The position numbers were made by a program, and so were the translations under genes. Below the pieces are notes generated by a model. That model was given only the letters and a program-made list of their open reading frames with translations. It had not been told where the DNA came from and made no database searches. Shown piece after piece: positions 1 to 64,000 of a stretch of DNA of 64,000 bases. How positions within the stretch are numbered: the first letter of the stretch is position 1; every line of letters begins with the position of its first letter. The stretch covers positions 3,583,501 to 3,647,500 of the forward strand of contig NZ_CP038255.1 in the NCBI RefSeq assembly GCF_004564135.1. The letters run 5' to 3'. Source of the DNA: Terasakiella sp. SH-1 (lineage in GTDB: Bacteria; Pseudomonadota; Alphaproteobacteria; Rhodospirillales; Terasakiellaceae).

Positions 1-2
1 AT

Positions 3-443
3 GGTGTATTTATCATTTGTAATCACTTTAGTCCCTTTCAAATAAACCAATGGCTGTCCAGGGCTCTCACCTTACTGTGCATTGTGATCGCCTGGGTCTT
101 TTTCAGGGTAGAAAGCTTTGATGGTGCCTTTTATCTGCTTCAGGCAATGACACTGCAAACAAATTTTTTTGTCCCCATTGTCTGGCAAGAAGAACTTGCC
201 CAAATTCCATTCTTAAGTTTTACTCAGACCCATCTTAGTGCAGATCAATTTAAATGGGGCATTCTCTCCTTACCACTCGCCCTCTTGGTCTGCTGGTTGA
301 GCCCCAACAGTTGGCAAATCGCCACCATGAACATCCAAAAACCAGCCCTTCAAGTCACAACTGCTTGCTTTTGTCTGGTCCTCATGGCTATCAGCCTGTG
401 GTACCTTGATCGCCCTAGCGAATTTATTTATTTCCAGTTTTAG
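3..443 (+). CDS. MBOAT-family O-acyltransferase, C-terminal part (5' end outside window)
   Basis: The frame is open from the window edge, so this is the C-terminal ~146 residues of a longer protein. Hydrophobic helices and the segment IAWVFFRVESFDGAF match the C-terminal end of AlgI/DltB-like MBOAT proteins, which move acyl groups across the inner membrane onto extracytoplasmic polysaccharide. The catalytic His region would lie upstream and is not visible. The next gene starts 7 bp downstream and has SGNH-like features, which is the usual MBOAT partner arrangement. Family call from seen sequence; substrate unknown. Confidence 0.75.
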   Translation, partial: GVFIICNHFSPFQINQWLSRALTLLCIVIAWVFFRVESFDGAFYLLQAMTLQTNFFVPIVWQEELAQIPFLSFTQTHLSADQFKWGILSLPLALLVCWLSPNSWQIATMNIQKPALQVTTACFCLVLMAISLWYLDRPSEFIYFQF

Positions 444-450
444 GTGAATA

Positions 451-1374
451 ATGCGACCCTTTTTATTCACATTCACCATTGGTTTCTTGCTCCTCAGCAC
501 TTTTGTTGCAATTTCCTATTTTTTCTTTGATATACGAGCTCTCACCTGCCGTGGTGCAGGCTATAAAGCCAATACATTCATGGCCTATTGCAACCACCCG
601 GCCTATGGCGATTATGAACATGGTGCCTATTATTTTGATCTGGAAAACGTCAATGCCCATCTCAAAAAAGCAGATGTCTTATTTCTTGGTAACAGCCGCA
701 TTCAATTTGCTTTATCTACCAATGTTACGGCCGATTATTTCAACAAAAATAACTTGAGCTATTACCTGCTTGGCTTTGGCTATGATGAAGGGGATGAATT
801 TGTCAAAATGCTGCAAGATAAATATCATTGGCAGCCTAAAGTATTGATTATTAATACAGACCCTTTTTTCACAAAAACATCTGATGTAACAAAAGCAATT
901 TCAAATCACACAATTACCGAAAAAGATTACCGCCTAAAAAAGACTTTTCAAACGATCCACCGCCTGATTAGTCCCGTTTCCCCCCAATCAAAAGGGGCTT
1001 TTTATCGATCTTCTCAAAATGGCCAATGGGTATGGGAAGAAAGCTTGAAGTTTCCCCAGTCCCCCTTTCCAATTGATGCTAAAAAAGCTGCTGAGATCCC
1101 ATTTAAAAGTGAGGCAATATCACAACTATTTGATCTAGTTCAAAAGTTCAAGGTTAAGAAACAATGCGTCATCTTAACATCTGTTACAAATAACCAAGTT
1201 AATAGTATTTCTTTTACTAAACGATTGGCACAAGTAAGCAAAATACGTTTCTTTATTCCAAATATTCAAGGTCTTAAAACCGTAGACGGTTCTCATCTTG
1301 ATTATAAAAGTGCACAAAAATGGTCTGATGTTTTCCTAAACGGTATCCAAAACATGCTAAAGAGCTGTATTTAA
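451..1374 (+). CDS. membrane-anchored SGNH-like protein, probable partner of the MBOAT acyltransferase
   Basis: 307 residues with an N-terminal membrane segment (about residues 4-26) followed by an extracytoplasmic domain. FLGNSRIQFAL (about residues 77-87) looks like SGNH block I with GNS, and DGSHLDYKSAQKW near the C terminus resembles block V with its Asp-x-x-His catalytic pair. In MBOAT systems such proteins transfer or remove acetyl groups on exported polysaccharide. It lies 7 bp after the MBOAT gene and overlaps the convergent glycosyltransferase gene by 4 bp. The role is inferred from context; the fold call is moderate. Confidence 0.6.
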   Translation: MRPFLFTFTIGFLLLSTFVAISYFFFDIRALTCRGAGYKANTFMAYCNHPAYGDYEHGAYYFDLENVNAHLKKADVLFLGNSRIQFALSTNVTADYFNKNNLSYYLLGFGYDEGDEFVKMLQDKYHWQPKVLIINTDPFFTKTSDVTKAISNHTITEKDYRLKKTFQTIHRLISPVSPQSKGAFYRSSQNGQWVWEESLKFPQSPFPIDAKKAAEIPFKSEAISQLFDLVQKFKVKKQCVILTSVTNNQVNSISFTKRLAQVSKIRFFIPNIQGLKTVDGSHLDYKSAQKWSDVFLNGIQNMLKSCI

Positions 1375-2312
1375 TCTGTGTCTTTAAGCCCACTTGGCAA
1401 AACAATCATCAAGGGAATACCTAAAATTTTAATATAAAAACGCCACCATTTTCTATTCTTGGTGTAGCGCCCTTTTAAAGCTAGTAGGTCTTTGTGCCCA
1501 TAGTAAGTTTTGAAAATAGGAAACCTATAATCATAATGATCAGGGTGCTTCGTTCCCAAATAGCGTTTGATAAGGCCATCAATAAACTTTCTTGGGTAGG
1601 CAACATCCAATTTATCAAGCCACATTTCTAGCTTTGGAGCTTGTTCTGGGTTAACTCTTAAAAGTTTAATTTTCACCAAAGGACAGCGTTTTTTTTGCCA
1701 AACCTTAGGGAAAAAAGCACTCGCAACCATAATATTCGTATCATACCAACCCACATAACAGTCAGACTTAAACCCTTCTTCATGTAATAAATCAGATAAG
1801 CCAAATTCATATTTCCCAACGATTTCATATCGATTATCCAATTTGGTAATGTTCTTCCAAAAAGACTGAAACCGTTTGTTCCCAACGACTGGCTTACGAA
1901 AGCCCATAAAGTAACTATTCACACAATACTGATTAATTCGTTTAATAATTGTGCCGCTGACCCCCCAGAAATCACAGGGATTTTGATCCATTGTCCTGAA
2001 CATCTCATCAAAATTATAAACAGGTCCAAAACAACTATCATTAACAAACAGAACCTCATCATAATTTGCTAAATCCTGCTCAACAGCCAGAAAAGCCCGT
2101 TTCCAACTACCGAAATCATATTCACCATGGGGTGCGGTATGGATCACTTCCCCAAAAGGGGCAATCTTGGCACATTCAGTTTCAGATAAATCCACATCAG
2201 ATACAAAAACAAGACGTTCGTAATGTGGCTTTATCCCCTCTAACAATCGCACCACATAATCGTCGACAAGGTTGTCTTTATCGTAATGGGCAAATAAGAT
2301 GAGCCGCTTCAT
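1371..2312 (-). CDS. RgpF-like (rhamnan synthesis F family) glycosyltransferase
   Basis: The segment LILFAHYDKDNLVDDYVVRLLEG at the N terminus, followed by RLVFVSDVDL and GEYDFGSWKRAF, is typical of the rhamnan synthesis protein F family, which adds sugars in rhamnose-rich or similar surface polysaccharides. The core is roughly residues 1-250. I chose the start MKRLILFAHY at 2312; an in-frame start eight codons upstream (2336) is possible but adds nothing conserved. The convergent 4-bp overlap with the SGNH gene and the adjacent divergent rmlC suggest one polysaccharide locus. Exact sugar and acceptor are unknown. Confidence 0.7.
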   Translation of the reverse strand: MKRLILFAHYDKDNLVDDYVVRLLEGIKPHYERLVFVSDVDLSETECAKIAPFGEVIHTAPHGEYDFGSWKRAFLAVEQDLANYDEVLFVNDSCFGPVYNFDEMFRTMDQNPCDFWGVSGTIIKRINQYCVNSYFMGFRKPVVGNKRFQSFWKNITKLDNRYEIVGKYEFGLSDLLHEEGFKSDCYVGWYDTNIMVASAFFPKVWQKKRCPLVKIKLLRVNPEQAPKLEMWLDKLDVAYPRKFIDGLIKRYLGTKHPDHYDYRFPIFKTYYGHKDLLALKGRYTKNRKWWRFYIKILGIPLMIVLPSGLKDTD

Positions 2313-2342
2313 AAAATTGACCTGATTTGGAAACATAAGAAT

Positions 2343-2900
2343 ATGGACGTTATAGCGCTTGATATCTCCGATGTGAAATTGATTGTACCCGCAAAATTCA
2401 GGGATGAACGAGGCTTCTTTTCAGAAACCTATAATCAACAGCGCTTCGCCGAGGCTGGCATTGAATGCCCTTTTGTTCAAGATAATCACTCATTATCACG
2501 TGATATCGGTATACTGCGTGGTCTACATTATCAGAAACCACCCTTTGCCCAAGATAAACTCGTCAGGGTTGTGAAAGGTAAAATTCTAGATATTGCAGTC
2601 GATATCCGCAAAGAGTCCCCCACTTTCGGTCAATGGGTTAGCGCAGAACTTAGTGCAGATAACTGGACACAAATATTCGTTCCCATTGGGTTTGCCCACG
2701 GCTTTGTTACTTTGGAAGAAAATACCGAAGTCTGTTACAAAACCTCAGCCCCTTACGCACCGGATTACGAAGACGGTATTATCTGGAATGATCCTGACCT
2801 CAATATTAATTGGCTTATTAAAGACGACACAATTCAACTGTCAGCAAAAGATAAAATTTTACAAACGTTTGCCGACTATACAGACAAACCAAGTTTCTAG
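2343..2900 (+). CDS. rmlC: dTDP-4-dehydrorhamnose 3,5-epimerase
   Basis: 185 residues, the normal length of RmlC. It has the cupin signature: FRDERGFFSETYN near residue 20, ILRGLHYQ with catalytic His62, KGKILDIAVDIRKESPTFG, and FVPIGFAHGFVTLEE. It epimerises dTDP-4-keto-6-deoxyglucose at C3 and C5 on the way to dTDP-L-rhamnose. rmlA, rmlB and rmlD are not in the window. Its proximity to the RgpF-like transferase fits rhamnose-containing surface glycan synthesis. The decayed IS region starts directly after its stop codon. Confidence 0.93.
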   Translation: MDVIALDISDVKLIVPAKFRDERGFFSETYNQQRFAEAGIECPFVQDNHSLSRDIGILRGLHYQKPPFAQDKLVRVVKGKILDIAVDIRKESPTFGQWVSAELSADNWTQIFVPIGFAHGFVTLEENTEVCYKTSAPYAPDYEDGIIWNDPDLNINWLIKDDTIQLSAKDKILQTFADYTDKPSF

Positions 2901-2910
2901 TCATGTGAAT

Positions 2911-3509
2911 CTAAAGTTCGTCACATAAAGTTTGTTTCACTTTGTGGCAAAATCTTTTGACCAAAGCGAGTATCTGGTCTGCTGGTTTTGTCCATTTATA
3001 AGGTTTTGGGTCTTCGTTGTGAACTTGAATAAAGTCACAGATATCCTTTTCCAGTTCCTTCACAGATGTATGAACACCGCGTTTGATTTGCTTACGTGTT
3101 AGTTCTGCAAACGAGCGTTCCATCTGATTGATCTATGACGCTGATGTTGGCGTAAAATGAACATGGTAATGAGGTCTGCGGGCCAGCCATGCTTTGACTT
3201 CCTTTGTTTTATGCGTGGCATAATTATCCATCACAATATGGATATCGAACCCTTCTGGCATATTCTTTTCAATTTCCTTGAGGAATTTCAGAAATTCACT
3301 GGAACGGTGGCGTTTATAACATTTTCCGATGACAAAGCCTGAAGCAATATCAAGTACCGCGAATAAGGAAGTTGTGCCATGGCGAATATAATCATGGGTT
3401 TGACGTTCCGGAATGCCTGGCATCATGGGCAAGACAGGTAAAGCCTGTATCTGGCTTTTTTCATCGACGCATAGCACAATTACTTGAGTAGGTGGAGACA
3501 GATACAAAC
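2911..3509 (-). pseudogene. IS630-family transposase remnant, 5'-truncated with a nonsense codon
   Basis: The minus strand encodes the C-terminal catalytic half of an IS630-type DDE transposase: VLCVDEKSQIQAL (first Asp), HIVMDNYATHKTKEV (second Asp), then FTPTSAS, an in-frame TAG at 3133-3135, and INQMERSFAEL with the final Glu. The usual residue after PTSAS is Trp, so TGG to TAG is the simplest explanation. About 150 N-terminal residues are missing: the frame ends where the IS3-like element begins, and no continuation is found beyond that element. Non-functional. Confidence 0.8.
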
Positions 3510-3570
3510 TGAATAGCCCCTATTTTCCTAGACACCTTGTCGGTTACAAAATGAGGCAAGGAGTTATTCA

Positions 3571-3849
3571 ATATCCAAATCCTATTTCACCGATGAATTT
3601 AAAATTGATGCTGTAAAGCAGATTACGGAACGGGGCTATTCAGTCGCAGAAGTTTCCCGGCGTTTAGGTGTCAGCACACATTCGCTTTATCAATGGCGTA
3701 AGCGGTTTTCTAAATTGCCAGCTGTTGCCCAAGAAGTTATGGAACAATCTGCCGAGATCAGTCGCTAAAAGAAAGAGTTGGCCCGTGTCACCGAGGAGTG
3801 AGACATCTTAAAAAAGGCCACGGCGTTCTTCGCAAAAGATGCCAAGTGA
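3571..3849 (+). pseudogene. IS3-family orfA (HTH transposase subunit), inactivated
   Basis: The frame reads SKSYFTDEFKIDAVKQITER, then SVAEVSRRLGVSTHSLYQWRK, the helix-turn-helix of IS3-type OrfA. The expected start ATG appears as ATA at 3571, with a good ribosome site (AAGGAG) just upstream, suggesting start loss. There are two in-frame stops, TAA where Leu is normal (EISR*KKEL) and TGA where Arg is normal (VTEE*DILKKA). The reading TTA to TAA and CGA to TGA is inference from family comparison. Confidence 0.75.
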
Positions 3850-4736
3850 AGTACGCCTTTATGAAGGTGCATCGTTCTGATTTTATGATCCGAAGCATGT
3901 GCCGTATATTGCAAGTTCATCCAAGCGGGTTTTATGCGTGGTTGAAATCACCGCTCAGCAAAAGAGCCCTTGAAGACCAACGTCAAACGGAGCTTATCAA
4001 GCAGGCTTGGGAAGAGAGTGGCAAGGTCTATGGTTATCGTAAGTTACATGATGATCTGTGCGAATTAGGCGAATTCATAAGCCCCAATCGTGTCGCACGT
4101 TTAGCTCGTCTGGCAGGAATTTTACTCAGATCGGATATAAACGTCGCCCTGGTCAATATGGAGGAAAACCGTCTATTGTTGTTGATAATACACTTGATCG
4201 ACAATTTGATGTTCTGGAACCAAATCGATTTTGGGTAACTGATATTACCTATATTAAAACGACAGAAGGATATTCATATTTAGCGGTTGTTATTGACCTT
4301 TATTCCAGAAAAGTTGTTGGTTGGTCTATGCAAAGCAGGCAACTGACAGAACTCGTCTTGCAGGCTTTATTAATGGCTGTGTGGCGGCGAAAACCTAAAA
4401 ATAAAGTCGTCATACATTCCGATCAGGGCTCACAATTTACCAGCATTGAATGGGCTTCGTTTCTGAAATCTCATAACTTGGAACATTCTATGAGCCGTCG
4501 CGGTAATTGTCATGACAACGCTGTTGCGGAAAGCTTCTTTAACCTGCTTAAACGTGAACGCATCAGGCGCAAGGTCTACAAAACCAGAGCGGATGTAAGG
4601 CAGGATGTATTTGACTATATTGAAATGTTCTACAATCCAAAACGCAAGCATGCTAGGAACGAAATGCTGTCACCAAATGAATTCGAACGACAGCAAAAAA
4701 GAGAGATCAAGGCGTCTAGGGAAATAGGAGCTATTC
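3846..4736 (+). pseudogene. IS3-family orfB (DDE integrase-type transposase), frameshifted
   Basis: The first part (about 3846-4130) encodes VKYAFMKVHRSDFMIRSMCR through YGYRKLHDDL and RLARLAGI. The rest continues in another frame with QIGYKRRPGQYGG, FWVTDITYIKT (first Asp), VIHSDQGSQF (second Asp) and CHDNAVAESFF (Glu). The shift falls between about 4110 and 4140 and needs a one-base loss or equivalent. The second frame also runs through the right terminal repeat and out to 4822, so the native stop is lost. Catalytic residues survive but the gene is broken. Confidence 0.8.
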
Positions 4737-4834
4737 AACTTGTCAGTCAGGCAAGATCCCAAGATCCACATCTAATGTTCTTTTTGCGGATAAAGAATTC
4801 TATCGCTACATTGATTTCTTGAGTATAGAAAACT

Positions 4835-5947
4835 ATGAAAAATCTTAGAGTTCTTTTTATTAATTTAGTTATTTTCTTATTTTTATTTGAGGGCTTATCC
4901 TTTTTGTATTTTCATTCAGGGATAAGTTTAACAACATATGAGCCTTCTTATGTTCAGGGGGTACATAAGACCGAAGCTCAATGGATGACTGAATTTGAAG
5001 ACTGGGGGGCCTGGCATTTACCCAATGGAAAAGCGAGTTTTGAAAGGCGTTGTATTACGACAAACCTCTTGGCCAATTCGTTTGGTGCACGTGACAGGGA
5101 ACGGATGAAAGAGTCTGCGTCTTCGCGTGTGGTTGTTTTAGGTGACTCTTTCGCTGAAGGCTATGGCATCTCAACTGAATTTCGGTTTTCTGATGTATTG
5201 GAGGAACGTTTAGAGAAAGAGTTCCTGAATTTTGGAGCGTCAGGAAATTTTGGCCCTGTGCAATATTATATCCTGTATCGTGATCTTGTACGTTCATTTG
5301 ATCACGACACTGTTTTAATCAGTTTTTTGCCAGATAATGATTTCACTGATAATGACCCGAAAGAGTGGAATAAAGGGAGTGCAACGATTTTTAAAAATCG
5401 TTATCGCCCTTATTATCGTAAATTAGAGCAAGGCTATGAGGTTTTCTATCCAGCAGAGAAGCCGCAAAAAATGAAGACATTTGCAGAAATGACGGCTGCT
5501 GGACACGATAATCGCTCTATCAAATCTAAAATTCAGCGAATGACATGGATGTATGGGATTTATCGAGAGATCAAGGCATATAAACAAGTGTTTGATGTGG
5601 ATGTTCCAGACTATTCTGGTTATTTTGATATGTCACAAAGCCAAATAGAGGCTTCACTCTATTTTGTTGGTGAAATCAAGAAGTTGGCTCGGAATAAAAG
5701 AGTCATATTATTCACAATTCCACGCCTTGGAGATCTGAGAAAACTGCAACAGCATAAAAGCCATTTGCCGGAGGTCTTCAAGAGTTCATTGGATGAAATG
5801 GGTGTGGAATATTTAGACCTGACGCAAGAAACCTTGCAGGCAGAGAATAAACTTGAAAGCCTGTTTATTCCGTGTGATGGGCATTGGGATCGAAAAGGCC
5901 ACCGTTTAGCAGCAGATATTCTGCAAAAGCATTTCTTTAGTCCTTAA
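4835..5947 (+). CDS. SGNH/GDSL-type hydrolase-like membrane protein
   Basis: 370 residues with an N-terminal membrane anchor (about residues 5-26). [14 protein letters not shown] (about residues 98-111) is SGNH block I with the nucleophile Ser; [10 protein letters not shown] is block [14 protein letters not shown] is near block [14 protein letters not shown] near the C terminus carries the Asp-x-x-His pair. All four blocks are present, so an active esterase or acetyltransferase is likely. It starts 94 bp after the IS3 scar and overlaps the convergent tsaD by 4 bp. Context suggests action on surface polysaccharide acetyl groups. Confidence 0.7.
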
Positions 5948-7020
5948 GCCTTCTTCCCACCAGCAAAGGCTGCTTTCGGCGCATCAGGGTCCAGCGGCCA
6001 TCTGGGGCGAGGCGCAAAGGTGAGGTCGTCGGTTTTACCAGCTTTGAATGTTTCGAGTCCGGCCCAGGCGATCATGGCGGCGTTGTCGGTGCAGAGTTTC
6101 AAGGGTGGGGCGACCATGCGCATGTTGTGTTTGTCACACATTTCGCTCAGCTGTGAACGTATGGCCTGATTGGCAGCAACACCACCGGCTACAACCAATG
6201 TATCGCCATCGCAATAATCCTGTTTGAACATCTTGATGGCGTTTTTACAGCGGTTGATCAGGCTGTCGGCTGCGGCGTTTTGAAAGGCTGCGCACAGATC
6301 ATTGAGGTCTTCTTCTTGAAAAGGACCCTCGGGCAGGGCTTCGGCCGTTTGACGCACAGCGGTTTTTAGACCGGAAAAAGAAAAATCACAGCCCGGTTTT
6401 CCTTTCATAGGGCTCGGGAGCTTAAACCGTTCCGGGTTCGTCGCTTTTGCTGCGGCCTTTTCCACATGGGGCCCACCGGGGTAGCCAAGACCTAAGAGTT
6501 TGGCCGATTTATCAAAGGCTTCTCCCAAAGCATCATCAATGGTGGTGCCCAGACGTTTATATTTGCCAACCCCTTCAACAGCAAGAATTTGGCAGTGTCC
6601 GCCAGAAACCAAGAGGAGAAGGTAGGGGAAGGTGACTTGATCAGTGAGCCGTACGGTGAGTGCATGGCCTTCCAGATGGTTCACGGCAATGAAGGGCAGG
6701 TTATGGGTCAGGGCGATGGCTTTGGCCGTCATGACCCCAACAATGACCCCACCAATTAAACCTGGCCCACCTGTGGCGGCGATGGCATCAAGCTCGCTAT
6801 AGTCAATACCAGCTTTTTCCATGGCTTCATTGACCAAACGGTCGATATGATCAAGATGGGAGCGCGCAGCAATTTCTGGCACAACCCCGCCGTAAGGGCG
6901 ATGTTCATCCAGTTGGGAGAGCACAACATTGGACAGAATGCGCGTTTCGCCCTCCCCCTCATCGGTGATGACGGCGGCTGCGGTTTCATCACAGCTGGTT
7001 TCGATTCCTAAAATCTTCAC
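5944..7020 (-). CDS. tsaD: tRNA N6-threonylcarbamoyladenosine transferase subunit TsaD
   Basis: 358 residues. [28 protein letters not shown], the metal-binding HLEGH (His115, His119), [10 protein letters not shown] and [10 protein letters not shown] define TsaD (Gcp/YgjD). With TsaB, TsaC and TsaE it makes t6A37 in ANN-decoding tRNAs; tsaB is also in this window, at 37308. It is divergent from hemC with a 146-bp spacer, a typical alphaproteobacterial order. Length and motifs are complete. Confidence 0.97.
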
Positions 7021-7051
7021 GCGTCTTTCCTAACGTTTGTCCTTGAATAAG

Positions 7052-7065
7052 TTGATGAAAATCAA
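7052..7065. promoter_or_regulatory. FNR/FixK-type binding box upstream of hemC
   Basis: TTGAT-GAAA-ATCAA is a perfect match to the TTGAT-N4-ATCAA consensus of FNR/FixK/Anr regulators. It lies in the tsaD-hemC spacer, centred about 108 bp before the hemC start codon and about 38 bp before the tsaD start. Oxygen-responsive control of haem genes by this family is known; which of the two genes it controls here is inference, with hemC preferred because the position leaves room for a promoter. Confidence 0.6.
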
Positions 7066-7130
7066 CAAATACTTTCGGGTCAGGCTCTTAGCCCTAATGC
7101 TGTCACAATTATGCGGCAGAGATAGCATAA

Positions 7131-8111
<981 letters not shown>

Positions 8112-8176
8112 TATACTACTCTGAGAGAATGTTGTCCCTGTGAATGCCGGGACCTTTAATCAGGGGAGTAATAGCG

Positions 8177-10207
8177 ATGCGTATTCTTGTCACGCGACCG
8201 AAAGAAGATGCTGCGCCGCTTGTTGAAGCGTTGAAAAAGAGGGGGCATCAGCCCGTTCTTTTCCCCTTACTCACCATTGTGAACGAGGCTGATGGGGCAA
8301 AGACGCTTTCGTCTTATAAGATTAAGGATATTCAAGCCCTTTTGGTGACAAGTGCCAATGGGGTACGTGCTTTTGCGTCTGCGGATAAACGCCGCTCTTT
8401 TAAAGTGTTGGCCGTTGGGGATGCATCGGCAAAAGCCGCTCGTCAGGCGGGTTTTAAGCATGTTGAAAATGCTAATGGTGATGTTGAGTCATTAGCAAAA
8501 TTAATTAAAAAAGAGGGCGACCCAGCCAAAGGGAAGTTTCTTCATATTGCGGGCTCCCGCCTTGCCGGTGATTTGAAAGGATTGCTGGAGGCCGATGGAT
8601 TCGAGTATGAGCGGGTTGTTTTATATCATGCGGATAAAACAACCAGCCTGTCCCCTTCGCTTAAGAAACAAATTACCAATCGTGAAATTGATGCCGTGTT
8701 GCTCTATTCCCCGCGCACAGCCACGTCTTTTGGCGAATTGATTGAAAAAGCTGATTTGGTAAAGCACTTAGATTGCATACGGGCCTATGGACTTAGCGAG
8801 GCTGTTGCGTCAAAAATAAAACATCTGCCGTTTAAAGAGATGAAGACGGCCCCCACACCGGACCAAGAGGCTCTGCTTGGTATCTTATCTGATTCAGAGG
8901 AAGACTCGATGACTGCGAAAAAAGAAGAAGACAAAAAAACAGACGTAAAGAGTGACGAACCCCCCAAGACAGAGGAAAAAGTCAAAGAGCCTGTAAAGGC
9001 AGAAGAAAAGAAAGAGGCTAAAAAAGAGGTGTCTGCGGATAAAAAGCCAGAAAATAAAAAAACAGAGCCTAAGAAAGTCGCCTTTAGCGATGATGACCCG
9101 GTCAAAATGGCGCTGGAAAGCAAAGCAGCGGCCAAGCCTGTGAAGAAAAAAGGATCTTTCAAGCTCAAAGCTTTGGCCGCATCGGTTGTGATTTTGGCAG
9201 GTGCCGGGGCAGGCGCTTATTATACGCAGGATATGTGGGTGCCACGGGTGAAGGCTGAAATTGCACGCGTTTTAAAACTGGAAACGGTGCAAGGCTCAGT
9301 GGTGCCTGACCAGGTTTTGATGGATATGATGAACCGCATCGCGGCTTTGGAAGCAGGCGGTGGAAATACAGGCGATGGTTCTGATGCAGTTGATGTCCAG
9401 CCCTTGCTTGATCGTATTGCTCAACTCGAAGCGGCCTTGGGTGATGTCAGGACGGGTCTTTCCTCTATTGAAATTGCTAATGGCAGTGAGGAAAAATTAG
9501 CTGAGTTTAAAGAATTGGCGGCAAAGCTGGAAAGCGTTGGGACAGCTGAACCCGTTGATTTGTCTGGAATTGAAGCTGAAAATGCAGCCTTGCGTGAGGC
9601 GCTGGCAACGTTAAATGCCCGTTTGGCTGATGTGGAAGCTGCTAATTTGCAGGCGCGCAGCAGTTCAGATAGTGCCCATGCGTTATTGGCTGGTTTCAGT
9701 GCGCTTCGTGAAGCTATGCGAACCTCATCACCTTTTGAGGCTGAGCTTCAGACACTGAGTGTATTGGCTCAAGGCCACCCCACGTTGGAACGCAGTGTCG
9801 CAGCTCTTCAGCCTATGGCGGCAACAGGTATGGCGTCGCTGGCGTCTCTTCATACCTCTTTTGAAACCACAGCCAAGGATATCGTGCGTGCCATTGCCGT
9901 GCCGGAAGGGGCAAGCTGGATGGAACAGACCGTGCGCAACCTGACCTCTTATGTCAGTATCCGTCGTGCCCCAGGCAATCTGGACGGGACCGGGCCGTTG
10001 GGGATGGTTGCACGCGCCGAACATAATGTGCGTGCCGGTGATTTTGTTGGTGCATTAAATGAACTGCAAAATCTGTATGGCAAGCCGCTGGAAGTCGCCC
10101 AGCCGTGGATGGATGCGGCGAAATCGCGCTTGATTGGCAATGCCGCACTGGCTGACCTACAAGCCAATATCCTGACCTTGTTAAGCACATCAGGGGAGCA
10201 AGGATAA
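8177..10207 (+). CDS. fused uroporphyrinogen-III synthase (HemD) and mitofilin-like membrane protein
   Basis: A single 676-residue frame. Residues 1 to about 242 are HemD: MRILVTRPKEDA, LLVTSANGVRAF, FLHIAGSRLAGDL, VLLYSPRTATSF and a normal HemD-like end at PDQEALLGIL. A Lys/Glu-rich linker follows (about 245-325), then one membrane helix (LKALAASVVILAGAGAGAY, about 330-350), coiled coil and a C-terminal mitofilin/Mic60-type region. I chose ATG 8177 because GGGGAG precedes it. An internal ATG at 8909 with AGAGGAAG upstream may give separate mitofilin. The pair are usually separate neighbours; here no stop divides them. Confidence 0.85.
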   Translation: MRILVTRPKEDAAPLVEALKKRGHQPVLFPLLTIVNEADGAKTLSSYKIKDIQALLVTSANGVRAFASADKRRSFKVLAVGDASAKAARQAGFKHVENANGDVESLAKLIKKEGDPAKGKFLHIAGSRLAGDLKGLLEADGFEYERVVLYHADKTTSLSPSLKKQITNREIDAVLLYSPRTATSFGELIEKADLVKHLDCIRAYGLSEAVASKIKHLPFKEMKTAPTPDQEALLGILSDSEEDSMTAKKEEDKKTDVKSDEPPKTEEKVKEPVKAEEKKEAKKEVSADKKPENKKTEPKKVAFSDDDPVKMALESKAAAKPVKKKGSFKLKALAASVVILAGAGAGAYYTQDMWVPRVKAEIARVLKLETVQGSVVPDQVLMDMMNRIAALEAGGGNTGDGSDAVDVQPLLDRIAQLEAALGDVRTGLSSIEIANGSEEKLAEFKELAAKLESVGTAEPVDLSGIEAENAALREALATLNARLADVEAANLQARSSSDSAHALLAGFSALREAMRTSSPFEAELQTLSVLAQGHPTLERSVAALQPMAATGMASLASLHTSFETTAKDIVRAIAVPEGASWMEQTVRNLTSYVSIRRAPGNLDGTGPLGMVARAEHNVRAGDFVGALNELQNLYGKPLEVAQPWMDAAKSRLIGNAALADLQANILTLLSTSGEQG

Positions 10208-11595
10208 TGTTTGGACGTATTGTAAAATATCTTCTTCTTCTTTTGGTCGTTGTTGCCATTGGGGTTTGGTTTGCTGAACATCCGGGCAAACTCGCCATTG
10301 AATGGCAGGGGCTGATTGTTGAAATGCCCATTGGTCTGGCCCTGTTGACCGCGCTGATTGTGATTGCCATTTGTGCGCTGGCCTATCGGATTTGGGTGTT
10401 TGTGCGCAAAAGCCCGCAAACATTTGTGCATTTCCGCCATGAACGCCGCAACCACAAAGGCTACGAAGCCTTGACCAAAGGTATGGTCGCAGTGGCCGCT
10501 GGTGAAACGGCAGAAGCGCGCAAACATGCGAAAAAAGCCCATGATCTGTTGGATGATCCCAGCCTGACCATGTTGCTTTCTGCTCAAGCAGCTCAGCTTG
10601 ATGGGGATGAAGAGGCTGCAGGTGAGTTTTTTGATGAAATGTCCAAAACCAAGGGGCTGGAATTTCTGGGCCTGCGTGGGCTGATGAACCAGGCCACAGC
10701 GCGTGGTGATAAGGAAGAAGCCCTAAAACTGGCGAAGATGGCCTATAAGCTGAAACCGAAAACCGAATGGTTGGCGCAAAGCCTGTTTGAATTGCAAATT
10801 CAGCGTGGCGATTGGGCGGAAGCTGAATCTATCCTGTCTACATCTATCAAACATAAACTGGTGGAGAGCAAGGATGGTGCGCGTCAAAAAGCAGCACTTA
10901 TGGTGGAACGTGCCTCGCAGGCGGAACGTGAAGGTCAAAATGATCAGGCGATTAAACTGCTTGGTCAAGCGTTGAAACAGGATAAAGAGCTGGTGCCTGC
11001 CGCTCTTGCTCAGGCCCGTTTGTTGGGGAAAGCCAATAAACGCCGCAAGGCGGTTTCTTTGATTGAAGAAACCTGGCGCAAAACGCCGCACCCGGCTCTT
11101 TATGATTTGTACCAAGAGATGCAGGGCGAACCCGATGCGTTGAAGCGGGTGAATTTGGCGGAACGTCTGGCAAGTCAAAACCGCAAACATGTTGAAAGCC
11201 GGATCATCATTGCCCGTGCTGCGCTTGAAGGGCAGTTGTGGGGGGAAGCGCGTGACGAGTTGAAAGTTCTGTTGGTTGAAGCTCCCAGTGCACGGGTCTT
11301 TGCTATGATGGCGGAACTGGTGGAAACGGAAAATGGTGATTTGACTGGCGCACGTGAGTGGTTGCGCAAGGCGACCGAAGCGGCGGCCAATCCCGCATGG
11401 GTTTGTCAAGAATGCGGCCATGTGTCAGTTGATTGGTCTTCTGTTTGTTCAAAATGTGAAGGGTTTGATACGCAGATTTGGCAGACGCCACAACAAGCTG
11501 AAACGACACCCCCTGCTTTGGACCAAGGGCAGGTGGTTGAGGTCGAAGCTGTGGAAGCTGAACTGGTGATTAATAAATCAACGGCGGCGCAATAA
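10207..11595 (+). CDS. hemY: HemY-like membrane protein with TPR-type repeats
   Basis: 462 residues. Two N-terminal membrane helices (about 7-24 and 42-62) are followed by FVRKSPQTFVHFRHERRNHKGYEALTKGM, the HemY N-terminal domain, then helical TPR-like repeats. Near the C terminus are two Cys pairs, CQECGH and CSKCEG, forming a probable zinc ribbon. HemY of this type is linked to haem synthesis but has no assigned reaction. The start codon overlaps the previous stop (TAATG), so it is translationally coupled to the HemD-mitofilin gene. Confidence 0.88.
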   Translation: MFGRIVKYLLLLLVVVAIGVWFAEHPGKLAIEWQGLIVEMPIGLALLTALIVIAICALAYRIWVFVRKSPQTFVHFRHERRNHKGYEALTKGMVAVAAGETAEARKHAKKAHDLLDDPSLTMLLSAQAAQLDGDEEAAGEFFDEMSKTKGLEFLGLRGLMNQATARGDKEEALKLAKMAYKLKPKTEWLAQSLFELQIQRGDWAEAESILSTSIKHKLVESKDGARQKAALMVERASQAEREGQNDQAIKLLGQALKQDKELVPAALAQARLLGKANKRRKAVSLIEETWRKTPHPALYDLYQEMQGEPDALKRVNLAERLASQNRKHVESRIIIARAALEGQLWGEARDELKVLLVEAPSARVFAMMAELVETENGDLTGAREWLRKATEAAANPAWVCQECGHVSVDWSSVCSKCEGFDTQIWQTPQQAETTPPALDQGQVVEVEAVEAELVINKSTAAQ

Positions 11596-11686
11596 GAGGT
11601 CCTGACCCTAGACTCTTTATTAAAGACAAGTCCGGACTCTTTTGCTAAAAGGTTTTTTTACCAATTGGTCAAGGATTGGGTCGTCC

Positions 11687-12640
11687 ATGACAATCACGCT
11701 GGCCCCGATGGAAGGGGTGGTTGATGTTCATATGCGCAATATGCTGACACGTATCACAGGTTATGACCTGTGCGTGACAGAATTTGTGCGTGTCTCCCAA
11801 ACCGTGGCTCCGCGTGAATGGTTTTTAAAATATTGCCCGGAACTTTTAAGTAACAGCCAGACCCCTGCGGGTATTCCCGTTCATGTCCAGTTGATGGGGG
11901 GCGAAGCCGATGTGATGGCTGATAACGCTGCCTATGTGGTGCATGAACTTGGCGCGATTGGGGTGGATTTGAATTTCGGTTGTCCGGCAAAAACCGTGAA
12001 CCGCCATATGGCGGGTGCTGCGCTCTTGCAATGGCCGGAAAAGCTTCATGATATTACAGCACAGGTCAAACAGGCTATTGATGGCAAGGCCCCACTAAGT
12101 GCCAAGATGCGCCTTGGGTTTGAAGATAAATCCCTTGCTCTTGAAAATGCACAAGCCATTGAAGAAGCTGGTGCTGAAAAACTCACGGTTCATGCGCGCA
12201 CCAAACTGGAAGGCTATAAAGCCCCTGCCCATTGGGAATGGTTGGCTCGCATCAAGGAAGTCATTGATATTCCTTTGGTCGCCAATGGGGAGGTTTGGAC
12301 GCCCCAAGATGCGCAAAAATGTCGTGAGGTCAGTGGCTGTGAGCATATCATGATTGGTCGCGGTGCCATTGCACGGCCCAGTCTTGCGCGTGAAATTAAA
12401 GGGGGCGAGTTTGCTCTCTGGCCGGAAATGCTTGGTTGGCTCAAGCTTTATTGCGACATGATGATTGATACCAAGCGCCCGAAATGGGGCGAAGGGCGTA
12501 TGAAACAATGGATCAAGTTATTGGGGCGAACTTACCCAGAGGCCAAGGCCCTTTTTGATCGCATTAAGCCGTTGCGCGATCCAGCCTTGATTTATACCCA
12601 TGTGTGTGAGGAATTGGGTGAGGTGACACATGTCGCCTAA
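11687..12640 (+). CDS. dusC: tRNA-dihydrouridine synthase, DusC type
   Basis: 317 residues from ATG 11687; a TTG 15 codons earlier is possible but adds no conserved sequence. ITLAPMEGVVD is the FMN-binding start, GVDLNFGCPAKTVN holds catalytic Cys99, VHARTK and VANGEVW are also conserved. ITGYDLCVTEFVRV and the C-terminal half resemble E. coli DusC, which reduces U16 in tRNA, more than DusA or DusB. It overlaps the next ABC ATPase gene by 11 bp although the functions look unrelated. Confidence 0.88.
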   Translation: MTITLAPMEGVVDVHMRNMLTRITGYDLCVTEFVRVSQTVAPREWFLKYCPELLSNSQTPAGIPVHVQLMGGEADVMADNAAYVVHELGAIGVDLNFGCPAKTVNRHMAGAALLQWPEKLHDITAQVKQAIDGKAPLSAKMRLGFEDKSLALENAQAIEEAGAEKLTVHARTKLEGYKAPAHWEWLARIKEVIDIPLVANGEVWTPQDAQKCREVSGCEHIMIGRGAIARPSLAREIKGGEFALWPEMLGWLKLYCDMMIDTKRPKWGEGRMKQWIKLLGRTYPEAKALFDRIKPLRDPALIYTHVCEELGEVTHVA

Positions 12641-14177
12641 ACAGCACCGTTTGGAATTAAAGGGCCTGACCAAGGCTTTTCCAGCCTGTATTGCGAATGA
12701 TCATGTTAATTTTAATGTGGAACCCGGTGAAATTCATGCGCTTTTAGGGGAAAATGGCGCGGGCAAATCCACATTGGTTAAAATGATCTATGGGATCATG
12801 CAGCCCGATGAAGGGGAAATGATTTGGGAAGGTCAAACGGTTCGGATTGAAAATCCAGGGATGGCTCGTAAACTCGGGATTGGTATGGTTTTCCAGCATT
12901 TTTCCCTGTTTGATTCCATGTCAGTGCTGGAAAATATTGCTCTTGGCATTAATGAAAAAGGCCCCTTAAAGGTTCTTGCCAAACGAATTGTGGACATTTC
13001 CAATCATTATGGCCTGCCGCTGGATCCTGAACGCCCAATCCATACCTTGTCGGTTGGTGAACGCCAACGGGTCGAGATTGTGCGTTGCCTGTTGCAAGAC
13101 CCCAGCTTGATTATTATGGATGAACCAACCTCGGTTTTGACCCCACAAGAAGTGGATAAGCTGTTTGTGACCTTGCGTCGCCTGCGTGAAGAGGGGCGTT
13201 CTATTCTCTATATTTCCCATAAGTTGGAAGAAATTAAGGCCCTGTGTGATCGTGCAACTATTTTGCGTGCTGGAAAGGTTGTAGGTGATTGTGACCCGGC
13301 CAAAGAAAGTGCGCGTTCCATGGCGCAGATGATGGTGGGCCAAGAGATCAAAACACCTGAGAAAAAAGAAGGTGTGCAGACAGGTGATGATTGCCTGGTG
13401 GTCAATAACTTGTCTATGTCTTCTGATGATGTATTTGTTGCAGATCTTGATTCGATTTCTTTTTCCGTCAAATCCGGTGAAATCTTTGGCATTGCCGGGG
13501 TGGCGGGCAATGGGCAGAATAACTTGCTTTCTGTACTGTCTGGGGAACGGTTGTGCCCCAATGATGATGCAATTTTGATCAAGGGCATGGCTGTGGCCCA
13601 TTTAGGGCCGAATAAGCGTCGCCGCCTAGGATTGGCGTTCGTGCCGGAAGAACGCCTTGGTCATGGCACGGTGCCGGAAATGTCACTGGCAGATAATACG
13701 GTGCTGTCTGGACATGGTGGGGTGACCGAACTGGTGCAAATGGGCTGGCTGCGTTTTTCCAAGGCGCAGAATCTTGCCCAGAAAATTATTCAGGCGTTTG
13801 ATGTCCGCAGTGGTGGACCAAAGGCAGAAGCAAAATCTCTTTCCGGCGGAAATTTACAAAAGTTTATCATTGGTCGCGAGCTGTTGAAAAATCCCACGGT
13901 TCTGATTGTGGCCCAGCCCACATGGGGGGTTGATGCGGGTGCTGCTGCGGCCATTCATCAGGCGCTGATGGATTTGCGCGATCAGGGATGCGCCATTTTG
14001 GTGGTGTCACAAGATTTGGATGAGCTTTTTGCGGTGAGCGATCGCATGGCGGTGATTTCCCATGGTCGTTTATCACCAGCCCGTCCCACCCATGAAACAA
14101 CGGTTGAACAAGTAGGTTTGCTTATGGGCGGGATGTTTGATCAGGTTGATCCTTGGGATCAGGAGGCCCATCCATGA
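12630..14177 (+). CDS. BMP-type ABC importer, ATP-binding protein
   Basis: 515 residues with two tandem ATPase domains. The first has Walker A GENGAGKST, the signature LSVGERQRV and Walker B LIIMDEPTS. The second has a degenerate Walker A (GVAGNGQNN, lacking the GKS/T Lys) and LSGGNLQKF, as usual for this family. It pairs with the two permeases and the BMP lipoprotein downstream, so it powers uptake of a nucleoside or purine-like compound; the exact substrate cannot be read from sequence. The ATG overlaps dusC. Confidence 0.9.
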   Translation: MSPKQHRLELKGLTKAFPACIANDHVNFNVEPGEIHALLGENGAGKSTLVKMIYGIMQPDEGEMIWEGQTVRIENPGMARKLGIGMVFQHFSLFDSMSVLENIALGINEKGPLKVLAKRIVDISNHYGLPLDPERPIHTLSVGERQRVEIVRCLLQDPSLIIMDEPTSVLTPQEVDKLFVTLRRLREEGRSILYISHKLEEIKALCDRATILRAGKVVGDCDPAKESARSMAQMMVGQEIKTPEKKEGVQTGDDCLVVNNLSMSSDDVFVADLDSISFSVKSGEIFGIAGVAGNGQNNLLSVLSGERLCPNDDAILIKGMAVAHLGPNKRRRLGLAFVPEERLGHGTVPEMSLADNTVLSGHGGVTELVQMGWLRFSKAQNLAQKIIQAFDVRSGGPKAEAKSLSGGNLQKFIIGRELLKNPTVLIVAQPTWGVDAGAAAAIHQALMDLRDQGCAILVVSQDLDELFAVSDRMAVISHGRLSPARPTHETTVEQVGLLMGGMFDQVDPWDQEAHP

Positions 14178-15244
14178 TCCGTTTTGAACAGCGTTTGGCT
14201 CCTTCTCAGGTTATGATCTATGGTGCACCTGTGTTGGCCGTTGTGCTCACATTATTGGCGGGGGGGATTCTTTTTGGGGCGTTAGGATACGATCCACTCC
14301 AGTCTATGTATTTATTTTTTATAAAACCAATTAGTAATACTTATGGCGTGTCTGAGTTGTTGTTAAAGGCTGTACCCCTGACGCTCTGCGCGATTGGGCT
14401 CGCTTTTGGCTTTCGGGGAAATGTGTGGAATATTGGGGCTGAGGGACAGCTGACTATGGGGGCAATTGCCGCAGGCGCAATTGCTGTAACCTGGCATGAT
14501 ACGACAAGTTCATTAATTTTGCTAATTATGATATTAGCAGGAATTATGGGAGGGGCGGCTTGGGCAGCGATCCCAGCCTTTTTAAAAACGCGTTTCCATG
14601 CCAATGAAATTCTGACCAGCCTGATGTTGACCTACGTTGCCACACTTTTTTTGGGATATTTGGTCAATGGGCCGTTACGTGATCCCGAAGGTTTTAATTT
14701 CCCCGAATCACGTATGTTCGGTGAGGCCGCTCTTTTACCGTTATTGGTTGACGCATCGCGGCTTCATGTTGGTGCCTTGATTGCCCTTTTTATTGTGATT
14801 GCTGCGTGGCTGATTTTAAGTCGGACCTTAATTGGTTTTCAGGTAAAAGTCGTTGGGTTGACACCCATGGCCGCGCATTATGCAGGTTTCAGCTCAAAAA
14901 AAGTTGTTTGGATGGGGCTGTTGGTTGGTGGTGCCTTGGCCGGATTGGCTGGCATGTTTGAGGTTGCCGGACCTATCGGTCAGCTCCAGCCTGTGATTTC
15001 CCCGGGCTATGGCTTTACGGCGATTATTGTTGCCTTTCTCGGGCGTCTTCATCCATTGGGGATTTTATGTGCAGCCTTGTTAATTGCACTTTCTTATCTG
15101 GGGGGGGAGACGGTGCAGATGCAATTGAGCCTGCCCTTGGCTGTAACCGGGGTATTCCAAGGCATGCTGTTATTTTTCCTACTTGCTTGTGATGTCTTGA
15201 TCAATTACCGCCTGGTTCTGGGGCTGAAAAGGAAGGTCGCATGA
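14174..15244 (+). CDS. BMP-type ABC importer permease 1
   Basis: 356 residues from ATG 14174, with AGGAGG eight bases upstream and a 4-bp ATGA overlap with the ATPase stop. There are multiple membrane helices and the segment RGNVWNIGAEGQLTMGAIAAG, the hallmark of the YufP-like permease of nucleoside/simple-sugar importers. FHANEILTSLMLTYVA also fits. It forms the channel with the next gene product in the inner membrane. Confidence 0.92.
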   Translation: MIRFEQRLAPSQVMIYGAPVLAVVLTLLAGGILFGALGYDPLQSMYLFFIKPISNTYGVSELLLKAVPLTLCAIGLAFGFRGNVWNIGAEGQLTMGAIAAGAIAVTWHDTTSSLILLIMILAGIMGGAAWAAIPAFLKTRFHANEILTSLMLTYVATLFLGYLVNGPLRDPEGFNFPESRMFGEAALLPLLVDASRLHVGALIALFIVIAAWLILSRTLIGFQVKVVGLTPMAAHYAGFSSKKVVWMGLLVGGALAGLAGMFEVAGPIGQLQPVISPGYGFTAIIVAFLGRLHPLGILCAALLIALSYLGGETVQMQLSLPLAVTGVFQGMLLFFLLACDVLINYRLVLGLKRKVA

Positions 15245-16176
15245 TCGGGTTTGAGCTGGAAACACTGGTGGCGATTTTACTGGGGGTTGCCCGTGGGGCG
15301 ACGCCGCTGGTTTTTGCTGCAATTGGCGAATTGATTACGGAAAAAGCTGGGGTCCTGAACCTTGGCGTTGAAGGGATGATGCTGGTAGGGGCTGTGGCCG
15401 GGTTTATTGCGGTTGTAGCCACCGGAAGTACAGGGTTTGGCTTTGTTGCGGCGATGTTGGCCGGGGCGGCTCTATCCAGTCTTTTTGCTTTGCTGGTTTT
15501 GTTTCTTCACACCAATCAGGTGGCCAGTGGCCTTGCCCTGACCATATTTGGTATCGGCCTGTCCGCCTTTTTTGGGCTGGATTATGTCGGAACACCGATT
15601 AAAGGGCTTTCTGGCCTTTATATCCCCGGCTTAACCGATATCCCCGTGATTGGGCCATTGCTGTTTGGTCATGACATTATGGTCTATCTGTCTTTTGTGT
15701 TGGTTGCGGGATGTATCTGGTTTTTAAATAAGTCCCGGTGGGGGCTGATTTTGCGCGCCGTTGGCGAATCGCATCATGCGGCCCATGCGATTGGCTATCC
15801 GGTGATTGCCATTCGTTTTGCCGCCATTTTGTTTGGTGGGGCCATGTGTGGACTGGCCGGGGCTTATATTTCCCTGATTTATACACCGATGTGGGCAGAA
15901 AATATGACAGCCGGGCGGGGCTGGATTGCATTGGCTTTGGTGGTTTTTGCCACATGGAAGCCGGGGCGGGCTTTAATCGGGGCTTATTTGTTTGGCGGGG
16001 TGACGATTTTGCAATTAAATGTGCAAAGCATGGGACTGGATGTTTCCGCCCACCTGATGAATATGTTACCTTACCTCGCAACCATCCTGGTATTGGTGCT
16101 GATTTCGCGTGATGAAACAAAAATTCGATTGAATGCACCTGCTTGTCTTGGCAAGCCTTTTCAGGCAAATGGATAA
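15241..16176 (+). CDS. BMP-type ABC importer permease 2
   Basis: 311 residues with about eight to ten membrane helices. GVARGATPLVFAAIGELITEKAGVLNLGVEGMML is the conserved N-terminal part of the YufQ-like permease. It overlaps the previous permease by 4 bp (ATGA). A possible stand-alone ORF is absent, so it is one coupled transcription unit with ATPase, permease 1 and the lipoprotein 48 bp downstream. Confidence 0.92.
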   Translation: MIGFELETLVAILLGVARGATPLVFAAIGELITEKAGVLNLGVEGMMLVGAVAGFIAVVATGSTGFGFVAAMLAGAALSSLFALLVLFLHTNQVASGLALTIFGIGLSAFFGLDYVGTPIKGLSGLYIPGLTDIPVIGPLLFGHDIMVYLSFVLVAGCIWFLNKSRWGLILRAVGESHHAAHAIGYPVIAIRFAAILFGGAMCGLAGAYISLIYTPMWAENMTAGRGWIALALVVFATWKPGRALIGAYLFGGVTILQLNVQSMGLDVSAHLMNMLPYLATILVLVLISRDETKIRLNAPACLGKPFQANG

Positions 16177-16224
16177 TATAATTTGTAAACTATTAGAAAA
16201 AGTGATGTCTAGGAGTTTGATTTA

Positions 16225-17382
16225 ATGCGTAATTTCAAGGCTGTAATGGCAGCAGCGGCCGTTTCATTGACGCTGGCAGCTTGTGGGGAAGGCGATGCAC
16301 CAAAACAGCAGGCCACAGAAAAAGCCCCAGCCAAAAAGGAAGTTGTTGAGAAAAAGGCAGCTCCGGCCAAACCGGCAGGCCCGGCAAAAGTTGGTTTTGT
16401 TTATGTCTCTCCGGTTGGGGATGCAGGCTATACCTATCAGCATGACCTAGGGCGCAAGGCCATTGAAGAAAAGTTTGGTGATCGTGTAAAGGTCAGCTTT
16501 GTTGAAAGTGTAGCAGAAGGCCCGGATTCAGAACGCGTGATCATGAAATTTGCGCAAGAAGATTATCAGGCTGTCTTCGCCACATCTTTTGGCTATATGA
16601 ATCCGACTTTAAAAGTTGCCAAGAAATTCCCGAACATGGCCTTTGAACATGCCACGGGTTACAAACGCGCCGCCAACGTGAATACCTATCTCGCCCGTTT
16701 TTATGAAGGGCGTTATCTGGTTGGTTTGGTTGCTGGCAAAATGACCAAGTCCAATGTTATTGGATATGTCGCAGCCTTCCCGATTCCAGAAGTGGTCCGA
16801 GGCATTAATGCTTTTACCCGTGGGATTCGCACCGTGAACCCGGACGCACAAGTTCGTGTGATCTGGACAAACAGCTGGTTTGATCCGGGTAAGGAACGCG
16901 AAGCTGCGGATACATTGATTGGGCAAGGCGCAGATGTATTGAACCTGCATGCTGATAGCCCGGCTGTGATTCAGGCGGCAGAAGATGCCGGTATTTATGC
17001 GATCGGGTATAATTCTGATCTGTCCAAGTTTGGACCGAAGGCACATTTGACGGCCTCCATGACCAACTGGGCACCTTATTATGTGAAACGTGTGGAAGAA
17101 GTTCTGGCAGGTAACTGGACGGGGAATCGTGACACATGGGATGGGTTGAAAGAAGGAATGGTGCAGATTGCCCCGTTTAACGCGGCTGTTCCGGCTGATG
17201 TTCAGACCATGGTGGAAAAAGCCAAGGCTGATATTATCGCAGGCACACTTCACCCGTTTGCTGGCCCGCTTAAAGATAATGAGGGCAAGGAACGCATTGC
17301 AGAGGGGGCTGTGATGAGTGACGGTGATATGCTCGGCTTTAACTGGTATGTTGAAGGTGTGGTTGGTAAGTTGCCGAATTAA
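16225..17382 (+). CDS. BMP-family substrate-binding lipoprotein
   Basis: 385 residues. The signal sequence ends in the lipobox LAAC with Cys20, followed by an Ala/Lys/Pro linker to about residue 52. GFVYVSPVGDAGYTYQHDLGRKAIEE and GADVLNLHADSPAVIQAAE are typical of Bmp/Med periplasmic binding proteins. It delivers the ligand to the preceding ATPase/permease proteins. Ligand is probably a nucleoside or purine by family; not shown here. A dispersed repeat and a terminator follow the stop. Confidence 0.92.
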   Translation: MRNFKAVMAAAAVSLTLAACGEGDAPKQQATEKAPAKKEVVEKKAAPAKPAGPAKVGFVYVSPVGDAGYTYQHDLGRKAIEEKFGDRVKVSFVESVAEGPDSERVIMKFAQEDYQAVFATSFGYMNPTLKVAKKFPNMAFEHATGYKRAANVNTYLARFYEGRYLVGLVAGKMTKSNVIGYVAAFPIPEVVRGINAFTRGIRTVNPDAQVRVIWTNSWFDPGKEREAADTLIGQGADVLNLHADSPAVIQAAEDAGIYAIGYNSDLSKFGPKAHLTASMTNWAPYYVKRVEEVLAGNWTGNRDTWDGLKEGMVQIAPFNAAVPADVQTMVEKAKADIIAGTLHPFAGPLKDNEGKERIAEGAVMSDGDMLGFNWYVEGVVGKLPN

Positions 17383-17395
17383 TATGACCCAAACA

Positions 17396-17462
17396 GTCAT
17401 CCTCACGGATGCGGGAATCTTTTTCAAAAAGGAAAGAGATTCCCAATCAAGTTGGGAATGAC
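17396..17462 (+). repeat. dispersed palindromic intergenic repeat, copy 1
   Basis: This 67-bp unit starts GTCATCCTCACGGATGCGGG and ends with a hairpin of TTCCCAA and TTGGGAA followed by TGAC. Similar units occur at 44423-44490 (inverted) and 55878-55945. The first half differs among copies while both ends are kept. It resembles the common proteobacterial GTCATYC intergenic repeats. Confidence 0.75.
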
Positions 17463-17474
17463 GATTAAGTATCA

Positions 17475-17503
17475 AAAAGGTCCGATCTTTCGGGCCTTTT
17501 TTT
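17475..17503 (+). terminator. intrinsic terminator after the BMP transporter operon
   Basis: The stem AAGGTCCGA pairs with TCGGGCCTT (one G-U), loop TCTT, followed by a run of seven T. It lies about 95 bp after the lipoprotein stop, just beyond the dispersed repeat. Confidence 0.85.
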
Positions 17504-17575
17504 GTTACATTGTGTTACATTTGTGACATCATTGCGACATAGCCTTTTGATAATGTGGCTGTTATCGGGAGTTGA

Positions 17576-17722
17576 ATGATGATCAAAATAATCAGCATAG
17601 CTATTTTATCTATTGTGTTTGCCACAGGTTTACATGCCAAGGACCCAGAAGAACAAAATGCATCTTGCCTTATTCAGGCTTGGGATTGGGTTGTCTGGAA
17701 TGGATTGCCGGCGCTTTTTTAG
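17576..17722 (+). CDS. small secreted or membrane peptide, unknown
   Basis: A 48-residue ORF, MMIKIISIAILSIVFATGLH, then AKDPEEQNASCLIQAWDWVV and WNGLPALF. The first 21 residues look like a Sec signal peptide with cleavage after LHA, leaving an acidic, Trp-rich 27-residue tail with one Cys. CGGGAG precedes the ATG by 5 bases. No family is recognised. Signal peptide, ribosome site and its place in an otherwise empty gap support a real gene, but short length keeps confidence modest. Confidence 0.45.
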   Translation: MMIKIISIAILSIVFATGLHAKDPEEQNASCLIQAWDWVVWNGLPALF

Positions 17723-17805
17723 AAATGTTTTAGGACTTGCTTTAAGGGGCTAAAATGTTGCAAAGATTGAGTTAGCCGAAATATAGAAGAAGGAAGCAAG
17801 CACTG

Positions 17806-18012
17806 ATGTTTATCACGATTAAAACCGCTGAGAAAGAGTACCTCGTGAATCCGCAGGATATCAGTTATATCGAACCTGTTGCAACAGCGGTGTTTACAGG
17901 TGTGCGTGTGTTCCTGCGCAGTAAAAAACCGGGCAGCGATTATCCAGTTTGTTTTGAAGCACTATGCAGCCTTGATGAGATTTATCGCGAGCTGGAATAC
18001 GCTAAAAAATAG
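17806..18012 (+). CDS. small conserved-looking protein, unknown
   Basis: 68 residues: ITIKTAEKEYLVNPQDISYI, then a Val-rich beta segment, and a C-terminal SLDEIYRELEYA. AAGGAAG sits nine bases before the ATG. The pattern of a short beta-rich unit with VNP..I.YIE and a terminal helix is loosely like FlbD-type small proteins, but I would not assign it. It converges with the DUF2202 gene, 3 bp apart. Confidence 0.55.
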   Translation: MFITIKTAEKEYLVNPQDISYIEPVATAVFTGVRVFLRSKKPGSDYPVCFEALCSLDEIYRELEYAKK

Positions 18013-18015
18013 CTG

Positions 18016-18783
18016 TTAATGAGCCCCGCCGCCCAAGATATCGAGCAGAAGGTTATCTTCTGCTGGCTTTGTGGCGGCGGGCTTATGTTTCATCTTGGGC
18101 GTGATGATGCGTTCATGCCCGCTTGTGATAATGAAATTCAGCTTGTTATGGGGTAAATGTTGCGCAGTATAGCTGACGCCGATTTTTTTTAGCTCAGCCG
18201 TCAGGCTGCGCAGATTGTTGCGAGCATCAATCTGGATATTTTTATAACTGCCCAAAAGACTGGTCTGGGCAGAGTGGGATAGAAACAGGTCCAGATCTTC
18301 CACTTTAATTTCTTCAACCTGCCCCATGACCAACAGGGCTTTTTTCAGCGACTTTTCCCCATCGGTCATTAAATCGGCATACATTTTATGTAAGTGCATA
18401 TCTTCAAAATTCCCCAGTGTTTTGCCCTGTGAGGGATCGGGAATTTTATAGTTCTCAAGCAAAGTCACGAGTTCTTTGGAATAAGCCTGCTGGGCTTGGG
18501 CCGCTGTGTGAAAAAAGGGAAGTTTCCATTTTTCATAAAGAGCTGTGTATAAGTCAGCAGTCAGTTTTTCTTCTTCGCGCAAGAAACGTAAGTCTGTGGC
18601 TTCTTGCTGGGTAAGCATAATGGAAGCCCCGCGATAAGGGTGGCTATTGGGGCGTGGTATTTTCACATTGCTTTCAGGAATACCGATAAAAAGGTCAAAA
18701 ACAAGAATGGAAGTGCCTGCAAAGAACAGGGCGCTGACAAAAATAAGGAAACTGCTGACAGGATTAAAGCCGGATCTGCTCAT
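18016..18783 (-). CDS. DUF2202-type ferritin-like membrane-anchored protein
   Basis: 255 residues. A membrane segment near residues 10-32 is followed by LTQQEATDLRFLREEEKLTADLYTALYEKW, the start of the DUF2202 helical bundle, with a middle Asp-Pro-Ser and LGNFEDMHLHKMY. DUF2202 proteins are ferritin-like four-helix proteins of unknown activity; some expected metal residues appear present (Glu-Glu-Glu-Lys motif, His in DMHLHK). It is divergent from the hemerythrin gene across 342 bp. The pairing of two iron-bundle folds may be meaningful. Confidence 0.65.
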   Translation of the reverse strand: MSRSGFNPVSSFLIFVSALFFAGTSILVFDLFIGIPESNVKIPRPNSHPYRGASIMLTQQEATDLRFLREEEKLTADLYTALYEKWKLPFFHTAAQAQQAYSKELVTLLENYKIPDPSQGKTLGNFEDMHLHKMYADLMTDGEKSLKKALLVMGQVEEIKVEDLDLFLSHSAQTSLLGSYKNIQIDARNNLRSLTAELKKIGVSYTAQHLPHNKLNFIITSGHERIITPKMKHKPAATKPAEDNLLLDILGGGAH

Positions 18784-19125
18784 CTAGGGACCACCACAAA
18801 AGACGAATACTATTTTAGGAGTCTTATATAGATAGACAGGGCCGTTTAGCAAAAGATTATTTTGAGATGGAGAGCCCGTATTGTGCCGATTCATCAAAGT
18901 GTAAATTAAGAGTAAGTTGCACTTTCATGATTAAATATGGTTTTTTGCCTGATATATTAGAGTTATTCTACTAAAATAATACTTCCAATAATTTAGGCGG
19001 AATGTTTTCACACTATTTGATTGCATTTTCGATCTCGGGCTTGCCATTTCTGGCATTTTTTGCAAGTATCAACCGCAAATTATTAAGTAAGAATAAACAC
19101 ATATAGTGTTGCTGGAGAGAATTAA
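18784..19125. other. 342-bp divergent intergenic region, AT-rich, no gene
   Basis: The region between the DUF2202 and hemerythrin genes is AT-rich. A small hairpin TGCCA-TTTC-TGGCA followed by ATTTTTT lies at 19042-19060, possibly a weak terminator or leader structure. A 35-codon ORF from 18867 has no ribosome site and is not supported. No clear FNR box was found. It most likely holds divergent promoters. Confidence 0.4.
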
Positions 19126-20622
19126 GTGTTTGTAATCGCAATGGTAAAGCAGTCTGGAAACAAAGACTTTGAAGGTTTTTGGGAACAGCAGGAAGCCTCG
19201 AGCTATTGGTCGGAGCTTTGCACAAAAATGGATTCCAAGTTCAAAGGAGATCCCATTGCAGAAATTCAGCTGTTTAAGGCCGATGCTTCTTCCATTGCCG
19301 ATGGGATTAAACAGGCCCGCAAAGGGCAACTGGATATGTTGAAATCCCACCGTCCGGCCAACACAAAACAATTGCGTGAAGTTGTGCGCCTGACCGGGGA
19401 AGGGCTTGTGGATGATGCGGTGCTCGATGCAGCCAATAAGGCACTTTATGGGATGGCCGATCAGTTTTTGACGTTGATTTCAAAATTGGTCAGTGAATTG
19501 TCAGATGTGGTCAAAGGGTTGGCTGCTGGTCAAAGTGCCAGTGACGAACATAAGAACCGCCTGAATGAAATTGCCTATGAGGTTAAAATTCAGGGCGGCA
19601 GTTTTAACTTTCCCTTGATGTCTCTGGTTGGGGCGCATTTGGAAAAGTTCTTGTTAAAAAAAGCTCAGGAACCCATGACCGATACGCATTGTGTGACAGT
19701 CATGGAAGCGTATGTTTCCACACTTGAATATATTATTACCCATAAAATCAGCGGAACTGGTGGTGATGTTGGTAAGAAACTGTTGGCGCAGCTCCAAGCT
19801 GTGATTAAAGGGGAAAGCCAAAGCTTCGAACTGCCGAAGGTCGAAGAGAAAAAACCGCAAGCCTCTGCCCCGAAAGTGGAAGAAAAAGCGCCTGCACCAA
19901 AAACAGAACAACCAGCTGCCCCTGCAAAAGCAGCATCGCCATCGGCTAAAGCTTCTGCTTCTGCGCCAGCGGGGCAAAGCGCCCAAGCAGCAAGCAAACC
20001 CGCAGCCACACCAACAGCTGAAGCTGCGCCAAAGCCGACAACGCCAAAACCAGCAACACCAGAGCCCGGTGTTCAGTCTCAGGAAGCATTGGCGGCCATG
20101 TTTGCCAATGCCTCAACACACGATAGTGATGATCCAGACCCAAGCAAGGTCCATACGGAAGACTTTGAATTTAAAGATACATATAAAACAGGCTGTACAG
20201 CCATGGACGAGGACCACCGTTATCTCCTCCATCTGGTGAAGCACCTTTATTTGATGAATAAAGAACATGCCAGTGTGTTTGAAACGGATTTGATTTTGTT
20301 GATGCTGGAAAGCTACAGCCGCGTTCACTTTGGCCGTGAAGAATTGCTGATGGAAAAGATCGGGGACCCGGATCTTGAAAAGCACAAGGCAAATCACGAA
20401 GATATGCTGGAACGCTTGCTGGCTGTGCGCGATGAAAAAATGGCAACGGTTGATAAGAATCGCCAGCTGAAAAGTGTCTTGAAATATAAGCAGATTATTC
20501 TAGAACATATCATCTTTAATGACTTTGGTTATAAAAACATGGTTAAAGGCAAGGATGATCAGATCAGTGCCTTGTTGAAAGATTATGAAGTTCCTAAATC
20601 CTGGCTGGGAGATGAAGTATGA
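19126..20622 (+). CDS. hemerythrin-domain signalling protein with degenerate Hpt-like N-terminal domain
   Basis: 498 residues. Residues 1-225 are helical; EIAYEVKIQGGSFNFPL (148-164) resembles the Hpt-like motif IAHD.KGQGGSFGYPL, with Tyr151 where the phosphorylatable His is expected. An Ala/Pro/Lys-rich linker spans about 235-325. Residues 345-485 are a hemerythrin domain with all seven usual di-iron ligands: His364, His401, Glu405, His420, His424, His461, Asp466. It would sense oxygen or a related ligand. GTG start chosen because GGAGAG lies 6 bp upstream; an ATG at 19141 is possible. The next receiver gene overlaps by 4 bp. Confidence 0.8.
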   Translation: MFVIAMVKQSGNKDFEGFWEQQEASSYWSELCTKMDSKFKGDPIAEIQLFKADASSIADGIKQARKGQLDMLKSHRPANTKQLREVVRLTGEGLVDDAVLDAANKALYGMADQFLTLISKLVSELSDVVKGLAAGQSASDEHKNRLNEIAYEVKIQGGSFNFPLMSLVGAHLEKFLLKKAQEPMTDTHCVTVMEAYVSTLEYIITHKISGTGGDVGKKLLAQLQAVIKGESQSFELPKVEEKKPQASAPKVEEKAPAPKTEQPAAPAKAASPSAKASASAPAGQSAQAASKPAATPTAEAAPKPTTPKPATPEPGVQSQEALAAMFANASTHDSDDPDPSKVHTEDFEFKDTYKTGCTAMDEDHRYLLHLVKHLYLMNKEHASVFETDLILLMLESYSRVHFGREELLMEKIGDPDLEKHKANHEDMLERLLAVRDEKMATVDKNRQLKSVLKYKQIILEHIIFNDFGYKNMVKGKDDQISALLKDYEVPKSWLGDEV

Positions 20623-21116
20623 GTGATCTCCAGGCGTTTGGTCTGCAAGACCTGAATGTTTTGATTGTTGAAAAGGACCGCTGGGGCTCCAACCTGGTGG
20701 AAACTTTGTTGAAAGCCATGGGGGTGGAAAAAATCCGTGTGGCCTTTACCGAGGTGGATGCGGTTGGGATTATCAAGCATGAGAATCCTGATATCGTGAT
20801 TATGGAATATATGCTTTCGCAGAATACCACACTGGATTTGGTGAAGCGTTTGCGTTCGGCTGCTTTTGAACCTTATCAATATTCCAACATTATCATGTTG
20901 ACGGGTCGGGCGGATATGTCAACGGTGGCAGCAGCCCGTGATGCGGGGGTTAATGAATTTTTGGCCAAGCCTTTTAATGCCCATACCTTATATTCACGAA
21001 TTTGTTCGATGATTATCCATCCACGTCCTTTTATTGATTGTAAAAGTTACAAGGGGCCGGAGCGTCGTCGTCGCAATTACCGTGTTGAACACGAACGCCG
21101 AAAAAATAACACATAA
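20619..21116 (+). CDS. atypical receiver-domain protein with Glu at the phospho-acceptor position
   Basis: 165 residues, a single CheY-like receiver (about 10-130). The acidic pocket reads IVEKD (Glu18, Asp20), Thr95 (MLTGRAD) and Lys117 (LAKPF) are normal, but the usual phospho-Asp is Glu63 in DIVIMEYML. Such a receiver may be locked in an active-like state or not phosphorylated. The basic C-terminal tail YKGPERRRRNYR is common in alphaproteobacterial CheY-like proteins. Its start overlaps the hemerythrin gene stop (ATGA), so the two are coupled. Confidence 0.85.
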   Translation: MSDLQAFGLQDLNVLIVEKDRWGSNLVETLLKAMGVEKIRVAFTEVDAVGIIKHENPDIVIMEYMLSQNTTLDLVKRLRSAAFEPYQYSNIIMLTGRADMSTVAAARDAGVNEFLAKPFNAHTLYSRICSMIIHPRPFIDCKSYKGPERRRRNYRVEHERRKNNT

Positions 21117-21118
21117 AT

Positions 21119-22217
21119 TTACTGTGCGGCTTGATGTGTTTTTTCGGCCCAGTGAAGTACGCGTTCAGCTAAGACATTGGGGGGAAGTGACTTATTAATA
21201 TAGTCATCTCCACCCATTTGGCGGATATCCCGGATTGTCTCGCTGGAAGCCTGCGATGTGAAAAACAGAATGGGGCAGGTCAGCTGCTCCCATTCCAGCC
21301 TGATTTTCTTACAGGTTTTTAGTCCGTTTAATTTAGGGCGTAAACTCATAAAATAGACTTGTTTGGCGGAGATGTATTTGAGGATAGACAAGGCATGAAA
21401 CCCGCAGAAGTGCGAGCACTTTAAGGGTTTTATAACGCAGCTCTATCCTCAAATACATCCCGTCCCTTACGGGATTTCCCTAAAATATAGGCATTACTGC
21501 GTTAAAGTCTTTTGAAAGTACAAGTCTTCCTGCAAGCCTTTGCCTTGTCTTGCCTATATTTTAGGGAAACCAAAGCAAGTCTATTTTATGAGTTTACGCC
21601 CTAGGCATTTCCATATCAAGGACAATGACTTTTGGGGTTTTTCCTTCCAGATTACAGATTAGTTCAAGCCCATCTTCATAGGCTTCTACGTTAAATCCGG
21701 CGCTTTCTATCACAAGGGTGGCCATTTTGCGAAAATGTGCGCTGTCATCTGCGAACATGACAAGAGGTCTGTCGTCATCTGGGGGGTGACGCTGTTCAAT
21801 TGACCATTGGGTATCATGTTGTGCCCAGTAATCAATACGTTCAAGCAAAGCTTCTGGCTGAAAAGGTTTGATGATGAATTCATCAGCACCAGCTTCCAGA
21901 GCACTGTTTTCCAGATGATCCATGGATGTGAAAAAGACAATCGGGGTTTTGATCTCAGCCATATTGCGTTTGATCTGATAACAGGCGGCAAACCCATCCA
22001 CATTGGGCATATTGTAATCTAGAATAATGACAGAGGGGAGAGGAGCACCTCTCAAATTGCGAAGAGCGGTTAGAAGTTCCCCACCATCTTCAAAGCAGCT
22101 GACTTGATAACCCGCTTTTCCCAGAACATAGGAAACCATTTTACGTACAGTCTCACTATCGTCTGCGATAAAGATATGATGTGAATTACGATCAAAATTA
22201 TTCATTTGGTGCGCCAT
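21119..22217 (-). pseudogene. tandem-receiver response regulator interrupted by a MITE
   Basis: The 5' part (22217-21602) encodes receiver 1 (IFIADDSETVRKM, VIILDYNMP, FFTSMDH, IIKPFQP) and the start of receiver 2 (VMFADDSAHFRKM, VIVLDMEMP). The 3' part (21335-21119) continues PKLNGLKTCKKIRLEW, ILFFTSQASSE and DYINKSLPP. The 266-bp element at 21336-21601 separates them. Removing it plus one TA copy gives a 276-residue frame, with an exact MP-KLNG junction. The disrupted product would end in MPRA, lacking half of receiver 2; receiver 1 could still be made. Confidence 0.9.
21336..21601 (-). mobile_element. miniature inverted-repeat element (MITE), copy A
   Basis: 266 bp with perfect 26-bp terminal inverted repeats starting GGGCGTAAACTCATAAAAT, flanked by TA on both sides (21334-21335 and 21602-21603). 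Inside are two further long inverted repeats, around TGTATTTGAGGATAGA and around CCCTAAAATATAGGCA, so it can fold into a branched hairpin. It encodes no protein. TA duplication is typical of IS630/Tc1-type transposition, so it is probably mobilised by such a transposase. The copy at 36398 is nearly identical and inverted relative to this one. Confidence 0.9.
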
Positions 22218-22378
22218 TTTTATTATTCTAATTATGCTTATAGTATATTGCTATTTAAGTAGCTTTTTATTTTAAGTTTACCATAAGTCGATTTGACATA
22301 AATTGCCACCTAAATGGATGATGCCAATCGTATAGTTTTTTTATAGTCTGTATGTATCTCAGCTAAGGGTGATTCGAT

Positions 22379-22555
22379 ATGAATATGAGCAACATACAAA
22401 TAGAACAAAAACTCATCGAAGCGATTAAGGTTCATTGTAAGGCATGTCCAAAGACAGACCCAAATGACCTTTTGGCAGCTTGTAAATACCAATGCGCAGA
22501 AATTGATGAGGTACTGTCTAACATCATGTTGATGACGCGGGGTAAAATTTCCTGA
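22379..22555 (+). CDS. small four-cysteine protein, unknown
   Basis: 58 residues starting MNMSNIQIEQKLIEAIKVHC, then KACPKTDPNDLLAACKYQCA. The four Cys (20, 23, 35, 39) form CxxC and CxxxC pairs around a polar loop, a possible metal or redox site. AAGGGTG lies about 8 bp upstream. An intrinsic terminator follows 57 bp after the stop. No family recognised; it is in a gap otherwise empty of genes, between the disrupted regulator and the J-domain gene. Confidence 0.5.
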   Translation: MNMSNIQIEQKLIEAIKVHCKACPKTDPNDLLAACKYQCAEIDEVLSNIMLMTRGKIS

Positions 22556-23065
22556 TAACGGGAGAGCTGAGGCGTTTTTAAGTGCAAAATAGGTTTATTT
22601 ATGAAGTTGATGCCTAAGACTTTGATGTCTTGGGCTTTTTCTTTGTCTGCATTCCATTCTTAGAATTGATAAAATTTTATCTAAGTTACGGGGGCGTTAT
22701 GATATTAAGAATGCGTTAAGACAATAAAGATAATTGCATAAAATCTTTAATAACAAGGTCTTATATTCATTATCCCCAAAAATATCCACAGAAAAGAAGG
22801 CTGGTGAGGGCGATTTAACTACTTTTGTATTCTTAAAATCAATGTGTAACTGCATTTGAATCCAGAAAGAATGGATTTGGCAAAAATAGATATCTGCACA
22901 TGTAGGTAACACTTTTTTTACGAAAATTCAGTAGCTTAGATGAAGGTAGTTAAACCCTCAAAAGACAAGGAAACCTCTTGGTTTTAGGGAGAAGCTGCTT
23001 TATAACAACAATCGTAGTTGATTTGACGGGAACTTTCCCGGCATAATGAGAAATAGGCAAGAAAC
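22556..23065. other. 510-bp intergenic region with palindromes and DnaA-box-like motifs
   Basis: It holds the terminator at 22613-22641, a perfect 14-bp palindrome GATAAAATTTTATC (22668-22681), two near-consensus DnaA boxes in tandem (TTATCCCCA at 22770-22778, ATATCCACA at 22782-22790; consensus TTATCCACA) and a dyad CGGGAACTTTCCCG (23027-23040) just before the J-domain gene. A 71-residue minus-strand ORF (22697-22912) lacks a ribosome site and recognisable content. No gene is supported. Confidence 0.45.
22613..22641 (+). terminator. intrinsic terminator after the four-cysteine ORF
   Basis: CCTAAGAC pairs with GTCTTGGG (one G-U) around a TTTGAT loop, followed by CTTTTTCTTTG. It supports transcription of the small ORF upstream. 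Confidence 0.7.
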
Positions 23066-23893
23066 GTGTTAGATAGTTCCATGCGCGCCACAGAGACGGC
23101 AGCGAATTCGTCAGTTTCCTCTTCACCAGTTGGCGGGGAAGCCGACAAAGAACAAAATGGTGATGTGAAAATGACAAAGGAAAAATCAAAATCATCGAAT
23201 TTGAAACATTCTTATACCATTCCTTGCGCCAGTGAATTTCGCGATCGGGTGGGCAAACTGGCTGATCATAAAAAAGTCAATGTTGCTGACCTTGCTCGTT
23301 CCGTTTTGTTGATGGTCAGTGATGCTGACATATCTAATTTCACCGATCCGGGTGATCCTGAACCGCAAGATCGTGAAACAGTTATCCTGAAATCAGGTCC
23401 AAGTAAGGGTCGTCCCTGGCGTCGCAAGCCACGTTTGCAGGTTCGCATGGCACCGGGGTTTGAGGTGATCCATATTCGCAAGGCTCTCAACCTGGCTTTG
23501 TATATGGAGGCTGGAAAAGCTCAGGTGCGCATTGATACAGAAGAGACTATGCGTCAGCAAAAACTGGAAGCTGAACGTATCCGTAAAGAAGCGCGTGAAG
23601 CAGCAGAACAGGAAAATAAAAATCATCAACTACCCGAAACAACTGAGGAGTTGGAACGGCTTAAGGCAATTGTCTCTGTTCTTTCTTTTGAGCCTCTAAG
23701 CGAAGGGGTGCAAGATCGCAGTGATGCTTTACATATTTTGGGCTTCCCGCCCAAGACCTATCCTGATCGTTCTGAATTGCGTGCACGGTTTCGTATGCTG
23801 GCAACCATTCACCACCCAGACGGGAAGTATGGCAGCCATGAGAGGATGAGCCAATTAAACCAAGCCATGGAAATTTTACGCTATGCCAGCTGA
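23066..23893 (+). CDS. J-domain-containing protein (C-terminal DnaJ-like domain)
   Basis: 275 residues. The N-terminal third is Ser-rich and probably disordered. A middle basic section contains SGPSKGRPWRRKPRLQVRMA, followed by a charged coiled coil (about 150-205). The C terminus has DALHILGFPPKTYPDRSELRARFRMLATIHHPDG, a J domain with the HPD motif, which stimulates Hsp70 ATPase. Start is uncertain: GTG 23066, ATG 23081 or ATG 23171; GTG is listed as the longest. Flanked by gaps with DnaA-box-like motifs; a strong terminator follows. Confidence 0.75.
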   Translation: MLDSSMRATETAANSSVSSSPVGGEADKEQNGDVKMTKEKSKSSNLKHSYTIPCASEFRDRVGKLADHKKVNVADLARSVLLMVSDADISNFTDPGDPEPQDRETVILKSGPSKGRPWRRKPRLQVRMAPGFEVIHIRKALNLALYMEAGKAQVRIDTEETMRQQKLEAERIRKEAREAAEQENKNHQLPETTEELERLKAIVSVLSFEPLSEGVQDRSDALHILGFPPKTYPDRSELRARFRMLATIHHPDGKYGSHERMSQLNQAMEILRYAS

Positions 23894-23894
23894 C

Positions 23895-23916
23895 TTATCC
23901 ACAGGGTTGTGGGTAA
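23895..23916. promoter_or_regulatory. inverted pair of DnaA-box-like motifs
   Basis: A perfect TTATCCACA (23895-23903) is followed after 4 bp by TGTGGGTAA (23908-23916), an inverted box with one mismatch to the consensus. It begins right after the J-domain gene stop. DnaA binding is inference; with the pair at 22770-22790 there are four box-like motifs within 1.2 kb. Confidence 0.35.
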
Positions 23917-23925
23917 AATATAGGG

Positions 23926-23956
23926 CGCCGTTCTGTTCTCGGAACGGCGTTTTTTT
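23926..23956 (+). terminator. intrinsic terminator after the J-domain gene
   Basis: CGCCGTTC pairs perfectly with GAACGGCG across an 8-base loop and is followed by seven T. Confidence 0.9.
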
Positions 23957-24570
23957 ATGCGGAGAAGGGATAGGTCAAACCTGATTTGAAGAAGTTTCAA
24001 GGAGGATAGCCTTGCCTATTTATCGCTTAGAAATCTCCTGATAAAGGGGAGAAAAGGCAAAATGATACATTTGTAACTATTTTTGAGGTCGGAACTTTGA
24101 ACCTCAGAATGGAAAATTAATTTAACACTTATAAAAGTGTGTATATGATTTTCTATAGCCTTTACGATCAAATCGGCACCGATTTGATTCAGAATGTACC
24201 AGACCGCATTCGCATCATTCCAAACACCTTTGTTGGGGGTGAACAGAGCAAAATTGAAGCATGTCGGGCTGGACATATCATGATGACGAAAACAAGGGGT
24301 CTTTTAACTGATAATGTAGTTGAACTTGTACTGCTATTGTTGTTAGCCGTGGTGCAAATGATCTTTAAAGAGATAAAATAACTACTGGGGTGGTTGCTGC
24401 GATGATTGGCAGGTAAGCTATTGACTTAAAAGACAGAAACTTAACATTGATGTTGAGCTGAGGCGGTTTGACACCTTTTAAAGTCAAGTCGTGACTACAA
24501 TCGCAGACAAAAGATTTTGACGTCATCTACCATTGTAGTCTGAAAAGCTCATTTCCTGAAATTTGGCACT
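23957..24570. other. 614-bp region without a supported gene
   Basis: Two overlapping ORFs exist, plus strand 24139-24381 (80 codons, GTG start, with a hydrophobic C-terminal run VVELVLLLLLAVVQMIF) and minus strand 24016-24276 (86 codons). Neither has a good ribosome site or a recognisable domain. A nested inverted repeat lies at 24493-24540 (GACTACAAT to ATTGTAGTC, with CAAAA-GA-TTTTG inside), possibly a structured RNA or operator. Confidence 0.35.
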
Positions 24571-24608
24571 AAAAAACCCCGCAAAGCGAAAAGCCGTGCG
24601 GGGTTTTT
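24571..24608 (-). terminator. strong intrinsic terminator, probably bidirectional
   Basis: AAAAACCCCGCA pairs perfectly with TGCGGGGTTTTT (12 bp) around 13 bases. On the minus strand it ends the BI-1 gene and has T-runs in both directions. Confidence 0.92.
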
Positions 24609-24626
24609 GAGAGCTTGTGTAAAGCC

Positions 24627-25376
24627 TTATTCGCGCTCACCCATGAAGGACAGCAGGAACTGGAACATGTTGATGAAATCAAGATAGAGCATCAACGCGC
24701 CCATGATGGCTTTTTTCCCAGCAACATCAGAGCTATCAAGTTCGTGGTATGTATCTTTGATCTGTTGCGTATCATAGGCTGTCAGACCAGCAAAGAGCAG
24801 CACACCCACACCTGAAATGATGAAATGCATCATGGTGCTTTGCAGGAAGATATTGACCAAACCACCGATAATCAGGCCCACAACACCCATAATCAGGAAG
24901 GAGCCCATACCGGACAGGTCACGTTTTGTTGTATAACCATAGAGGCTGAGCGAGCCAAAGGCGATGGCTGTGACAAAGAAAGTACGAGCCACGCTTGTGC
25001 CTGTGTAAGCCAGTAGAATGTAAGACAGGGACAGACCCATCAGGGCGGAAAAGGCCCAGAAGCAGATCTGCGCTGTTGCAGCAGACATTTTGTGAATGCG
25101 CGCGCTGAAGAAGAAAACAAAACCCAGCGGGGCCAGCATGACGACCCATTTCAGTGGTGTGCCGTGGATGGCTTGCATCAGGGGTGCGGATGTGGACGCC
25201 AGCATGGCCACAATACCTGTCAGCGCAAGGGCTGCAGCCATATAGTTATAGACACCCAGCATATATTTGCGAAGGCCAACGTCATACTGTGCAACGCGTG
25301 CCTCAGCATGTGACATGGTTTGACGGTCATTACCGAATTGCATGTGAATCCTCTTATAGGAGCTGTTAAAACTCAA
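24627..25376 (-). CDS. Bax inhibitor-1 family inner-membrane protein
   Basis: 249 residues with seven membrane helices after an N-terminal tail of about 45 residues. FVTAIAFGSLSLYGYTTKRDLSGMGSFLIMG and GLTAYDTQQIKDTYHE are the diagnostic BI-1 segments, the latter holding the Asp pair of the calcium/proton-responsive gate. It is the YbhL/YccA group; physiological role in bacteria is unclear. Monocistronic, with the terminator directly downstream. Confidence 0.92.
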   Translation of the reverse strand: MSFNSSYKRIHMQFGNDRQTMSHAEARVAQYDVGLRKYMLGVYNYMAAALALTGIVAMLASTSAPLMQAIHGTPLKWVVMLAPLGFVFFFSARIHKMSAATAQICFWAFSALMGLSLSYILLAYTGTSVARTFFVTAIAFGSLSLYGYTTKRDLSGMGSFLIMGVVGLIIGGLVNIFLQSTMMHFIISGVGVLLFAGLTAYDTQQIKDTYHELDSSDVAGKKAIMGALMLYLDFINMFQFLLSFMGERE

Positions 25377-25440
25377 TGAAATGTATTGAGTCTAAATATG
25401 TCATGAAATTCATGTTTTGCAAGGGAAACCGGACGTTACT

Positions 25441-27936
25441 TTACTCATTCCTTAAATGAGGGGCTGCTTTTTGCCCCAAAGCCTGCCAGGTCCCGATAAA
25501 GCCTGCCCCGATGGTGAGGATCAAGCAAAGGAAAAGGGTCATGGCGATGGTCTGGGGATAAAAGGCCCAATCCATATTCATCAGGAAGGTAATCACCCCC
25601 CAGGAGGACAGGGTGCCCACGATCGCTGCAATCAGTCCGGTGACAAGGCCGAGCAGGCCATATTCGATCAGATAAGCCAGCAACATGCGCCCGCGTGTGG
25701 CCCCCAGAACCTTAAAGACAATGGCTTCATAGGTACGTTGTTCCCGTCCTGAGGCCATAGCTCCTGCCAGAACAAAGCCACCGGCCATAACGGTCAGGCT
25801 GGCGGCAAGACCAATGGCGGTGGAAATTCCGTCCATCAGGTTACGGGCAGATTGTAACGCGTCTTTCACCCGAATGATGGAAACATTGGGAAAATGGCGT
25901 GCCAGTGACTTTTCGATTGTGTCCAGGGCTGTATCATCGGCGTGAACGGCGGCAATGTGGGAGTGCGGGGCATATTCCAGCAGGCCCGGGCTCATGATAA
26001 TGGCAAAATCAAAACGCATGGACTTCCAGTTAATTTCTCGCAAGGAGGTAATGGTGGCTGTCACATTACGTCCCAAGACATTGACGCTGAGTGTATCACC
26101 GATATCCACACCAAAGCCTTTGGCAAGGCCAGCATCCAGTGAAATCAAGGGTTTGCCACGATACTCTTCGGCCCACCACTCCCCTTTAATAATTTTGGAG
26201 CCTTCCGGTGTTTGGGCGGCATAGGTCAGGGCACGGTCCCCGCGAATGGCCCATTGGGATTGACTGGCGACTTTGGCTTTATCCACATCAACTCCGTTGA
26301 TCTTGGTGATGCGCCCGCGCAAGGACGGCACCCGTTTATAATTGCTGGCCCCTTTGATGGTTGTCAGGGTGTCATCAAACGGGGTGATTTGATCGTTTTG
26401 AATATCAATAAAGAAAAAGGCTGGGGCATCTTTGGGCAGGTCATCATTAATCTGACCACGTAAATTTTGATCAATTTGCGTGACAGCAACAAGTACGGAT
26501 AGCCCTAAGCCAAGAGATAGAATCACAGATGGAGCAGTGGAGCCGGGACGATGCAGGGCTGTGATGGCAAGGCGTAAGGAGGTTTGCTTGAAATGCGGGG
26601 CTCTTTGGGCCAGTTTTGTCACGACTTGTCCGGCAAGCTTTAGAATACCAAGGACAAGGGCGGCAACAACGACAAAGATAATCGCAAAATCAAGGCGATG
26701 GGCTGTGCTGAGAGTTAAGGCAATCAGGAAAAAGACAAAGAGATAAGACAGATACTTATATATAGGGGCTGGTGAGGCTGTAATCGGTGTGGTTTTGTCA
26801 CGAAACAGGGCGCTTGCCGGTACATTTTGTGTGCGTCCCAGCGGCCAAAAGGCAAAGGATAAGACTGTCAGGATACCGAAAGTTGCAGCAATCAATAATT
26901 CTGGAAGATAAAGGGCGCTTTCAGGCTGCACAGGAAAGAAACGAGCCCCCACAGTGGCGGCAATATAGGGAACACTGGCCCCAAGGAAAAGCCCTATACC
27001 AATACCGACCAGACTAAGAAGAAAGATTTGCAGGAAATAAATCTGAAAGACGGTCTTGCTGCTGGCCCCAAGGCTTTTGAATGTCGCAATGGTTGCGATC
27101 TTGCCATTAAGATAATCCCGTACACCGGAGCTGACCCCCACCCCGCCGATCAATAAAGTGGTGAAACCAACGAAGCTGAGAAAGAGGGAAAGGCGGTCGA
27201 TGAAATTTTCCACACCGGGGGCAGCCTTGTCAGGGGTGCGCATACGCCACCCGGCTTCTGGAAACTTTTCCTTAAGTATGTCTGAGAAATTATTAGAGAT
27301 GCTAATGTCATTAAGTAGCAGGCGATAATGATGGCGCACCACGCTGCCAGGTTTCAGAAGCTGGGTATTTTCCAATGTTTTTTGGGAAACCAGAATACGG
27401 GGGCCAAAATTAATGACAGAGGCAATACGATCAGGCTCTTTTTTCAAAACGCCGGTAATGGTGATTTCAGCCTTCCCAATGGTCAGGGTGTCACCAAGTT
27501 TAAGATGCAGGCGGTCTAAAATTGTGGGTTCGATCAGGGCGGTGTTTTCATCCACAGAAAGCCCGGCAGGTTCACTCTCAATTGCCCCGACAAGGGGGTA
27601 TAAAGAGTCAACGGCCTTTAATTCTACAAGTAGACGTTTATCCTGTTTTTGGGCCATGGCACGCAGTTCTGTGGCATGGGATAAGCGCCCGTTTTCTTGA
27701 AGGAAGTTTTGTTGCTCATCAGTAATTTCGCGACCGGAAAGACGAAGGTCAATATCTCCACCCAAGAGAACTTTCCCATCACGGGCCAACCCGGCAGAGA
27801 TAGATTGATTAAGGGAAAAGACCGCTGCAATGGTTGTCACCCCCAAAATCAGGCAGGCAAGGAAAATACGAAACCCTTTGGTCCCACCGCGTAATTCCCG
27901 GCGGGCCAGTCGCCAACTTTGTGTCCAGTTATTCAT
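25441..27936 (-). CDS. YbbP-like ABC transporter permease (FtsX/MacB-type domains)
   Basis: 831 residues. LARRELRGGTKGFRIFLACLILGVTTIAAV opens the protein; two FtsX-type membrane domains follow (about 255-380 and 705-815) separated by large periplasmic regions. It overlaps the ATPase gene by 4 bp and together they form a YbbAP-type complex, which by family acts on envelope proteins or lipids rather than importing a solute. The divergent tesA-like gene is in the same relative position as in E. coli. Confidence 0.9.
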   Translation of the reverse strand: MNNWTQSWRLARRELRGGTKGFRIFLACLILGVTTIAAVFSLNQSISAGLARDGKVLLGGDIDLRLSGREITDEQQNFLQENGRLSHATELRAMAQKQDKRLLVELKAVDSLYPLVGAIESEPAGLSVDENTALIEPTILDRLHLKLGDTLTIGKAEITITGVLKKEPDRIASVINFGPRILVSQKTLENTQLLKPGSVVRHHYRLLLNDISISNNFSDILKEKFPEAGWRMRTPDKAAPGVENFIDRLSLFLSFVGFTTLLIGGVGVSSGVRDYLNGKIATIATFKSLGASSKTVFQIYFLQIFLLSLVGIGIGLFLGASVPYIAATVGARFFPVQPESALYLPELLIAATFGILTVLSFAFWPLGRTQNVPASALFRDKTTPITASPAPIYKYLSYLFVFFLIALTLSTAHRLDFAIIFVVVAALVLGILKLAGQVVTKLAQRAPHFKQTSLRLAITALHRPGSTAPSVILSLGLGLSVLVAVTQIDQNLRGQINDDLPKDAPAFFFIDIQNDQITPFDDTLTTIKGASNYKRVPSLRGRITKINGVDVDKAKVASQSQWAIRGDRALTYAAQTPEGSKIIKGEWWAEEYRGKPLISLDAGLAKGFGVDIGDTLSVNVLGRNVTATITSLREINWKSMRFDFAIIMSPGLLEYAPHSHIAAVHADDTALDTIEKSLARHFPNVSIIRVKDALQSARNLMDGISTAIGLAASLTVMAGGFVLAGAMASGREQRTYEAIVFKVLGATRGRMLLAYLIEYGLLGLVTGLIAAIVGTLSSWGVITFLMNMDWAFYPQTIAMTLFLCLILTIGAGFIGTWQALGQKAAPHLRNE

Positions 27937-28634
27937 GAGGCAGCAACCTCTTTCAGGTTCAGGTTTTGAATGAGCCCATCCTGAACATGGATGATACGGT
28001 CACATTTTTCAGCCAGTTTGGGATCATGGGTGATGAGTAAAAGCGTGTTGTTTTGAGCTTTATGTCGGTTAAATAATAAATCCATGACCATTTTTCCGGT
28101 TTCCCCATCAAGATTGCCTGTGGGTTCATCAGCCAGTAACAGGTCCGGCTGGGCAGCAAAGGCACGGGCCAGGGCAACACGTTGTTGTTCTCCACCAGAA
28201 AGCTGGGAAGGGTAGTGATGCAGGCGATGACCAAGCCCGACGGCCTCTAATTGTTCGCAGGCAAGGTCAAAGGCATTCTTATGATTTGCAAATTCTAACG
28301 GTATCGAAACATTCTCTAAGGCCGTCATGGTTGGAACCAGATGAAAATCCTGAAAGACAATGCCGATATGGTCGCGCCTGAAAAGAGCAAGCTGGTCTTC
28401 TGTATAGTTTGTTACGTCCTGACCGGAAATGATCACCCGGCCCGATGTTGATCGTTCCAATCCCGCAATGACCATCATCATGGAGGACTTGCCCGACCCG
28501 CTGGGGCCGACAATGGCGATGGTTTCCCCACGTTCAATTTCCAAATTAATTCCTTTGAGGATATTGACGTGACCGGCCTGACTTGCCAGCTTAAGGTGAA
28601 TGTCTTGTAATTGTAGCGCGGGAGTATCGCTCAT
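27933..28634 (-). CDS. YbbA-like ABC transporter ATP-binding protein
   Basis: 233 residues from ATG 28634; a longer frame to 28739 lacks conserved sequence and would overlap the divergent gene. Walker [10 protein letters not shown], signature [14 protein letters not shown], Walker [13 protein letters not shown], of the LolD/MacB type. It drives the YbbP-like permease encoded just downstream with a 4-bp overlap. The start codon abuts the divergent esterase start. Confidence 0.92.
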
Positions 28635-29274
28635 GGGCTTTGGCCTTTTAAATCCTTTGATGTCTGCCCTCAGATTTGTGTTGTTTCTGGTTCTTGTCAA
28701 CACGGCCAGTGCAAATGAAGGAAAAACAGATTTTACCATTCTTGTTTTGGGCGATAGTTTAAGTGCTGGATATGGGCTTAATCAAGGTGATGGCTTTCCA
28801 GAACAGCTTTCTTCAAAGATTAATGAGAAGAAAAACAACATTAAAATTATTAATGCAGGGGTGTCCGGTGATACCACGCAAGGTGGGCTTGCCCGGCTCA
28901 ATTGGGCCTTGGTTGATAACCCGGATATGGTCATTGTAGAACTGGGGGCCAATGATGGGTTGCGCGGTCTTGACCCCCAATTAATGGAACAGAACCTTGA
29001 TCAGATGATTACCCAGCTTAAAAAGCGCCAGATTAAAGTATTATTGGCAGGCATGCTCGCCCCGCCCAATTACGGTGATGTCTATGCACAGGAATTTAAT
29101 AGCGTTTATCCCCGCCTTGCGCAAAAACACGATGTCACCCTATATCCTTTTTTTCTTGAAGGTGTGGCCGGGGACCCTAAACTCAATCTTCCCGATGGCA
29201 TCCATCCCACTAAAGAAGGCATTGCGATCATTGTAGAGCGTATCCTTCCCTATGTTGAAAAGGTTATGAGATAA
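28633..29274 (+). CDS. periplasmic TesA-like GDSL esterase/lysophospholipase
   Basis: 213 residues from ATG 28633, with CGGGAG eight bases upstream; ATG 28660 is an alternative with no ribosome site. An N-terminal signal peptide ends near ANTASAN. VLGDSLSAGYGL has the nucleophile Ser, NAGVSGDTTQGG is block II, ELGANDGLRG block III, and PDGIHPTKEG block V with Asp and His. TesA-type enzymes hydrolyse acyl esters and thioesters in the periplasm. The start overlaps the divergent ybbA-like start by two bases. Confidence 0.9.
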   Translation: MGFGLLNPLMSALRFVLFLVLVNTASANEGKTDFTILVLGDSLSAGYGLNQGDGFPEQLSSKINEKKNNIKIINAGVSGDTTQGGLARLNWALVDNPDMVIVELGANDGLRGLDPQLMEQNLDQMITQLKKRQIKVLLAGMLAPPNYGDVYAQEFNSVYPRLAQKHDVTLYPFFLEGVAGDPKLNLPDGIHPTKEGIAIIVERILPYVEKVMR

Positions 29275-30320
29275 TGGAATATAGAAAACTTGGTCGCACT
29301 GATATTGATGTGTCTCTGGTCTGTTTGGGCACCATGACATGGGGAGAACAAAATTCTGAGGCCGAAGGCCATGAGCAGATGGATTATGCCCTTTCCAAGG
29401 GGGTAAACTTCTTTGATGTGGCTGAAATGTATCCGGTCACGCCGCGCAAAGAAACCTATGCCGATACGGAACGGGTCATCGGCACATGGTTTGAAAAATC
29501 AGGGAAACGCAATGATGTGGTTCTCGCCACCAAAGTGATTGGGCCGGGTAATTTCTTTGATTATGTGCGCGATGGGGCAAAACGCCTGACTGAAACAGAG
29601 ATTATGACAGCGGTGGAAAGCAGCCTTCAGCGCCTGAAAACCGATTATATCGACCTGTATCAAATCCACTGGCCGTCGCGCCCAACCAATTATTTCGGCC
29701 AGCTCAATTACCCGGATGGGGCCGATTATTCTAATGCTGTGCCGATTGAAGAAACCTTGGGCGCTATGGTGAAATTGGTGGAGCAAGGCAAAATTCGCCA
29801 TATCGGGGTATCTAATGAAAGTGCCTGGGGGGTGATGGAATATCTTCGCCTGTCTGAGAAAAATGGCTGGCCGCGCATTGTTTCCATCCAAAACCCCTAT
29901 AACCTGGTGACCCGCCAATATGAGGTGGGCCTGTCAGAGGTAACAGCCCATGAAGATGTCGGGCTTTTGGCTTATTCTCCGCTGGCAGGGGGGACCTTAT
30001 CGGGTAAATATCTTGGCGATCAGCAGCCCGAAGGTGCGCGTATGACCTTGTGGCCGGAACGTTACAGCCGCTTTACCAAGCCCAAGGCGAAAGAGGCCAC
30101 CCAGTCTTATGCTGATGTGGCGCAAAAACACGGTCTTGTGATGAGTGAAATGGCCCTGTCCTACTTGAAAACCAAGAGTTTCCTTACCTCATCTATTATA
30201 GGGGCCACGTCCCTGGACCAGCTGAAAAGCAATATTGCGGCTTATGAGATGGATCTGAACGAAGAGGTTCTGGCTGATATTGAAGCGGTTCATGTGGGTA
30301 ATCCAAACCCGGCCCCGTAA
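29274..30320 (+). CDS. tas: Tas-like NADP(H)-dependent aldo-keto reductase
   Basis: 348 residues. CLGTMTWGEQNSEAEGHEQMDYAL, NFFDVAEMYPVTPRKETY with the Asp-Tyr of the catalytic tetrad, IDLYQIHWPSRPTNYFG and RHIGVSNESAWGVMEYLRL closely follow E. coli Tas. Reduces carbonyl compounds; natural substrate not established. The ATG overlaps the TesA-like stop (TAATG). Confidence 0.88.
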   Translation: MEYRKLGRTDIDVSLVCLGTMTWGEQNSEAEGHEQMDYALSKGVNFFDVAEMYPVTPRKETYADTERVIGTWFEKSGKRNDVVLATKVIGPGNFFDYVRDGAKRLTETEIMTAVESSLQRLKTDYIDLYQIHWPSRPTNYFGQLNYPDGADYSNAVPIEETLGAMVKLVEQGKIRHIGVSNESAWGVMEYLRLSEKNGWPRIVSIQNPYNLVTRQYEVGLSEVTAHEDVGLLAYSPLAGGTLSGKYLGDQQPEGARMTLWPERYSRFTKPKAKEATQSYADVAQKHGLVMSEMALSYLKTKSFLTSSIIGATSLDQLKSNIAAYEMDLNEEVLADIEAVHVGNPNPAP

Positions 30321-30352
30321 ATTTTTATGAGGGGGGAAGGAGGGAGGCAACC

Positions 30353-30886
30353 ATGTTGCGTTTATTTGTCGGGGTGGAACTCCCCACTTCCTTTCATGAA
30401 TCGTTACGTTCGCTGTGCAGTGGCCTGAAAGAGGTGCGCTGGGTTGCTCCGCGTAATATGCATATTACACTGGCCTTTCTGGGAGAGATTGACCAAGGGG
30501 CAGCGGCTGATTTTCATGAGGCTTTATGCGATATTCAGTTCGATTCGTTTGAGCTTTATTTAAATGAAGTGGATTGCTTTGAAAGCCGGGGGCGTGCCCA
30601 TGTGGTCTGGACCGGGGTTAAAGGCAAGGTGGAGGCGTTGGCCCATCTGCATCAAAAGGTGCTGATGGCGGCTGAATATGCTGGATTGAAACCGGATCGG
30701 CGCAAATATAAACCACATGTCACGCTGGCCTGGTTAAAAGGAACACCGTTGGAAAATGTGCAAACGTACATGAGCAGCCATAATGGTTTTAAAACGGAAC
30801 GCTTTGTGGTGGATCATTTCAGCCTGTATCGTTCCCACCTCACCCGGCATGGGGCGGATTATGAGGTCTTGGAACGTTATGGATGA
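30353..30886 (+). CDS. thpR: RNA 2',3'-cyclic phosphodiesterase (2H phosphoesterase)
   Basis: 177 residues. MLRLFVGVELP, the first catalytic motif HITLAFLGE and the second HVTLAWLKG are the two His-x-Thr/Ser pairs of ThpR (LigT). It opens 2',3'-cyclic phosphates on RNA. GGAGGGAGG precedes the start. It converges with the TPR gene, directly adjacent at 30887. Confidence 0.9.
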   Translation: MLRLFVGVELPTSFHESLRSLCSGLKEVRWVAPRNMHITLAFLGEIDQGAAADFHEALCDIQFDSFELYLNEVDCFESRGRAHVVWTGVKGKVEALAHLHQKVLMAAEYAGLKPDRRKYKPHVTLAWLKGTPLENVQTYMSSHNGFKTERFVVDHFSLYRSHLTRHGADYEVLERYG

Positions 30887-32008
30887 TCAGGCATCAAAAC
30901 GCTGACCGACAAATTTCCCTTCCGGTAAATCGGATTTTGGCGGGAAGGGGTGGCAATTGTCCAGCTCGTGACGACTGTCGTGGATCATGCAACTTTGCTT
31001 AATGGTCGGCCAGAGGTTCTGCTGAATGAAAATTTCATCCATTTTGATCTGAGGGCGTGCGTGGGTGATGAATTTATAAAGCAATGTGCCCATATTGGCT
31101 AAGGCCCCTTGCACACCGCCCCACAGGCCCGCTGGCACAAGGGCGGATTGGCTGACATGATCGCGTATAATGTGGAAATGTTTATCTGAATTAATCCATT
31201 CATTAACAGCGGCGATTTCACGATGGGTAATTGCCGCCATATGATCACGAATAAGATAGCGGTCAATATGTTCATCCATGCAGACATGCAATTTCCACAG
31301 GCTGGTGCGCAGAGCAATGTCTTCGACGTCCATTAAAATAACTTCTGCCCCTTTGGCTTGCAGGGCTTTCTGGATGCGTGCTGGTACGGTTTCATCCAGA
31401 TAAAAACGACAGGTCCATTGCGGATAGAGCAGTTTTGCACTGTCTACTGCCTGTAAGGCCCCGCGCAATGTTTCTTTTTCATCCCCGTTAAAGGAAAAGG
31501 CGATGATGTTTTTTGCCTTTTTCAGGGAGTTAAAGGCTGCAATAGGACAGGTTTCAAGGGTGCTGAGCACAGGGGCCTGACATTGTGATTCTTTTAGGGT
31601 CAGCCCACAGCTGCTGTGATAGAGACTGTTTTGTTCATCGCCCAAATGGAAATAGCATTCTGCCAGACAGTCGTGAAGAAGTGTGTCATCTGACTTGTCT
31701 TCCAGCATCTTGGTCAAGATGGGGAGGGCCAGGGCATATTGTTGGGTACGTGTATAACACAGGGCAAAATTACGGGTGACTTCTGGGTCATCCAGCCCTT
31801 TAAGCGAACGTTTGAGCAGCCCCAGCATATCAAGGGCCCCCCGGTAATCCTGATTGGCAATGACATACTGGATGAAAATTTTTAGATCATTGATCTTCTG
31901 CGTTTTGTTAAACACATCCAGCTGAACGGAAATCGCATCTTTAAGATGGCCCGTTTCAAAAAGGGAGTGCGCCAGATCGCGCTTGTTGTCTAAATCCACA
32001 TCCATCAT
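30887..32008 (-). CDS. TPR-containing protein with a possible glycosyltransferase-like C-terminal domain
   Basis: 373 residues. The first ~140 residues are helical repeats (ETGHLKDAISVQLDVF, LALPILTKMLEDK, CLAECYFHLGDEQNSLYH). From about 165, AKNIIAFSFNGDEKETLRGALQAVDSAKLLYPQWTCRFYLDETVP and DVEDIALRTSLWKLHVC look like a family that modifies glycans or phosphate-sugar chains, but I cannot confirm it. The start overlaps the HAD phosphatase stop by 4 bp, so they are coupled. Confidence 0.6.
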   Translation of the reverse strand: MMDVDLDNKRDLAHSLFETGHLKDAISVQLDVFNKTQKINDLKIFIQYVIANQDYRGALDMLGLLKRSLKGLDDPEVTRNFALCYTRTQQYALALPILTKMLEDKSDDTLLHDCLAECYFHLGDEQNSLYHSSCGLTLKESQCQAPVLSTLETCPIAAFNSLKKAKNIIAFSFNGDEKETLRGALQAVDSAKLLYPQWTCRFYLDETVPARIQKALQAKGAEVILMDVEDIALRTSLWKLHVCMDEHIDRYLIRDHMAAITHREIAAVNEWINSDKHFHIIRDHVSQSALVPAGLWGGVQGALANMGTLLYKFITHARPQIKMDEIFIQQNLWPTIKQSCMIHDSRHELDNCHPFPPKSDLPEGKFVGQRFDA

Positions 32009-32679
32009 TTTTGGTAGAACTGTATGAGATTGGGTAAAGCAAACATCTCTCTAAAAGTAATATCTGCCCCGGTTAAGTCAAGCATCTCCGCATAGCCGGG
32101 CCCGGCATGGGAGGCCCCGGCAAAGCCAAAGGCCGTCATCCCGGCTTTTTTGGCTGCTTTAATGCCAACGGGACTGTCTTCAATGACCAGACAGCGGTTG
32201 GGGGAAACGCCCATTTTTTCCGCTGCATAAAGGAAAAGATCCGGTGCGGGTTTGCCACGGCTGACCATTTCAGCGGAAAATAAATGGGGGGCAAGCCTGC
32301 TGTACATCCCTGTCAATTTCAAGGAATGGGTGATTTTTTCCACCGATCCGCTGGAGGCAACACAAAGCGGGAGATGAAGCATATCCAGCGTTTCTTCGAT
32401 CCCTGAGACCGGGCGCAGGCGTTCTTCAAAAACCCGGCGATCACGAATGCGCAGAAGTTCTTCAAAATTATCGGGTAATTCAATGCCTTTGCTTTGAAAG
32501 ACGATTTCCTTAACCCGTTTCAGGCTGGAACCGGTAAAGCGTTCGCGACATTCTCGCGGTGTAATATCCAGCCCATATCGGGCCAGTTCTTCTGATAGAA
32601 TGTCTGAGGCGAGAAGTTCGCTATCGACCAGCACGCCATCACAGTCGAAAATAATCAGGTCAAAAGGGTTTTGGGTCAT
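32005..32679 (-). CDS. HAD-superfamily phosphatase/phosphomutase-like protein
   Basis: 224 residues. LIIFDCDGVLVDSE is HAD motif I with two Asp; CVASSGSVEKI motif II; RGKPAPDLFLYAAEKMG motif III; CLVIEDSPVGIKAAKKAGM motif IV. The DxDGVLVDSE form fits the beta-phosphoglucomutase/phosphoglycolate group. Substrate not assignable. It is in one unit with the TPR protein downstream and 2 bp from the channel gene upstream. Confidence 0.85.
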   Translation of the reverse strand: MTQNPFDLIIFDCDGVLVDSELLASDILSEELARYGLDITPRECRERFTGSSLKRVKEIVFQSKGIELPDNFEELLRIRDRRVFEERLRPVSGIEETLDMLHLPLCVASSGSVEKITHSLKLTGMYSRLAPHLFSAEMVSRGKPAPDLFLYAAEKMGVSPNRCLVIEDSPVGIKAAKKAGMTAFGFAGASHAGPGYAEMLDLTGADITFREMFALPNLIQFYQK

Positions 32680-32681
32680 TT

Positions 32682-33797
32682 TTATTGTTTATCGGCAGTT
32701 TGTTTGTGATTTTGCAGGTTTTCCCCACAGTGGGGGCAATGGGTATAGAAGTGCAGCCCCCCTTGGACGCTATGATGCAAAATATTGCGTGCTTCATCTA
32801 CTGAAATACCCAAATCTTTCTGAATTTTTCGAAGTTGGTCGGCTTCTTCTGTTGTTAAAACCCCATCTGAGAGTAAATCTGCAACCTTGTCGCGGTAACG
32901 TTCTCGCCGGATATGCAGCTGTTCGGAAAAAGCCGAAGCCAAGATCCCGGCTGGCAAGGCAACCATGCCGATTCCGACAATGGAAATGGCTGCCCCAAAG
33001 AATTTCCCCATTGCGGTGATGGGATAGGCATCCCCGAATCCAACGGTGGTCAGTGTAATGACCGCCCACCACATGGCATTGGGAATATCGGAAAAGACCT
33101 CGGGCTGGGCCTCATGTTCAAACAGGAAAATCATGCTGGCTGAAAAAGTCATCAGCAGAAGCAAGACAAATAATGCAGCGCCAAAGGCTTTGGCTTCCTG
33201 TCTTAAGACATTAAGCAAAATTGTCATGGCGGATGAATAGCGCGTCAGTTTAAAGACTCGCAATAAACGTAAAACCCGCATGAAACGCAGATCAACGGCA
33301 ATCAGAAAGCTGAGATAAAAGGGTAGAATGGCAATCATGTCAATCAACGCCGTTGGGGTGAGGAGATAACGCAAGCGCCCCCATAATGGATGGTGGAATT
33401 TATCTTGAGGTTTTTCCACAGCGGTCCAGATTCGACAAGCCAGTTCCACACTGAAGATTGCAACACTGAAAACTTCAAAATAATAGAATTCATCGGCCCA
33501 GCGGGTGCGCAGGCTGGCAACGGATTCCAGGATCACCGCCAAGACATTCAGTGTGATCAGGTTGACAATCAGAATATCGAAGATTTTGGACGCCATATCT
33601 GCACGATGACCGGCATCCATGATTTCATAAAGGCGGTTGCGTCGGCTTTGCCCTGTTGCAGGGCGCTGGAATTTTGGTGTTAAAGGGGCTGCGGCATTTA
33701 AAATATCGCTTTCACGTCGTCCAACCGATTGTGTGGGATTTAGGGGGCGTCCTTTTCTGCGATCATAGCCTGAACGTCTTTCTGAATCGTCCGTCAT
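32682..33797 (-). CDS. voltage-gated-type potassium channel with C-terminal zinc-ribbon-like tail
   Basis: 371 residues from ATG 33797 (a start 7 codons earlier is possible). The N-terminal cytoplasmic part is basic; six membrane helices follow, with an Arg-rich S4 (LRFMRVLRLLRVFKLTRY) and the selectivity filter TLTTVGFGDAYP. After S6 comes a helical segment (VADLLSDGVLTTEEADQL) and a Cys pair CPHCGENL near the end, with two His nearby, possibly a metal site. Family: ion transport protein; K+ selectivity from TVGFG. Confidence 0.88.
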   Translation of the reverse strand: MTDDSERRSGYDRRKGRPLNPTQSVGRRESDILNAAAPLTPKFQRPATGQSRRNRLYEIMDAGHRADMASKIFDILIVNLITLNVLAVILESVASLRTRWADEFYYFEVFSVAIFSVELACRIWTAVEKPQDKFHHPLWGRLRYLLTPTALIDMIAILPFYLSFLIAVDLRFMRVLRLLRVFKLTRYSSAMTILLNVLRQEAKAFGAALFVLLLLMTFSASMIFLFEHEAQPEVFSDIPNAMWWAVITLTTVGFGDAYPITAMGKFFGAAISIVGIGMVALPAGILASAFSEQLHIRRERYRDKVADLLSDGVLTTEEADQLRKIQKDLGISVDEARNILHHSVQGGLHFYTHCPHCGENLQNHKQTADKQ

Positions 33798-33861
33798 ATC
33801 GCCCCCCTGTTTTTGCACGTTATAACAAGAGTATAGCGCAAAAACAGGAAGGGTGCTTGGG

Positions 33862-35064
33862 TTATGTCAAACAGGGGCAGTCTTCAGATGAAGGTTGATC
33901 GTTACGACAACGTGAACCTGCCAGAAAGACGATGGACAGAAGACTACAGGCTGCGGCACTCCACAGGCCCAGCTCGCTGAACCCGGTTTGTTCCATGGCA
34001 ATTCCAGCCAGAATCGGTCCGACAATTTGCCCAACGCCATAAGAGACCACCAAAATGCCGATCAGGGCTGAGGGGTTATGAGGCGAGAGTTTACCGCCAA
34101 GGGCCAGAACAACTGTGACAATGCCCATAAAGCAAGACCCGAACATGAAACCACCGATCAGGGCGCTGGCGGTTGAGGGCCAGAGTACTGGCAAGGCACA
34201 GCCGATCGCCTGCACAATATAGGCTGCACTCAAAGCTTTGAAGTCCCCCATTTTAATGGCCGTACGCATCCAGAAGTAACAGGAGGGGGCCAGGGCAACA
34301 CCCAGCAAAATCCAGGCAAGGTTGCGGCTGTCAGCCAGGGCAGGGCTTTGGGCCATGATGGTGATAATAAAGGTTGTCCCGATAGAGAAAGTTGCGCCTG
34401 CCAGACAATAGGAAATCATCAACATGGTAATTGGTTTGGAGCGGACCTTCACCCCTTCACCGTGGGCAACTTTAGGGGCTGAAAGCCCGTGAATATTCAT
34501 CCATAACAAGGCAGGGATGGCGAGTAAAAATCCAATGGCGCCAACAATGACCCAGCCTTCTGCCCAGCCCATGATGGGTTCAATCAACGTAAGAACCGTG
34601 CCACTGATGATCACACCAAATCCGACACCGCTAAAATGAATACCGATATAATCCGGGCGGTGGCGCTGTTTGAGGTGATCCAGAACAATAGCCGTGCCGA
34701 CAACCATGCCGGCTGCACTGGTCATGCCGCCAAAATAACGCATGATGGACCAGAAAATCACATGATCGCTTAAGGCCATGATCGCGGTGGTGATAACGGC
34801 CAAGACAATGCCCCAACGATACCAGCGCAGTTTTGTTTCAGGCTTGCGCAGGCGGCTGGCGATCAAGGCCCCGGTGAGATAACCCGCATAGTTGGAAGCC
34901 GCAAGAAAACCTGCGCCATCATCACCCAGTCCTGTTGCGGCCTGCATGGCGGGCAATAAGGGGGTGAGGGCAAATCGGGCAATGCCCATAACAAGGATCA
35001 GGGAAGAGATACCTGCACAAAGCAATTTCCAGGTGGCAATAGGCTGAGACATAAGGGACCTCAC
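33862..35064 (-). CDS. YbfB/YjiJ-family MFS transporter
   Basis: 400 residues, twelve predicted membrane helices. LVMGIARFALTPLLPAMQAATGLGDDGAGFLAASNYAGYLTGAL is the hallmark N-terminal segment of this family. Substrate unknown. It overlaps the ABM-domain gene by 4 bp; a LysR regulator is divergent from that pair, so this is likely a regulated efflux or uptake unit. Confidence 0.87.
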   Translation of the reverse strand: MRSLMSQPIATWKLLCAGISSLILVMGIARFALTPLLPAMQAATGLGDDGAGFLAASNYAGYLTGALIASRLRKPETKLRWYRWGIVLAVITTAIMALSDHVIFWSIMRYFGGMTSAAGMVVGTAIVLDHLKQRHRPDYIGIHFSGVGFGVIISGTVLTLIEPIMGWAEGWVIVGAIGFLLAIPALLWMNIHGLSAPKVAHGEGVKVRSKPITMLMISYCLAGATFSIGTTFIITIMAQSPALADSRNLAWILLGVALAPSCYFWMRTAIKMGDFKALSAAYIVQAIGCALPVLWPSTASALIGGFMFGSCFMGIVTVVLALGGKLSPHNPSALIGILVVSYGVGQIVGPILAGIAMEQTGFSELGLWSAAACSLLSIVFLAGSRCRNDQPSSEDCPCLT

Positions 35065-35405
35065 TGATGAATGGACTGGCTGTCTTGTGGGGCTTGGGTG
35101 CGTTCTGTCATGGTGTAATCACGCATGACATGGGCAACGCGCAGGCGATAGCCGTCAAAGGCCTGATCGCGTCCCACGTTTTGGGCATCGCGATGGATTT
35201 GCAGATTGCGCCATTGCTGCACGGCTTCTTCATTTTCAAAGAAAGAGAGAGACAGAATTTTATTTTCATCGCTTAAGCTTTGAAAGCGTTCAACAGAAAT
35301 AAAACCGTCAATTTTTTCCAGCTCAGGGCGTAAGCGGGCGGCGATATCCAGATATTCCTGTTTATGATCTGGATTGGGCAGAACTTCAAAAATAACAGCA
35401 ATCAT
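35061..35405 (-). CDS. antibiotic biosynthesis monooxygenase (ABM)-domain protein
   Basis: 114 residues. MIAVIFEVLPNPDHKQEYLD and ISVERFQSLSDENKILSLSFFENEEAVQQWRN fit the small dimeric ABM alpha-beta barrel. It may oxidise or detoxify a small molecule exported by the MFS protein; this is inference from the 4-bp overlap with that gene. Likely controlled by the divergent LysR regulator through the box at 35461. Confidence 0.82.
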   Translation of the reverse strand: MIAVIFEVLPNPDHKQEYLDIAARLRPELEKIDGFISVERFQSLSDENKILSLSFFENEEAVQQWRNLQIHRDAQNVGRDQAFDGYRLRVAHVMRDYTMTERTQAPQDSQSIHQ

Positions 35406-35460
35406 AACCCTACTCGTAAAATTGTTGAGTGAACGAACAGTATAGTACGGGATCTATAAA

Positions 35461-35475
35461 ATCATTACAAATGAT
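35461..35475. promoter_or_regulatory. LysR-type T-N11-A operator candidate
   Basis: ATCATTACAAATGAT is a dyad with the T-N11-A pattern of LysR-family boxes, in the spacer between the ABM/MFS unit and the lysR gene. A second dyad, TATCA to TGATA, lies just downstream (about 35490-35510). Confidence 0.5.
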
Positions 35476-35546
35476 TAGTTTTGATGTTATCATTCATAAA
35501 AAGTGATACCATGAAAAGTGTCATTTCCAAAGTGGTCGAGGGTCTC

Positions 35547-36398
35547 ATGGAACTAACAACCTTAAAAGTGTTTATTGCCGTTGCTGAAGCTGGCGGTGTT
35601 TCACCAGCCTCAGAACGGTTGCATTGTGTTCAGTCCAATGTCACCGCACGCATTAAAAAACTGGAAGAAGAACTCGGCGTGGCTTTGTTTATGCGCAAAA
35701 GCCGGGGGATGGAACTCAGTGCACAGGGGCGGGTTTTGCTGGAACATGCCTATCAAATTGTGGATATGGAACGTCAGGCCAAGCGGGCGGTGAATGCCAG
35801 TCTGGAAGATGGGGGCAGTTTATCACTGGGGTCGATGGAAACGGCAATGGCGGTTCGCTTGCCCTCTCTTTTAAAAGAGTTCCATCATCTTCACCCAAAA
35901 ACGGAATTATCGGTCCGCACGGGTACAACTGATGAAATGATTACACAGGTGCTGAATCATCAACTGGATTGTGCCATTGTGGGCAGTACGGTGAAGAGTG
36001 AGGAAATCATCCAGTATCCTTTCTTTACCGAAAGACTTGTGTTGGTCAGTGCGCCGGGCAAAGAAGCCTCCAAGACATTGCTGGTGTATCGCAAAGGTTG
36101 TGCCTATCGCGCACGGGCAGAAGAATGGCTGCGCCATGAAGGACGATTGCCTTATACCATCATGGAATTTGGTACGCAGGAAGGTATTGTTGGCTGTGTG
36201 TCTGCGGGGCTTGGGGTGACAATCTTGCCAATTGAAGTTGCCAAAACATTAAGCGCAGAACTGACAATTACGGATTTGCCAGAAGATATTGCCCGTGTGG
36301 AAACCTTTCTGATTTGTCATAAATCCACCGTCCAGACCAAACCCATGCAAACTTTGATGAATCTCGCGACCCGCTATAGTGCTGTACAGGCGGCTTAG
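35547..36398 (+). CDS. LysR-family transcriptional regulator
   Basis: 283 residues from ATG 35547; an upstream frame to 35481 is non-conserved and covers the operator. The HTH region is TTLKVFIAVAEAGGVSPASERLHCVQSNVTARIKKLEEELGVALF, followed by a ligand-binding domain (about 90-283). It is divergent from the ABM-MFS unit. The final TAG (36396-36398) combines the TA target with the first G of the MITE, so the element defines the stop codon; the ancestral C terminus may have differed slightly. Confidence 0.92.
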   Translation: MELTTLKVFIAVAEAGGVSPASERLHCVQSNVTARIKKLEEELGVALFMRKSRGMELSAQGRVLLEHAYQIVDMERQAKRAVNASLEDGGSLSLGSMETAMAVRLPSLLKEFHHLHPKTELSVRTGTTDEMITQVLNHQLDCAIVGSTVKSEEIIQYPFFTERLVLVSAPGKEASKTLLVYRKGCAYRARAEEWLRHEGRLPYTIMEFGTQEGIVGCVSAGLGVTILPIEVAKTLSAELTITDLPEDIARVETFLICHKSTVQTKPMQTLMNLATRYSAVQAA

Positions 36399-36664
36399 GT
36401 CGTAAACTCATAAAATAGACTTGCTTTGGTTTCCCTAAAATATAGGCAAGACAAGGCAAAGGCTTGCAGGAAGTACTTGTACTTTCAAAAGACTTTAACG
36501 CAGTAATGCCTATATTTTAGGGAAATCCCGTAAGGGACGGAATGTATTTGAGGATAGAACTGCGTTATAAAACCCTTAAAGTGCTCGCACTTCTGCTGGT
36601 TTCATGCCTTGTTTATCCTCAAATACATCTCCGCCAAACAAGTCTATTTTATGAGTTTACGACC
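36398..36664 (+). mobile_element. miniature inverted-repeat element (MITE), copy B
   Basis: 267 bp, flanked by TA (36396-36397 and 36665-36666), with ends GGTCGTAAACTCATAAAAT. It differs from copy A at about six bases plus one indel; the third terminal base changes from G to T on the left and, matching it, from C to A on the right, so the inverted repeat is kept. Internal inverted repeats are also conserved. It lies between lysR and the dipeptidase gene. Confidence 0.9.
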
Positions 36665-36673
36665 TAGGATAAA

Positions 36674-37228
36674 TTATCCCATCATTCTGTTTGGCAAGGC
36701 AGTGTCGCTGAACGTTGGTAGGCGTCGGGCATTGAACAGTTGATAGTGCCACCATTCATTGCGGTAAAAATCCCAGCCTGCTGTGGTCATGATCCCCATT
36801 AGCAGAAGGCGATTTTTCTGGGCTTCAAGGGAGACACCCATATTACCGTGATGAGATAAAGGCGTGAAGGCATCAAAGCCTGTGCCCATTTCCAGATCAT
36901 TTCCGTTTTGATCGACGAGGGTCAGATCAATGGCAGCTCCACGTGAATGGGGTGATCCCCGACGGGGATCAGCAAGAAATTCCGGGTCCGGTGTGTGGTT
37001 CCATAACTTCCATTGGGCTTCACTGGGGCGAAAGGCATCAAAAATACGAAAGCGATAGCCCTGTTTATCAGCAATTTCAATGGCATTGCGCAACAAGCCT
37101 TCTGCCTCTTCATGCAGATAACAGTGTGGGGCATGATAGATCGGGGCACGGGTGAAATTGTCAGGGGTTGCGTATTTTAAATCCAGCAAGACACCATGTT
37201 GGTCTTCGGTAATTTCGATTAATGCCAT
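36674..37228 (-). CDS. ddpX: D-alanyl-D-alanine dipeptidase (VanX/DdpX family)
   Basis: 184 residues. FRIFDAFRPSEAQWKLW, the zinc motif SPHSRGAAIDLTL (His and Asp ligands) and the catalytic EWWHYQLF are the VanX/DdpX signature. It cleaves D-Ala-D-Ala; in bacteria without vancomycin operons it recycles dipeptide from peptidoglycan. No signal peptide is visible, so cytoplasmic. No partner ddp transport genes are nearby. Confidence 0.93.
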   Translation of the reverse strand: MALIEITEDQHGVLLDLKYATPDNFTRAPIYHAPHCYLHEEAEGLLRNAIEIADKQGYRFRIFDAFRPSEAQWKLWNHTPDPEFLADPRRGSPHSRGAAIDLTLVDQNGNDLEMGTGFDAFTPLSHHGNMGVSLEAQKNRLLLMGIMTTAGWDFYRNEWWHYQLFNARRLPTFSDTALPNRMMG

Positions 37229-37307
37229 GTAGGGTCAGGACCTCTTGAAGAGTGAGAAGAAAAGGCAGTATAAAGAGCCATTGATTTAGAAAAGGTTATT
37301 TCAGCTG

Positions 37308-37991
37308 ATGAAAATTCTGGCAATGGATACAGCCGCAGCGGCTTGCTCGGTCGCCTTGTGGCAAGAAGGGGCCGTGACCCATCATGTGCTTGAAGAAATG
37401 GCACGCGGCCATGCTGAAAAGCTGTTGCCGCTTGTACAAAACTTGTTGCAGGACGCGGATGTTTCCATTGAAGACTTGGATGCGCTGGCTGTTACCGTTG
37501 GACCGGGTGCCTTTACGGGCTTGCGGATCGGGTTAGCCTCTGCACGTGGCTTTGCTGCGGCCAGTGGTAAGCCTGTGATTGGGGTGACTACGCTGGAAAG
37601 TCTGGCCCATGGGACGGGGCAACAGGCGTGTCCGATCCTTTGTGCGCTGGATGCCAAGCGGGCTGATCTTTATGCCCAACTGTTTGATGGAGACGGCCTG
37701 CCCCTATCAGAACCTGTGGCTCGACTGCCTGAAAATGTGGTGGATTTATTGCCAGAAGATTGTACGCAGGTTGTCGTTGCAGGCGACAGCTTTTCCCGCT
37801 TAAAAGATCTGTTGGCTGAGAAAGGGGTTAAGGCGATCCCATCTGATGTGCGCTTGCCCAATGCCCATGATGTGGTTGAGATTGCAGCAGGCAAAGGCTT
37901 GCCCAAAGAGGGGGAAGGTCGACCATCTGCCTTTTATATCCGCCCGCCTGACGCCGCTTTGCCTAAAAATGGCGGACGATTGCGCCCATGA
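37308..37991 (+). CDS. tsaB: tRNA threonylcarbamoyladenosine biosynthesis protein TsaB
   Basis: 227 residues. MKILAMDTAAAACSVALWQEG and VTVGPGAFTGLRIGLASARGFA are TsaB hallmarks. It is the non-catalytic ASKHA-fold partner of TsaD for t6A synthesis; tsaD is 30 kb away in the window. It overlaps rimI by 4 bp, a common bacterial order. Confidence 0.95.
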   Translation: MKILAMDTAAAACSVALWQEGAVTHHVLEEMARGHAEKLLPLVQNLLQDADVSIEDLDALAVTVGPGAFTGLRIGLASARGFAAASGKPVIGVTTLESLAHGTGQQACPILCALDAKRADLYAQLFDGDGLPLSEPVARLPENVVDLLPEDCTQVVVAGDSFSRLKDLLAEKGVKAIPSDVRLPNAHDVVEIAAGKGLPKEGEGRPSAFYIRPPDAALPKNGGRLRP

Positions 37992-38419
37992 GGCTCGTGT
38001 CTTTGGAACTTGCCCATTGTGAAATTCTTGCAGCCCTGCATGCAGAAGCCTTTGGGGAAAGCTGGTCGGTCAAAGCCTTTCAGGATTTGGTGGGGCTTTC
38101 TGCCAGTTATGGTTATCTGGCACAGGTGGGCGAGGAACCTGTTGGCTTTATCCTCTGTCAGGGTGATGAGGTTGAGGCTGAAATTATTACTATTGCTACG
38201 CGTCGCTTACAGCGTAGAACGGGGATTGGCACAAAGCTTCTGGAACATGCCTGTCAACAAACAGGGCGCATGTTTTTGGAAGTGGATGAAGAAAACGACG
38301 GTGCGATCAGTTTTTATCAGGCCCGTGACTTTCACCAGATCGGCCTGCGCACAGGTTATTACAAGCACCCCGATGGGCGTAAAACCGATGCGCTGGTGAT
38401 GGAAAGAACCAAGATTTAA
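37988..38419 (+). CDS. rimI: ribosomal protein alanine N-acetyltransferase-like (RimI) GNAT
   Basis: 143 residues. The GNAT acetyl-CoA site appears in RRLQRRTGIGTKLLEHACQQ (the usual RxxGxG/A form is RRTGIG), and VDEENDGAISFYQARDFHQIGLRTGYY is the C-terminal core. RimI acetylates the N-terminal Ala of protein S18. ATGA overlap with tsaB. Confidence 0.9.
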   Translation: MRLVSLELAHCEILAALHAEAFGESWSVKAFQDLVGLSASYGYLAQVGEEPVGFILCQGDEVEAEIITIATRRLQRRTGIGTKLLEHACQQTGRMFLEVDEENDGAISFYQARDFHQIGLRTGYYKHPDGRKTDALVMERTKI

Positions 38420-38428
38420 AAAATGGTT

Positions 38429-38692
38429 CTATTTTTTCTGAATAAATAATTTATACGTGATACCGTCACTTTGCTCTTCTGTTGCAAGTACTGAATGACC
38501 AAGTTCTTCGGCAGAAAGGGGTACGTTCTTTAGCGGTTCCCCGCCATTGAGTAATACTTCAATAATTTGACCGGACTGCATTTTCTCTATTTGAAGCTTT
38601 GTTTTGACAAAGGTCATAGGGCAGGTGTCGGAGGTGATATCTATAAAACAATCGGCCTGTAGTTCTTTTTCTTTATTTTGTGTATTATTCAT
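38429..38692 (-). CDS. TusA-like sulfur-carrier/redox protein
   Basis: 87 residues. DTCPMTFVKTKLQIEKMQSGQIIEVLLNGGEPLKNV follows the TusA/SirA fold, with Cys in TCPM where TusA has CPxP (second Pro replaced). TusA proteins relay sulfur as a persulfide or act in other redox roles. Divergent from the MucR-like gene by 48 bp; convergent with rimI. Confidence 0.8.
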   Translation of the reverse strand: MNNTQNKEKELQADCFIDITSDTCPMTFVKTKLQIEKMQSGQIIEVLLNGGEPLKNVPLSAEELGHSVLATEEQSDGITYKLFIQKK

Positions 38693-38740
38693 TTTATTCT
38701 GATCCTGAACGATTTATTCAAAATAGAAAGACGTTTTACC

Positions 38741-39145
38741 ATGAGTGACCAGCCAAGCAAACTTGAACTTCTCGAACTCACTTCTGAAATTGTATCTGCC
38801 CATGTCAGTAACAACTCCGTTACGACCCAGGATTTGCCGCAATTGATTGAAGATGTCTATAAGACTTTAGGCAATGTGGGGGAGAAGCCGGAAGCAAAAG
38901 AAAAGGTTCAACCGGCTGTGCCGATCAAAAAGTCTATCCAGCAGGATTATATCATCTGTCTGGAAGATGGGAAAAAGCTCAAAATGCTCAAGCGTCACCT
39001 CAAAACTGCATACAATATGACACCGGAAGAATATCGCGAGAAATGGAATCTGCCGTCTGACTATCCGATGGTGGCGCCAAACTATGCTGAACACCGTAGT
39101 AATTTGGCGAAAAAGATCGGTCTTGGTACTCGCGCACGTAAGTAA
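38741..39145 (+). CDS. MucR/Ros-family transcriptional regulator
   Basis: 134 residues from ATG 38741. The N-terminal part is SKLELLELTSEIVSAHVSNN; the C-terminal zinc-finger-type region is DYIICLEDGKKLKMLKRHLKTAYNMTPEEYREKW followed by YPMVAPNYAEHRSNLAKK, the MucR hallmark. MucR controls exopolysaccharide, motility and cell-cycle genes in alphaproteobacteria. A 21-codon upstream extension lacks conservation. Confidence 0.93.
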   Translation: MSDQPSKLELLELTSEIVSAHVSNNSVTTQDLPQLIEDVYKTLGNVGEKPEAKEKVQPAVPIKKSIQQDYIICLEDGKKLKMLKRHLKTAYNMTPEEYREKWNLPSDYPMVAPNYAEHRSNLAKKIGLGTRARK

Positions 39146-39190
39146 TTGCCTCAAAAATCAGGGTAAATTAGGAAATAATAGTCCTTTGCA

Positions 39191-39218
39191 TTGACAGGTC
39201 ATTTGTGATGGGCATTAT
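39191..39218 (+). promoter_or_regulatory. putative sigma-70-type promoter of the Fur-family gene
   Basis: TTGACA (39191-39196) and CATTAT (39213-39218) separated by 16 bp, about 64 bp before the Fur-family start. The -35 is a perfect match; the -10 is 4 of 6. Confidence 0.4.
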
Positions 39219-39281
39219 GGGATAACACTTTCATGCGGAACATAAAGTGATTGGGTAGTGAAATAATAAGAGGGTAACAAG

Positions 39282-39698
39282 ATGACGGACTCCCGCATCG
39301 AAGAAATGTGCATTGAAAAGGGCATGAAAATGACCGGCCAGCGTCGTGTCATTGCCAAGGTTTTGTCTGAGGCCACAGACCATCCTGATGTGGAAGAGGT
39401 CTACAACCGTTCCAGTGCTATTGATACCCATATTTCCATCGCCACTGTTTATCGCACCGTGCGCCTGTTTGAAGAAGCCGGGATTATTGAACGTCTGGAT
39501 TTCGGTGATGGCCGTGCCCGTTATGAAGAAGCGTCTGAAACGCATCATGATCATCTGATTGATGTACAGTCTGGCAAGATCATTGAATTCCATGATGACG
39601 ACATTGAAGCCTTGCAGCGCAAAATCGCTGAAAAATATGGGTTCAAGCTGGTGGATCACCGTATGGAACTGTTCGGTGTGCCGTTAAAAGACGATTAA
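39282..39698 (+). CDS. Fur-family metal-responsive regulator
   Basis: 138 residues. MTGQRRVIAKVLSEATDHPDVEEVYNRSS is the winged-helix, SIATVYRTVRLFEEAGIIERLDFGDGRARYE the recognition part, and ETHHDHLIDVQSGKIIEFHDDDIEALQ the metal site with His cluster. The Cys pairs of E. coli Fur are absent, as in alphaproteobacterial Fur/Mur. Whether it senses iron or manganese is not decided by sequence. Confidence 0.9.
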   Translation: MTDSRIEEMCIEKGMKMTGQRRVIAKVLSEATDHPDVEEVYNRSSAIDTHISIATVYRTVRLFEEAGIIERLDFGDGRARYEEASETHHDHLIDVQSGKIIEFHDDDIEALQRKIAEKYGFKLVDHRMELFGVPLKDD

Positions 39699-39706
39699 GT
39701 CTGGCT

Positions 39707-40408
39707 TTATCTAGAATATTTTTGCATGAATGCCGCAAGCCGCTTTGCCCGCTTGCGGTTTTCTTTTGTGTCGCGAAAGGCAATGACCAGGGGCTTGTTT
39801 TCCACAGTCTGGTCATAAAACTGGATCTGTTCGGCCACAGCTTTAAGCTCGGGATTATTTTCCAGCAGGTAATTGAGCACATATTTATCAATCACCCCGT
39901 AATCCGTGCGCCCTAATAAGACAAATTTAATCAAAACGGCATCTGAATCGACGCGTTCTTGTAAGGGATGGTTTTCGTAAACGGATGGATAAACATAGGA
40001 TTTCACCAGTCCGATACTTTGGCTGGCAATTCCTTGGTAAGATTTTTTGTCTGTTCCCGGTTGATAGCTGCTGAAAACCCCAATGGGGGAGGAAAAAATG
40101 GGGACCGAGGCAAAGAAGCCAGTGTCGACTTCTTCGGGCCAGGCGCAATAATATCCCACATAACGCTCATCAACGGTGGGGAGGTATTTGGCCCGTTTCC
40201 ATGGTAGATATTCAATCTCCAGCTCAATCCCCATATCATCCAGAACATTTTTCAGGGCAATATAGCCAAGGCCGCGCTCGCCCAGCTTTTCATCCATATA
40301 GGGGGGCCAGTCACGTATGGCGGTAAAGCGCCATGTTTCAGCTTGTGCATTTAGGGGCTGAAAGAAAAAAGAGATCAGAAAGAGAGAAAAGGCAAAAACG
40401 AAACGCAT
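39707..40408 (-). CDS. periplasmic solute-binding protein, family 3-like
   Basis: 233 residues with a signal peptide (cleavage near LNAQA). FTAIRDWPPYMDEKLGERGLGYIALKNVLDDMGIELEIEYLPWKRA is the typical start of the SBP_bac_3-like group common in marine proteobacteria. No transporter genes are next to it, so it may be a lone sensory or binding protein. Convergent with the Fur gene. Confidence 0.78.
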   Translation of the reverse strand: MRFVFAFSLFLISFFFQPLNAQAETWRFTAIRDWPPYMDEKLGERGLGYIALKNVLDDMGIELEIEYLPWKRAKYLPTVDERYVGYYCAWPEEVDTGFFASVPIFSSPIGVFSSYQPGTDKKSYQGIASQSIGLVKSYVYPSVYENHPLQERVDSDAVLIKFVLLGRTDYGVIDKYVLNYLLENNPELKAVAEQIQFYDQTVENKPLVIAFRDTKENRKRAKRLAAFMQKYSR

Positions 40409-40430
40409 TCCACCATCACAGGATTATTTA

Positions 40431-40449
40431 GGGCGAGAACTTATAAAAT
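40431..40449 (+). repeat. solo MITE-like terminal sequence
   Basis: GGGCGAGAACTTATAAAAT after TA (40429-40430) matches 16 of 19 bases of the MITE end (GGGCGTAAACTCATAAAAT). No second end is present nearby, so it may be a decayed or partial element. It lies just upstream of the solute-binding gene start and miaB. Confidence 0.4.
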
Positions 40450-40565
40450 CATAGCATAAGAGTGTCTGCGGAGCATGTGCTTTCTGTTGAAGAACTTGAC
40501 TCTTGGCTCGTCTGGGCTTATGTCGCACTCAGCGTATCGGATATTGTAAAAAATCGGCTGTGATT

Positions 40566-41933
40566 ATGGGTGCTTCCAAAAAATTATTTATCAAGACTTA
40601 TGGCTGTCAGATGAACGTCTATGATTCCGCCCGGATGGAAGATGTTCTCAAACCCTTAGGTTATGAAATGACCGAGGGGCCGGAAGATGCCAATATGGTG
40701 ATTTTAAACACCTGTCATATCCGTGAAAAGGCGTCAGAAAAGGTTTATTCCGAACTGGGTCGTTTAAAAAATATCAAGAAAAAGCGCGATGATGAGAATG
40801 AGATGATCATCGGTGTGGCAGGCTGTGTGGCCCAGGCCGAAGGTGAAGAAATTTCCAAGCGCGCCCCTTATGTGGATATGGTTTTTGGCCCGCAAAGCTA
40901 TCATAATTTGCCGGAAATGATTGCCAAGGCACACCGCGCCGGTGATGAAAAGGGCCGTGGTATTTTGATGACCGAATTTCCGGCAGAAGACAAATTTGAC
41001 CATCTGCCCGAACCGACCAAGCCGGAAGGCTACAGCGCGTTTCTGTCCATTCAGGAAGGCTGTGATAAATTCTGCACCTATTGTGTGGTGCCTTATACCC
41101 GTGGGGCGGAATATTCCCGCCCGGCTGAACATGTGTTGAAAGAAGCCAGGCAACTGGTGGCTCAAGGCGCGTTGGAGATCACGCTTTTGGGGCAGAATGT
41201 GAATGCGTATCACGGGGATGATGGTCGTGGGGGGGAATGGTCACTGGGCCGTTTGATCCGCGAATTGGCTGAGATCGACGGGCTGGAACGTATTCGTTAC
41301 ACCACGTCTTATCCGGCAGAAGTTGATGATGACCTGATCACCGCCCATGCTGAGGTCCCGCAGTTGATGCCGTATCTGCATTTGCCTGTGCAGTCTGGTT
41401 CCAACCGCGTGCTGGCGGCGATGAACCGCAATCACACCCGTGAAGAATATCTTGAAATTATTGCCAAGTTGAAAGCTGCCCGTCCGGATTTGGCCCTGTC
41501 TTCTGATTTTATCGTTGGTTTCCCCGGTGAAAACGAGCGTGATTTTGAAGATACACTGGATATCATCCGCGATGTGAAATTCATTCAAGCCTTTTCTTTT
41601 GTCTATTCCGCACGTCCCGGTACACCGGCCGCGACCATGGATTTGCAGGTCGACAAAGTGGTGGCAAACGAGCGTTTGCAGATTCTGCAAAAACTTTTGG
41701 TCGATATTCAAACCGACTTTAATCAGAACTGTATTGGCCGTAAATTCCCCATTTTATTGGAACGTGAAGGGCGTAATCCCGGCCAGTTGGTGGGCCGCAG
41801 CCCCTATATGCAACCTGTTCATGTTGACGCACCCCTTGATTTAATTGGTAAAATCGCTGATCTTAAAATTATCAGTGCGCGCCCAACGTCGTTGGGGGCC
41901 GAACTCGTCAATGTGGAAAGGAAACATGCGTGA
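40566..41933 (+). CDS. miaB: tRNA-2-methylthio-N6-dimethylallyladenosine synthase
   Basis: 455 residues from ATG 40566. N-terminal cluster Cys14 (YGCQMN), Cys50 (NTCHIR) and Cys87; radical SAM Cys166, Cys170 and Cys173 (CDKFCTYC); C-terminal TRAM-like domain. It adds the methylthio group to A37 of tRNA. The upstream frame extension lacks conservation. Overlaps ybeZ by 4 bp. Confidence 0.97.
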
Positions 41934-42970
41934 GTGACGAAATTAATCTGACATTGGACTTTGAGGACAATGGCCTGCTGCCAGACCTGTTTGGCGAACA
42001 TAACCGTAATTTGGCCCGTCTTGAACAGATGTTGGATGTCACCATCCATGAACGCGGCAATCAATTGATTGTGGTAGGTGATCCTGAAAATGTGAACCAT
42101 ACCAAGGATGTGCTGCAAAGCCTTTATCAGCGTTTGAAAAAAGACATGATTGTTGGCCCGCAAGAAGTCGATGGTGCCATCCGTATGGCGATTGACGGGC
42201 AAGAAGCCCCTTATGTGAAGGCGGATAAGAAAAAGACCAAGGCGGCCTTACCCGATACCGCCATGGTGATCAAGACGCGCAAAAAACATATCTCACCGCG
42301 CTCGCCCTTGCAGGCTGATTATTTTCGTTCCATTGACAGTTGCGAACTGGTGTTTGGTGTTGGCCCAGCGGGAACGGGCAAGACGTATCTGGCTGTTGCC
42401 AAAGCTGTGGAGGCTCTGACCACAGGGGAAGTGGACCGCATTATCCTGTCACGCCCCGCCGTGGAAGCAGGGGAGCAACTGGGCTTTCTGCCGGGTGATA
42501 TGCAGGAAAAAGTCGATCCGTATTTGCGTCCGATTTATGATGCGCTTTATGACATGCTGCCTCAAGATCAGGTGGAAAAGCGCATGGAAAAAGGCGAGAT
42601 TGAAATCGCACCACTGGCCTTTATGCGCGGACGGACCCTTTCCAATGCTTTTGTGATTTTGGATGAAGCCCAAAATACCACAGCCGTTCAGATGAAGATG
42701 TTTCTGACTCGCTTGGGCGAAGGTTCCCACATGGTGGTGACAGGGGATTTATCACAGGTCGATCTACCTCACGGGGTACGTTCAGGCTTGCGTGATGCTT
42801 TGGAAACTCTGGAAGGGGTAAAAGGTATCGGCGCTATTCGCTTTACGGAAAAAGATGTGGTGCGCCATCGTCTTGTCAAACGCATTGTTGATGCCTATGA
42901 CAAAGCGGAAAAAAATCGCGAAGATGCAGAAATTTACGAAAAACCACGCGGCAGAAGGTTCAAGAAATGA
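41930..42970 (+). CDS. ybeZ: PhoH-family ATPase YbeZ
   Basis: 346 residues. Walker [30 protein letters not shown], Walker [11 protein letters not shown] and [10 protein letters not shown] are the PhoH hallmarks; an N-terminal KH-like region precedes. YbeZ works with YbeY in rRNA processing and ribosome quality control. Coupled to ybeY by a 4-bp overlap. Confidence 0.95.
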
Positions 42971-43470
42971 CCTTGGAACTCGGTGAGCTGGATATTGATC
43001 GCGCCCATGATCAATGGCCCGATTGTGACGGGCTGATTGAAACATGCGTTCGCGCAGCCTTGAAAGAATGTAAAACCGATGCGAATGATCGCCCTTGTGA
43101 AATCAGCATTTTGCTGAGCCATAATGATCAGGTGCAGGAACTTAATCGGGAATACCGCGAAAAAGACAAGCCGACCAATGTGCTGTCTTTTCCCGCTATG
43201 GACTGCACAGTACCTGGCGATTTAATTCTGGAACCCGGTCCCCTCCATTTGGGCGATATTGTGCTGGCCTATCAGGTTGTTGTGGGGGAAGCGCAAGAAC
43301 AAAATATTACCTTTGAGGATCATTTAAGTCATTTGATCATTCATGGGGTGCTGCATCTGTTGGGCTATGACCATATTGAAGATGAGGAAGCCGAAGAGAT
43401 GGAAGGGCTGGAAATTTCACTTCTGGCTGAATTAGGGATTGCGAATCCCTATGCATCTGAGGCAGACTGA
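42967..43470 (+). CDS. ybeY: endoribonuclease YbeY (rRNA maturation factor)
   Basis: 167 residues. REKDKPTNVLSFPA and the zinc motif HGVLHLLGYDH, then AEEMEGLE. It is a metallo-endoribonuclease needed for 16S rRNA 3' end maturation. The ybeZ-ybeY-corC order is widespread. Confidence 0.95.
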   Translation: MTLELGELDIDRAHDQWPDCDGLIETCVRAALKECKTDANDRPCEISILLSHNDQVQELNREYREKDKPTNVLSFPAMDCTVPGDLILEPGPLHLGDIVLAYQVVVGEAQEQNITFEDHLSHLIIHGVLHLLGYDHIEDEEAEEMEGLEISLLAELGIANPYASEAD

Positions 43471-43512
43471 ACTTATTATAAATTAGACCTTTCTATTTGA
43501 TCAGAAGAACGA

Positions 43513-44421
43513 ATGAACGACCAAAACGGCGACAGTAGCCAGCCCCAGGAGATGGGGCAAAATAATGGGGCAGAGGCACCCGGCCTTTTTAAGCGCCTCA
43601 ATCCGTTTCGCAAGAAAAGCAATGGTGATAACAGTGTGCGTGACACGCTGGAAGAACTGCTGGAAGAACGCGAAGAACAGGAAATCCCACTAGAAGCCGA
43701 AGAAGCCCAGCTGCTGAAAAATATCTTTGGCCTGCGTGAACGGACCATCGAAGATGTATGTGTACCGCGTTCTGATATTTGTGCCATCGGGGTGGAAAGT
43801 TCGTTAAGCGAAGTCGTTGACTTGATGACCCGTGAAGGTCATTCGCGTATTCCTGTCTATGGTGAGGATCTGGATGATCCTATCGGCATGGTCCATATCA
43901 AGGATGTCATTGCCTGGCAGAATAAGGAAACCCCCTTTAATCTGGCGAAACTCTGTCGCAAGGTTCTTTATGTGTCCCCCAGTGCCCGTGTGTTGGAGCT
44001 CTTGCTGGAAATGCGTACCAAACGGGTTCATATGGCCTTGATGGTGGATGAATTTGGCGGGACAGATGGGCTTGTCACCATTGAAGATTTGGTGGAAGAA
44101 ATCGTCGGGGAAATCGAAGATGAACACGACCGCCCGGAAGGCCCGATGTTTGTTGAACGCGCAGACGGCTGTATTGATGCAGATGCCCGTTGGGAACTGA
44201 TTGATGTGGAAGAAAAGATCGGGGCGTTTTTAGAAGAAGAAGAACGCGAGGATACCGATACTCTTGGTGGTTTGATCTTCTCACTCGCTGATCATGTGCC
44301 GATTCGTGGTGAAATTATCAAACATCCAGCCAGTGGCCTTGAATTTGAAATCCTCGAAGCTGATCCGCGACGCATTCACCGCACGCGCATTCAGAATTTG
44401 AAAGTCTTGAAAATCGACTAA
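43513..44421 (+). CDS. corC: CorC/HlyC-type CBS-domain protein
   Basis: 302 residues. ERTIEDVCVPRSDICAIGVESSLSEVVDLMTREGHSRIPVYGEDLDDPIGMVHIKDV is the CBS pair; LVTIEDLVEEIVGEIEDEHD and the C-terminal CorC_HlyC domain follow. No membrane segment, matching CorC rather than CNNM transporters. It is thought to affect magnesium/cobalt efflux. lnt, often next in this order, is absent here. Confidence 0.93.
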   Translation: MNDQNGDSSQPQEMGQNNGAEAPGLFKRLNPFRKKSNGDNSVRDTLEELLEEREEQEIPLEAEEAQLLKNIFGLRERTIEDVCVPRSDICAIGVESSLSEVVDLMTREGHSRIPVYGEDLDDPIGMVHIKDVIAWQNKETPFNLAKLCRKVLYVSPSARVLELLLEMRTKRVHMALMVDEFGGTDGLVTIEDLVEEIVGEIEDEHDRPEGPMFVERADGCIDADARWELIDVEEKIGAFLEEEEREDTDTLGGLIFSLADHVPIRGEIIKHPASGLEFEILEADPRRIHRTRIQNLKVLKID

Positions 44422-44422
44422 G

Positions 44423-44490
44423 GTCATCACCAGCTTGACTGGGGATCTTTGTCCCATCTGAAAAAGGTCCCCGCATTCGCGAGGACGACG
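44423..44490 (-). repeat. dispersed palindromic intergenic repeat, copy 2 (inverted)
   Basis: 68-bp unit related to copies at 17396 and 55878 when read on the minus strand, starting GTCGTCCTCGCGAATGCGGG. It lies between convergent corC and panD. Confidence 0.7.
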
Positions 44491-44497
44491 CTTTTAC

Positions 44498-45037
44498 TCA
44501 ACGCATCAGGTACTTTTCGATAAAGCCTTCAACATCGCCTTCTTCCAGACCGCGTTTTTTCAGGTCTTTTCGGATTGAGGAAATATCGACGTTTGGATAG
44601 GTGTGGCAGTTTTCAATCTGGTTGGTTTCTGCATCAATAATGCGGAAATCATAGGCCATGTTCTCGCTGCGATAGACATCATATTTCAGAATTTGATCAA
44701 TGGAGTTATCGGGCAGGTAGGTCAGGATGGTTGGCTGTAAGTCGTACAGATCAGTTGGCTTGCAATAATCGGCTGAACAGATGATGACTTCATCACCTTT
44801 TTGACAGGTACGTGCCGCAGCCCCATTGAGGATACAGCATTTAGAGCCCGGTTCACCATAGATGACGTAAGTTGAAATACGCGCACCGCTTTGCTTGTTC
44901 CAGATATCAACAAATTCCATTGGATAGATACCGGCCAGTTCACACTGTTCTGGGTCCAGGGTGATGGAACCGTGATAGTTCAAATCAGCGCCGGTGACGC
45001 GGATACCGTGGAGTTTTGCACGCACAACTTTCATCAT
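44498..45037 (-). CDS. panD: aspartate 1-decarboxylase (PanD) with a C-terminal extension
   Basis: 179 residues against about 126 usual. [24 protein letters not shown] has the self-cleavage Gly23-Ser24, which makes the pyruvoyl group; Lys8, Arg of GARISTYVI, Tyr and Asn (ILNGAAA) are kept. [18 protein letters not shown] aligns with the normal PanD end. From about residue 127, about 53 charged residues follow (Asp/Arg/Lys/Glu-rich, ending [17 protein letters not shown]) and are not part of PanD. Makes beta-alanine for pantothenate. Confidence 0.88.
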
Positions 45038-45199
45038 GGTTTTAGGCTTTCTTTATATCCAAACTGTTACTGGCGTTATAACGATTTTAAGTTTTTGAGC
45101 CAGCTTTTTTTAACATATTGAGCCTATAAATTATATATTCTTTAACCCAAGGGCAGTTACCCATAAGCGGAAACAAAGATTTAGGATCAGGATAAAGAA

Positions 45200-46744
45200 A
45201 TGGCGTTGATGCGTTCTATTGCCACAGTGGGTGGTTTTACCATGATGAGCCGTATCCTTGGTTTTGCACGCGATATTCTGGTTGCTGCCATTTTGGGGGC
45301 CGGGCCTGTAGCTGATGCGTTCTTCATTGCCTTTAAATTTCCTAATGTGTTTCGCCGCCTTTTTGCCGAAGGGGCCTTTAACGCAGCTTTTGTTCCCCTG
45401 TTTGCGGGGAAATACGAAGAAGACGGCGCAGATGTTGCCAAACAGTTTGCAGAACGGGCCTTTGCCTTTCTGTTCTGGGTGTTGCTGGTTTTGTTGGTAA
45501 TTATGGAACTGGCCATGCCCTGGGCCATGCAACTTTTTGCCCCTGGCTTTATGGACGACCCTGACAAATTTGACCTGGCTGTTTACCTGACACGCATAAC
45601 ATTTCCTTATTTACTGTTCATATCACTTGTTTCTCTAATGGCAGGTATATTGAATTCATTGAATAAATTCGCAGCTGCGGCTGCAACACCTGTTTTATTG
45701 AATATCTGTCTTATCGGGGCAATTATCGGGCTGACCCCTTATATGGAAACACCGGGCCATGCGCTGGCCTGGGGGGTGTTTGGCGCGGGTATTGTTCAGT
45801 TTGCCTGGTTGTTCTGGAATTGTATGGGCAACAAGATGACGTTGGTTTTGCGTCTTCCCAGTTGGGGGGAAGATGTGAAATTGATGGTGAAGCGTATTAT
45901 TCCAGGTGCCATTGGCGCAGGGATTTATCAGGTGAATTTGCTGGTGGATATGATGATTGCCACCTTATTGCCTACAGGGGCCATTTCTTTCCTGTTTTAT
46001 GCAGACCGGATCAATCAGTTGCCCCTTGGCGTGGTGGGGGTGGCTGTGGGGACGGCTCTTTTGCCCATGTTATCTCGTCAAATCAGGGCTGGGAATGAGG
46101 CTGAGGCCATGAACAGCCTGAACAGGGCCTTGGAATTTTCATTGTTCTTAACTTTACCTGCAGCCGCTGCTTATATGGTGATTGCTGATCCGATCGTCAG
46201 TGTGTTGTTTGAACGCAATGAATTCACGGCTACAGATAGCACAGCCACGGCTGCGGCCCTTTTTGTCTACGCCTTTGGTTTGCCTGCCTATGTGTTGAAT
46301 AAGGCATTAACGCCGGGATTCTTTGCGCGTGGGGATACGAAGACCCCCATGAAGATTGCCGCTGTTTGTATGGTGGTTAATATTGCTTTTAACCTTTTAT
46401 TGATGGGACCGTACCTGCATGTTGGATTGGCGATGGCAACGGTCATTTCAGCCTGGACCAATACCATTTTGTTGGCTTGGGTCTTGCGCAAGCGGGGCTT
46501 TTTTAGCGTTGATAGCCGATTGGCCTCTAAATCCTTACGGATTGTTGTAGCCTGCCTTATTATGATGGCGGGGCTATATGGTTTGACTATCTGGCTGGAA
46601 GGTTTTCTGACAGGTAATCAGGTGGAGCGAATCGTCGCTCTTATCGGGTTGGTCGGGGCCGGTCTGGTTCTTTATTTTGTCAGTGCCTTTCTATTGCGTA
46701 TTATGCGACCGTCTGAACTGAAATCTATGTTAAAGCGTGGATAA
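45200..46744 (+). CDS. murJ: lipid II flippase MurJ
   Basis: 514 residues, about fourteen membrane helices. TMMSRILGFARDILVAAILGAGPVADAFFIAFKFPNVFRRLFAEGAFNAAFVPLF is the MviN/MurJ hallmark, with the conserved Arg residues in the first helices. It flips peptidoglycan precursor across the inner membrane. Monocistronic here, 162 bp from the divergent panD. Confidence 0.96.
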   Translation: MALMRSIATVGGFTMMSRILGFARDILVAAILGAGPVADAFFIAFKFPNVFRRLFAEGAFNAAFVPLFAGKYEEDGADVAKQFAERAFAFLFWVLLVLLVIMELAMPWAMQLFAPGFMDDPDKFDLAVYLTRITFPYLLFISLVSLMAGILNSLNKFAAAAATPVLLNICLIGAIIGLTPYMETPGHALAWGVFGAGIVQFAWLFWNCMGNKMTLVLRLPSWGEDVKLMVKRIIPGAIGAGIYQVNLLVDMMIATLLPTGAISFLFYADRINQLPLGVVGVAVGTALLPMLSRQIRAGNEAEAMNSLNRALEFSLFLTLPAAAAYMVIADPIVSVLFERNEFTATDSTATAAALFVYAFGLPAYVLNKALTPGFFARGDTKTPMKIAAVCMVVNIAFNLLLMGPYLHVGLAMATVISAWTNTILLAWVLRKRGFFSVDSRLASKSLRIVVACLIMMAGLYGLTIWLEGFLTGNQVERIVALIGLVGAGLVLYFVSAFLLRIMRPSELKSMLKRG

Positions 46745-46919
46745 TCAAGCCCTTTTTCGTTTGTATGATTATTGATCCAACCTATTGAAATATTAAGCTT
46801 TTATTGCATTAAGATGAAACTCCTGAGATCGGCCCAGTCATAAATTGACAAAAGGTTAAGACCGCCCTCATCTGATAGTGAAATCCACAACGGGTAGACT
46901 ATTCAAGGTGTACGCAACA

Positions 46920-49319
46920 ATGTCTTCAGATCGTATTTCAATTTCTTATCGTATTTATATCGGGTTTGGTTTTCTTGTTCTGGCTTTATTGGGACTGGGG
47001 ACTTTTGCCACTTTGCAATTTGATAAAATGGCAGGGTCAACAGAAGCCATTGGTGAAAAAATTAATCTGGTGGGCGGGGCAAATGATTATGCCCTCAGTC
47101 TTAAAGAACTATCTGATTCCATCTTGCTTTATGCCCGCACACAAAGTGTAGAGGATCGTGAGAAAGTGAATGTTCAGTTGTCCAAGACACAGGCGGTAGA
47201 AAAACATTTCATCCGTATTCTGGAAGAGAAAAATCAGGGGGATAATGCAAACAAAGTGAGGGGACTGGCCCAAGCTTATGATGAAACGCTGGAACCTCTT
47301 TTACTGCGGATTGAAAATATCGGTGCGTCTTCGGACATGATCCTGATGGGGGCGGGGAAATTGGTGGTTTCTTCACCGATGCTGGCGCAAAAACTGATGA
47401 CAATTGCAACGGACAAACCGGAATATGCGGTTTTGAGTGGGCAGGCGAAAGCGATTTTGCTGGCCTCAAACAAGGCAATGCTGGCGACCATGACGTATGG
47501 CATTAAGCCGAATGAAGAAAACCTGCAAGGTGCCCGTAATGCAACTTCGGCTGTTGATGAAGTTCTTAGCCAGACAAAAGCACAAATGGCCGGGTTATCG
47601 CGTCGTGATAAAAAGATTTTGAAATTTGTCGGGCGTGATAATGATCTGTTGAAGCAAGGCTATATTCAGTTTCAAGGTTCAAACATGGGCTTGGTAAACT
47701 CCTTTGAAACTTATCGCCTCGCCATTGAACAGACCATGGCTTTTGCCTCCTCAATCCGCCAGAAAGCCATCAATGCACAAAACCAAACGACGACAATTGT
47801 CAGCGAACAATCCAATTCAACGATCACCAGCTATATTGTCACCATGGCAATTGTTGCTGCTCTAGCCGTTTTACTGGGGGCCATTACCTCGCGCAGTATT
47901 CTGGGGCCATTGAAACGTGTGACGCAGGATATGAAATTGCTGGGCGATGGTGATACGGAAATTCAGGTGGTGGATCGTGAACGTCGGGATGAAGTGGGCA
48001 CTATGGCCAAGGCGGTGGTGATTTTTCGTCAAAATGCTCTGGATGTGGAACGGCTTACCCAGCAGCGTCTGGAAGATCAAAAACGCGAGGAAGCAAAACG
48101 CAGTTCGTCTTTAATGGCGATGGCAGATACGATTGAATCGGAAACGGGTTTGGTTCTGGAAAAAGTGGTGGGCCATACCAAAGAGCTGAATAATGCGGTT
48201 GGGACAATCTCGGGTTCAGCACACGCCGTTTCAACTCAGGCGGGGGAAGTGGCTAAAGAAGCAGCGCGTTCTCACCAGTTGGCCCAAAGTGTAGCTGAAG
48301 CTGCCGATCATCTGGCACGTTCAATTGAACAGGTATCAGCAAAGGTAGGTCGTCAACGTACCATTGCGGATACGGCCAGTCAGCAGGCGTCAAACTCTTC
48401 ACAATCGGTTAAATCCTTAAGGGATGCAGCCGATAGCATTGGGGCGGTTGTGGGTATTATTAATGATATTGCTGCCCAGACCAATATGTTGGCCCTGAAT
48501 GCCACAATTGAGGCTGAACGGGCCGGAAGTGCAGGCAAAGGCTTTGTTGTTGTGGCAAATGAGGTGAAACAGTTGGCAACACAAACATCAAAAGCCACGG
48601 CTGAGATTGCTCAGCAGATTAACAGCATTCGTACAGTGACACAGGATTGTGTAAGTTCAATTGAACAGATCAATGTGATTATTGACGATATGGCAGAAAT
48701 TTCAGGTGATGTGGCCAATAGCGTGAGTGAACAAAGTGAGGCTACTCATCGCATTACGTCAAATATTCTCGACTCTTTCAAGGTTTCTGAACGGTTGAAC
48801 CAGTCTGTCACAAATGCTTCTGAAGAAATGAAAGGAGTGCAGAATTTGACAGGTGAACTGGGGACTGTTTCGAAGAAAGTGATTTCTATGGTGGAAAGTC
48901 TGGAAATGTCCTTGAATACCGCTGTGCGTTCTGCAGATACGATGGGCAGTGGGGTTGAAGGGGAACGGGTGCCGTTGATCGGGCGTGATGTTCATGTGGT
49001 TTTGAAAGGGAAGCGTGGCATTTTCCGCTCCAAACTATTGGATATTTCCAATAACGGGATGGCGCTTTATCCACCGATTGATGTCCGCAAAGGGGATGAA
49101 TTTACGGCTGAGATCGAAGAAATCCCCGGTCACTATAGCATCGAGGTCTTATCTCATCGTGGGCTCGGGTCCCCGAAAACACGGATGCGTTTTGTGGCGG
49201 AACTGGAAGAGCGTTCTGAAATTGTTCAATATGTTGCCAAACAATGGGCAGATCGTTTGCGCGATGAAATCCTGGGAGGGGAAGTGATTTATCTGTCGAA
49301 TTTGCAAGCGGCAGAATAA
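46920..49319 (+). CDS. methyl-accepting chemotaxis protein with C-terminal PilZ domain
   Basis: 799 residues from ATG 46920 (AAGGTG upstream; GTG 46878 is an alternative). Membrane helices at about 11-30 and about 305-325 flank a helical periplasmic sensor. A HAMP domain follows and then the signalling tip [38 protein letters not shown]. The last ~115 residues ([33 protein letters not shown]) form a PilZ-like domain with DISNNG; its Arg motif is less clear. That would link c-di-GMP to chemotaxis. Confidence 0.9.
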
Positions 49320-49329
49320 TAAAGTTTCC

Positions 49330-49358
49330 TTGACCGTGACTTGCGGCCATTGCATAAG
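49330..49358 (+). promoter_or_regulatory. putative promoter of trpS
   Basis: TTGACC (49330-49335), 17-bp spacer, CATAAG (49353-49358). Transcription would start near 49365, placing the hairpin at 49377 in the trpS leader. Confidence 0.5.
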
Positions 49359-49376
49359 ACAGACACGTTATAAACT

Positions 49377-49409
49377 GAGGGCGTCTCCATCGCGCCCTCT
49401 TGTGTTTTC
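49377..49409 (+). terminator. leader hairpin before trpS, terminator-like
   Basis: GAGGGCG pairs with CGCCCTC across a 9-base loop, followed by TTGTGTTTTC. It lies 25 bp before the trpS start and after the predicted start of transcription, so it may be an attenuator-like structure rather than just the MCP terminator. Confidence 0.5.
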
Positions 49410-49429
49410 TATAGAAGCGGGACAATCCA

Positions 49430-50428
49430 ATGGGTCGCATTTTTTCTGGCGTTCAGCCATCCGGTAATCTTACACTTGGCAACTATCTGGGGGCAATTCG
49501 CAACTGGGTAAAGCTGCAAAATGATTATGAATGTATTTTCTGCGTTGTGGATATGCATGCCATCACCGTCTGGCAAGACCCAGAAGCCCTTCGCCGCGCA
49601 ACGCGTGAGGTTGCTGCGGGCATGTTGGCCTCTGGTGTAGACCCGAAGAAAAACATCATCTTCAATCAGTCTGCGGTTTCCGGTCATGCGGAACTGGGCT
49701 GGATTTTCAACTGTGTGTCCCGTCTGGGCTGGCTTAACCGTATGACACAGTTTAAGGAAAAGGCAGGCAAGCATAAAGAAAATGCCTCTTGTGGCCTGTA
49801 TGTCTACCCCAACTTGATGGCAGCTGATATCCTGCTTTATAAGGGGACCCATGTGCCGGTTGGTGATGATCAAAAGCAGCATCTGGAATTGGCGCGTGAC
49901 ATTGCGCAAAAATTCAATAATGATTTTGGCAAAGAAATCTTCCCACTGCCTGAACCGATGATCTTTGGATCAGCCACACGTGTGATGTCTTTGCGTGATG
50001 GCACCAAGAAAATGTCCAAGTCAGACCCGTCTGAATATTCCCGTATCGGCATGACAGATGATGCTGATACGATTGCGAAAAAAGTGCGCAAAGCCAAGAC
50101 AGACCCGCATCCGGTGCCCGATTCTATTGAGGCTTGTGAAGATCGCCCGGAAGCGAAAAACCTGATGAATATTTTTGCGGCCTTGTCTGATCAAGAGCTT
50201 AAGGATGTGTGTGGTGAATTTGGGGGTCAGTCCTTTGCTGATTTCAAAAAGGCCCTGACCGAACTGGCTGTTGAAAAGTTGGCTCCAATCAGCGAAGAAA
50301 TGCAGCGTTATATGGATGACCCGGCACAAGTCGATGCCATTTTGAAAGATGGGGCAGAACGCGCCAATGCGATTGCTGAGCCGATTTTGAAAGAAGTAAA
50401 AGAAGCTGTTGGTTTCTTACAGCCGTAA
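49430..50428 (+). CDS. trpS: tryptophanyl-tRNA synthetase
   Basis: 332 residues. [22 protein letters not shown] holds the HIGH-like TLGN motif; [24 protein letters not shown] and the KMSKS loop ([12 protein letters not shown]) are present. Class I enzyme charging tRNA-Trp. A strong stem follows the gene. Confidence 0.97.
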
Positions 50429-50439
50429 TGTTGTTAAAT

Positions 50440-50476
50440 AAAGGATCACTTTTTCTTATGTTGAAGGTGATCCTTT
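50440..50476. terminator. inverted repeat between convergent trpS and EamA genes
   Basis: AAAGGATCAC pairs perfectly with GTGATCCTTT across 17 bases, with T-rich flanks in both directions (ATGTATTTTTA and AAATA). Confidence 0.65.
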
Positions 50477-51371
50477 ATGTATTTTTATGGCTTCGTGTTA
50501 CCAGCCAAATCCCCAGGACAATCAGGCAGATTCCGAAATAGTGGAAAGACTGGAGTTTTTCCCCTAGAATCAGCATGCCTAAAATAGCACCAAAAACAGG
50601 CATGAGATTAAGGAAAACGCCTGCGGTATTGGCCCCGACCAGTTCCACCCCTCTGTTCCAGCACAGGAAGGAGAGAACAGAGGGAAAAATACCGATATAG
50701 ACAAAGGCCCAAATGGTATCGCTATTCAGTGTGAAGTTGGCGCCGGTGGATATTTCCCAGCCATAAAGGGGAATGAGCAAAATAATCCCGGCTAATACCA
50801 TGGCAAAGGTAAAGGCAAAGCGTGACAAGCCTTTGGGGGCTTTTGCGAGCAAGACTGAATAGATGGACCAAAGTACCACCGAAGTGAGCATCATCAAGTC
50901 ACCGGGGTTAAGGTGCAGGCCCGCCAGTGTTGCCCAATCTCCACGGGCGACAACCGTACTCACTCCGATCATGGAACACAGGATACCAACCCCGCCCAGC
51001 ATCTTGACCCCTTTTTTAAGGATCAGGATGGAGAAAAACAGCGTGACCACAGGCATACCTGCCTGAATGAGCGAGGTATTAACCACCGTGGTATAATGTA
51101 GCCCCCAGTATAGAAGCGCATTAAAGGCGGTGATGCTTAAAAAACCCTGCACAAACACATATAGCAGGTTCTTCTTAATGATCTCGATGTCCCGTAAAAA
51201 CGGCTTGATACAGATCGGTAGCAAAATAGCCGCAGCAATAATCCAGCGCCAAAAGACCATGGCAACAGGGGGAAGGTCAGCGGCAAACAAACGTCCGACA
51301 ACGGAATTCCCCGCCCAAAACAGCACGGCAAGGGAGAGTAAAATATAAGGGTGGCTTATATGACGCAGCAA
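50475..51371 (-). CDS. EamA-family DMT transporter
   Basis: 298 residues with ten membrane helices. AGNSVVGRLFAADLPPVAMVFWRWIIAAAILLP and VFLNLMPVFGAILGMLILGEKL are the two EamA domains. Exports or imports an unidentified small metabolite. Convergent with trpS. Confidence 0.9.
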   Translation of the reverse strand: MLRHISHPYILLSLAVLFWAGNSVVGRLFAADLPPVAMVFWRWIIAAAILLPICIKPFLRDIEIIKKNLLYVFVQGFLSITAFNALLYWGLHYTTVVNTSLIQAGMPVVTLFFSILILKKGVKMLGGVGILCSMIGVSTVVARGDWATLAGLHLNPGDLMMLTSVVLWSIYSVLLAKAPKGLSRFAFTFAMVLAGIILLIPLYGWEISTGANFTLNSDTIWAFVYIGIFPSVLSFLCWNRGVELVGANTAGVFLNLMPVFGAILGMLILGEKLQSFHYFGICLIVLGIWLVTRSHKNT

Positions 51372-51382
51372 AATCTTATCCT

Positions 51383-52084
51383 TTATGTGCCACTTGTTTT
51401 GATCAACCAGTGGCGTCTTTTGGCGCGCAGCTTATCATTTTTTACGGTTTCTTCGATGAATTGTTTTAGACAATGGGGATAATTCATCGCCTTTAACACG
51501 CTTTCCTGCAGTTCTTTTTGAGTAAGAGATGGGTAGGGCCGGTTTTGCGCTTCAATGGTTTGCAGGCCAATTGGTAAGGAGTTTATTTTAAATGTTCCTA
51601 ATGAGCTATTATAATTATAAGAATTATTGATTATTTCGCCGCAGTCGGAGTGGAAGTGAATGTGATCTAATTCAACGAATTCGTAATTGATGCCCAGGCT
51701 TTCTGTTTTATGCATGCCGTCAAGCTGCTCATGATTCAGCCAGGTGATCATTTGTCGTGAGCGAATGCCTTTTTCATAATGATAGGTTGCTGCAATAGAT
51801 CCATATTTGGTGAAATGGGCGCTATAGACGGAATCGTAATCATGCAACCATCCGGCCATCACAGGCAGATATGTCGGGCCGAATTTCCGTAACAATTGTG
51901 TTGGGGACTGGTTGGAGCCACAGGCCAGTACCGGGATGCGGTTTGTCAGGTCAAGAGCATGATCCCAGGGTTTGATCTCTTCCCCGTCAATCAGATAGCT
52001 GTGAGACGGGATATCATAGGGATAACCCAGGGCACGTTCTGTGATGTCATTTCCCATTTGATTGGGATGCTTTTTACCCTTCAT
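51383..52084 (-). CDS. gamma-glutamylcyclotransferase-like protein, unknown
   Basis: 233 residues. VLACGSNQSPTQLLRKF (about residues 52-68) resembles the GSN loop of GGCT/AIG2-like folds, followed by a beta-rich middle. No catalytic Glu is confirmed. It overlaps the HD-GYP gene by 11 bp and so may be co-expressed. Function not assigned. Confidence 0.5.
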   Translation of the reverse strand: MKGKKHPNQMGNDITERALGYPYDIPSHSYLIDGEEIKPWDHALDLTNRIPVLACGSNQSPTQLLRKFGPTYLPVMAGWLHDYDSVYSAHFTKYGSIAATYHYEKGIRSRQMITWLNHEQLDGMHKTESLGINYEFVELDHIHFHSDCGEIINNSYNYNSSLGTFKINSLPIGLQTIEAQNRPYPSLTQKELQESVLKAMNYPHCLKQFIEETVKNDKLRAKRRHWLIKTSGT

Positions 52085-53864
52085 CTCCGGTCTTTACATA
52101 TTGCGAGATATCAACTTCGTCGAGTTGTTCTGGCTTAAGGAAGCGTTCGGCATATTCTTTATATTTGCCTGAGGTCAGGAACAGTTCGAACAGGTCTTTA
52201 TCAATATGATTGTCTTTGGCCATAAAGGACATGATTTTGACGGATTGTGAGAGGGTCTTGGGGAGTTTATACGGGCGATCAGCAGCTGTCAGGGCCTCAA
52301 AGATATCGGCGACTGCCATCATACGTGCCGGCCAGGACATATCATCAGCGGTGAGTTTACGGGGATAGCCTGTGCCATCCATTTTCTCATGGTGACCACC
52401 AGCATATTCCGGCACACGTTTGAGGTGACGCGGGAAGGGCAGCTGGTCCAGCATAATGATGGTTTGGACGATATGATCGTTAATTTTAAAGCGGTCTTCT
52501 TCGGTCAAGGTTCCGGCCTTGACTTTTAAATTATAAAGTTCCCCCTGATTATAGAGGTTTTCCGGCGGTGCCATATTAAAGCCGTACGGGTTGCCTTCTT
52601 CAAACAGGGATTTGTCTTGGCGTACGAAAATATGGTCTGCACGATCAGATAGAATTTTTTCCACCACAGGCAAACTTGGCTCAACACCTGCGGCTTCTTT
52701 ACGCGTCTTTTCTTCATGGCCGATGCCAAGGCGATCGGAAATGGTGCGTGTCCAGTTCAGTTGCGAGATTTTATCCAGGCGCTCTATACGTTCCGGGGCC
52801 ATGAAATCCCCGCCGACATTACATTCTGCAATAAAGGCAAAATCGTCATCAAGCTGGGCAATGCGTTTATCAAAGGCTTCTTTCAGCCCTTTTTCATCCC
52901 CGCCTGCGGCCACAGCCTTAAGGTAATTGATTTCTGCATCGCGTTTCATCACTTCAAAACGCATGCGCACTTCGTGAATGCGGTCATAGATGGTTTCAAG
53001 CTTGGTGGCTTTATCGACGATATATTCCGGTGTGGTGACTTTCCCACAGTCATGGAGCAAGCCTGCGATGTGCAGCTCATATTGGTCTTCTTCGCTCATG
53101 TCAAAATCGGCAAACACCCCGTCTGTGGCTGCTTTTGCCGCATCGGCGAGCATGTCTGTTAAAACCGGAACCCGCTGGCAGTGCCCGCCCGTATAGGCGG
53201 ACTTGGCGTCAATCGCACCTGCAATCAAGCTGATGAAAGAAGCCAGCAATTCTTTTTGGGCTTCGACCAGAAGCTGGTTATCAAGGGCAATAGCCGCCTG
53301 AGCCGCGAGGGCTTCGACAAAGGGTTGGAGGGTTGTATCAAACGGGACAACCTCGCCAGTATCGCGATCTTGAGAGTTGAGCAATTGCAAAACAGCAATC
53401 ACGCGTCCTTCATTGTTATAAAGAGGAACGGTGAGGAAGGATTTGGAGCGATAGCCCGTGGCTTCGTCAAATTTCTTGGTGCCGGAAAAATCAAAATCTT
53501 TGAAAGTATAGGCATCATCAACACTGATGGTGTTTTTGGACAGGGCGCAAAAAGAAGCGACGTTTTTATGGTTTTCTTCGCCCGTTTCCGGGTCGTATAG
53601 TTCAACTGGCGGTAAGGTGATTTCGTTGCCTGATGTGCCGCCGTTATAAATGTTGAGACTATCATTGCGCATAATCTCAAATTTAAGACGGCGGTCATCA
53701 TCAATTACCCGATAAAGTGTGCCGCCATCGGCATTACACATGGTTTTTGCTTCGTTGAGAATCTGTTCCATCAATCGTGTGGAATTACGTTCCGTGGATA
53801 GGGCCAGACCGATATCCAGGAGTTTACGATATCTTTGTTCCCGCAAGTCTTCCATGTGTCTCAC
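52074..53864 (-). CDS. GAF/HD-GYP domain phosphodiesterase
   Basis: 596 residues. GAF domain at about 15-200 (LLDIGLALSTERNSTRLMEQILNEA, SFLTVPLYNNEGRVIAVLQLLN). HD-GYP at about 208-580: AIDAKSAYTGGHCQRVPVLTDMLADAA, HIAGLLHDCGKV with His271-Asp272, and GGHHEKMDGTGYP. An unusually long insert separates HD from the second motif. It hydrolyses c-di-GMP or acts in a related role. The MCP-PilZ protein is a possible target of such signalling. Confidence 0.87.
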   Translation of the reverse strand: MRHMEDLREQRYRKLLDIGLALSTERNSTRLMEQILNEAKTMCNADGGTLYRVIDDDRRLKFEIMRNDSLNIYNGGTSGNEITLPPVELYDPETGEENHKNVASFCALSKNTISVDDAYTFKDFDFSGTKKFDEATGYRSKSFLTVPLYNNEGRVIAVLQLLNSQDRDTGEVVPFDTTLQPFVEALAAQAAIALDNQLLVEAQKELLASFISLIAGAIDAKSAYTGGHCQRVPVLTDMLADAAKAATDGVFADFDMSEEDQYELHIAGLLHDCGKVTTPEYIVDKATKLETIYDRIHEVRMRFEVMKRDAEINYLKAVAAGGDEKGLKEAFDKRIAQLDDDFAFIAECNVGGDFMAPERIERLDKISQLNWTRTISDRLGIGHEEKTRKEAAGVEPSLPVVEKILSDRADHIFVRQDKSLFEEGNPYGFNMAPPENLYNQGELYNLKVKAGTLTEEDRFKINDHIVQTIIMLDQLPFPRHLKRVPEYAGGHHEKMDGTGYPRKLTADDMSWPARMMAVADIFEALTAADRPYKLPKTLSQSVKIMSFMAKDNHIDKDLFELFLTSGKYKEYAERFLKPEQLDEVDISQYVKTGDEG

Positions 53865-53950
53865 ACCTTATGTAATTCTATTCTTTGGATTTATTGTAAC
53901 AGCTTTTATTAAATTGGAAATTAATAGTTACATAGAAATCCAACCTTTCC

Positions 53951-54265
53951 TTAGTGCAAAGTTGTATTTGGATGGACGTTATAGCCTGACTCATAGATTG
54001 AACAGGCAATCTCTACATAATCGACCAAAGCTTGCAGGCGGTGATTGACCCGTCTGTCTTTACATTCCGGGTCCTTATCCATCAGCGCAAGGATAATGGA
54101 GAGGTCTTCTTCGGCACTGATCAGCAGGCGGCAAAAATGATCAAAATGGTGATCAAGGGTTTGGGGGCTGTCATAGCGGGTAAAGTCAGGTTTACCGTTA
54201 ATCTTTACCAGATCGGAAAGCAAGTTGCGCAAGTAATCATGGGTGCTGTGTGTTGGAATAGTCAT
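53951..54265 (-). CDS. small helical protein, unknown
   Basis: 104 residues, mostly helical: THDYLRNLLSDLVKINGKPD and YDSPQTLDHHFDHFCRLLIS. Several His and Cys are spread but no clear motif. It is on the same strand as and 86 bp upstream of the HD-GYP gene. No family recognised. Confidence 0.5.
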   Translation of the reverse strand: MTIPTHSTHDYLRNLLSDLVKINGKPDFTRYDSPQTLDHHFDHFCRLLISAEEDLSIILALMDKDPECKDRRVNHRLQALVDYVEIACSIYESGYNVHPNTTLH

Positions 54266-54362
54266 TTAAACTGTCCTTTAAAGAGATAAAGTTCTGTAAG
54301 TCTTGTTCGCAGCTTGTTATGAGATGATCTGAAAGATTTTTTTGCGAGTTAAGGAAGTCCCC

Positions 54363-55871
54363 ATGCCGTTTGCGTCCTTGCGCGATTTTATGGATCGTCT
54401 GGAAAAAGAAGATCGTCTGGTTCGTGTCACAGAACCTGTCTCCACCGTTTTGGAAATGACGGAAATCCAGACCCGCCTTTTGGCCGAAGAAGGTCCGGCT
54501 GTTCTGTTTGAAAATGTCGTGGGCGAAGATGGCAAAAAACACGATATGCCTGTGCTGGTGAACTTGTTTGGCACCGTAGAACGTGTGGCCTGGGGGATGG
54601 ACCGTGAGCCAAGTCAATTGCGCGAAGTTGGGGAAACACTGGCCTTTTTAAAACAGCCTGAACCCCCCGGTGGCTTTAAGGAAGCCTTGAGCCTTTTACC
54701 ACTGGCGAAAACCGTTATGGCGATGAAGCCGAAGACGGTACGATCAGCGCCTTGTCAGGAAGTCGTGTTAGAAGGCGATGACATTGATCTGGCGGATTTA
54801 CCCATTCAAACTTGCTGGCCCGGTGAACCTGCCCCGCTGATTACATGGCCGCTGGTGGTGACACATGGACCGGGTAATGGCAAAACGGATAATTTCAACC
54901 TCGGCATTTATCGCATGCAGGTGTTGGGGAAGAACCGCTGTATCATGCGTTGGCTCAAGCATCGTGGCGGGGCGCAGCATTTTGCGCGCTGGGTGAAAGA
55001 AAAGAACGAGCCCATGCCCGTTGCCATTGTTCTCGGTGCTGATCCGGGCACGATTTTGGCGGCTGTCACGCCTGTGCCTGATACGCTGTCAGAATATCAG
55101 TTTGCGGGATTGCTGCGCGGCAAAAAGGTGGAACTGGTGGATTGTAAAACTGTCCCGCTGAAAGTTCCGGCAGAAGCTGAGATCGTGCTGGAAGGTTATG
55201 TGCGCCATGATGAAGAGGCCGCCGAAGGACCTTATGGCGATCACACAGGCTATTATAATTCGGTGGAAGATTTTCCGGTTTTTGAAATCAGCGCCATTAC
55301 CATGCGCAAAAAACCGATCTTTCTTTCAACCTTTACCGGACGTCCACCAGATGAGCCGTCTGTTTTGGGGGAAGCATTAAACGATGTGTTTGTCCCCTTG
55401 TTGCAACAGCAGTTTCCGGAAATTGTTGATTTCTGGTTGCCACCGGAAGCCTGTTCTTATCGTGTGGCGGTGGTGTCGATCAAGAAAGCCTATCCCGGTC
55501 ATGCCAAGCGGGTCTTGATGGGCTGTTGGTCGTTCCTGCGCCAATTCATGTATACAAAATTCATCATTGTGGTGGATGACGATATTGATTGCCGCGACTG
55601 GAAAGATGTCTGGTGGGCGGTGTCCACTCGGATGGATCCGGTGCGCGATACCATGATGGTGGAAAACACCCCGATTGATTACCTTGATTTTGCCTCGCCT
55701 GAAAGTGGGCTCGGCGGCAAGGTCGGTTGGGATGCCACCAATAAAATGGGTAATGAGACCCACCGCGAATGGGGCGAAAAAATCCGCATGGATCAGGATG
55801 TGGTGGATAAAGTCTCTGATATGTGGGACAAATTAGGTCTGCCGGGGTCCGGTCAGCCGATTTGGAAGTAA
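54363..55871 (+). CDS. ubiD: UbiD-family 4-hydroxy-3-polyprenylbenzoate decarboxylase
   Basis: 502 residues from ATG 54363. [58 protein letters not shown], and [19 protein letters not shown] with the Glu/Asp catalytic region define UbiD. Needs prenylated FMN from UbiX (not seen here) and acts in ubiquinone synthesis. The frame 7 codons upstream uses TTG and is not preferred. Confidence 0.95.
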
Positions 55872-55877
55872 TAATAC

Positions 55878-55945
55878 GTCATCCTCGCGCATGCGGGGGG
55901 CTTTATGAATTTTTAAAAAAGATTCCCAATCAAGTTGGGAATGAC
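55878..55945 (+). repeat. dispersed palindromic intergenic repeat, copy 3
   Basis: 68-bp unit GTCATCCTCGCGCATGCGGG, ending in the same TTCCCAA/TTGGGAA hairpin as copy 1 (17396). It lies between ubiD and pmbA. Confidence 0.75.
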
Positions 55946-55971
55946 AATGGATCAGAAGTAAAGATAGCGAC

Positions 55972-57321
55972 ATGAGCCAGCACGAAAATAATCTCGACCT
56001 TTTAAATAATCTGATTGAAAAAGCCAAAAAACTGGGGGCTGATCAGGCCGATGCGGTGCTGGTCTCAGGTACGTCTCTTTCCCTGTCTCAACGTTTGGGC
56101 AAGCCGGAAAGCTTGGAGCGTTCAGAAGGACAAGATATGGGTTTGCGCGTTTTTATTGGAAAACGTCAGGCAATTGTGTCTTCCAGTGATTTTAACAAAG
56201 ACTCTCTGGATGAACTGGCACAACGCTGTGTGGATATGGCACGTGTGGTTCCCGAAGACCCCCATTGTGGCTTGGCTGATCCTGACCAGTTGGCGACGGA
56301 ATTTCCCGATGTGGATGGCTATGACCCTTATGAGCCCGATGAAGCACAATTGATTGCCTGGGCTAATGAGGCCGAAGAGGCGGCCCGTGCGGTTGAAGGT
56401 GTGACAAATTCCGAAGGGGCGGAAGCTGGCTGGGGCCGCCATGATGTGGCAATTGCAGCATCAAACGGTCTGTCTCATGCCTATAGTTCTTCAGGGTGTT
56501 CCATCAGTGCGTCCGTTTTGGCGGGTGAAGGCACCGGGATGGAACGTGATTATGAATATACCTCTGCCGTTTATGCCGAAGATTTGGATAATCCGGCAGA
56601 GGTGGGAAAAAAGGCAGGTGAAAAGGCCGTGGCCCGCCTGAACCCGCGTAAAGTGGAAACCCAGCAGGTGCCGATCATTTATTCCACCCGTGTGTCCAAT
56701 GGGTTGCTCGGGCATCTGAACGGGGCAATTAACGGTAATTCTGTGGCGCGTGGCACCAGTTTTTTAAAAGATATGATGGACGAGAAAGTCTTTTCTGATG
56801 CGATTACCATTGTGGATGATCCGCACCGCAAACGGGGATTGCGCTCCAAGCCGATTGATGGTGAAGGATTGGCAAATAAAAAGCGCAATATCGTTGAACA
56901 GGGTGTCTTGAAAAGCTGGATTCTGGATTTGCGTTCTGCACGCCAATTGGGGTTGGAAAGCACAGGCCATGCCGCACGCGGTACAGGTTCGCCCCCGTCA
57001 CCCAGCACAACCAATTTCTATATGGAAGCAGGCGAGCTGTCCTTAAAAGAGCTGATGGCTGATATCAAACAGGGCTTTTATGTCACAGAATTGATTGGCA
57101 TGGGGGTGAATGGGGTGACAGGTGATTACAGTCGCGGTGCGGCTGGGTTCTGGATTGAAAATGGCGAAATCGTCTACCCGGTCTCAGAACTGACGATTGC
57201 GGGGAACCTCAAGGATATGTTCAGGAATTTGACACCAGCTGACGATCTGGAGTTCAAATACGGCACCAACGCCCCCAGCCTGCGTATTGAAGGACTTACG
57301 GTTGCCGGGCAGTCGGCGTAG
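55972..57321 (+). CDS. pmbA: metalloprotease-family protein PmbA (TldE)
   Basis: 449 residues. QADAVLVSGTSLSLSQRLGKPESLERSE, GLRVFIGKRQAIVSSSD and GHAARGTGSPPSPSTTNFY are PmbA/TldE signatures. With TldD it forms a peptidase complex, but TldE lacks the active-site HExxxH, as usual. tldD is not in the window. Confidence 0.93.
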   Translation: MSQHENNLDLLNNLIEKAKKLGADQADAVLVSGTSLSLSQRLGKPESLERSEGQDMGLRVFIGKRQAIVSSSDFNKDSLDELAQRCVDMARVVPEDPHCGLADPDQLATEFPDVDGYDPYEPDEAQLIAWANEAEEAARAVEGVTNSEGAEAGWGRHDVAIAASNGLSHAYSSSGCSISASVLAGEGTGMERDYEYTSAVYAEDLDNPAEVGKKAGEKAVARLNPRKVETQQVPIIYSTRVSNGLLGHLNGAINGNSVARGTSFLKDMMDEKVFSDAITIVDDPHRKRGLRSKPIDGEGLANKKRNIVEQGVLKSWILDLRSARQLGLESTGHAARGTGSPPSPSTTNFYMEAGELSLKELMADIKQGFYVTELIGMGVNGVTGDYSRGAAGFWIENGEIVYPVSELTIAGNLKDMFRNLTPADDLEFKYGTNAPSLRIEGLTVAGQSA

Positions 57322-57366
57322 TGCTATTGTGCGCCGCAATTTGATGGGTTTGGGGAACATTCGTCG

Positions 57367-59145
57367 TTGGGACAGAAACAAAAACTGGATACACGGACTT
57401 TCACGCTGTTAAAGCGTCTGATTAAGGAAAGTGTCAGCCCCTATAAAACACAGGTCTTTCTGGCCCTTGTTTTTATGCTGATTTCATCCGTGGCCGCGTC
57501 CATGAGCATGTTTATCCTCAAGCCTGTTTTTGATGATATTTTCATCAATAAGAACGAAGACATGCTGTGGACCATTGGCATGGCGATCATCTTTATCTAT
57601 CTGATTAAATCCATTGCCTATTATGGGCAGGCTGCGACCATGTCGTGGCTGGGCTTGCGTATTGTGACGGATTTACAGGTCAAGATTTATGACCATTATA
57701 TGCGCATGGATTTGAATTTTTTCCATGCGCACCCCAGTGGCAGTTTGTTATCACGCATCACCAACGATGCGGTTCTGATGCGTAATACGGCAACCAAGGT
57801 GCTGACCAGTGCGGGCAAGGATTTTACCTTATTGATCGGTATGATCGCAGTGATGTTGACGACCAACTGGCAGCTGGCGCTTTTTGCCCTGATCGTTTTT
57901 CCCATCACCATTGCTCCGGTGTTAAAACTGGGCCGTCGCATTCGTAAGGTCACGGTCAATACACAAGCCGAGATTGGCCTGTTGATCACCTTGGTGGGCC
58001 AGACCTTGTCCGGTATTCGCCATGTGAAAGCCTACCGCATGGAAAATTATGAACGCAAGCGCGTGCGTGACATCACCGAAAATATCCGTGCCCTGATTTT
58101 TAAGGCGGAACGCACCAAGGCATTAAACTCCCCCATTATGGAAACCGTGGCGGGTTTTGCCATTGCGCTGGTGATTGTTTATGGCGGCTATCAGGTGATC
58201 GAAGGGGTGAAGACCACAGGTGACTTCATGGCATTCTTGGGCTCTGCCATGATGTGTTATGAACCGGCAAAACGTTTGGCGAATTTGAATTCGGAAATGC
58301 AGGGTGGTCTGGCCGGTGCACAGCGCATGTATGAAATTCGTGATGTGGAAGCCACTATCACCACGCCGGAAGATGCCAAAGATATCGTGGTTAAAAAGGG
58401 CGAAATTCGTTTTGATACGGTTGAATTTGCCTATGATGACGGCAAGGTCGCTTTAACAGATTTGAACCTGCATGTGCCTGCGGGCAAGACCGTTGCGCTT
58501 GTTGGCCCCAGTGGGGCGGGAAAATCAACCGTGCTCAATATGGTGCCGCGCTTTTATGATGTGAGTAAAGGTAACGTCAGCATTGATGGTCAGAATGTTA
58601 CAGATGTCAGCTTGACCTCTTTGCGCAAATCCTGCGCCTTGGTGTCTCAGGAAATCGTTTTGTTTGATGATACCATCCGCGCCAATATCGCTTATGGTCG
58701 TTTTGATGCCACAGAAGAAGAGATTATCGAGGCCGCCAAACATGCCGCCGCCCATGACTTCATTATGGAATTGCCTGAAGGTTATGACACCATTGTCGGT
58801 GAAGACGGGGTGAAACTGTCTGGCGGGCAGCGCCAGCGGGTTTCCATTGCACGCGCCATGTTGAAAAATGCCCCGATCTTGTTGTTGGATGAAGCCACAT
58901 CAGCACTGGATACGGAAAGTGAGCGCAAAGTTCAGGCCGCCTTGCAGGAACTGATGAAAGACCGTACCACCCTTGTGATTGCACACCGTCTGTCCACCGT
59001 TGTGGATGCGGACCTGATCTATGTGATTGATCGTGGTACCGTAGTGGAAAAAGGCACCCATGGGGAACTGATTGACCATGACGGCATTTATGCGCGTCTG
59101 TATGCCATGCAGTTCTCAGACGATGAAGGGGCTGAAAACCCATGA
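57367..59145 (+). CDS. MsbA-like lipid A-type ABC transporter
   Basis: 592 residues. Six membrane helices (about 20-330) and an ATPase with Walker A GPSGAGKST, signature LSGGQRQRVSIARA and Walker B ILLLDEATSALD. No in-frame ATG occurs before this point; TTG 57367 with GGGGA upstream is chosen. It starts a run of LPS genes with 4-bp overlaps. Confidence 0.93.
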   Translation: MGQKQKLDTRTFTLLKRLIKESVSPYKTQVFLALVFMLISSVAASMSMFILKPVFDDIFINKNEDMLWTIGMAIIFIYLIKSIAYYGQAATMSWLGLRIVTDLQVKIYDHYMRMDLNFFHAHPSGSLLSRITNDAVLMRNTATKVLTSAGKDFTLLIGMIAVMLTTNWQLALFALIVFPITIAPVLKLGRRIRKVTVNTQAEIGLLITLVGQTLSGIRHVKAYRMENYERKRVRDITENIRALIFKAERTKALNSPIMETVAGFAIALVIVYGGYQVIEGVKTTGDFMAFLGSAMMCYEPAKRLANLNSEMQGGLAGAQRMYEIRDVEATITTPEDAKDIVVKKGEIRFDTVEFAYDDGKVALTDLNLHVPAGKTVALVGPSGAGKSTVLNMVPRFYDVSKGNVSIDGQNVTDVSLTSLRKSCALVSQEIVLFDDTIRANIAYGRFDATEEEIIEAAKHAAAHDFIMELPEGYDTIVGEDGVKLSGGQRQRVSIARAMLKNAPILLLDEATSALDTESERKVQAALQELMKDRTTLVIAHRLSTVVDADLIYVIDRGTVVEKGTHGELIDHDGIYARLYAMQFSDDEGAENP

Positions 59146-59840
59146 GTCTGATTAAATCCATCACCAAGTCAGACGGGTTTCGGGCCTTTTTATGCTGGAT
59201 CGGGGCGCAATATATCCGCCTTGTCTATTTGACCGGGCGTTGGGATGTGGTCAATGGCGATGTGCCGCGCAAGTTTTGGGATGAAGATAAGCCTTTTATC
59301 CTCGCCTTCTGGCATGGGCGTATTTTGTTGATGCCTTATTGCTGGGATCGCAAAAAAAATATCCATATGCTGATTTCTGCTCACCGTGATGGGCAATTGA
59401 TTGCGCGCACAGTTGGGCATTTCGGCATTCATACTATTGAGGGGTCGACCTCTAAAGGCGGGGCAACGGCCTTGCGTGCCATGTTGAAATCCCTGAAGAA
59501 TGGCGAATGTATTGGCATTACGCCAGATGGCCCGCGCGGACCGCGTATGCGGGCCTCAGCTGGTGTGGTCAATGTGGCGAAAATGTCCGGCGTGCCCGTG
59601 ATCCCCTGTGCTTTTGGGGCAGCAAAACGCAAACATGTGCGCAGTTGGGATCGTTTCTGTGTCGCTTGGCCATTTTCCAAAGGGGTGTTTGTCTGGGGTG
59701 ATCCGATCCATGTACCCAAAACAGCCAAAGGCGAAGAGCTGGACCAATACCAACAGGTCATTGAAGATCAACTGACCCATGTGACGAATGAAGCTGATCG
59801 TCTCACAGGCCATCCCCCGGTGGAGGCCGCAGCGAAATGA
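59142..59840 (+). CDS. DUF374-family lysophospholipid acyltransferase-like protein
   Basis: 232 residues. LAFWHGRILLMPY, MLISAHRDGQLIARTVGHFGI, STSKGGATALRAML and ITPDGPRGPR are the DUF374 hallmarks (catalytic His and Asp in AHRDGQ). Found in lipid A operons of alphaproteobacteria; it may add an acyl chain to a lipid A precursor. Confidence 0.88.
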   Translation: MSLIKSITKSDGFRAFLCWIGAQYIRLVYLTGRWDVVNGDVPRKFWDEDKPFILAFWHGRILLMPYCWDRKKNIHMLISAHRDGQLIARTVGHFGIHTIEGSTSKGGATALRAMLKSLKNGECIGITPDGPRGPRMRASAGVVNVAKMSGVPVIPCAFGAAKRKHVRSWDRFCVAWPFSKGVFVWGDPIHVPKTAKGEELDQYQQVIEDQLTHVTNEADRLTGHPPVEAAAK

Positions 59841-61096
59841 GCTATTCCCTTTATCGCGGGCTGACGACCATTAGTGGCCCCATGATCACCCATTATCTCA
59901 AGAAACGACTGGCCCGTGGCAAGGAACACCCCACGCGCTATCCTGAACGTTGGGGGCAGGCATCTGTTGCACGACCTGAGGGTAAGCTGGTGTGGCTTCA
60001 TGGGGCCAGTGTGGGCGAAGCGCTGTCCTTGTTGGTGGTGATTGACGAGATCAAAAAGACCTATCCGGATTTTACCATCCTGATCACCACAGGTACGGTC
60101 ACGTCGGCAGATTTGATGGCAAAGCGCTTGCCCGAAGGGGTGATTCATCAGTTTGTCCCGGTGGATCGCCTGTCTTATGTGCGCAGTTTTCTGGATCATT
60201 GGCAACCGGATGTGGCGATTTGGGCTGAAAGTGAATTATGGCCTAACTTGGTGGTGGAAACCAAAAAGCGCGGCACAAAAATGGCGCTGATTAATGCGCG
60301 TATGTCCGATAAATCCTTAAAAACATGGCGCAAGCTCAAAGGTTTTATTCAAACCCTGCTGGGGTGTTTTGATCTATGTCTGGCTCAAACGGAAAAAGAC
60401 GGCGAACGCTATCACAGCCTGGGGGCAAGGGATGTCCAATGTCCCGGCAATTTGAAATATGCCTCTGCTGACTTGCCTGTTGATACAGAAGAGCTGGCGT
60501 TGTTGCAGAAGTTTATTGGCAAACGCCCTGTTTGGCTCGCAGCCAGTACCCATAAGGGGGAAGAGGCTATGATGGGCCGGGTCCATGGGGCGCTGCAGGA
60601 TCAACATCCTGACCTGTTCACCATCATTGCCCCGCGTCACCCCGAACGTGGGCAAGAGATTGTTGCAGAATTAAAAGCTCAAGGATTGAATGTCTGCCAA
60701 CGCAGCCAAAAAGAAGCCTTAAGTGATCAGACACAAGTCTATGTGGCCGATACGTTGGGGGAAATGGGCTTGTTTTATCGCCTGTCCCCCATTGTTTTTA
60801 TGGGCAAATCCATGGAACCGTTGGGCGGGCAAAACCCGTTGGAGCCTGCGCGTCTGGGCTGCACCTTGATCTGTGGCCCTTATATGACCAATTTTGAAGA
60901 GATTATGGGCCGTTTCATTGATGCACAGGCGATTACTATCGTGGAAAATGAACAGGTCATTGCTACAAAATTACAGGAGCTGTTTGAAGACCCGAAACAA
61001 TGCGAAGTCAAGGCGGCGAATGCAAAGATCGTGGCCTATACTCAAGCGGCCGTTCTGGGCAAAACCATGAAAGCCCTGAAAGATTTGTTTGAGTAA
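59837..61096 (+). CDS. waaA: 3-deoxy-D-manno-octulosonic acid transferase WaaA
   Basis: 419 residues. LVWLHGASVGEALSLLVVIDEI, WAESELWPNLVVETKKRGTKMALINARMS, and GGQNPLEPARLGC are typical. Adds KDO to lipid IVA at the inner membrane. 4-bp overlap with the DUF374 gene. Confidence 0.95.
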   Translation: MSYSLYRGLTTISGPMITHYLKKRLARGKEHPTRYPERWGQASVARPEGKLVWLHGASVGEALSLLVVIDEIKKTYPDFTILITTGTVTSADLMAKRLPEGVIHQFVPVDRLSYVRSFLDHWQPDVAIWAESELWPNLVVETKKRGTKMALINARMSDKSLKTWRKLKGFIQTLLGCFDLCLAQTEKDGERYHSLGARDVQCPGNLKYASADLPVDTEELALLQKFIGKRPVWLAASTHKGEEAMMGRVHGALQDQHPDLFTIIAPRHPERGQEIVAELKAQGLNVCQRSQKEALSDQTQVYVADTLGEMGLFYRLSPIVFMGKSMEPLGGQNPLEPARLGCTLICGPYMTNFEEIMGRFIDAQAITIVENEQVIATKLQELFEDPKQCEVKAANAKIVAYTQAAVLGKTMKALKDLFE

Positions 61097-61100
61097 GGCG

Positions 61101-62069
61101 ATGAAGGCACCGGGGTTTTGGTCATATGGGAAAGGCGGTTTGAAGGCATTTGCCCTATCACCCCTAGGGGTGATATATAATTGTTTGACTACTCGGCGGG
61201 CCAATCAGGAAGCCCGTGGACAGGCGTCAGCGCCGGTGATCTGTATCGGCAACCTCACCATGGGGGGGGCGGGAAAAACGCCGACAGCCATGGCGATTGC
61301 AGCCTTGTTGAAACAGCAGGGAAAAACGCCTTTTTTTCTGTCACGGGGATATGGGGGCTCCCTATCCGGTCCTGTGATTGTTGATGATCACGGGGCAGAA
61401 CAGGTGGGGGATGAACCCTTATTGCTGAAACAAATTGCCCCTGTCTGTGTTTCTCATGATCGGGTGGCGGGGGCTGATCTTTGTGTGCGCCAAGGTGCTG
61501 ATGTTATCATTATGGATGATGGCTTTCAAAACCCGCATCTTTATAAAGACATGTCCTTGCTGGTGGTTGATGGCGGTTATGGTCATGGTAATGAAAAAGT
61601 CTTTCCTGCCGGACCGTTGCGTGAAAAACTCGCCAGTGGCCTGAAACGTGCCCATGGGGTAATTATGATTGGCACGGACCAGACCAATAGCTGTGAACGT
61701 ATTCAAGCCGTTTCATCAAATATTCCCTTGATGAAAGCTGATATTCAGGTTGAGGATCGCGCCGATCTGGCTGGGCAAAAGGTCGTGGCCTTTGCCGGGA
61801 TTGGGCGACCGGGGAAATTCTTTGATACGGTGCAGAGGCTGGGCTGTATCATCTGTGAGACGGTGAGTTTTGCCGATCATCACCCCTATAGCCTGAAAGA
61901 ACTTATCGCCTTGCAAGAACAGGGGGAAAGATATGGGGCAAAATTGCTCACCACGCAAAAAGATTGGGTGCGCCTGCCAGAAGAGATGCGAAAACATGTG
62001 GATTATGTGAAAATCTCGCTGGTCTGGCAGGACCAAGACGTGGTAAAGGCACTGTTGGCGTCACTTTAA
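61101..62069 (+). CDS. lpxK: tetraacyldisaccharide 4'-kinase LpxK
   Basis: 322 residues from ATG 61101 (a TTG four codons earlier would overlap waaA). VICIGNLTMGGAGKTPTAMAIA is the P-loop; FFLSRGYGG, VGDEPLLL and IIMDDGFQNPHLYKDMSLLVVDG follow. Phosphorylates the lipid A disaccharide. Confidence 0.96.
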   Translation: MKAPGFWSYGKGGLKAFALSPLGVIYNCLTTRRANQEARGQASAPVICIGNLTMGGAGKTPTAMAIAALLKQQGKTPFFLSRGYGGSLSGPVIVDDHGAEQVGDEPLLLKQIAPVCVSHDRVAGADLCVRQGADVIIMDDGFQNPHLYKDMSLLVVDGGYGHGNEKVFPAGPLREKLASGLKRAHGVIMIGTDQTNSCERIQAVSSNIPLMKADIQVEDRADLAGQKVVAFAGIGRPGKFFDTVQRLGCIICETVSFADHHPYSLKELIALQEQGERYGAKLLTTQKDWVRLPEEMRKHVDYVKISLVWQDQDVVKALLASL

Positions 62070-62084
62070 ATCAGGCATTTTCCC

Positions 62085-62984
62085 ATGTCCTCTTTTAACA
62101 CACAGAAATATATTGCACACCCTGCCCAAGGGCTGGTTGCGCATGTGTTGTTTTTTATCATGGGACTGTTGCCAATTGACTGGGCCTCAAGCATTGGTGG
62201 ATTTATTGCCCGTACCATTGGGCCAAAGCTAAAAGTCACACGCATTGCCCGTGATAATCTGACACAGGCTTTTCCGGATAAATCACAGGCGGAGATCAAC
62301 GATATTATCGTGAAGATGTGGGATAATCTGGGGCGGGTTGCCTTTGAATTCCCGCAAGTCTCCAAGATGAATGTCTATAGTGATCCGGATCGTTTTGAGG
62401 TTGTGGGCGCAGAAAATATCGCCTTGCTTGAAGGGGATGACAAATGCGGGATTTTCTTTTCCGGCCATTTGGCGAACTGGGAATTTTGTGCGTTAGGTTG
62501 TGCGCAGCATAATCCGCCTGTGCCGGTCCATTTGATTTATCGCGAACCTGATAATCCGCATATGCGCGCCCTTTTTGCCAAACGCAAACCCACCCCGGAA
62601 TGTGGCTTGATCCCGAAAGGGTCCAAAGGGGCGCGCCAAGCCCTTGATGTGCTGAAAAAAGGTGGTCATCTCGCCATGTTGGTGGATCAGAAGATGAATG
62701 ACGGGATTGCAGTTCCGTTTTTTGGCCGCGATGCCATGACCGCACCTGCCATTGCACAATTTGCCCTGAAATATGATTGCCCGGTGGTGCCGGTGCGTAT
62801 TGAACGCTTAGATGGGGTCAAATTCCGCATTACGTTTTTTGAGCCCATGGAAATCAGCAAATCCGGTAATCGCAAGGGCGATATGCTCAAGATTATGACC
62901 GATATTAATGGGATGCTGGAAAGCTGGATTTCTGAGCGCCCGGAGCAATGGCTCTGGCTTCATCGTCGCTGGCCGAAAAACTGA
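62085..62984 (+). CDS. lpxL: lipid A acyltransferase LpxL/HtrB family
   Basis: 299 residues. One N-terminal membrane helix, then FFSGHLANWEF (HxxxxE-type catalytic motif with His and Glu), HMRALFAKRK and MLVDQKMNDGIAVPFFG. Adds a secondary acyl chain to KDO-lipid IVA. The last gene of the LPS run; a MITE-like end follows its stop. Confidence 0.93.
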   Translation: MSSFNTQKYIAHPAQGLVAHVLFFIMGLLPIDWASSIGGFIARTIGPKLKVTRIARDNLTQAFPDKSQAEINDIIVKMWDNLGRVAFEFPQVSKMNVYSDPDRFEVVGAENIALLEGDDKCGIFFSGHLANWEFCALGCAQHNPPVPVHLIYREPDNPHMRALFAKRKPTPECGLIPKGSKGARQALDVLKKGGHLAMLVDQKMNDGIAVPFFGRDAMTAPAIAQFALKYDCPVVPVRIERLDGVKFRITFFEPMEISKSGNRKGDMLKIMTDINGMLESWISERPEQWLWLHRRWPKN

Positions 62985-63000
62985 TTTATGAGTTACGCCC
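62985..63000 (-). repeat. solo MITE-like terminal sequence
   Basis: TTTATGAGTTACGCCC followed by TA (63001-63002) matches the MITE end (TTTATGAGTTTACGCCC) with one missing T. No second end is near. It lies between lpxL and the receiver gene; that gene's stop codon on the minus strand reads TAG partly from this sequence. Confidence 0.5.
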
Positions 63001-63350
63001 TAGCTTAGGGCGTCTTGAAGTTGGTGGGCGCTAAAGGGTTTGGCAAGGACGCTGTTGGCACCAAGGCTTTTGGCGGATTCCAGTGGGCTGAAACTGGATT
63101 CATTATAGCCACTCATGGCGATGATTTTGATATCGGGATAGAGACGGCGTACATCGTTGATGGTTTCAAAGCCATCTTTTTCCGGCATGAAAATATCCAG
63201 TAAAATATGATCAACAGATCTTTCGCGCAGGCGCTCCAGTGCCTCAATACCATTGGCAGCTTCCAGTATGTCATATCCCAATCTTTTTAGAACTTGAGAC
63301 ATGGCAAACCGCACATCTATATCATCATCAACAAGCAGAACCGTCTGCAT
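63000..63350 (-). CDS. CheY-like single receiver-domain protein
   Basis: 116 residues. VLLVDDDIDVRFAMSQVLKRLGYD, phospho-Asp in HILLDIFMPEKDG, IIAMSGYN with Ser, and VLAKPFSAHQL with Lys. All switch residues are normal, in contrast to the receiver at 20619. No output domain. It converges with lpxL. Confidence 0.92.
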   Translation of the reverse strand: MQTVLLVDDDIDVRFAMSQVLKRLGYDILEAANGIEALERLRERSVDHILLDIFMPEKDGFETINDVRRLYPDIKIIAMSGYNESSFSPLESAKSLGANSVLAKPFSAHQLQDALS

Positions 63351-63437
63351 GGTGTTACATCCCCATATTTCGCCAGATGGTTGAGGATTACACGATTAAA
63401 AAAACGCTCATAACACCCATATGGGGGATATTGTTTG

Positions 63438-64000
63438 TTATTCTACCAATAATTCAGGGTCAAGGGCGACATTATTCAGGCTGACCCCCCAATGCAGGTG
63501 CGGCCCTGTGGCCCGTCCGGTTTTACCGACTTTGCCGACTGGATCGCCTTTTTTAACATATTGACCGTCACGAACTAAAATTTCATCCATGTGGATATAG
63601 ATGGATTGCAGCCCGTGGCCATGATCAATCATCACGCATTTACCCATCAGATACATATCTTGATGCACCAGTGAAATGACCCCATCGGCATCTGCACCAA
63701 TCAAGGTGCCTGTAGGCGCGGCAATATCCGTGCCTTTGTGCGGGCTGCGCGGTTTTCCATTCAAGATACGTTGGGAGCCAAACACACCGGAAATACGCCC
63801 CTTAAACGGCCAGTCAAAGCCGGAGGCAAAATAGGCTTGGTCCGTCACAGTTGTGCGGGTGCGCCACACGGCCGCATTATCGGCCTTGATGCGTTTAACC
63901 GCCACCGGGTCGGGGGTGACTTTCTTTTTTGGCAGACCATTAATGCGTTGGATTTTATAATTCTGTTTGGTGATCTTTAAGGTTTCATCAGCTTGCGTGC
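63438..64000 (-). CDS. M23-family (LytM) peptidoglycan endopeptidase, N-terminal part outside window
   Basis: The frame is open to the window end. GFDWPFKGRISGVFGSQRILNGKPRSPHKGTDIAAPTGT includes the zinc site (His-x3-Asp), and HGHGLQSIYIHMDEILVRDGQYV and GRATGPHLHWGVS the rest of the LytM domain. Upstream sequence at the window end (QNYKIQRINGLPKKKVTPDP) is typical of the linker in such lipoprotein-like proteins. Cleaves peptidoglycan cross-links or activates amidases. Confidence 0.9.
   Translation of the reverse strand, partial: TQADETLKITKQNYKIQRINGLPKKKVTPDPVAVKRIKADNAAVWRTRTTVTDQAYFASGFDWPFKGRISGVFGSQRILNGKPRSPHKGTDIAAPTGTLIGADADGVISLVHQDMYLMGKCVMIDHGHGLQSIYIHMDEILVRDGQYVKKGDPVGKVGKTGRATGPHLHWGVSLNNVALDPELLVE

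Follow-up and report, generated by a model that had tools for sequence, protein, structure and literature searches.

The described systems closest to the element analyzed here are the type II prokaryotic MITEs, as defined in PMC10969869, the IS427 size class of IS5 elements, and the CIR repeats of Caulobacter and Brucella (PMC2229807). The IS427 size class is listed in a table of Paracoccus elements as mostly 832–865 bp long with a 2-bp duplication (PMC3281130), and the CIRs have been set against repeats in which the 5′ end pairs with the 3′ end (PMC2229807). The window, by which we mean the whole 64,000-nt stretch of the Terasakiella sp. SH-1 genome that was analyzed, contains a MITE which splits a gene for a two-receiver response regulator (Table 1). 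As far as the description in PMC10969869 extends, this MITE resembles the type II elements in being shorter than 500 bp and non-coding, in its inverted ends, target duplication and stable fold, and in a similarity to insertion sequences (IS) that is confined to the ends, while it is unlike them in that its core is found here with two unrelated pairs of ends. The same source describes the approximately 235-bp MITE Chunjie-1 of Geobacter uraniireducens, which likewise disrupts one gene locus and has its other full copies in intergenic positions; this likeness is one of description only. The 848-bp elements that are candidate partners of the focal MITE resemble the IS427 size class, as tabulated, in their TA duplication and in a transposase encoded in two overlapping frames; the MITE itself, unlike IS5 elements of that size, has no transposase. 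The CIRs, as they are described, share with the focal core an alphaproteobacterial host and two hairpin arms, but the focal element combines such arms with paired ends, and these ends match an IS. As an event the insertion is ordinary, and it is the apparent exchange of ends, together with the habit of this family of occupying stop codons, that raises its interest somewhat.

Table 1. Features of the interrupted response-regulator gene and of the inserted element (positions in the window)
Feature	Position	Strand	Basis
3′ part of receiver 2, severed by the element	21119..21335	-	PF00072 match and continuity in G001
TA target duplication	21334..21335	.	
MITE with type A ends, 266 bp	21336..21601	.	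differs from the own-genome consensus (11 copies) by a single one-base deletion
Terminal inverted repeat, end on the 3′ side of the gene	21336..21361	+	matches the other end at 26/26 positions
Hairpin arm 1 of the core	21371..21459	.	stems 21371-21388 / 21442-21459, 18 nt, 100% complementary
Hairpin arm 2 of the core	21475..21569	.	stems 21475-21493 / 21551-21569, 19 nt, 100% complementary
Terminal inverted repeat that gives the 207-aa frame its in-frame stop (P-R-A-stop)	21576..21601	-	
TA target duplication	21602..21603	.	
5′ part of the gene, a 207-aa frame with receiver 1 and the beginning of receiver 2, ending in RA	21594..22217	-	PF00072, two stretches, best 15-128

The interrupted gene lies on the minus strand between positions 22217 and 21119, and its product gives two matches to PF00072 (Response_reg), the second of which is split by the element. 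Receiver 1 (residues 15–128) covers positions 1–110 of the 111 in the profile, and the open reading frame at 21119-21391 on the other side of the element matches positions 53–110. The preliminary description had proposed a 266-bp MITE, its inverted ends identical over all 26 bp and its target TA duplicated, and a continuous frame of 276 codons once the element and one TA are removed. Both proposals were borne out: the element was found as described, and a scripted joining of the flanks with a single TA gave one open frame of 276 residues and a stop, reading ...VIVLDMEMPKLNGLKTCKK... across the junction. A chance origin of the ends is ruled out by the fact that a 19-base end sequence occurs 36 times in the own genome at up to two mismatches, compared with no occurrence of a reversed control pattern, and by the 10 further full-length copies of the element. 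The focal insertion is an ordinary disruption of a gene by a MITE.

To compare the locus with an uninterrupted form, orthologs were searched for in 40 genomes, which were the own genome and 39 relatives. The only close match was in a congeneric genome, G001 (70% identity over residues 9–205, E 2.6e-94), followed in E-value, the own genome apart, by matches of 36% and 38% to receivers. In G001 the gene is whole, as one 264-aa frame reading VIVLDMEMPKLNGLDTCKK, and its sequence at the site is exactly LDMEMP|KLNG, so that the junction predicted for an insert-free allele is the one that was found. The two species thereby provide an unusually clean pair of states before and after an insertion. Identity to the G001 protein is 80% in the severed 3′ fragment, compared with 68% in receiver 1 and 72% in the first part of receiver 2, and the corresponding dN values are 0.14, 0.24 and 0.17; the 3′ part has not decayed and is conserved no less than the rest. 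For the two upstream parts dS was 1.7 and 1.9, for the 3′ part it could not be computed, and divergence of this order gives no numerical age for the insertion. Relative to the consensus of the full copies in the own genome, of which there are 11, the focal copy and two others have one difference each (range 1–7). Hence, the proposal that the insertion is recent was supported as probable by the undecayed severed part and the near-consensus sequence of the element, neither of which dates it. That the insertion could instead be old, and the gene a long-dead pseudogene, would agree with the dispensability suggested by a single genome copy and by an ortholog in only one of 39 relatives. This explanation is already largely refuted and very improbable, given that neither part of the gene has a further frameshift or stop, that the 3′ part has kept its identity and low dN, and that the element is one position away from its consensus.

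The consequence of a recent insertion for the product can be read from the end of the element, which, followed from the TA into the element, contains a stop in each of the three frames. Because this end brings in an in-frame stop, with the 5′ part ending as ...LDMEMP-RA-stop, the gene now encodes 207 aa, which are RA preceded by 205 residues comprising receiver 1, the linker and the start of receiver 2 as far as just beyond the phospho-acceptor aspartate. In the preliminary description receiver 1 was taken to be complete and to be possibly made alone with the short tail RA; its completeness was upheld by the profile match, while the predicted product is longer than this and includes a partial receiver 2. 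The motifs of receiver 1 are retained, as judged by eye. Receiver 2 is severed just past its phospho-acceptor aspartate, and the part that is lost is the one that in receivers contains the conserved Thr/Ser and Lys. The function of receiver 2 is therefore expected to be lost, and perhaps that of the whole protein as well. The gene is accessory, to judge from its close match in a single one of the 39 relatives, and its loss was probably tolerated. A shortened but stable protein, in which a working receiver 1 is freed from receiver 2 so that function is changed rather than abolished, would be in accord with the complete receiver in the 5′ part and with its otherwise undamaged frame, but it appears unlikely, as the product would carry a partial receiver 2 without its last strands, which would probably make it unstable, and its transcript would have a very stable fold 3′ of the stop.

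The neighbors of the split gene at 19126-21116 in the window are convergent to it. One of them, a one-receiver protein (20619-21116), has a stop separated by 2 bp from the stop of the split gene and overlaps a 498-aa frame, which has no Pfam match and an end that looks hemerythrin-like by eye. Relatives of both adjoin the whole gene in G001, where a 163-aa relative of the neighboring response regulator lies past a 68-aa frame.

The own genome (G000; 3.83 Mb in one contig) contains 11 full copies of the MITE, which are 266–267 bp long, the 10 apart from the focal one being 97–99% identical to it. It also contains two internally deleted copies of 167 and 173 bp, two copies of 59 bp, and single-end remnants. 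The element thus is short, has inverted ends and a target duplication, and exists in several copies, as do type II MITEs. A second full copy in the window (36398-36664) is in the opposite orientation, and its TA is part of the stop codon that ends a 305-aa frame (35481-36398), which resembles a LysR-type regulator by eye. The two 59-bp mini-elements (L015 and L016, G000:C1:2830427-2831937) consist of little beyond two ends and flank a single 456-aa gene, and at one of the pair the TA belongs to two stop codons at once, those of convergent genes. Matches to the element were found in three of six genomes of the genus, which are the own genome, G001 and G005. A second subfamily, with ends GGGTCAGGACC... 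and a length of 263–265 bp, is represented by six full copies in the own genome and five in G001; its ends are 41–48% identical to those of the focal type, compared with 66–78% for the core.

The positions of the insertions were analyzed for 37 copies with both ends in G000, G001 and G005, of which 20 have the focal ends and 17 the second kind; single-end remnants were not counted, and L164 was dropped since it has no pair of ends. Only one weak match of 49 bp, away from the junctions, was found among the 600-bp flanks, and the 37 sites were counted as separate because their flanks are not shared. The TA is present on both sides in 33 of the 37, and 34 sites are YTAR, which is the target motif given for IS5 in PMC10359306. 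When the flanks were joined and genes were called by length alone (≥100 aa), which makes the classes rough, the insertion coincided exactly with the TA of a stop codon in 13 cases, was between genes in 18 and was inside a called gene in 6, compared with 30, 218 and 571 matched YTAR sites in the same flanks. Stop codons are hence overrepresented relative to intergenic sites (odds ratio 5.2, p 0.00013), and positions inside genes are rarer relative to the rest (odds ratio 0.08, p 7e-11). The excess was seen with minimum ORF lengths of 100, 150 and 200 aa, for which 13/36, 12/36 and 10/34 insertions were exactly on stops versus 30/802, 25/802 and 18/765 in the null; in a count by distance to the stop, only the exact-stop row was used, as the "deep inside" bin does not separate positions upstream of a gene from those within it. 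Of the six inside cases, five are no more than about 35 nt from one of the two ends of the called ORF, and the focal insertion, about 216 nt from the stop end and about 614 nt from the start end, is the sole deep one of the 37.

Both kinds of ends begin with G after the YTAR target, and because the element begins with G after TA, an insertion on TAA or TAG leaves the gene with a TAG stop. A second set came from G071, a genome of another family, which has more copies than the 26 loci that were taken from it; 22 of these were counted after three without a pair of ends and one duplicate were dropped. There, 6 insertions were on stops, 8 between genes and 8 inside, versus 13, 102 and 148 in the null, which again gives an excess of stops over intergenic sites (odds ratio 5.9, p 0.0066), while the depletion inside genes was not significant (odds ratio 0.44, p 0.08). 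Six of these eight inside cases are 49–158 nt from the nearest ORF end, so that the rarity of deep coding insertions is shown for the genus only. The excess on stops could reflect either targeting or survival, which are indistinguishable from sequences, and the family offers a tractable case for asking whether stop-codon insertion is a safe-harbor strategy or is what selection leaves. A literature search at the level of titles and first lines of abstracts, which is not proof of absence, gave no direct precedent for MITEs at stop codons.

Named species genomes were scanned for the exact 20-base end, a scan from which the records of the own genome were possibly left out, and five loci were obtained. 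Two of them, in an alphaproteobacterial MAG (L103) and in Novosphingobium organovorum (L104), contain elements of 848 bp, flanked by TA at either side, that share with the MITE the start GGGCGTAAACTCATAAAATAG of one end, with identity over 21 bases. The transposase of L104 is encoded in two overlapping frames, which scored 128.8 and 158.8 bits with the NCBIfam model NF033580 (transpos_IS5_3, cut-off 110), placing it in the IS5 family. An 848-bp relative with the end GGCCGTAAACTCATAAA is present in G002, a genome of the genus that has no match to the MITE. The assignment of these partners to the IS427 group, by size and 2-bp duplication against the published table only, is provisional. Comparison of the MITE with four IS (L104, L112, L122 and L123) gave only matches of 10–26 bp in the ends at E < 0.1 and none in the interior. 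The MITE is classed as type II because its similarity to these IS is confined to its outer 19–26 bp; the notion that the core is a decayed IS interior was rejected for want of any interior match to these four IS.

In the own genome, a profile search with PF01609 gave no matches, and one with PF13340 gave two remnants, one above the cut-off with an internal stop and one below it, but no intact transposase. Neither of these two loci has either kind of end at up to four mismatches. Four other loci with single or paired end matches (L033, L041, L046 and L057) contain ordinary genes by ORF reading, with no transposase visible by eye. Since these two profiles gave no intact transposase of the fitting kind in the own genome, the mobilization is inferred from the ends alone. 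An IS5-family transposase of the approximately 850-bp, TA-duplicating kind would act on the MITE in trans and would since have been lost from this genome, or have been at most transient in it; the MITE would insert at a YTAR site in the accessory two-receiver gene, and receiver 1 with the broken half of receiver 2 would remain. We consider it very probable that a type II MITE, moved in trans by such an IS5-family enzyme, hit this accessory gene at YTAR and shortened its product to 207 aa through the stop in its end. A 295-bp element in a Hyphomicrobiales MAG (L106:7294-7588) has nearly the focal ends and an apparently different interior, and is perhaps another MITE using a similar transposase.

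The distribution of the core bears on the origin of the two kinds of ends. A DNA search with the core in 199 genomes of the order gave matches in at least six, of which three belong to the genus and the other three to another family; this is a lower bound as few candidates were scored per genome; within that other family the core was matched in 5 of 18 genomes. All nine copies inspected there have the second kind of ends, one of them (in G100) being rather diverged. The second-subfamily core of G001 is 74–78% identical to the focal-type cores versus 71% to the second subfamily of the own genome. A maximum-likelihood tree was computed for 23 cores and rooted on the other family; in it the focal-type copies group together and are nested within the second-type copies. 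The unrooted tree gives a support of 93 to the split of all focal-type from all second-type copies, and of 98 to the split that joins the second type of G001 with the focal type; the value of 73 on the focal group after re-rooting is the support of a neighboring split that was moved by re-rooting. IS with PF13340-type transposases and the ends GGCTCAGGACCTATTAA and GGGTCAGGACTCATTGA are present in G002.

An exchange of ends is suggested by the occurrence of one core with two kinds of inverted repeats, which match those of two IS5-type elements. The simplest reading of these comparisons is that the second kind is the older one and that the focal subfamily acquired its ends by replacement within the genus. 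The two kinds could alternatively have diverged gradually with their transposases, as both are 26 bp long, belong with one transposase family and agree at some of their positions; this is rather improbable, and less likely than replacement, given the abrupt step from 41–48% identity in the ends to 66–78% in the core, the nesting of focal-type among second-type cores, and the coexistence of both kinds in one genome. Replacement could be part of a wider picture, which we put forward tentatively and consider somewhat less likely than not: a structured passenger core unrelated to the IS compared would have switched transposase by replacing both ends, and the family would persist on stop codons without altering proteins, with the focal insertion as the one exception, in which the cost of landing in coding sequence becomes apparent. 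The family is a tractable case of how elements without a transposase change the one they depend on. Neither for the exchange of MITE ends nor for the host bacterial group did the titles and opening lines of abstracts contain a direct precedent, which is not proof of absence. Some copies in G071 (L173:1476-1871 and other loci) are 396 bp long because they contain a further short repeat, which occurs many times in that genome at 99–100% identity, as an element within an element.

The core folds into a structure of several arms. In the predicted fold of the element, the two ends pair and enclose two long arms as well as a small hairpin at the center, and this fold is far more stable than those of shuffled sequences on both strands (z -15.3 and -15.5). 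No Rfam family matched in the window at the gathering score, and none up to E 1 in L001 and L018. Covariation was tested on 27 full copies with the end pairs excluded. Of the cells in the alignment, 98.0% could pair, compared with a mean of 86.8 for shuffled alignments and 38.7–49.0 for slid structures, though the structure was derived from the tested sequences and is thereby favored over its slid versions, and related copies are not independent. Changes on both sides affected 31 of 70 pairs versus 22.1 in shuffles, and the covariation score was 0.349 versus 0.143. The number of further pair types, 56, was not above the shuffled value of 56.1, and was reached by 292 of 500 shuffles.

Such covariation is no proof of a selected RNA or cruciform, because mutational correction can keep long inverted repeats paired. 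Template switching and conversion are a known process in near-perfect inverted repeats, and we give an even chance to the explanation that this process, rather than selection for an RNA or cruciform, produced the covariation. It is in keeping with the unmatched stem changes retained by two own-genome copies (L010 and L011) and with the 59-bp copies, which have little beyond their ends and yet are flanked by TA on both sides, so that the core is dispensable for insertion. A recognizable core has, however, persisted with either kind of ends and across two families of the order, which speaks against this explanation. The interior matches its own reverse strand at 73–75%, and each half of the element looks like an inverted copy of the other half.
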